Shown here piece by piece: positions 1 through 22,539 of a stretch of 22,539 nt of DNA (position 1 is its first letter; every line of letters starts with the position of its first letter). A program made the position numbers and the translations under genes. Origin of the DNA: a virus. The stretch spans positions 1-22,539 of IMG/VR virus record IMGVR_UViG_3300021960_005415, one strand, 5' to 3'. The notes under the pieces were generated by a model. The model was not told the origin of the DNA, did not search any database, and was given only the letters and a program-made list of their open reading frames with translations.

Positions 1-291
1 AACACATATTGTATCAGGAGCGGTGGAGCGGTAGCGGTAGCGAGCGCATGGGGGGAGGGGTGCGCGAGACATGGAGCATGGAGGGGCTGTGGGGGTGCGT
101 AGATATCATCATGCATGGTGCATCAGATAGCCCGTAGCAAAAAGCCAAAAAAATGCGGAGGGGAATTTGAAATCGATAGGGGGGGGTCAAGCAAAATCTC
201 GTTTCCGCGAAGGGGGGTCGGTCGCGCAGACCGGGGGGGAACCCTCAACCCCTATATATCTGAAATGCTTATCTTTGTAAAAACGATTATT
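1..291. other. G-rich non-coding leader
   Basis: I see no convincing gene here. The + strand is rich in G, with runs of 6 G at 50-55, 4 at 57-60, 4 at 83-86, 5 at 91-95, 8 at 179-186, 6 at 212-217 and 7 at 233-239, against an otherwise AT-rich window. A 5-bp hairpin (CGGTC/GACCG, 219-223 with 229-233) lies between the last two runs. An open frame continues upstream from the 292 start as far as 115, but it crosses the poly-G tracts and the promoter, so I do not regard it as coding. The stretch could be a G-quadruplex-forming, terminal or packaging-related region, or a transcript end; none of these is demonstrated. Confidence 0.5.
270..277 (+). promoter_or_regulatory. Bacteroidota-type -7 promoter element
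   Basis: TATCTTTG matches the TAnnTTTG -7 element used by the Bacteroidota primary sigma factor. It lies 14 nt before the ATG at 292, which would give a very short leader. No clear TTG -33 element is visible at the usual distance. Confidence 0.6.
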
Positions 292-486
292 ATGAAAAAG
301 TATAAAGACATGTCCGGGTTAATGATGAAGAACGGGCGACTAATTAACGAGAGACCGTGTGGTGTTACGGGTATTCAGCAGGCTGTTGAGCTAAAGAAGA
401 CAATGAAGCGTGAGCAGAAGATTGAGATGATGGTAGAGGCAGATGTACGCGCTGCTATGCGTGAGAAGATGTTTGGATACGAATAA
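292..486 (+). CDS. small conserved-looking hypothetical protein (64 aa)
   Basis: A 64-residue charged protein starting MKKYKDMSGLMMKNGRLI. I chose the ATG at 292 rather than the in-frame ATG at 115 because a TATCTTTG promoter element sits directly before 292 and the upstream extension runs through poly-G tracts. The C-terminal half (about residues 29-60) is rich in Lys, Glu and Met (KKTMKREQKIEMMVEADVRA) and should be helical. There is no signal peptide or membrane segment. The gene stands alone between its own promoter and a terminator, so it is a single-gene unit. I do not recognise the family and offer no function. Confidence 0.6.
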   Translation: MKKYKDMSGLMMKNGRLINERPCGVTGIQQAVELKKTMKREQKIEMMVEADVRAAMREKMFGYE

Positions 487-507
487 ATTCACTAAAGATT
501 TTTGATT

Positions 508-535
508 GGGGTAGGGTAACTTACCCCTTTTTTTT
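508..535 (+). terminator. rho-independent terminator
   Basis: GGGGTA (508-513) pairs with TACCCC (522-527) around an 8-nt loop and is followed by eight T (528-535). It lies 21 nt after the stop of the 64-aa gene and insulates it from the groEL region. Confidence 0.8.
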
Positions 536-748
536 ATATATATGACAGATTTCTGTCATTTTTATGTCGATTTTATGTCGAAAATAATAAGCTAACTAAT
601 TGATAATCAATACTAATGTCGAAAATGTCGATTTCAAAAGGGTTTTATATTCATAAAATTTATAAAGGAGGTAAAAAAATATATATATATAATAGGGACC
701 ATGTTAGTTTGACACACTACAAAAGTTGTTTGGTATAACAATTATTAT
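536..748. promoter_or_regulatory. AT-rich intergenic region with palindrome and ATGTCGA repeats
   Basis: No gene is visible. A perfect inverted repeat with 8-bp arms lies at 542-549/552-559 (ATGACAGA, 2-nt centre, TCTGTCAT). ATGTCGA occurs four times in direct orientation at 564, 575, 616 and 625, with the outer pairs spaced 11 and 9 nt, about one helical turn. An exact AAGGAGGT at 665-672 is followed by no usable reading frame. A (TA)n tract covers about 679-692. Position between a terminator and the groEL promoter suggests operator or iteron-like sites, but this is inference. Confidence 0.45.
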
Positions 749-756
749 TATTTTTG
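726..756 (+). promoter_or_regulatory. groEL-groES promoter
   Basis: TTG at 726-728 and TATTTTTG at 749-756 are separated by 20 nt. This fits the Bacteroidota -33/-7 arrangement, with the -7 element 22 nt before the groEL ATG. Confidence 0.65.
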
Positions 757-778
757 TGGCAATTAAATTTAATTATAT

Positions 779-2398
779 ATGATTGAGAATATAGGATACT
801 CACCCAAGGATATCAGGTTTGGTGAGATGGGGCGCTCAAAGCTCATTAATGGAATCACAAAAATTGCGGGTGCTGTAAAGAGCACATTAGGACCACGAGG
901 TAACACGGTGTTGATTGAGTCAGCCAACCATACTGCGGGCATAACAGTAACCAAGGATGGTGTGACTGTCGCAAAGGCTGTTGACCTGTTGGACCCGGTT
1001 GAGAACTTAGCGGTAAGGATGATGAAGGAGGCGGCTGACAAGACTGCTACCAATGCGGGTGATGGTACGACAACTGCCATTGTGCTGACCGAGGCGTTAG
1101 TCATCCATGGTGATGAGCTAATTACTCCTGAGCTAAACCGTATTCAGGTGTTGCGTCACATGGTGGAGGTAGCTGATGATGTCGTGGAGAACTTAAAGGC
1201 TAAGAAGAAGAAGGTCACTAAGAAGATGCTGAGCGATGTGGCTACAATCTCTGCTAACAATGACAAGAACATTGGCAGTATTATCGCGCGTGTATATAAT
1301 GAGATAGGTACAAATGGTATTGTTACCGTTGAGAAGTCACAGACGAGTGACACGTATGCTGAGAGCACTCATGGGTTCAAGGTACAGCGTGGCTACTACT
1401 CGCCATACTTTATTAATGACCACAAGCGTGACGAGTGTGTCTTTGAGGACACTATGGTGTTGGTATGTGACGCTGAGATACATAATATATTGCAGCTAGA
1501 GAATGTGCTTAAGCCAATTATTCAAGAAGGCAAGAGGCTATTAATAATTGCGCCATGTGCCACACAGGTGATAAATACGTTGGCGGCAAATGTTGCCAAG
1601 GGTAACCTCAAGGTGTGTGCTATTGAGCCGCCGAGCTTTGGCTACAAGAAGCATGAGCTGATGAGCGACATTGCGCTCGCTGTTGGTGCCAAGTACTTTA
1701 GTGAGAAGACGGGTGATGACTTGAGCCTTATGACATATGCTGACCTAGGTCATGCCGCAAAGATTATTGTTGACTCGCAGAACACTGTGATAATCAACTC
1801 AGAGGTTCGCACCGATGATGAGGCTGTTGAGGAGCGTGTTGCTCAGCTATGGGCTGCGCATGGTGAGGCTACAAAGAAGGCTGACAAGGACTTTATCCTT
1901 TCTAGAATTGCCTCCCTGACGGGAGGCGTAGGTGTCATCTACGTAGGTGGTACTACTGACATTGAGCAGAAGGAGCTATATGACCGTGTTGATGACGCTG
2001 TCTGCGCTGTGCGCTCAGCACTAGAGGAGGGCGTGCTTGTAGGTGGCGGTAAGGCACTGCTTGAGGAGGCGCTTGCACTTGACAATATTATTGCTGACAC
2101 TGCGGAGCGTCAGGTTGCTATAAGTATTATGCGCAATGCATTGATGGTGCCAAGTATGCAGATACTCTCAAATGCGGGCCTTAGTTTTGACGACATATAT
2201 ATAGTTGGAGAGGGTGCCCTTGTTGATGGCTATGGCTACAATGTCAAGACAGGTGAGTACGGTGAGCTACTAAAGATGGGTGTAATTGACCCGCTGAAGG
2301 TAACACGTAGCGCCTTGCAGAACGCCATCAGTGTGGCAACTACAATATTATCAACTGACGCTATTATAACAATGGCGCGAACATATGAGGCAAAATGA
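779..2398 (+). CDS. groEL: phage-encoded chaperonin GroEL (Hsp60)
   Basis: A 539-residue type I chaperonin, near the usual length of about 545, expected to form the 14-mer ATPase folding chamber in the cytoplasm. The nucleotide loop GDGTTTA is at residues 94-100, with D95 matching E. coli D87. The second catalytic aspartate is in RVDDA (D406, matching D398), followed by EEGVLVGGGKAL (417-427). The apical region includes RGYYSPYFIND (204-214) and AIEPPSFGYKKHELMSDIA (281-299). The Gly-Met-rich C-terminal tail is absent; the protein ends ARTYEAK. It has its own promoter and overlaps groES by ATGA, giving EL-ES order, the reverse of bacterial operons. Lys and Glu codons are nearly all AAG and GAG, unlike later genes. 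Presumed clients are phage capsid or fibre proteins (inference). Confidence 0.96.
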   Translation: MIENIGYSPKDIRFGEMGRSKLINGITKIAGAVKSTLGPRGNTVLIESANHTAGITVTKDGVTVAKAVDLLDPVENLAVRMMKEAADKTATNAGDGTTTAIVLTEALVIHGDELITPELNRIQVLRHMVEVADDVVENLKAKKKKVTKKMLSDVATISANNDKNIGSIIARVYNEIGTNGIVTVEKSQTSDTYAESTHGFKVQRGYYSPYFINDHKRDECVFEDTMVLVCDAEIHNILQLENVLKPIIQEGKRLLIIAPCATQVINTLAANVAKGNLKVCAIEPPSFGYKKHELMSDIALAVGAKYFSEKTGDDLSLMTYADLGHAAKIIVDSQNTVIINSEVRTDDEAVEERVAQLWAAHGEATKKADKDFILSRIASLTGGVGVIYVGGTTDIEQKELYDRVDDAVCAVRSALEEGVLVGGGKALLEEALALDNIIADTAERQVAISIMRNALMVPSMQILSNAGLSFDDIYIVGEGALVDGYGYNVKTGEYGELLKMGVIDPLKVTRSALQNAISVATTILSTDAIITMARTYEAK

Positions 2399-2652
2399 TA
2401 GCTATAGGTAAGAACATTATTATTGAGACAATTGAGAGGGAGGTCAAGACTGAGTCGGGCCTCCTCTTAAGTGCGCATGACGCAAATGACTTTCGCTACA
2501 AGATGGGTAGGGTTGTATCCCCGGGGACTGACGTTGACACCATTGTCAAGGGTGATGAGATATACTATGACAAGTCACACAGCTATACCATGGTGATAAA
2601 CGACAAGCCTTACACCATTATTCAGGAGCGTGACGTTGTTGTTGTTGTTTAA
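2395..2652 (+). CDS. groES: co-chaperonin GroES (Cpn10)
   Basis: An 85-residue Cpn10, a little shorter than the usual 95-100. Visible features are an N-terminal strand (IGKNIIIETIE), a mobile-loop region at about residues 17-32 with the hydrophobic tripeptide LLL (23-25) in place of the typical IVL that docks on GroEL, VVSPGTDVD and KGDEIYYD (52-59, like GroES GDIVIFN), and the closing strand QERDVVVVV. It would cap the GroEL ring encoded just upstream; the start overlaps the groEL stop (ATGA), indicating translational coupling. The last five Val codons are a perfect GTT repeat that overlaps, on the other strand, the 3' end of the regulator gene. Confidence 0.9.
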   Translation: MIAIGKNIIIETIEREVKTESGLLLSAHDANDFRYKMGRVVSPGTDVDTIVKGDEIYYDKSHSYTMVINDKPYTIIQERDVVVVV

Positions 2653-3058
2653 GCCCCATATTCATCTCTCGTATTGAGTTTCGGTATACCTTACTCATAT
2701 ACTTTGCGTTATTCTTGAACATCGGGTTTATTTGAGGGTTCGTAGGCATCTCTTCTCCCTTCAACATCTTATAAATACTTCTAACAACCCGCTTACCGGC
2801 GGGTGAAATCTGATAAATTGCACGAGTATTCGTGTGTGGGTCGTACTTTCTGAACGACTCAATCCACCCATTCTCTTTTAATCTCTTAAACCTGTCTGCA
2901 TCCCAAGATACAACCCTTGAGAACTCGTCAAAACGGGCCTTTGAGAAGTATTTTTCAGTGTAGATAAACATCAGCATGTCAAGGTCTGACTGTGTTAGGC
3001 CGTGTTTTGTCTTTATATACTGCCTTATGACTCTCCAATACTTTAGGTAGTCATCCAT
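2618..3058 (-). CDS. winged-helix (MarR-like) transcriptional regulator
   Basis: A 146-residue protein and the only minus-strand gene I accept. The start MDDYLKYWRVIRQYIK is chosen because a TAACTTTG promoter element lies 26 nt upstream on that strand; the longer open frame would run through both divergent promoters. Residues about 22-90 read as a winged helix: LDMLMFIYTEKYFSKARFDE, then VVSWDADRFKRLKENGWIES as turn and recognition helix, and a wing ending in YQISPAGKRVVRSIYKML. The tail is basic and ends KQQQQRHAPE. The general layout resembles MarR-family regulators; exact family and ligand are unknown. It is divergent from the 3113 operon and likely regulates that operon and itself (inference from overlapping promoters). 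Confidence 0.75.
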   Translation of the reverse strand: MDDYLKYWRVIRQYIKTKHGLTQSDLDMLMFIYTEKYFSKARFDEFSRVVSWDADRFKRLKENGWIESFRKYDPHTNTRAIYQISPAGKRVVRSIYKMLKGEEMPTNPQINPMFKNNAKYMSKVYRNSIREMNMGLKQQQQRHAPE

Positions 3059-3073
3059 ATCATTAAATTTTAT

Positions 3074-3081
3074 TAAATTTG
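3074..3081 (+). promoter_or_regulatory. forward promoter element of the 3113-4936 unit
   Basis: TAAATTTG fits TAnnTTTG, 31 nt before the ATG at 3113. It overlaps the second of two direct copies of ATTAAATTT (3062-3070 and 3072-3080; 10-nt period), a plausible operator for the neighbouring regulator. Confidence 0.5.
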
Positions 3082-3084
3082 TCT

Positions 3085-3092
3085 CAAAGTTA
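3085..3092 (-). promoter_or_regulatory. reverse promoter element of the winged-helix regulator
   Basis: Read on the minus strand, this is TAACTTTG, matching TAnnTTTG, 26 nt upstream of the regulator ATG. It lies only 3 nt from the forward element, so the two promoters cannot easily be occupied together. Confidence 0.5.
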
Positions 3093-3112
3093 ACTAATAA
3101 AAAAAAGATACC

Positions 3113-3454
3113 ATGGCAATGAAAGATTATAATAGTATTATGTTTAGAAATGGTGCTATTGACCGTATGAACGGTAAGTTTGGTAAGGGTCCCGGTGACG
3201 GTCTTAAGAGTAAACCTGAAGGTCAAAAATCAAAAAGACAAATTAAAAAAGAAACTAACTTACAGGTTGCCGAGATAAAAGGACAACAAAAAATTGCTCA
3301 AGCAAAGGCTAAGGCTAATATGACACCTGAGCAGGCGGCTGAATCTAAAGCAAAGAAAATTGAAAATGCAACTAAATTTGCTAAAAATGTTTTAGAGACT
3401 GCAGCTACAGCAGCTACAACAATTGGAATGTTTAAAGCATTAAAAAAAGATTAA
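3113..3454 (+). CDS. hypothetical Ala/Lys-rich protein (113 aa)
   Basis: An unrecognised 113-residue protein beginning MAMKDYNSIMFRNGAIDRM. Residues about 38-90 are rich in Lys, Gln, Ala and Glu and should form a long helix or coiled coil (AEIKGQQKIAQAKAKANM). A short Ala/Thr-rich, mildly hydrophobic stretch near the C-terminus (ETAATAATTIGMFKALKKD) could be an amphipathic helix or a short membrane-associated segment. It is the first gene of a tightly packed unit of small proteins, follows the divergent promoter, and overlaps the next start by 1 nt (TAATG). A virion-internal or scaffold-accessory role is possible but unsupported. Confidence 0.75.
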   Translation: MAMKDYNSIMFRNGAIDRMNGKFGKGPGDGLKSKPEGQKSKRQIKKETNLQVAEIKGQQKIAQAKAKANMTPEQAAESKAKKIENATKFAKNVLETAATAATTIGMFKALKKD

Positions 3455-3705
3455 TGGGAGCCACCCTGTTTGCAGACGGTTTTGACAATGCTATAATAGG
3501 TGTTGACATGAACTCTGAGGTTCCTCGTGTTGTGTATGGAATTGAAAAGATGATTTTCATACTTATGCATGATGATAACATGACCGAAGAAGAGGCTATT
3601 GAGTATCTTGATTACAATGTGTTTTCATCATACCTAGGTATAGGAACACCAATCTATATATACCAAATGACATCAGACGAAGTAAAAGATATGATATGGC
3701 AATAA
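3454..3705 (+). CDS. small acidic phage protein with EEAIEYLDYNV motif
   Basis: An 83-residue acidic protein. Its pattern, ADGFDNAIIGVD (7-18), VVYGIEKMIFILMHDDNMTEE, EEAIEYLDYNV and GTPIYIYQM, resembles a small hypothetical protein that recurs in many tailed phages and is usually annotated without function. I know of no established activity. No catalytic motif, signal or membrane segment is visible, and the predicted fold is mixed alpha/beta. The gene overlaps its upstream neighbour by 1 nt and its downstream neighbour by 10 nt, so it belongs to the same transcription unit as the basic proteins that follow; it is the one acidic member of that group. Confidence 0.8.
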   Translation: MGATLFADGFDNAIIGVDMNSEVPRVVYGIEKMIFILMHDDNMTEEEAIEYLDYNVFSSYLGIGTPIYIYQMTSDEVKDMIWQ

Positions 3706-3947
3706 AATATACAGAAGCAGGAGTACCATACTCAGACAAGACACAAAGCTTGGCTAAAGACCTTAGTGCTTTAAACTTTAGCAACCTACAAGCAATGAAG
3801 CTTATGAGCGATGCTTATAGTGTTAAGGCACAGCTTGGTCGTAAGAAGGGTAAAAAGCAGGCAGGAGGAAAAGTTGATGCGAGCCTCGCACAGCTCGGCA
3901 GTTCAGTATCTCTACCAAAGTTAACTAAGAAAAGATATACTCAGTAA
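3696..3947 (+). CDS. small basic hypothetical protein (83 aa)
   Basis: An 83-residue basic protein (MAIKYTEAGVPYSDKTQSLA). The N-terminal half is predicted helical (AKDLSALNFSNLQAMKLMSDAY), followed by a Lys/Gly-rich linker (GRKKGKKQAGGK, about residues 48-59) and a basic tail ending KKRYTQ. I do not recognise the family. It overlaps the gene before it by 10 nt and shares one nucleotide with the next start. Its neighbours are other small basic proteins, so a nucleic-acid-binding or virion role is reasonable but unproven. Confidence 0.7.
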   Translation: MAIKYTEAGVPYSDKTQSLAKDLSALNFSNLQAMKLMSDAYSVKAQLGRKKGKKQAGGKVDASLAQLGSSVSLPKLTKKRYTQ

Positions 3948-4237
3948 TGGCAGATAAAAGTAAAATGAAGTGTAATGTACCACGTCCTTCTGACCGCGCA
4001 GGAAAGAAGATGATGGTAAAGGCCTGCTCAGGAGGAACTGAGAAGCTATTGCATTTTGGCGCTAAGGGCTATGGGCACAACTACAGCCCTGCGGCGCGCC
4101 GTTCATTTAAAGCTCGCCACAAATGTAGCACAGCTACTGACAAACTCACTCCACGATATTGGGCGTGTAAGAAGCTTTGGGCAGGACCCGGAGGCTCAAC
4201 TAAGTCATCACCATCAAACCGTAGAGGCAAGTACTAA
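3947..4237 (+). CDS. small basic Cys/His protein, phage RARHxC-YWxCK type
   Basis: A 96-residue very basic protein. Its core at about residues 36-78 reads HFGAKGYGHNYSPAARRSFKARHKC followed by TPRYWACKKLW. The arrangement ARRSFKARHxC...RYWxCK is one I associate with an uncharacterised domain found in virion proteins of several phages (the DUF6321 type, from memory). H58, C60 and C74 could contribute to a metal site, but a full set of four ligands is not obvious; C9 and C27 are further candidates. It lies in the small-protein unit with 1-nt overlaps on both sides. Function unknown. Confidence 0.75.
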   Translation: MADKSKMKCNVPRPSDRAGKKMMVKACSGGTEKLLHFGAKGYGHNYSPAARRSFKARHKCSTATDKLTPRYWACKKLWAGPGGSTKSSPSNRRGKY

Positions 4238-4431
4238 TGAAACCAAAAAAAGATTCTTGGAAAAGTAAGGGGCACTACCTAAAAGATGGTACTGAGTGGT
4301 CAGGCTATCAGCACGCCTCAAAAGGTAAGGTTATGACGGGTAAGACACATACCGCATCATCAAAACCTCTATATCACTTTATGGAGCTTGACAAGGATGC
4401 AAAGAAAAAAGTTTTATCTAAGAGGAAATGA
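4237..4431 (+). CDS. small basic phage protein with HYLKDGTEW motif
   Basis: A 64-residue Lys-rich protein. The segments HYLKDGTEWSG (13-23) and TGKTHTASSKPLYHF (34-48) resemble a short domain that recurs in phage proteins, either alone or fused to other virion domains. No enzymatic motif is visible. It starts 1 nt into the previous stop and its end overlaps the next gene by ATGA, so translation is likely coupled. Structural or DNA-binding roles are both possible; I cannot decide between them. Confidence 0.75.
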   Translation: MKPKKDSWKSKGHYLKDGTEWSGYQHASKGKVMTGKTHTASSKPLYHFMELDKDAKKKVLSKRK

Positions 4432-4772
4432 AGGATGCCTGCTACAAGAAAGTAAAAGCATCTTATGATGTGTTCCCCTCAGCTAGAGCTTCGCAGGCTA
4501 TTGCAAAGTGTCGTAAGGCATCAGGTAACGTAAAGAAGACTGAGAAGGGGACAAGTCTTAAGAGATGGGAGAAAGAGAAGTGGGTTGACACAAGAACAGG
4601 TAAAGCTTGTGGTGCGGGAGGAAAGAATGAGTACTGCCGACCATCAAAGAGAGTGTCCTCAAAGACACCCGTAACAAAGAGTGAGATGAGCCCATCAAAG
4701 CTTGCCGCTAAGAAGGCTGAGAAGTCAAGGGTAGGTATGGGCAAGAGAGTAAGTAATGTAAAAAGAAAATGA
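4428..4772 (+). CDS. basic Cys-containing protein with DUF5872-like segment
   Basis: A 114-residue strongly basic protein made of two recognisable blocks. Residues 5-30 (CYKKVKASYDVFPSARASQA, then IAKCRK) form the Cys-flanked CYxKVK...PSARAS...KCRK motif. Residues 44-84 (LKRWEKEKWVDTRTGKACG...EYCRPSKRVSSKTP) resemble the DUF5872 family known from phages and large eukaryotic viruses (recognised by eye, not searched). C5, C28, C61 and C70 are the cysteines and may pair or bind metal. No function is established for either block. It lies near the end of the small basic-protein unit and overlaps the next start by 4 nt. Confidence 0.8.
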   Translation: MKDACYKKVKASYDVFPSARASQAIAKCRKASGNVKKTEKGTSLKRWEKEKWVDTRTGKACGAGGKNEYCRPSKRVSSKTPVTKSEMSPSKLAAKKAEKSRVGMGKRVSNVKRK

Positions 4773-4936
4773 AACTAACAAGCAGAAGCAAAGGGTTAGG
4801 CGACACAATTGAGAAGCTAACCACAGTAACAGGAGTAAAGAAAGTTGTTGAGACAGTAGCCAAAGCTACGGGTAAAGACTGCGGTTGCTCTAAAAGAAAG
4901 GACACCCTTAACAGGGTCTTTCCTTATCAAAAATAA
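4769..4936 (+). CDS. small phage protein with CGC...LNxxFPY C-terminus (55 aa)
   Basis: A 55-residue protein encoded directly after the DUF5872-like gene (ATGA overlap). It reads MKLTSRSKGLGDTIEKLTTV, then a helical segment, then GKDCGCSKRKDTLNRVFPYQK. The combination of a GLGDT(I/V)EK start, a central helix and CGCxKR...LNxxFPY at the end is a pattern I have seen in small conserved phage proteins of unknown function. The C-x-C (residues 38 and 40) is a potential metal or disulfide site. It closes the unit: a strong terminator follows 17 nt after the stop. Confidence 0.8.
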   Translation: MKLTSRSKGLGDTIEKLTTVTGVKKVVETVAKATGKDCGCSKRKDTLNRVFPYQK

Positions 4937-4952
4937 ACTATACTACTATGAT

Positions 4953-4979
4953 AAGCCACCTCAAAAGGGTGGCTTTTTC
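4953..4979 (+). terminator. rho-independent terminator ending the small-protein unit
   Basis: AAGCCACC (4953-4960) pairs with GGTGGCTT (4968-4975) around a 7-nt loop, followed by a T run. Confidence 0.85.
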
Positions 4980-4995
4980 ATTTTAAAATATTGCC

Positions 4996-5003
4996 TATCT
5001 TTG
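4996..5003 (+). promoter_or_regulatory. promoter element of the virion/fibre unit
   Basis: TATCTTTG matches TAnnTTTG, 19 nt before the ATG at 5023. A perfect inverted repeat (GTCTTAT at 5003-5009, ATAAGAC at 5016-5022) starts on its last base and ends right against the start codon. Confidence 0.7.
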
Positions 5004-5022
5004 TCTTATTAAATTATAAGAC

Positions 5023-5493
5023 ATGGCATATCAAAAATTACAGACGAGTAAAGGCATAAATATCTTTCCTTCTGATAATGCAAACATTCCCTCCGCTAAT
5101 GTTGTTGTTAGTGGTACAAATAGCAGTGTAGCTGTAGGCTTTTTAGTTGATGCTACAAAAGACTTTATTGCAGCAAATGTTGCTGTTGGTGACGTTGTTG
5201 TAAATCAAAGCACAGGATTTTCTGCTACTGTATTAAAGGTATTTAACGCTACTAGCATTCTTATAAATGCTGACATCTTTACATCTCCTGCAGATAGCTA
5301 TGCTATTTATAGTCAGTCTGCTAATGAGGGTGCTGTATTGTATGTAGGTGTTACGGGAGACCTTAGAGTTATCACAGCAGGTGGTCAGGATGTTACATTT
5401 ACAGGTATTATTGGAGGTACTTTTATTCCTGTTCAGGTAACAAAAGTATTTAGTACGGGAACAACAGCTACCAACTTAGTAGCACTTTGGTAA
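5023..5493 (+). CDS. putative virion surface protein, beta-rich (156 aa)
   Basis: A 156-residue Val/Ala/Thr/Gly-rich protein with little charge, typical of beta-structured virion proteins. The central part (residues about 27-97) has repeated strand patterns (NVVVSGTNSSVAVGFLVDAT, VGDVVVNQST). The C-terminal part (VLYVGVTGDLRVITAGGQDV, FTGIIGGTFIPVQVTKVFST, ATNLVALW) resembles the short beta-sandwich proteins often encoded beside phage fibres and annotated as head spike, decoration or fibre-base proteins. It heads the fibre unit behind its own promoter. Without homology searches I cannot say whether it decorates the head or belongs to the tail. Confidence 0.65.
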   Translation: MAYQKLQTSKGINIFPSDNANIPSANVVVSGTNSSVAVGFLVDATKDFIAANVAVGDVVVNQSTGFSATVLKVFNATSILINADIFTSPADSYAIYSQSANEGAVLYVGVTGDLRVITAGGQDVTFTGIIGGTFIPVQVTKVFSTGTTATNLVALW

Positions 5494-5494
5494 G

Positions 5495-5638
5495 ATGTTT
5501 ATAAACGGTGTACAAATAGCAATTCAGACGGGGGTAGATGGAAATCACCCTGTCACACTATTACCTTTGAAGGTTAGAATTGCAGACGATGATGTAGCTA
5601 GAATAGTAGACAACGGACAGTATAGAATAATTGATTAA
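5495..5638 (+). CDS. small hypothetical protein (47 aa)
   Basis: A 47-residue ORF (MFINGVQIAIQTGVDGNHPV...) that starts 1 nt after the previous stop and ends 2 nt before the next start, exactly filling the gap between two larger + strand genes. This placement is the main evidence that it is translated. The sequence is consistent with a small beta-sheet domain ending ARIVDNGQYRIID. I do not recognise it. It may be an accessory or base-adaptor protein of the adjacent spike, but that rests on context only. Confidence 0.6.
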   Translation: MFINGVQIAIQTGVDGNHPVTLLPLKVRIADDDVARIVDNGQYRIID

Positions 5639-5640
5639 TT

Positions 5641-6963
5641 ATGAGTTATAAAATCATAGACCTACCTGACTTAGGTAGAGCATTTAACGCAACAGACATC
5701 ATGGAGGTGTCTGCAAATGGGCTAGGAAGCTACAAAGTAAATATAGGAGAGTTTACCCTTGGTGGTGAGAACTATATTTTTGTTAACTCTAACGGGACTA
5801 CAACTGAGAATGGTCAGGCTGTAAAGGATGCATACGTGGCTGCTCAGGCAATGACACCAAATGGTGCTGCATTGAGTGCGACAAACCGTGTTGTTATTTT
5901 ACTTGCACCGGGGTTATATAGCTTTGATGAGGCTACCTATGGACCATTTCAGGTTAACACATCATTTATTGACTTTGAGTCAGTGACAGGTGAGCGTGAC
6001 GTTTACTTCTCAAGTATTGATGTTATAAGTTACCCTACACCAATTGACGCTAGATTTAGTGGGATTGACACTACAGTAAATAGTTATTATGCGCACAAAG
6101 CATTTGCTATATGTACATCAGGTACTGTAAATGAGAATATTATAGCCAAAAACTGCAAGGGTGGAACATATTCATTTAGCTGTTTCTCAGCAGGATTTAG
6201 GGGCTTATATGAGGACTGCGAGGCAGAAAGTTTATCATTTGTATCCACAGGAGACACTGTTTTCCCTCCTTTGGGAATTACAGGTTCAGGGCAAATTAAT
6301 ATTGACAACTATGGAACTATAAAAAACTGTATAGCAACAGTTGGCGCGTCATTCTGTAATTCTTACTTGTTTGGTCTACCATCAATAGTTAGAAACTATG
6401 GCACAATTGAAAGTTGTCAGGCTAGTGGCACACGGTCATTCTGTTTTGGGCCATACGACTCTCAAAATTTAGGGACAATTATAAATTGTAAGTCAGCAGG
6501 AAATGCTAGTTTTGTTGATGTTGATTATGATAATATTGGTACAGGTCGCGCTATAAATACAGGGCTTATTGACAACTGTATAATAACATCAGGTGGAGGT
6601 TTTGTTGTGTATAATGGAGTTTTAGCGGGAGCAGCCTCCAATGGCGGAAGTATTTTAAACTGTAAGGCATTTGGAGGTGCATCATTTGTTGTAGACCCTA
6701 CTCCTAGAATTGGAACTAACTCAGGGACCATATCTAACTGCTTTATGTCAATATCAACAGGTTTTTGTGGGGATAGCGGTACTAATAATGGACTTATTAA
6801 TGAGTGTGTATCACAGGCTAATGCTTTCTGTAAAAGTTCACCATCAACAATAAATGGTGATATATTAAGATGTACCTTGCTTGGTGATTCATGGACTACA
6901 GGAGCTACAGGTGGAGGAAGAGTTGTTTTAGGTATTGACTCAACAGGAGTTGTAAACTTTTAA
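5641..6963 (+). CDS. beta-helix tail spike/fibre protein with cysteine ladder
   Basis: A 440-residue protein. The N-terminal about 40 residues (MSYKIIDLPDLGRAFNATDI) look like a virion-attachment or base segment. Residues about 45-130 (NSNGTTTENGQAVKDAYVAA, VVILLAPGLYSFDE) match the beginning of pectate-lyase-like right-handed beta-helices of spike proteins. Residues about 165-420 form at least ten rungs of the pattern NxGxIxNCxxxxGxSF, with one Cys per rung (172, 193, 230, 259, 283, 313, 341, 367, 389, 411) and a second Cys eight or nine residues later in five of them. It is presumably a trimeric host-binding spike. No catalytic residues for polysaccharide cleavage can be assigned by eye. 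It sits in the fibre cluster. Confidence 0.75.
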   Translation: MSYKIIDLPDLGRAFNATDIMEVSANGLGSYKVNIGEFTLGGENYIFVNSNGTTTENGQAVKDAYVAAQAMTPNGAALSATNRVVILLAPGLYSFDEATYGPFQVNTSFIDFESVTGERDVYFSSIDVISYPTPIDARFSGIDTTVNSYYAHKAFAICTSGTVNENIIAKNCKGGTYSFSCFSAGFRGLYEDCEAESLSFVSTGDTVFPPLGITGSGQINIDNYGTIKNCIATVGASFCNSYLFGLPSIVRNYGTIESCQASGTRSFCFGPYDSQNLGTIINCKSAGNASFVDVDYDNIGTGRAINTGLIDNCIITSGGGFVVYNGVLAGAASNGGSILNCKAFGGASFVVDPTPRIGTNSGTISNCFMSISTGFCGDSGTNNGLINECVSQANAFCKSSPSTINGDILRCTLLGDSWTTGATGGGRVVLGIDSTGVVNF

Positions 6964-6965
6964 TT

Positions 6966-7304
6966 ATGAATAAGTATAGAGCAATAAGCGAGACAGAATT
7001 TATTAAGTTGGCTGACGTTCAGATAACAGAGGCTGAGTATGATGTATTTAAGAATGGCACTCAGGAAGAGAGACTTGCATTAAAGGATGACTTAGACTTA
7101 AGATTCTCAAATGTAACAATTGAAGGTGCTGAGTTAGACTTGTTAACTACAGCATATAATAGCTATAAGCCTGAGCTTAAGGATGGAGATGTATATGAGC
7201 TAATCTCATTTGATATTGCTATGGCCGGTGGCATGGAAGATGACAAGATGGGTGCCTACAACTATAAGTTAAATAATCAGATAATTAACGTAATTTTGAA
7301 ATAA
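6966..7304 (+). CDS. hypothetical acidic protein between spike and fibre genes
   Basis: A 112-residue acidic protein (MNKYRAISETEFIKLADVQI). The first about 65 residues are predicted helical (ITEAEYDVFKNGTQEERLAL) and the C-terminus is more strand-like (YNYKLNNQIINVILK). I do not recognise it. It sits 2 nt after the beta-helix spike and 1 nt before the YadA-like fibre, which is where fibre assembly chaperones or adaptor proteins are commonly encoded, but there is no diagnostic motif. Confidence 0.7.
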   Translation: MNKYRAISETEFIKLADVQITEAEYDVFKNGTQEERLALKDDLDLRFSNVTIEGAELDLLTTAYNSYKPELKDGDVYELISFDIAMAGGMEDDKMGAYNYKLNNQIINVILK

Positions 7305-7305
7305 G

Positions 7306-8187
7306 ATGGCGATAGATTTAAACATAACAGGTAATTATTTGCAGAATGGAGTTCCTATTGGAGGATTGCCATCATTTATTGAAACGAATGCTACAAATTC
7401 TACTGTTTGGAATAATGGAAAAGGAGATGTTGCTACCAATACATCATTTGGAGAGTTCTCACTAAATGCAATGTCTACCGGCAACAATAATACTGCTTTT
7501 GGTCGATATTCTTTAGCCTCAAATACATCATCAAATGATAATACTGCCTTTGGGCATGAGGCTTTAAGGTATGGAGTTAATCCGCAACAAAACACAGCTG
7601 TTGGTAATTATGCTTTGCAATCATCTCGTGGCACAGCCAATACAGCAGTTGGAATGTGGGCAGGTATAGGAATATCAAGTGGAAGCTATAATACAGTTAT
7701 AGGTAGATTTGCAGCACGAAGCATAGGCACTATTAGTAATATAACTGCGATTGGTTCTAATGCTTTAGAAAATCTTTCTACGGGTTTAGCTAATACAGCT
7801 GTTGGTTACTATGCATTAAATACTCAAACAACAGGTGCACAAAATACAGCACTTGGATTTTCAGCGGGTTACGGAGGTACCACAGGAAGTGGAAATGTTT
7901 TTATTGGACAAAACGCAATACCAAACGGCTCAGGTACAGGTTCAGGTGTCGCTATTGGTAACTATGCAAGAGTGGACTCATATGGTATTGCAATTGGTGC
8001 AAATGCAAACAATTCATATCTTTATTCATGTGTTATTGGATATGGAGCAACTGCTACTGCAAATAATCAATTTGTTGTAGGCTCTACTTCAGCAAACTAT
8101 GGTTCAGTTACAACGGAATCTAACTCATCAAGCAAAGTATGGAACGTAATAATTAACGGAGTAGCACAAAAAATCTTATTAGCATAA
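7306..8187 (+). CDS. YadA-like head-repeat tail fibre/adhesin
   Basis: A 293-residue low-charge protein. Residues about 45-205 carry a regular repeat NTAxGxxAL spaced almost exactly 17 residues (motifs at 45, 62, 79, 96, 112, 129, 146, 163, 180, 197). This passes into shorter YadA-head-like turns GVAIGNYA, GIAIGANA and CVIGYGA (214-248). Such repeats build left-handed beta-rolls in trimeric autotransporter heads and in some phage fibres. A short N-terminal segment (MAIDLNITGNYLQNGVPIGG) probably anchors it and the C-terminus ends KVWNVIINGVAQKILLA. There is no signal peptide or membrane anchor, so it is a virion fibre rather than a bacterial adhesin. The next gene starts on its last nucleotide. 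Confidence 0.8.
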   Translation: MAIDLNITGNYLQNGVPIGGLPSFIETNATNSTVWNNGKGDVATNTSFGEFSLNAMSTGNNNTAFGRYSLASNTSSNDNTAFGHEALRYGVNPQQNTAVGNYALQSSRGTANTAVGMWAGIGISSGSYNTVIGRFAARSIGTISNITAIGSNALENLSTGLANTAVGYYALNTQTTGAQNTALGFSAGYGGTTGSGNVFIGQNAIPNGSGTGSGVAIGNYARVDSYGIAIGANANNSYLYSCVIGYGATATANNQFVVGSTSANYGSVTTESNSSSKVWNVIINGVAQKILLA

Positions 8188-8435
8188 TGGAACAGTATAT
8201 ACCAACATCAGAAGAATTAGCACAGCATATAAGTGCTGCGTTTGATAGCGTTGATTTAATCAATGAGTTAGTAGTTAAACCTCAGCAAGAGGATGGAGAT
8301 GCAGAAACTATGGACAGAAATGTAGAGCATCTTAAAATAATGATGGCTTATGATTGGTTCGCATCTGCATTAACAGAAGAACAGGCAAATCAAATAAATG
8401 CAATAATTAAAATAGACGGAATAATCAATGAGTAA
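8187..8435 (+). CDS. small acidic phage protein downstream of fibre
   Basis: An 82-residue acidic protein, mostly helical (MEQYIPTSEELAQHISAAFD). The segment AETMDRNVEHLKIMMAYDWFASALTEEQ resembles short proteins often found after fibre genes in phages, with no assigned role. It overlaps the fibre gene by 1 nt and the next small ORF by 8 nt, implying co-translation with the fibre. A fibre chaperone function is possible but not shown. Confidence 0.7.
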   Translation: MEQYIPTSEELAQHISAAFDSVDLINELVVKPQQEDGDAETMDRNVEHLKIMMAYDWFASALTEEQANQINAIIKIDGIINE

Positions 8436-8577
8436 GGAAGAAGCAATTAAGACATTAATTCAGGCTTTAGAGGCATCTGCTAAGGCAGGTGTATTTACTC
8501 TATCTGATTCTGTAAATATTGTGAACGCAATCAATAAGGTTACTGAACTAGTTGAGATAGTACCAAGCGAGGAATAA
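8428..8577 (+). CDS. small helical hypothetical protein (49 aa)
   Basis: A 49-residue ORF (MSKEEAIKTLIQALEASAKA...LVEIVPSEE) that overlaps the previous gene by 8 nt and shares one base with the next start (TAATG). It appears all-helical and amphipathic. The tight start/stop linkage on both sides is the main sign that it is real. I do not recognise the family and can offer no function. Confidence 0.6.
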   Translation: MSKEEAIKTLIQALEASAKAGVFTLSDSVNIVNAINKVTELVEIVPSEE

Positions 8578-8714
8578 TGGCAAAGGTAAAAGATTCTTCA
8601 GGGTTCATATCTAAACCGAAACGGAAACGTCCGGGTGTTCATGCTAAAAGCAAAACAAGCAAACTCAAAACAAGTAAGAACTATGTAAAGAAGTACAAAT
8701 CACAAGGTAAATGA
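8577..8714 (+). CDS. tiny very basic phage protein (45 aa)
   Basis: A 45-residue protein with about 17 Lys/Arg: FISKPKRKRPGVHAKSKTSK, then a basic helix ending YVKKYKSQGK. The motif KRPGVHAKxKTSKLKxSKNY is one I have seen in very short phage proteins of unknown function. The composition suggests nucleic-acid binding or charge neutralisation in the virion (inference). It starts on the final base of the preceding gene and overlaps the next start by 4 nt. Confidence 0.65.
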   Translation: MAKVKDSSGFISKPKRKRPGVHAKSKTSKLKTSKNYVKKYKSQGK

Positions 8715-8977
8715 CACTCACGATGACTGATATATGGACATTAATTTTAGGCTCAATTGTAGCCATAATAGGTTATTTTTTAAAAATGGTTCACAATGAT
8801 GTCCGAAGTAATACTGAAGGTATGGGGAAGCTCAAGGGAAAGATTGAGCTCGTTGAACAAGAATCAAGACTCAAATATCAGGCCATACAGGAGCAGACTC
8901 AGCTTGAAATAAAGAACTTGGCAAGAAGTGTTCATGAGTTGTCAGAAGCAGTTAAAGAGCTAATTATTAATAGATAA
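8711..8977 (+). CDS. small membrane protein with coiled coil, possible lysis accessory
   Basis: An 88-residue protein with one N-terminal membrane helix (residues about 7-26, IWTLILGSIVAIIGYFLKMV) followed by a charged helix or coiled coil to the C-terminus (VEQESRLKYQAIQEQTQLEI). There is no cleavable signal or lipobox. The start could be M1 or M5. Immediately downstream lie a holin-like gene and the endolysin, so it belongs to the lysis cassette and may be a holin, antiholin or inner-membrane spanin-like component. Topology alone does not separate these. Confidence 0.65.
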   Translation: MTLTMTDIWTLILGSIVAIIGYFLKMVHNDVRSNTEGMGKLKGKIELVEQESRLKYQAIQEQTQLEIKNLARSVHELSEAVKELIINR

Positions 8978-9002
8978 GCATACAATTAGAAAAATATTTC
9001 AT

Positions 9003-9010
9003 TACATTTA
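9003..9010 (+). promoter_or_regulatory. weak promoter-like element before the holin gene
   Basis: TACATTTA differs from TAnnTTTG in the last base. It is 14 nt before the ATG at 9025, within the 47-nt gap ahead of the lysis genes. Confidence 0.25.
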
Positions 9011-9024
9011 CAAAAAAAATAATT

Positions 9025-9249
9025 ATGAAAAAGTTTATCCAAGAAATTTTACAAGATGAAAATGGAATATATTCATCAAAAAGATTTACAGGAATACTAT
9101 GTATCCTTTCATTGATAACATCACTATTATTAAATACATTTACACATGGTGATATTAAACCTTCTGACACATTGGTTAATGCTGTAGCATTATTCTCATT
9201 TGGGGCTCTAGGTCTTACGTCACTAGATAAATGGAGTAAGAGAAGATGA
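9025..9249 (+). CDS. putative holin
   Basis: A 74-residue protein with an N-terminal charged segment (MKKFIQEILQDENGIYSSKR), a first hydrophobic helix at about 22-40 (TGILCILSLITSLLLNTF), a short polar loop, a second helix at about 50-66 (LVNAVALFSFGALGLTS) and a basic tail KWSKRR. Two membrane segments, small size, a positively charged end and immediate linkage to the endolysin (4-nt overlap) fit a class II-type holin that would permeabilise the inner membrane and let the signal-less amidase out. The assignment is by topology and context; no holin has a diagnostic active site. Confidence 0.75.
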   Translation: MKKFIQEILQDENGIYSSKRFTGILCILSLITSLLLNTFTHGDIKPSDTLVNAVALFSFGALGLTSLDKWSKRR

Positions 9250-9902
9250 AACTCAAGGATATGAATATCAAGCAGGTTGATTTTCCTGCTACTCAATATT
9301 TTAAACAAGAGGCACAAAAAAAACAAATCTATCTTCATCACACAGCAGGGGGAGGTGATGCTGAGCGCGTATTTAGGCATTGGGCATCAAGCAGAGAGCG
9401 AATAGCAACTTGTGTTACTGTTGGAGCTGATGGGTTGATAGCTCAAGGATTTAGCTCAAAATATTGGGCATGGCACTTAGGTGTTAGTCAGAAAGAATTT
9501 TCTAGACAAGGTATACCATACCAAAATCTTAATAAGTCATCTATAGGAATTGAGATTTGTAATTTTGGATATCTGAAAGAAAAGAATGGTAAGTTTGTAA
9601 ACTACGTAGGGCGTGAAATTCCTATGAAAAATGTTACAAAGCTCGATGAGCCATTTAAAGGATTCTCATTTTGGCAGTCATACACAAAGGAGCAGATTGA
9701 GTCAGTACGACAATTATTATTATATTGGAACGAAGTATATGGAATACCATTGGACTATAATGAAGATATATGGGGTCTCTCAAAACGAGCTTTGGCAGGT
9801 GAGCCCGGGGTGTTCACACACAACTCAGTTAGAAAAGACAAAAGTGATGTATATCCTCATCCCGAACTAATTGAAATGCTAAAGTCATGCGCAACAAAAT
9901 AG
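9246..9902 (+). CDS. endolysin, N-acetylmuramoyl-L-alanine amidase (Amidase_2)
   Basis: A 218-residue peptidoglycan amidase expected to cut the MurNAc-L-Ala bond. The Amidase_2/T7-lysozyme fold is visible: IYLHHTAGGG (28-37) with a Zn-ligand His (H31 or H32), ADGLIAQGF, YWAWHLG (73-79), SSIGIEICNFG (98-108) and the closing motif FTHNSVRKDKSDVYPHPEL (190-208). H192 and D201 are the probable second and third zinc ligands, Asp standing where T7 lysozyme has Cys. There is no signal peptide, so release depends on the holin encoded just upstream (ATGA overlap). No separate cell-wall-binding domain is seen, as usual for phages of Gram-negative hosts. Confidence 0.93.
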   Translation: MKLKDMNIKQVDFPATQYFKQEAQKKQIYLHHTAGGGDAERVFRHWASSRERIATCVTVGADGLIAQGFSSKYWAWHLGVSQKEFSRQGIPYQNLNKSSIGIEICNFGYLKEKNGKFVNYVGREIPMKNVTKLDEPFKGFSFWQSYTKEQIESVRQLLLYWNEVYGIPLDYNEDIWGLSKRALAGEPGVFTHNSVRKDKSDVYPHPELIEMLKSCATK

Positions 9903-10171
9903 CAGGAACAAAGACAGGTAAATCACGTAGTGCTAAGTACTATCAAACACATCCTGATGCGCGTGCTAAGAAGGGAGAGTATGATACAGAATATCACTCT
10001 ACCGAGGAGCGAAAAAAGTATAGGTCAAACCTAAATAAAAAAAATCGAGAGAAAGGGACATATGGCAATGGAGATAAGAAGGATGTTGCCCATAAGTCTA
10101 AGACAAAGACTCGTATGCAGGCTCAGTCATCGAACAGGGCTGATAAGAAAAATAACTTTTTCAAAAAATGA
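9887..10171 (+). CDS. small basic phage protein within the lysis cassette
   Basis: A 94-residue very basic, polar protein: GTKTGKSRSAKYYQTHPDAR, then ARAKKGEYDTEYHSTEERKK and YRSNLNKKNREKGTYGNGDK. This block (KTGKSRSAKYY...ARAKK..YDTxYHSTxERKKYRxxLNKxNRxKGTYGNGD) looks like a family found widely in phages and without known function. No membrane segment or catalytic motif is visible, so despite its location between endolysin and spanin-like genes I do not infer a lysis role; DNA binding or a virion role is possible. It overlaps the endolysin by 16 nt and the next gene by 4 nt. Confidence 0.75.
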   Translation: MRNKIAGTKTGKSRSAKYYQTHPDARAKKGEYDTEYHSTEERKKYRSNLNKKNREKGTYGNGDKKDVAHKSKTKTRMQAQSSNRADKKNNFFKK

Positions 10172-10665
10172 AAAAAACTTCTGCTATACTTATAATCATT
10201 ATATCTCTTTTTGCGATATCATGCTCTGTTGATTATCACTTAAATAAAGCAATCAAAAAAGGTTATTCGTGTGACACTGTATCAGACACAATTACAATAA
10301 CCTCTGTAGACTCAATTCCATTCATTGTAAGAGATTCAATAGTGTGGGAGAAGATAATTACCAAGAAAGATACTATAATCGCTTACAAGACATCCTACGT
10401 GCCTAAAACACGATATGAGATACGTTTTGATAACAAGAGATTTGCTGACAGCTTAAAGGCTATTAGGAAGATGTATGAGATTCAAATTAAAATGAATCGA
10501 GATAGCTCAAGCACAGCTATTAAAATTGAAAAGCAGAAAACAAAGCAAATAAAATACGAAAATAAGAAGGGATTTAATCTATTCATTATTGGCGTGCTTA
10601 CAGGTATAATTCTAACTCTAATCTCAAAATATGCAATTAATCAAGCACTCAAAAAATTTACATGA
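10168..10665 (+). CDS. predicted single-molecule spanin-like lipoprotein
   Basis: A 165-residue protein with a lipoprotein-type signal at the N-terminus (basic MKK, hydrophobic core to residue 18, then Cys19 in FAISCS) and a transmembrane helix near the C-terminus (about 136-156, FNLFIIGVLTGIILTLISKY). Between them lie a Thr/Ile/Asp-rich, strand-forming region (about 36-90) and a charged helical region (about 91-134). An outer-membrane lipid anchor plus an inner-membrane C-terminal helix is the architecture of unimolecular spanins such as T1 gp11, which fuse inner and outer membranes at lysis. The lipobox is weak at -3 (Ala). Position after holin and amidase supports the idea; it remains a prediction. 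Confidence 0.65.
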   Translation: MKKTSAILIIIISLFAISCSVDYHLNKAIKKGYSCDTVSDTITITSVDSIPFIVRDSIVWEKIITKKDTIIAYKTSYVPKTRYEIRFDNKRFADSLKAIRKMYEIQIKMNRDSSSTAIKIEKQKTKQIKYENKKGFNLFIIGVLTGIILTLISKYAINQALKKFT

Positions 10666-11503
10666 AATAATCGTACCAACAGATGACTTTCAGATAGCAA
10701 TGCTATCAGATATCCATTGGGATAATCCAAAATGCGATTGGGATATATTAAAAAGCCACCTAGACTATTTCAAAAAGAACAATATACCCGTAATGATAAA
10801 TGGTGATATGTTCTGTTTGATGCAGGGTCGTGGCGATAATCGTAGAAACAAGTCTGACATCAGGCCCGAGCATAATAACTTTAGGTACCTTGACTCAATA
10901 GTTGAGACTGCAGTTGAGTGGTGGGCACCCTATGCTGACATACTTACGGTAATTGGTTATGGAAACCACGAGACAGGTGTTATTAAGTGGCAGGAGACTG
11001 ACATACTTCAGAGATTTGTTGACCTACTAAACTTAAAGTGTGGCACAAATGTTCAGGTAGGTGGATATGGTGGTTGGTTAGTAATTAAGGTTGGAACGCG
11101 AGTATTATCTACCTATAAAGTAAAATACTTTCATGGCTCGGGAGGCGGTGGAATTGTTACGCGTGGAGCTATCAATCTTACTCGCGCATTAGAAATGTAT
11201 GAAGACTTTGATGTATTCACGATGGGTCACATCCATGAGAACGCTTCACGTAATGATGTTAGAGATATGATTCAGCATCATCCAACTGCAGGATATCAAT
11301 TAAAGCAACGTCAGATACATCTGATGCTTACAGGAACATATAAAGAAGAGTATGAGGATGGGCATCATGGTTGGCACGTAGAGAGAGGTGCTCCTCCAAA
11401 ACCAATAGGTGGTAGAATACTTAGATTAAAGAATATAAGAGTCATAAAAGATGGTTCTGATAAAACTGAAAAGAGCATTGACTCGACAAAAATAATTATC
11501 TAA
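10631..11503 (+). CDS. calcineurin-like metallophosphoesterase
   Basis: A 290-residue protein with the complete metallophosphoesterase ligand set: SDIHWDN (D27, H29), NGDMF (D59), YGNHETG (N112, H113), YFHGSGGGG (H168) and MGHIHEN (H200, H202). These bind two metals and hydrolyse phosphomonoesters or phosphodiesters, including nucleic acids in Mre11/SbcD-type relatives. The substrate here is unknown. The first 22 residues before the catalytic core are probably real; the ATG at 10631 overlaps the spanin-like gene by 35 nt. It sits between the lysis and fibre genes and is the last gene before a new promoter, so it could act on DNA during packaging or on host molecules (both inference). Confidence 0.88.
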   Translation: MQLIKHSKNLHEIIVPTDDFQIAMLSDIHWDNPKCDWDILKSHLDYFKKNNIPVMINGDMFCLMQGRGDNRRNKSDIRPEHNNFRYLDSIVETAVEWWAPYADILTVIGYGNHETGVIKWQETDILQRFVDLLNLKCGTNVQVGGYGGWLVIKVGTRVLSTYKVKYFHGSGGGGIVTRGAINLTRALEMYEDFDVFTMGHIHENASRNDVRDMIQHHPTAGYQLKQRQIHLMLTGTYKEEYEDGHHGWHVERGAPPKPIGGRILRLKNIRVIKDGSDKTEKSIDSTKIII

Positions 11504-11510
11504 TAAATTG

Positions 11511-11518
11511 TATCTTTG
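11511..11518 (+). promoter_or_regulatory. promoter element before the 11540 unit
   Basis: TATCTTTG, 21 nt before the ATG at 11540. The following leader (GTAAAAATTAAAT...) is nearly the same as the leader after the promoter at 18254. Confidence 0.7.
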
Positions 11519-11539
11519 TAAAAATTAAATTAAATTGAA

Positions 11540-11767
11540 ATGGGAAATTTTTTAAGTAAAGAAGAATTAGACGTAATTCAAGGTATGCAGGGTGAATTTA
11601 CTAATTTAAAAATTCAACTCGCTGACATTGACTTACAGAAACATAGCTTATTGAAGCATATTGATATGCTTAGGGCTCAGTTTCAAAAACATGAAAAAGC
11701 ATTAATTGACAAGTACGGTGAGGATGCTGTGATTAATATGCAAACCGGAGAGGTCACAAAAAAATAA
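11540..11767 (+). CDS. small coiled-coil phage protein (75 aa)
   Basis: A 75-residue helical protein. LSKEELDVIQGMQGEFTNLK, IQLADIDLQKHSLLKHIDML and RAQFQKHEKALIDKYGEDAV show a heptad-like hydrophobic pattern over residues about 8-58, followed by a short tail NMQTGEVTKK. I believe it resembles a small coiled-coil protein frequent in Bacteroidota phages, of unknown role. It is first in a unit behind its own TATCTTTG promoter and precedes a fibre-like gene by 3 nt, so it might serve fibre or head assembly. Confidence 0.75.
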   Translation: MGNFLSKEELDVIQGMQGEFTNLKIQLADIDLQKHSLLKHIDMLRAQFQKHEKALIDKYGEDAVINMQTGEVTKK

Positions 11768-11770
11768 AAA

Positions 11771-12523
11771 ATGGGAAAAATTAGCACATATGCAACTGAT
11801 GCAACACCTAACTTAAGTGATAAGTTAATAGGCACTGATGTAGATAACCTAGATGCAACCAAAAACTTTACAATTGCTCAAGTTTTAGATTTAGCTAATC
11901 TAGGTGATTATGTTCCATATGTAGGTGCAACTACTGACGTTGACTTAGGTGCTAATAATATTACTGCTAACTCAATTATTAAGTTAGGCGGTACATCTTC
12001 TCAGTTCTTGAAGGCTGACGGTTCTGTAGATTCAAATACATATCTAACATCTAGCAGTATTCAGTTTACTCAGGTACTAAATGGTTCGTCTACAGTTGAC
12101 CAAATCCCCGGTGGATTAGATTCAGCTATTATTGCTTCATTTGGTCCCGCTCAATCTAATGCTGTACTTTCACTAGATAGCGGTGGTAAGGTATCATTCC
12201 TTCAGGCAGGCTCATATGTTATAAATGGATATGGGTCTGTTGAACGTCAAGGTTCTTCAGGTGGGGTGGCAGTATTTTTATTTAGAGGTATGCTCAATGG
12301 TGTTCAAGTAACTGAAACAAAAGCGTTCCATCTCGATACAACAGGTATAAGCATACCATATGAAGTAACCATACCATTTGAAGCTAATGTTGGTGATATA
12401 TTTTGGTTTGAGGTTATGCGTGACTCGTCAGGTGTAGACGCAGGAGGATTATATACCCATACGAACTTAGGTGGATGGAGTGCTGTGCCATCTACTCAGA
12501 TTCAGATTTGGAAATTAATTTAA
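11771..12523 (+). CDS. tail fibre-like / receptor-binding structural protein (250 aa)
   Basis: A 250-residue protein. The N-terminus (MGKISTYATDATPNLSDKLI, GTDVDNLDATKNFTIAQVLD) is a segment I associate with the virion-proximal part of phage fibres. Next comes GDYVPYVGATTDVDLGANNI (45-64) and SSQFLKADGSVDSNTYLTSS (76-95), motifs repeated in many fibre shafts. The C-terminal about 150 residues are beta-rich and compact (VFLFRGMLNGVQVTETKAFH, YEVTIPFEANVGDIFWFEVM) and look like a jelly-roll head domain of C1q/TNF or collagen-like fibre type. This suggests a receptor-binding tip. Fold assignments are by eye only. Confidence 0.7.
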   Translation: MGKISTYATDATPNLSDKLIGTDVDNLDATKNFTIAQVLDLANLGDYVPYVGATTDVDLGANNITANSIIKLGGTSSQFLKADGSVDSNTYLTSSSIQFTQVLNGSSTVDQIPGGLDSAIIASFGPAQSNAVLSLDSGGKVSFLQAGSYVINGYGSVERQGSSGGVAVFLFRGMLNGVQVTETKAFHLDTTGISIPYEVTIPFEANVGDIFWFEVMRDSSGVDAGGLYTHTNLGGWSAVPSTQIQIWKLI

Positions 12524-12528
12524 ATTAA

Positions 12529-12756
12529 ATGGAAATCAGGAAGATATCGGTTGGTCCTGACTATAAGGGCGGAGCGATGCATTACATTGTTGGTCAGAAA
12601 GTATTAGGTGATACACAAGAGATTCACCTTATCAAGTACGATGACCATAAGCAATCAATAAAGATTTATATTGCCAATGAAAAGAATGAGGTTGTAATTT
12701 GGAAAGAGTTCAACAATACCATTCCTGTAGCCATTGAGTACAATATAAATATCTAA
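12529..12756 (+). CDS. small conserved phage protein (75 aa)
   Basis: A 75-residue protein (MEIRKISVGPDYKGGAMHYI...). The pattern RKISVGPDYKxG.MHYxVGQxVLG, IHLIKYD, IKIYIANE and VIWKEFNNTIPVAIEYNINI looks like a small conserved protein of Bacteroidota phages. It should be a single beta-sheet domain. There is no catalytic motif. It starts 5 nt after the fibre-like gene and shares one base with the next start (TAATG). Function unknown. Confidence 0.75.
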   Translation: MEIRKISVGPDYKGGAMHYIVGQKVLGDTQEIHLIKYDDHKQSIKIYIANEKNEVVIWKEFNNTIPVAIEYNINI

Positions 12757-13319
12757 TGCAATCACCATTTTATTTTATCACAAAACCAATTAATGACAGG
12801 AGATATAATAACACCAAAGAGATTGGTGGTATAGAGCTCATTGTCAGCACATCAGAAGAAGACCATAAGTTTTCAAATAGGGAGGCTGAGGTTATTGAGG
12901 TTCCACTAGATTACTATGGACCAATTAAACCCGGCTATAAACTATTGGTTCATCACAATGTATTCAAGTTTTATAATGACATAAAAGGTCGGCGCAAGAG
13001 CGGTAAAAGTTTTTTCAAAGAAAATATATTCCTTATTGAGCCTGACCAATTTTATATGTATCACGATGGAGACAAGTGGAATGCTTACGATAAGTATTGC
13101 TTTGTTGAGCCAATTAAACCTGAAGACTCTTATATATATAAGCCACTTACAGAAGAGCCACTAATGGGCGTTATGCGTTATCCAAACAAAATGCTGATAA
13201 ATAGTGGTGTAAAAAGTGGAGATAAGATATGCTTTAAGCCTGAGAGTGAGTACGAGTTTAATGTAGATGGCGAGAAGCTATATAGAATGTATGACCATCA
13301 AATAACAGTAAAGTTATGA
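12756..13319 (+). CDS. tandem GroES-like (Cpn10-fold) protein
   Basis: A 187-residue protein that appears to hold two Cpn10-like modules. Module 1 (about 8-101) has ITKPINDRRYNN (compare GroES RPLHDRV), GGIELIV (24-30, compare GGIVL), a polar loop STSEEDHKFSNRE, AEVIEVP, KPGYKLLVHH and IFLIEPDQ. Module 2 (about 113-187) has YCFVEPI, EEPLMGVMRYP, SGVKSGDKICFKP and DGEKLYRMYDHQITVKL, close to GroES VKxGDxVxF...DGExxxxxxExDI. It is distinct from the 85-aa GroES earlier in the window. It lies directly upstream of the terminase genes (ATGA overlap with the next), where a T4 gp31-like capsid-folding co-chaperone would fit. The fold call is by pattern and needs structural confirmation. Confidence 0.65.
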   Translation: MQSPFYFITKPINDRRYNNTKEIGGIELIVSTSEEDHKFSNREAEVIEVPLDYYGPIKPGYKLLVHHNVFKFYNDIKGRRKSGKSFFKENIFLIEPDQFYMYHDGDKWNAYDKYCFVEPIKPEDSYIYKPLTEEPLMGVMRYPNKMLINSGVKSGDKICFKPESEYEFNVDGEKLYRMYDHQITVKL

Positions 13320-13597
13320 GCCCAAAAGAACTTAGACTTAAGATTATTGATGCAGGATATAAGGCTGTCGAGCAACTTATAAAGGTTGCAAAAGAAGATA
13401 TTATAAAGCATGACCCTGAAGATGAGCTTGCGGCAGATAGATTAAAAAATGCTGCTGCTACAAAACGATTAGCTATATTTGATGCATTCGATATATTAAA
13501 TAGGATAGAAACAGAAAAAACATCACTACAAGAAGCTACAAATGAATCGTCAAAACTTGATAGCAAACAGGGATGGGCTGAGCGAAGAGCTAAATAG
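13316..13597 (+). CDS. candidate terminase small subunit (93 aa)
   Basis: A 93-residue all-helical, charged protein (MSPKELRLKIIDAGYKAVEQ, LAADRLKNAAATKRLAIFDA, FDILNRIETEKTS). Small terminase subunits are helical DNA-recognition oligomers normally encoded immediately upstream of the large subunit, as here, where the end overlaps the large-terminase start by 56 nt. There is no unmistakable helix-turn-helix, so the role is inferred from position, size and helicity. It overlaps the tandem GroES-like gene by ATGA. Confidence 0.5.
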   Translation: MSPKELRLKIIDAGYKAVEQLIKVAKEDIIKHDPEDELAADRLKNAAATKRLAIFDAFDILNRIETEKTSLQEATNESSKLDSKQGWAERRAK

Positions 13598-15803
13598 TCT
13601 ATGTAGTGTAGTCAATGACTATATTCCAAAAAATATTATTTCTACAAAAAATAGGAGTAAGACTTGGCAGTATGGATATAACGACCAATATGATGTTGTT
13701 ATTATATCTAAAACAGGTCAAATTGGTGATATAGTAAATATATCAGGTCTTAATATTGCACTTCCATTAGCACCCAAAGAGTGTCATCAAAGACACTCTA
13801 AGTCATCTGAGCAGTATTGGGAGAGAGAAGAACTTCCTAGTCAGTTAGGTAAAATACAGTCAATATTTCAATGGCATGAAATGCCTAAAGAGTTTAAGGC
13901 AAGATATGTTGACTATATAGAAGAAGAGTTCGACAGAAGAGAGAACGGACATTGGTTTATGAACAACGGTAAGCCTTGGTACATAACAGGAGCTCACTAT
14001 ATGTATCTTCAGTGGTCCAAGATTGATATTGGATACCCTGACTTTCGTGAAGCAAATAGGATATTATTTATTTTTTGGGAAGCATGTAAGGCAGACCCAA
14101 GAAGCTTTGGTATTGTATATCTAAAGATACGCCGCTCAGGGTTCTCATTTATGTCTTCATCAGAATGTGTAAATATTGCAACTCTCGCTAAAGATTCTAG
14201 GGTTGGGATATTATCTAAAACAGGTTCAGATGCTAAGAAGATGTTTACTGACAAGGTAGTTCCAATTAATAGCAATTTACCTTTTTTCTTCAAGCCTGTT
14301 ATGGATGGTATGGATAAGCCTAAGACAGAGCTTGCTTACCGCGTTCCCGCATCAAAGATTACCAAAAAGAATATGTCTGACATAGACAGCGATGAAATAA
14401 GTGGTCTTGATACAACAATAGATTGGAAGAATACAGAGGACAATAGCTATGATGGTGAAAAGTTATTATTCTTAGCTCACGATGAGAGCGGTAAATGGAT
14501 TAAGCCAAATAATATACTAAACAATTGGCGCGTAACTAAAACTTGTTTGCGATTAGGTAGTAAAATCATTGGTAAATGTATGATGGGGTCAACATCGAAT
14601 GCTCTTGCTAAAGGGGGTCAGAACTTTAAGGACCTTTATGAAGATTCTAGGATATCTACTCGAAATGCTAACGGTCAGACTAAATCAGGTCTATATGCAT
14701 TATTTATTCCTATGGAGTGGAACATGGAGGGATTTATTGATATATATGGAATGCCCGTTTTACGTAAACCAACGAACCCCGTAAATGGTATTGATGGTAA
14801 TTTAATTATGAATGGAGCTATTGACTATTGGGAGGCCGAGGTTGATTCATTAAAAAACGACCCTGATGCATTGAACGAGTTTTATCGTCAGTTTCCTAGG
14901 ACAGAGTCACACGCATTTAGAGATGAAAGCAAGGCTGCATTATTTAATCTTACAAAGATATATCAGCAGATTGATTATAATGATACTATTATTAAAGAGC
15001 ACTATATGACTAGGGGGTCCCTTAGTTGGAAGGATGGGATTAAGGATACTAAAGTTATATTTACTCCTGATAATAGAGGAAGATTTTTAGTGTCTTGGAC
15101 TCCTGCAAAACATCTTCAAAATAAAGTATACGAAAAGAATGGAATTAAATATCCGGGCAATGAACATATAGGTGCATTTGGATGTGACTCCTATGATATA
15201 TCAGGTGTTGTTGTTGGTAGGGGTTCAAATGGAGCGCTTCATGGCCTTACTAAATTCCACATGGATGAGGCACCTACAAATGAGTTCTTTTTAGAATATA
15301 TTGCTAGACCTCAGACTGCAGAAATATTTTTTGAGGAGGTATTAATGGCATGTGTTTTTTATGGCATGCCTATCCTTATTGAGAATAACAAACCTAGGTT
15401 ATTGTATCACTTTAAGAATAGGGGGTACCGTGGCTTTTGTATAAATAGACCTGACAAAATTTATTCCAAGCTATCAAAGACTGAGCGTGAATTAGGAGGT
15501 ATACCTAACTCATCTGAGGATGTTAAGCAAGCTCATGCCGCAGCAATTGAGTCATATATAGACAAGTATATAGGCTTTAATGGAGAGGGCGATATTAACA
15601 TGATGCCATTTACTAGGACGCTTGAAGATTGGGCTAAATTTGATATAAGTGATAGGACAATGTACGATGCCACAATCAGCTCAGGATTGGCTATAATGGC
15701 TTGTCAGAAACATTTATATCAGCCTGAGAAAAAAGAGTCAAAAATAAGCATTAAATTTGCTACATATAATAATAGAGGAAATATTAGCTCCTTAAATACA
15801 TGA
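13542..15803 (+). CDS. terL: terminase large subunit
   Basis: A 753-residue DNA-packaging motor. The ATPase part has a deviant Walker A, KIRRSGFS (195-202), lacking the usual GK but with upstream Lys/Arg as in many phage terminases. Walker B with its catalytic Glu is LLFLAHDES (308-316; D314, E315), and a coupling motif follows at MMGSTSN (348-354). The C-terminal RNase H-like nuclease supplies probable metal ligands in GAFGCDSYD (D549), ILIENNKP (E614) and RTMYDAT (D709). The N-terminal region IPKNIISTKNRSKTWQYGY and VDYIEEEF...YITGAHYMYLQWSKID is typical of terminases of Bacteroidota phages. The ATG at 13542 overlaps the previous gene by 56 nt, and the stop overlaps the portal start by ATGA. 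The N-terminal start is the least certain part. Confidence 0.92.
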   Translation: MNRQNLIANRDGLSEELNSLCSVVNDYIPKNIISTKNRSKTWQYGYNDQYDVVIISKTGQIGDIVNISGLNIALPLAPKECHQRHSKSSEQYWEREELPSQLGKIQSIFQWHEMPKEFKARYVDYIEEEFDRRENGHWFMNNGKPWYITGAHYMYLQWSKIDIGYPDFREANRILFIFWEACKADPRSFGIVYLKIRRSGFSFMSSSECVNIATLAKDSRVGILSKTGSDAKKMFTDKVVPINSNLPFFFKPVMDGMDKPKTELAYRVPASKITKKNMSDIDSDEISGLDTTIDWKNTEDNSYDGEKLLFLAHDESGKWIKPNNILNNWRVTKTCLRLGSKIIGKCMMGSTSNALAKGGQNFKDLYEDSRISTRNANGQTKSGLYALFIPMEWNMEGFIDIYGMPVLRKPTNPVNGIDGNLIMNGAIDYWEAEVDSLKNDPDALNEFYRQFPRTESHAFRDESKAALFNLTKIYQQIDYNDTIIKEHYMTRGSLSWKDGIKDTKVIFTPDNRGRFLVSWTPAKHLQNKVYEKNGIKYPGNEHIGAFGCDSYDISGVVVGRGSNGALHGLTKFHMDEAPTNEFFLEYIARPQTAEIFFEEVLMACVFYGMPILIENNKPRLLYHFKNRGYRGFCINRPDKIYSKLSKTERELGGIPNSSEDVKQAHAAAIESYIDKYIGFNGEGDINMMPFTRTLEDWAKFDISDRTMYDATISSGLAIMACQKHLYQPEKKESKISIKFATYNNRGNISSLNT

Positions 15804-18235
15804 AAGAGGTAAAAATTAACATATCCTCTACATCATTCCCTAGTCAGTTTGTGAGTGATGCGGAGAAGGCAACCGCTGAATTTGGTCTCCAAGTTGGACA
15901 GGCCATACAGTATGAGTGGTTCAGAAAGGATGGTAACCAATGTAGATATTATAGTCAATGGCGTGACTTTAATCGTTTGCGTTTATATGCTCGTGGAGAG
16001 CAGCCAATTGCTAAATATAAACAGGAGCTTGCTGTTGATGGTGACTTATCATATATAAATATTGATTGGACACCTGTTCCTATTATACCAAAGTTTGTTG
16101 ATATTGTTGTTAATGGTATGTCTGACCGATTATTTAAGGTTAAGGCTTATGCACAGGATGCAATGTCTCAGGCTAAAAGAAGCAAGTATCAGGATATGAT
16201 TGAAGGTCAGATGGTTGCAAAAGACCTTTTGACTAACATTCAAGAAAATACGGGTGTTGACCCATTTGTGATGAATCCTGACGAGCTTCCAAATACAGAT
16301 GAGGAGCTGTCTCTATATATGCAGTTAAATTATAAACCTGCTATTGAGATTGCAGAAGAGGAAGCTATTAACACAATACTTGAGGAGAATCATCACGACT
16401 ATGTTCGTAAGCAATGTGATTATGACTTAATGACCCTTGGTATTGCTGTGGAGAAGCATGAGTTTCTTCCCGGAGCAGGAGTTCAGATATCATATGTAGA
16501 CCCGGCAAATGTTGTTTATAGCTATACTGAAGACCCTTACTTTAAAGATTGTTTTTATTGGGGTGAGATTAAAACACTTCCAATTACCGAACTATATAAG
16601 ATTGACCAATCGTTAACACCTGAGGACTTAGAGCAAATATCAAAGTATAGTCAGAGTTGGTATGACTACTATAATGTAGCCCAATTCTATGAGAATAATG
16701 TTTTCTATCGTGATACGTGTACTCTTCTTTACTTTAACTATAAGACTACTCATAAAATTGTATACAAGAAAAAAATTCTTGACAATGGAAATGTTAAGAT
16801 GATTGAGAAGGATGAAAACTTCAATCCTCCTGCAGAAATGATGGAGGAAGGTCGTTTTGAAAAAGTAGAGAAAGTAATTGATGTTTGGTATGATGGTATT
16901 ATGGTTATGGGAACTAATATCTTACTTAAGTGGGAATTAGCTCATAATATGGTAAGACCAAAGTCAGCTACTCAGCACGCATTACCAAACTATGTTGCTG
17001 TAGCACCTCGCATGTATAAGGGTGTTATTGAGTCATTAGTTCGTAGGATGATACCATTCGCTGACCTTATTCAGCTAACTCACTTAAAGCTTCAACAGGT
17101 TATTTCGCGTGTTGTACCTGATGGTGTATTCATTGATGCTGATGGATTAAATGAGGTTGATTTAGGAAGTGGCGCAGCATACAATCCTGAAGACGCATTA
17201 AGACTATACTTCCAAACGGGTAGTGTAATTGGGCGTAGCTATACACAGGATGGTGACTTTAACAATGCAAGAGTTCCAATTCAAGAGTTAAATAGTAACT
17301 CAGGTGCCGCTAAAACTCAGATGCTCATTGCAAACTATAACCACTATCTTGACATGATTCGTGCGGTAACAGGTCTTAATGAAGCACGCGATGGTTCTGA
17401 CCCTGACCCAAGAGCATTGATAGGTGTTCAGAAGCTTGCTGCTCTTAACTCAAATACAGCTACTAGACACATTTTAGATGGTAGCTTATATATGTTTAGG
17501 TCTGTTGCTGAAGCACTTACATATAGGATTGCAGATATTCTTGAGTACGCTGACTTTAGAGATGATTTTGCAAATAAGATTGGAAAGTACAACACATCTA
17601 TACTAGAGGAAATAAAAGATTTGTATATATACGATTTTGGAATTTTTATTGATATATCTCCCGATGAAGAAGAGAAAGCACAGCTTGAGGCAAATATTCA
17701 AATTGCTTTATCTAAAGGTGACATTAACCTTGAGGATGCAATTGATATTCGTGAAATTAAAAATATTAAACTTGCTAACCAACTCTTAAAACTTAAGAGA
17801 ATTAAGAAGGAAGAGAAGCAACAACAGATTGCTATTCAGCAACAAGCAATCCAAGCTCAACAACAGATGCAAATACAGCAGATGTCTGCTGAAACATCTA
17901 TGATGAAAATTCAAGCTGAAGCTCAGGCTAAGATGCAAATCAAGCAGGCTGAGGTTGCATTTGAGATTGAGAAGATGAAGAATGAAGCAATGCTTAAACA
18001 GCAATTAATGCAGACTGAGTTTGACATGAATATGCAATTAAAAGGTGTTGAAGTAGATTCTTTGTCTAAAAGAGAGCAAGATAGAGAAGACGCTAAAGCG
18101 AAGCGTATTAGTCAGCAAAATACCGAACAATCTAAATTAATTAATCAGAGAAAAAACAATTTACCTCCAATAAATTTTGAGTCAAATGAGGATTCTCTTG
18201 ATGGCTTTGACTTTGCTGAATTTGAACCTCGCTAA
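15800..18235 (+). CDS. portal protein
   Basis: An 811-residue protein right after the large terminase (ATGA overlap), the standard portal position and size class. Features include an N-terminal RYYSQWRDFNRLRLYARGEQ, WTPVPIIPKFVDIVVNGM and LMTLGIAVEKHEF, which are portal-clip and wing-type segments. The central part has MVRPKSATQHALPNYVAVAP and IPFADLIQLTHLKLQQVISR (likely stem/crown). From residue about 658 the C-terminus is a long Gln-, Lys- and Met-rich coiled coil (EEKQQQIAIQQQAIQAQQQM) to about 785, then an acidic end DGFDFAEFEPR. A 12-mer portal ring at the head vertex, through which DNA passes, is expected from the family. Confidence 0.85.
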   Translation: MKEVKINISSTSFPSQFVSDAEKATAEFGLQVGQAIQYEWFRKDGNQCRYYSQWRDFNRLRLYARGEQPIAKYKQELAVDGDLSYINIDWTPVPIIPKFVDIVVNGMSDRLFKVKAYAQDAMSQAKRSKYQDMIEGQMVAKDLLTNIQENTGVDPFVMNPDELPNTDEELSLYMQLNYKPAIEIAEEEAINTILEENHHDYVRKQCDYDLMTLGIAVEKHEFLPGAGVQISYVDPANVVYSYTEDPYFKDCFYWGEIKTLPITELYKIDQSLTPEDLEQISKYSQSWYDYYNVAQFYENNVFYRDTCTLLYFNYKTTHKIVYKKKILDNGNVKMIEKDENFNPPAEMMEEGRFEKVEKVIDVWYDGIMVMGTNILLKWELAHNMVRPKSATQHALPNYVAVAPRMYKGVIESLVRRMIPFADLIQLTHLKLQQVISRVVPDGVFIDADGLNEVDLGSGAAYNPEDALRLYFQTGSVIGRSYTQDGDFNNARVPIQELNSNSGAAKTQMLIANYNHYLDMIRAVTGLNEARDGSDPDPRALIGVQKLAALNSNTATRHILDGSLYMFRSVAEALTYRIADILEYADFRDDFANKIGKYNTSILEEIKDLYIYDFGIFIDISPDEEEKAQLEANIQIALSKGDINLEDAIDIREIKNIKLANQLLKLKRIKKEEKQQQIAIQQQAIQAQQQMQIQQMSAETSMMKIQAEAQAKMQIKQAEVAFEIEKMKNEAMLKQQLMQTEFDMNMQLKGVEVDSLSKREQDREDAKAKRISQQNTEQSKLINQRKNNLPPINFESNEDSLDGFDFAEFEPR

Positions 18236-18253
18236 ATAATAAAAAATAATATA

Positions 18254-18261
18254 TAACTTTG
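18254..18261 (+). promoter_or_regulatory. promoter element of the scaffold-capsid unit
   Basis: TAACTTTG, 15 nt before the ATG at 18277, in the only sizeable gap between portal and scaffold genes. The leader GTAAAAATTAAAT repeats the one following the promoter at 11511. It would give extra transcription of the capsid genes. Confidence 0.65.
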
Positions 18262-18276
18262 TAAAAATTAAATCAA

Positions 18277-19377
18277 ATGGAATTTAAAGTAAAAGAAGTA
18301 TCAGGAGTGGTAGAAAAGAGTGCTGCTCAAATTGAAGAGGAATTATTAAATAAGCATGAAGAGAGTCTAAGTGAAGCTCCTGCTTTAGAAGAAACCCCAA
18401 CAATTGAAGAGCCTCCTGTTGAAGAAACTCAACCAATCGAGAAGCCTGAACTTCAAGAAGAAGACGTTCTTTCATATTTAGGAAAAAGATACAATAAGGA
18501 AATTAGTTCTTTTGATGAACTAATGGCACAACGTCAAGAAAAGGAAGAACTTCCTGAAGATGTTGAGGCTTTCTTAAAGTATAAAAAAGAAACAGGTCGT
18601 GGTATTGAAGACTACTTGAGATTACAAGAGGATTTTGATACTATGGACCCTGACAGACTTTTAAAGCAATATTATATGGCTACAGAGGTTGGACTCGATG
18701 AGGACGACATTGATATCATGATGGATGAATTTTCTTATGATGAAGATTTAGATGATGATTCTGATATCAAGAAAGCTAAGATTGCTAAGAAAAAGGCTAT
18801 TGCTAAGGCCAAGGATTATTTCAATTCTGAAAAAGACAAATACAAGCAACCTCTTGAGTCAAGGGGTAATGCCATGTCTGACTCTGAAAAGGAAGAGTTT
18901 GAGGCGTATAAACAATACATAGACAAGTCTAAAACCCTACAGGACGAACAGGAGCGTCAATCTGCTTGGTTTCAAAAGAAAACTGATGAGGTGTTTAGTC
19001 AAGAGTTCAAAGGTTTTGAGTTCAATATTGACGACAGAAAAATCACGTTTTCTCCCGGTGATGCCAAGGAGCTCAAGAAACTCCAATCAACTCCAATGAA
19101 CTTTATTAATAAGTACTTGGATGAGAGCGGAATGATGAGTGATGCAAGTGGATACCATAGGGCGTTAGCAATTGCAATGAATCCTGATAAGTTTGCCAAG
19201 TTCTTTTATGAACAAGGTCAGGCTAATGCGACAGAAGATGTCACTAAAAAAATTAAAAATGTGAATATGTCTGAGCGTAAAGCCCCTGAGGCAACTGTAA
19301 AGGGAGGAATGCAAATCAGAGAAGTAAATCCTGACGCAGGTCGTGGATTGAAAATCAAAAGTATAAAAAGAATATAA
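18277..19377 (+). CDS. putative capsid scaffolding protein
   Basis: A 366-residue highly acidic, low-complexity protein. The N-terminal about 65 residues are Glu/Pro-rich (EETPTIEEPPVEETQPIEKP). The middle is helical and acidic (DEDDIDIMMDEFSYDEDLDD) with Lys-rich helices (KKAKIAKKKAIAKAKDYFNS), and the C-terminus is basic (GLKIKSIKRI). Charged helical composition and location between portal and major capsid protein are those of a head scaffold, with a basic tail that could contact the capsid shell. No protease motif is visible. The call is by composition and order, not by a diagnostic domain. Confidence 0.7.
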   Translation: MEFKVKEVSGVVEKSAAQIEEELLNKHEESLSEAPALEETPTIEEPPVEETQPIEKPELQEEDVLSYLGKRYNKEISSFDELMAQRQEKEELPEDVEAFLKYKKETGRGIEDYLRLQEDFDTMDPDRLLKQYYMATEVGLDEDDIDIMMDEFSYDEDLDDDSDIKKAKIAKKKAIAKAKDYFNSEKDKYKQPLESRGNAMSDSEKEEFEAYKQYIDKSKTLQDEQERQSAWFQKKTDEVFSQEFKGFEFNIDDRKITFSPGDAKELKKLQSTPMNFINKYLDESGMMSDASGYHRALAIAMNPDKFAKFFYEQGQANATEDVTKKIKNVNMSERKAPEATVKGGMQIREVNPDAGRGLKIKSIKRI

Positions 19378-19397
19378 ACTATTAAAAACTTAAAAAA

Positions 19398-20849
19398 ATG
19401 TCTTTAAACCCGACACCCGGTTATAACTTGCAGCCAAGTGCTGAGCAAGTTCCATTGTCAAGCAATTACTTGACAAACTTTAATTTCTTGGACCAATATC
19501 TTCCTGATACTTACGAGAAAGAATTTGAGCGTTACGGAAATCGTACCGTTGCATCTTTCTTGCGTATGGTTGGTGCTGAGATGCCTTCTATCTCTGACCA
19601 AATTAAATGGGCTGAGCAAGGTCGTCTTCACACTAAATATACTCAAGCTACTACAGGAGCTGTTCCTTCAGGAACCCCTGTTAATGAAGCATTATTTACA
19701 GTGAATGACCCTAATGTTACAGGTATTGCATTCCGTCCGGGACAAACTGTAATGATTACACCTAATGTTGCAGGTGGTGGTTCTCAAAACAAAGGTATCA
19801 TTACTGAAGTTGATACAGCTGCTGACCAATTTAGAGTTGCTTTCTATGAGGCTGCAGGTTTCCATAACGATAATAATGCAGCCGCAGAATTTACTGTATT
19901 TGTTTACGGTTCTGAGTTCAAAAAAGGAACTACAGGAATGGTTGGTTCATTAGAAGCTGAAGATGAAATCTTCTCTAACAGCCCGATTATCATCAAAGAT
20001 AAGTATGCTGTATCAGGTTCTGACATGGCTCAAATTGGTTGGATTGAAGTAACAACTGAGAATGGTGCATCAGGATACCTTTGGTACTTGAAATCAGAGC
20101 ACGAAACTCGTCTACGTTTTGAAGATTACTTAGAGACTGCAATGTTGGAAGCTGTTCCTGCTGAAGCAGGTTCAGGTGCTGCTACTCAAACTGTTAACGG
20201 ACAAGTTGGTAACAAAGGTTCTGAAGGTGCTTTCTACGTTGTTAATACTCGTGGTAACGTATACGGTGGTGGTAACCCAACTGCATTATCTGATTTTGAC
20301 GATATAATTTCTCGTCTTGACAAACAAGGTTCTATCGAAGAGAACGTATTGTTCGTTAACCGTGATTTCTCTTTCGACATTGACGATATGTTGGCTCAAC
20401 AAAACTCTTACGGTGCTAACGGTACTTCTTACGGTTTGTTTGACAATGACCGTGATATGGCCCTTAACCTTGGTTTCTCAGGTTTCCGCCGTGGTTATGA
20501 CTTCTACAAAACAGATTGGAAATATTTGAACGACCCAACTATGCGGGGTGGTTTAACTCCATCTACTACAGGAGTTACAACAGCTAATGCTATCACAGGT
20601 ATGCTTGTTCCTGCAGGTTCAACTACTGTATATGACCAAATCCTTGGTAAAAACGCTAAGCGTCCATTCTTACATGTACGTTATCGTGCATCTGAGACTG
20701 AAGACAGACGTTACAAAACATGGATTACAGGTTCTGCAGGTGGTGCTGCTACTAGCGACCTAGATGCAATGGAAGTTAACTTCTTATCTGAGCGTGCACT
20801 TTGTACCTTAGGTGCGAATAACTTTGTATTGTTCCGCTACGGAGCCTAA
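19398..20849 (+). CDS. major capsid protein (HK97-like fold expected)
   Basis: A 483-residue protein after the scaffold gene. Segments such as YEKEFERYGNRTVASFLRMV, ISDQIKWAEQGRLHTKYTQA, YLWYLKSEHETRLRFEDYLE, NLGFSGFRRGYDFYKTDWKY and MEVNFLSERALCTLGANNFV are, from memory, like major capsid proteins of Bacteroidota phages including relatives of the crAss-like group. The gene uses TTC, AAC, GGT and CGT codons more than its neighbours, as expected for the most abundant virion protein. A strong terminator follows 18 nt after the stop. No cleaved N-terminal propeptide can be recognised, consistent with a separate scaffold. The HK97 fold is expected from the family, not shown here. Confidence 0.85.
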   Translation: MSLNPTPGYNLQPSAEQVPLSSNYLTNFNFLDQYLPDTYEKEFERYGNRTVASFLRMVGAEMPSISDQIKWAEQGRLHTKYTQATTGAVPSGTPVNEALFTVNDPNVTGIAFRPGQTVMITPNVAGGGSQNKGIITEVDTAADQFRVAFYEAAGFHNDNNAAAEFTVFVYGSEFKKGTTGMVGSLEAEDEIFSNSPIIIKDKYAVSGSDMAQIGWIEVTTENGASGYLWYLKSEHETRLRFEDYLETAMLEAVPAEAGSGAATQTVNGQVGNKGSEGAFYVVNTRGNVYGGGNPTALSDFDDIISRLDKQGSIEENVLFVNRDFSFDIDDMLAQQNSYGANGTSYGLFDNDRDMALNLGFSGFRRGYDFYKTDWKYLNDPTMRGGLTPSTTGVTTANAITGMLVPAGSTTVYDQILGKNAKRPFLHVRYRASETEDRRYKTWITGSAGGAATSDLDAMEVNFLSERALCTLGANNFVLFRYGA

Positions 20850-20867
20850 TCTTTAGGATTCACAAAT

Positions 20868-20900
20868 GGGGGGTGTCCTTGAGGACACTCCCCTATTTTA
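20868..20900 (+). terminator. strong terminator after the major capsid gene
   Basis: An 11-bp stem (20868-20878 with 20883-20893, one G-T wobble) around TTGA, followed by a T-rich end. It probably sets the high 3' end of capsid transcripts. Confidence 0.85.
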
Positions 20901-20923
20901 AAAATTAAATTATATTATATCTT

Positions 20924-21682
20924 ATGTCACAAAAAGTAAAGTTGGCTCCTGCCGACAGGGTCTATAGACTCAAGAATGAGAAAGCACCATTATCTTTTAT
21001 GCTTTCAGCAAGAAACACAAAACGCTCACCACTACTTTGGTATGATGAGGAGCTAAACCAAAATCGCCCACTACGTTACGCAATCAATCAAAAGACACCT
21101 TTTGAGGATGAGCAGGATGGAAATCCCGTTATTCAGGCTATTATTTTTGAAGATGGTTTTTTAAGAGTTCCAAAAAATAATCCTGTACTTCAAGAGTTTC
21201 TATACTACCATCCACAGAATGGTATTGTATTTGAAGAAGTCGATAGTGAGCGTGATGCACAAGCAGAAGTTGAATACCTTGCAGCTGAGGTTGATGCATT
21301 GATTAGAGCTCGCGAGCTTACGATTGAACAACTTGAAACAGTATATCGAGTATTGTTTAATAAAGATGTTAGCCGAGTTACAACTGCAGAGATGAAGAGA
21401 GATGTTCTTATCTATGCTCGTAGCTATCCAAGTAACTTCTTAAATGCATTAGATGACCCAATGTTGAGACTTCAATCTCAGGTTCATATATTCTTCGATA
21501 TGGGACTACTTAGCTTCAGAAACAATAATAAGGAAGTTTGGTATAGTACCCCAACTAACAAGAAGAAAATGATTAATGTACCTTACGGTGAAGACCCATA
21601 TATGTTGGTTGCAATGTATTTGAAAACCGATGAAGGTATCGAAGCATTAAAAATGTTAGAGCATCACTTAGAAAATATATAA
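20924..21682 (+). CDS. conserved structural-type protein downstream of capsid (252 aa)
   Basis: A 252-residue soluble protein (MSQKVKLAPADRVYRLKNEK). The first about 100 residues are distinctive (APLSFMLSARNTKRSPLLWY, LRYAINQKTPFEDEQDGNPV, NNPVLQEFLYYHPQNGIVFE). The rest is helical (VEYLAAEVDALIRARELTIE, VSRVTTAEMKRDVLIYARSY) and ends in a small domain. I believe it resembles a protein found just after the major capsid gene in many Bacteroidota phages, so a head-associated role is likely, but the function is unknown. It lies between two terminators. No TTTG-type promoter is evident upstream, so expression may depend on read-through from the capsid gene. Confidence 0.75.
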   Translation: MSQKVKLAPADRVYRLKNEKAPLSFMLSARNTKRSPLLWYDEELNQNRPLRYAINQKTPFEDEQDGNPVIQAIIFEDGFLRVPKNNPVLQEFLYYHPQNGIVFEEVDSERDAQAEVEYLAAEVDALIRARELTIEQLETVYRVLFNKDVSRVTTAEMKRDVLIYARSYPSNFLNALDDPMLRLQSQVHIFFDMGLLSFRNNNKEVWYSTPTNKKKMINVPYGEDPYMLVAMYLKTDEGIEALKMLEHHLENI

Positions 21683-21692
21683 AAAATTATAT

Positions 21693-21700
21693 TACATTTG
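21693..21700 (+). promoter_or_regulatory. promoter element upstream of a short non-coding unit
   Basis: TACATTTG fits TAnnTTTG. It starts 11 nt after a stop codon, and only a terminator at 21740-21770 follows before the next promoter. Confidence 0.45.
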
Positions 21701-21706
21701 TAATGT

Positions 21707-21770
21707 TGTTTTAGAGTTATGCTCAATTGTTTGTTTGGTAAAGGTGTCCTCGTGGCACCTTTATTTTTTT
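21707..21770 (+). ncRNA. candidate short non-coding RNA
   Basis: A TACATTTG element at 21693-21700 and a rho-independent terminator at 21740-21770 bracket about 64 nt with no reading frame, followed by a second, independent promoter at 21772. This arrangement would yield a short structured RNA. The 16 nt at 21708-21723 (GTTTTAGAGTTATGCT) differ by one base from the start of the Streptococcus type II-A CRISPR repeat, though the rest of that repeat is absent. Alternatively the terminator simply ends read-through from the 252-aa gene. Confidence 0.3.
21740..21770 (+). terminator. rho-independent terminator
   Basis: AAAGGTGTC (21740-21748) pairs with GGCACCTTT (21754-21762; one G-T wobble) around a 5-nt loop, followed by A and seven T. 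Confidence 0.85.
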
Positions 21771-21771
21771 G

Positions 21772-21779
21772 TATCTTTG
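21772..21779 (+). promoter_or_regulatory. promoter element of the final gene
   Basis: TATCTTTG, directly after the terminator T-run and 15 nt before the ATG at 21795. Confidence 0.7.
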
Positions 21780-21794
21780 TGAAAAGATATTTTC

Positions 21795-22539
21795 ATGATT
21801 AATTCAGTAAGAAACACCGTATTGTCTATTCTTAATAAGAATAACTACGGATATATCTCTCCTTCAGACTTTAACCTATTTGCCAAGCAGGCACAAATGG
21901 AGATATATGAAGAGTATTACAGTAGCTATAATAAAACAATCAATGCGGAGAATGCTCGCATATCAGGTACAGAGTACGCTGACATCGAGAATCCAATTGC
22001 AGAGGTATTAGAAGGATTCTTGCGAAATGACACACTTACACAGGTTGCACCTGCAACAAATCAATACTTTTTACCTTCGATAACCACAACGGGGTACGCT
22101 CCATATATGATTAGTAGATTGACCTGCTTTAACGGAACTACAAGATTGGGTGATGCCGAGAAGGTTGCAAATGCAAGAATCTATATGTTATTGGATTCTA
22201 TGCTTACATCGCCAACAGAAATGTTTCCTGCTTATATTATCGAAGACAATATTATAACTGTCTATCCCGATACAATTAATGGAACTTCTTCTCTTAAGTG
22301 CTCATATTTTAGATTGCCAAAAGACCCTAAATGGACTTACATAAACCTATCTAATGGTGAGCCTGCATTTGACCAATCGCAACCTGACTATCAAGATTTT
22401 GAACTTCCGGGGGAAGATGAATATAAATTAGTGATGAAGATACTTCAATACTGTGGTATGTCAATTAGAGAATTACAGGTTACACAATATGGTATTCAGC
22501 AGGAGCAATCAGAGAATCCTGCATTTAGTACACAACAAT
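21795..22539 (+). CDS. conserved structural-type protein, 3' truncated by window end
   Basis: An open frame from the ATG at 21795 to the window end, 248 codons with no stop, so the C-terminus is missing. The start MINSVRNTVLSILNKNNYGY, then ISPSDFNLFAKQAQMEIYEE is, from memory, shared by structural proteins of Bacteroidota phages encoded downstream of the capsid. The rest is mixed (YMISRLTCFNGTTRLGDAEK, FPAYIIEDNIITVYPDTING, LPGEDEYKLVMKILQYCGMS). A head-to-tail connector or neck role fits both position and size but is inference. It has its own TATCTTTG promoter and an AT-rich leader without a Shine-Dalgarno sequence. Confidence 0.75.
   Translation, partial: MINSVRNTVLSILNKNNYGYISPSDFNLFAKQAQMEIYEEYYSSYNKTINAENARISGTEYADIENPIAEVLEGFLRNDTLTQVAPATNQYFLPSITTTGYAPYMISRLTCFNGTTRLGDAEKVANARIYMLLDSMLTSPTEMFPAYIIEDNIITVYPDTINGTSSLKCSYFRLPKDPKWTYINLSNGEPAFDQSQPDYQDFELPGEDEYKLVMKILQYCGMSIRELQVTQYGIQQEQSENPAFSTQQ

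Follow-up and report, generated by a model that had tools for sequence, protein, structure and literature searches.

A probable beta-helix tail spike of a podovirus-like Bacteroidota phage carries an invariant ladder of ten cysteines

The closest described counterpart of the protein analyzed here is the N-terminal domain of FdlA, a fucoidan lyase of Flavobacterium sp. SA-0082. In the available portions of the paper on this domain, a ladder of five cysteine residues is placed inside the helix at the T2-PB3 juncture, beneath the groove, and is proposed to stabilize the groove and helix from below (PMC9410043). Iodoacetamide lowers the activity of FdlA, and the same portions describe the ladder without any use of disulfides (PMC9410043). 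A listerial leucine-rich repeat protein, InlJ, is named together with a cysteine ladder in a cited title (PMC3196904). The GLUG-repeat proteins (Pfam PF07581) carry G-T-I-x-N-C repeats every 20–30 residues. The cysteine ladder is therefore known elsewhere; in a phage spike it is apparently undescribed, no published description having been found in the open-licence literature.

The window, by which we mean the whole stretch of DNA analyzed, is record IMGVR_UViG_3300021960_005415, comprising 22,539 bases of viral DNA. Its TerL, portal and one head protein match phage families. The TerL is 77.9% identical to that of MW202828 (an uncultured podovirus, Manatee Spring) and ∼47% identical to those of Flavobacterium phages of the Elemovirus group, the range among the 20 matches listed being 46.7–77.9%. 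The TerL, portal, MCP and other genes, in an order common to MW202828 and elemoF, place the phage in the Elemovirus-like or Cellulophaga podovirus group. Given these identities and the common gene order, it is likely that the host is a flavobacterium or another member of the Bacteroidota. The gene under study (5641–6963, plus strand, 440 aa) lies in a variable stretch with GroEL and GroES genes on one side and packaging genes on the other, and tblastn of its product against the loci of the two annotated relatives, MW202828 and elemoF, gave no match. The phage-encoded GroEL and GroES genes are adjacent (779–2652); MW202828 also carries both, and in elemoF they are on the opposite strand.

G, S, T, I and N are abundant in the protein, which has 16 cysteine residues (158, 172, 181, 193, 230, 239, 259, 268, 283, 313, 341, 367, 376, 389, 397 and 411). 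These make up 3.6% of its composition, compared with 0–1.4% in eleven other window proteins measured. There is one histidine and no CxxC in the whole protein. The original prediction placed 15 of these cysteines correctly, omitting Cys158, and divided them between two ladders. Ladder 1 comprises Cys172, 193, 230, 259, 283, 313, 341, 367, 389 and 411 (6154–6873), one per coil, each of which was described as lying in an NxGxIxNC motif. The looser form NxGxIxxC fits seven of the ten (motif starts 223, 252, 276, 306, 334, 360 and 382) and an eighth (start 406) fits GxIxxC, but Cys172 (NIIAKNC) and Cys193 (GLYEDC) fit neither; a literal NC within the full motif is found at only five sites. The seven sites are far above expectation: in 20,000 residue shuffles, NxGx[ILV]xxC averaged 0.03 occurrences and never exceeded 2. 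For Gx[ILV]xxC there are eight sites, whereas the same number of shuffles averaged 0.40 and never gave more than 5.

Three full-length relatives of the spike were found in IMG/VR with an N-terminal query, and the remaining members of the family were recovered with a pattern, at the DNA level, of three repeats in succession. The pattern occurs in 14 viral stretches, and in the 12 where it is in frame it corresponds to nine of the spike family, a remote relative (L017), a GLUG-like sequence (L012) and a low-complexity frame (L011). The remote relative is 29% identical, and its stretch is incomplete; it retains G-x-I-x-N-C at four sites, with the variant HIFNC at a fifth. Whole-length and C-terminal spike queries of the viral contigs found no relatives, probably owing to the peptide patterns chosen, and a later profile search of the viral contigs returned ten, all already found. 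The alignment used below (A2) contains the window protein and the spikes of nine of the ten contigs, the spike sequence of the tenth (L020) being that of L019. Three of its ten sequences are 97–99% alike, leaving eight distinct lineages that are 45–79% identical.

The window spike has no trustworthy match in Pfam, PHROGs or NCBIfam, the best being YtkA at E = 0.24, judged to be chance. Searching PHROGs with four members of alignment A1 gave a best E of 0.11, in one of the four. K1-lyase_N (E = 0.038), Phage_tail_3 (0.045) and Kazal_3 (0.071) were rejected as the spike family, each match being weak and confined to one of ten members. There was no trustworthy match among PDB sequences in single or profile searches, among 50,697 phage records on tblastn of the window protein, L019 and L017, or in a genome collection searched with the spike sequence. 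A profile search of three genomes with pattern-matching loci found none in the three, which says little. On these comparisons, the spike family is absent from the searched libraries of protein families and phages.

Members of the family begin in different ways. The window spike and L004–L006 have a common N-terminal tag, MSYKIIDLP; in L018 and L019 the beta-helix is preceded by a short, different start, and in L023 by a fibre of several hundred residues. The C-terminal end, residues 421–440 (6901–6960), varies little across the members of A2, and was modeled with low confidence. The beta-helix and the conserved C-terminal end travel as a single unit between N-termini, and residues 1–41 (5641–5763) are a probable virion anchor. 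Elsewhere in the window, an NTAxG-repeat protein (7306–8187) has matches in PHROGs to families of virion structural proteins and of tail spikes (E = 3e-27 to 3e-19), and is possibly a second fibre. Neighboring reading frames at 7306–8187 of the window and 7675–9809 of L004 open with a common short tag, I-x-G-x-Y-x-x-N-G-x-P. Four consecutive frames of L004 have this tag. The remaining parts of the tagged frames are different or paralogous, and it looks like a common virion-attachment tag.

The spike gene is followed by a gene encoding 112 aa (6966–7304, plus strand), the reading frame of which starts two bases past the spike stop. Its relatives lie after the spike in all nine loci checked, and a search of the viral contigs for this gene returned ten contigs, every one a spike carrier. 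The 112-aa protein has no match in the phage records and no Pfam family, and its best PHROG match has E = 0.051. The gene order and exclusive linkage suggest that it may serve specifically in the assembly of this spike or be a second subunit of it; a role as a dedicated assembly partner of the spike would be the most likely. The 66.7-kb contig 3300009183_000003 (L146 and L155) ends inside the 112-aa gene, with the rest of the gene at its other end, so that genome is probably circular or permuted.

All ten ladder-1 columns are cysteine in all ten sequences of A2. Across residues 165–411 there are 46 invariant columns out of 247, giving a hypergeometric P = 2e-8 for the invariance of ladder 1, a value computed with near-identical rows included and with independence of the columns assumed. 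The codon varies between TGT and TGC among the relatives at nine of the ten sites, indicating that it is the amino acid that is kept and not the DNA. Judged from this alignment, ladder 1 is real and under selection at the protein level.

The second series is different in character. It was proposed as a second aligned ladder of Cys181, 239, 268, 376 and 397 (6181–6831). Cys397 is present in all ten sequences of A2 and Cys376 in nine, but Cys268 is found in four, and Cys181 and Cys239 in one each, the column of the latter being a gap in the other nine sequences. Cys181 is also one residue out of register, coming after SFS, where the other cysteines of this series directly follow Phe. Taken coil by coil in the window, the residue after Phe is S, V, C, C, V, V, V, C and C, with T after Trp in the tenth coil; these residues were assigned by eye, since automatic assignment went wrong in the coils at 341 and 367. 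The position is a facultative slot for mixed small and hydrophobic residues beside a conserved Phe, and is sometimes Cys. With only 376 and 397 conserved we reject the idea of two equal ladders. The first stands as an invariant series, and what recurs in the second is SF and not its cysteine.

AlphaFold2 prediction with the ten sequences gave a mean pLDDT of 77.2 and pTM of 0.81 for the better of two models, in which confidence is low for residues 1–41 and the final residues. The fold of this model is a right-handed parallel beta-helix (371 of 442 aligned PDB chains at Z of at least 8) over residues 43–433 (5767–6939), and the range aligned in fold matches is ∼44–439. AlphaFold2 may readily build beta-helices from repeats. 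The best-scoring solved folds are the A-modules of the mannuronan C-5 epimerases AlgE6 (Z = 23.6, rmsd 3.6, 315 aligned) and AlgE4 (Z = 23.3); the tailspike of Sf6 (Z = 22.8, rmsd 3.6, 328 aligned) and TSP3 of CBA120 (Z = 22.0) also match. The nearest solved folds are carbohydrate-active, comprising AlgE epimerases, inulin fructotransferases, PL6 lyases and the Sf6 tailspike. Identity with AlgE4 and AlgE6 is 12–14%, and the likeness is one of fold. With the tailspikes of Sf6, P22 and CBA120 (TSP3) the protein would share its fold and likely a location on the virion, but identity over the structural alignment is 8–12%. The best viral fold match is A0A6J5PWE7 from an uncultured phage (E = 9.6e-9, 24% identity), and a structural protein of Cellulophaga phage phi17:2 ranks eighth (E = 1.3e-3). 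The two models and the fold matches support the earlier suggestion of a beta-helix spike. We use the term spike on the basis of the predicted fold and the gene neighborhood; the relatives of TerL, portal and head genes in the window, and the N-terminal swapping within the family, are a suitable phage context for a tailspike.

In the better model each ladder-1 cysteine occupies the second place in a two-residue turn between strands (DSSP EE--E) in all ten coils, and nine of the ten sites share the register in the first model. With 20 occurrences of EE--E in the model, this register is not unique to cysteine. The identical register at the ten sites supports the stacking in adjacent coils that had been predicted for the first ladder. 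The residue at position −3 from the cysteine is Ile in eight of the ten window coils and that at −1 is Asn at six of the ten window sites, while position +1 is variable and often charged. From the register and this alternation of conserved and variable positions we infer that the ladder-1 cysteines face inward, beside an Asn-rich turn.

The predicted arrangement is like that of FdlA, with a cysteine ladder beside aliphatic stacks and an Asn ladder in a right-handed beta-helix, in a flavobacterial setting. At all ten ladder-1 sites the model predicts the register expected for a cysteine at the T2-PB3 juncture, as in FdlA. The two were compared by description. They differ in that the spike ladder has ten cysteines and that of FdlA five over coils 4–8, and FdlA is an enzyme and not a phage protein.

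Like the GLUG proteins, the spike has G-x-I-x-N-C repeats at a GLUG-like spacing. Comparison of the spike family with the GLUG profile using hhalign gave 98.1% (E = 9.5e-14) with Cys aligned on Cys, and a repeat run gave 97.8%, compared with 0.0–0.4% for reversed and column-shuffled controls. When Cys was masked the value was 89.9%, over only 21 columns; at the level of these profiles, the resemblance relies on Cys. The spike family falls short of the Pfam Glug gathering score, with one of ten members matching at E = 8.1 and the window protein absent from the matches. Unlike the GLUG proteins, the spike is without the second half-motif GGLVG, and has SF repeats instead. One GLUG protein compared with PDB sequences gave no match. 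The genomes of bacteria and archaea contain the DNA pattern for three repeats in at least 116 stretches; of the 116 listed, 102 are in frame and 14 are not, and 20 of the 102 have runs of at least five successive sites. Ten of the 102 were sampled at random and one (L107) was left out; seven of the nine proteins run matched Pfam Glug. As traced by this pattern, the ladder has a wide distribution among cellular repeat proteins. The view that stacked cysteines are unusual for a phage spike holds among the phages searched, but they are common in GLUG repeats and have a crystal-structure precedent in FdlA.

We think it likely that the gene product is a tail spike, receptor-binding or of depolymerase type, in a podovirus-like Bacteroidota phage, and that its ten coils are packed by a buried column of free thiols. 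The ten thiols would point into the core, where their neighbors would be an aliphatic stack of Ile and the turn positions rich in Asn. Because phage proteins are synthesized in the cytoplasm, the thiols should stay reduced. Small, hydrophobic and polarizable, they would form a continuous packing column that holds the coils in register and makes the helix stiffer, and the outer loops would vary and bind surface glycans. Hydrophobic stacking was one of three roles originally offered, and with the cysteines in an inward register in the model it is the best fit of these. If the stack served structure alone, Ser, Ala or Val might be expected in it at times, and the strict Cys at ten of ten sites therefore counts against packing alone. 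The conservation is stronger than packing alone predicts.

The ladder could instead act, by analogy with FdlA, as a floor supporting the conformation of a glycan-binding groove above it in an active depolymerase, a tentative reading that we regard as possible. It would accord with the carbohydrate-active nature of the nearest solved folds and with conserved acidic residues in the spike (D111, E113, D120 and D143), and the available account of FdlA has its ladder beneath the groove and its activity lowered by iodoacetamide (PMC9410043). However, the conserved acidic residues are few and lie in N-terminal coils, E165 being the sole invariant one within 165–411. The single Pfam match to a polysaccharide lyase is weak (E = 0.038, in one of ten members), and function does not follow from likeness of fold.

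A bolder proposal is that a ten-coil column made only of cysteine is essential for folding and irreplaceable by Ser or Val, with the 112-aa protein as chaperone and the whole cassette moved between unrelated anchors. This we consider doubtful. One form that such a need could take is a zipper, in which thiol contacts would set the register of the coils.

It is improbable that the ladder thiols pair as disulfides, either as transient links during folding or after release of the virion into oxidizing water. The ten cysteines are in line, one per coil, and adjacent coils of a beta-helix, spaced at ∼4.8 Å, are close enough in principle. Yet the ladder is predicted to lie inside the core, the spike is made in the cytoplasm, and the available text on FdlA mentions no role for disulfides in its ladder (PMC9410043). 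The alternation of conserved and variable positions, in placing the ladder inward, disfavors the cross-linking on exposure that was originally suggested.

The suggestion that the aligned thiolates bind metal has fared worse and is very unlikely to be correct. The invariance of the ten cysteines exceeds the needs of packing, but with a single histidine and no CxxC in the whole spike, an inward register in the model and no match to any family of metal-binding proteins in Pfam, PHROGs or NCBIfam, we reject a metal site. That the ladder is a composition artefact of a low-complexity repeat, with the cysteines unselected, has a negligible chance of being true and is also rejected, because although the spike is rich in a few residues, its repeat counts lie beyond those of residue shuffles, the cysteines are invariant in diverged relatives despite synonymous codon changes, and the DNA repeats are few and short.

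Stacked without exception over ten coils, the thiols of the predicted packing column provide a clean natural test of the choice of inner-corner residue in beta-helices. The linked 112-aa gene, if it encodes a spike assembly factor, would be useful for producing such spikes. The cysteine ladder also ties phage spikes to the GLUG-repeat proteins of bacteria.
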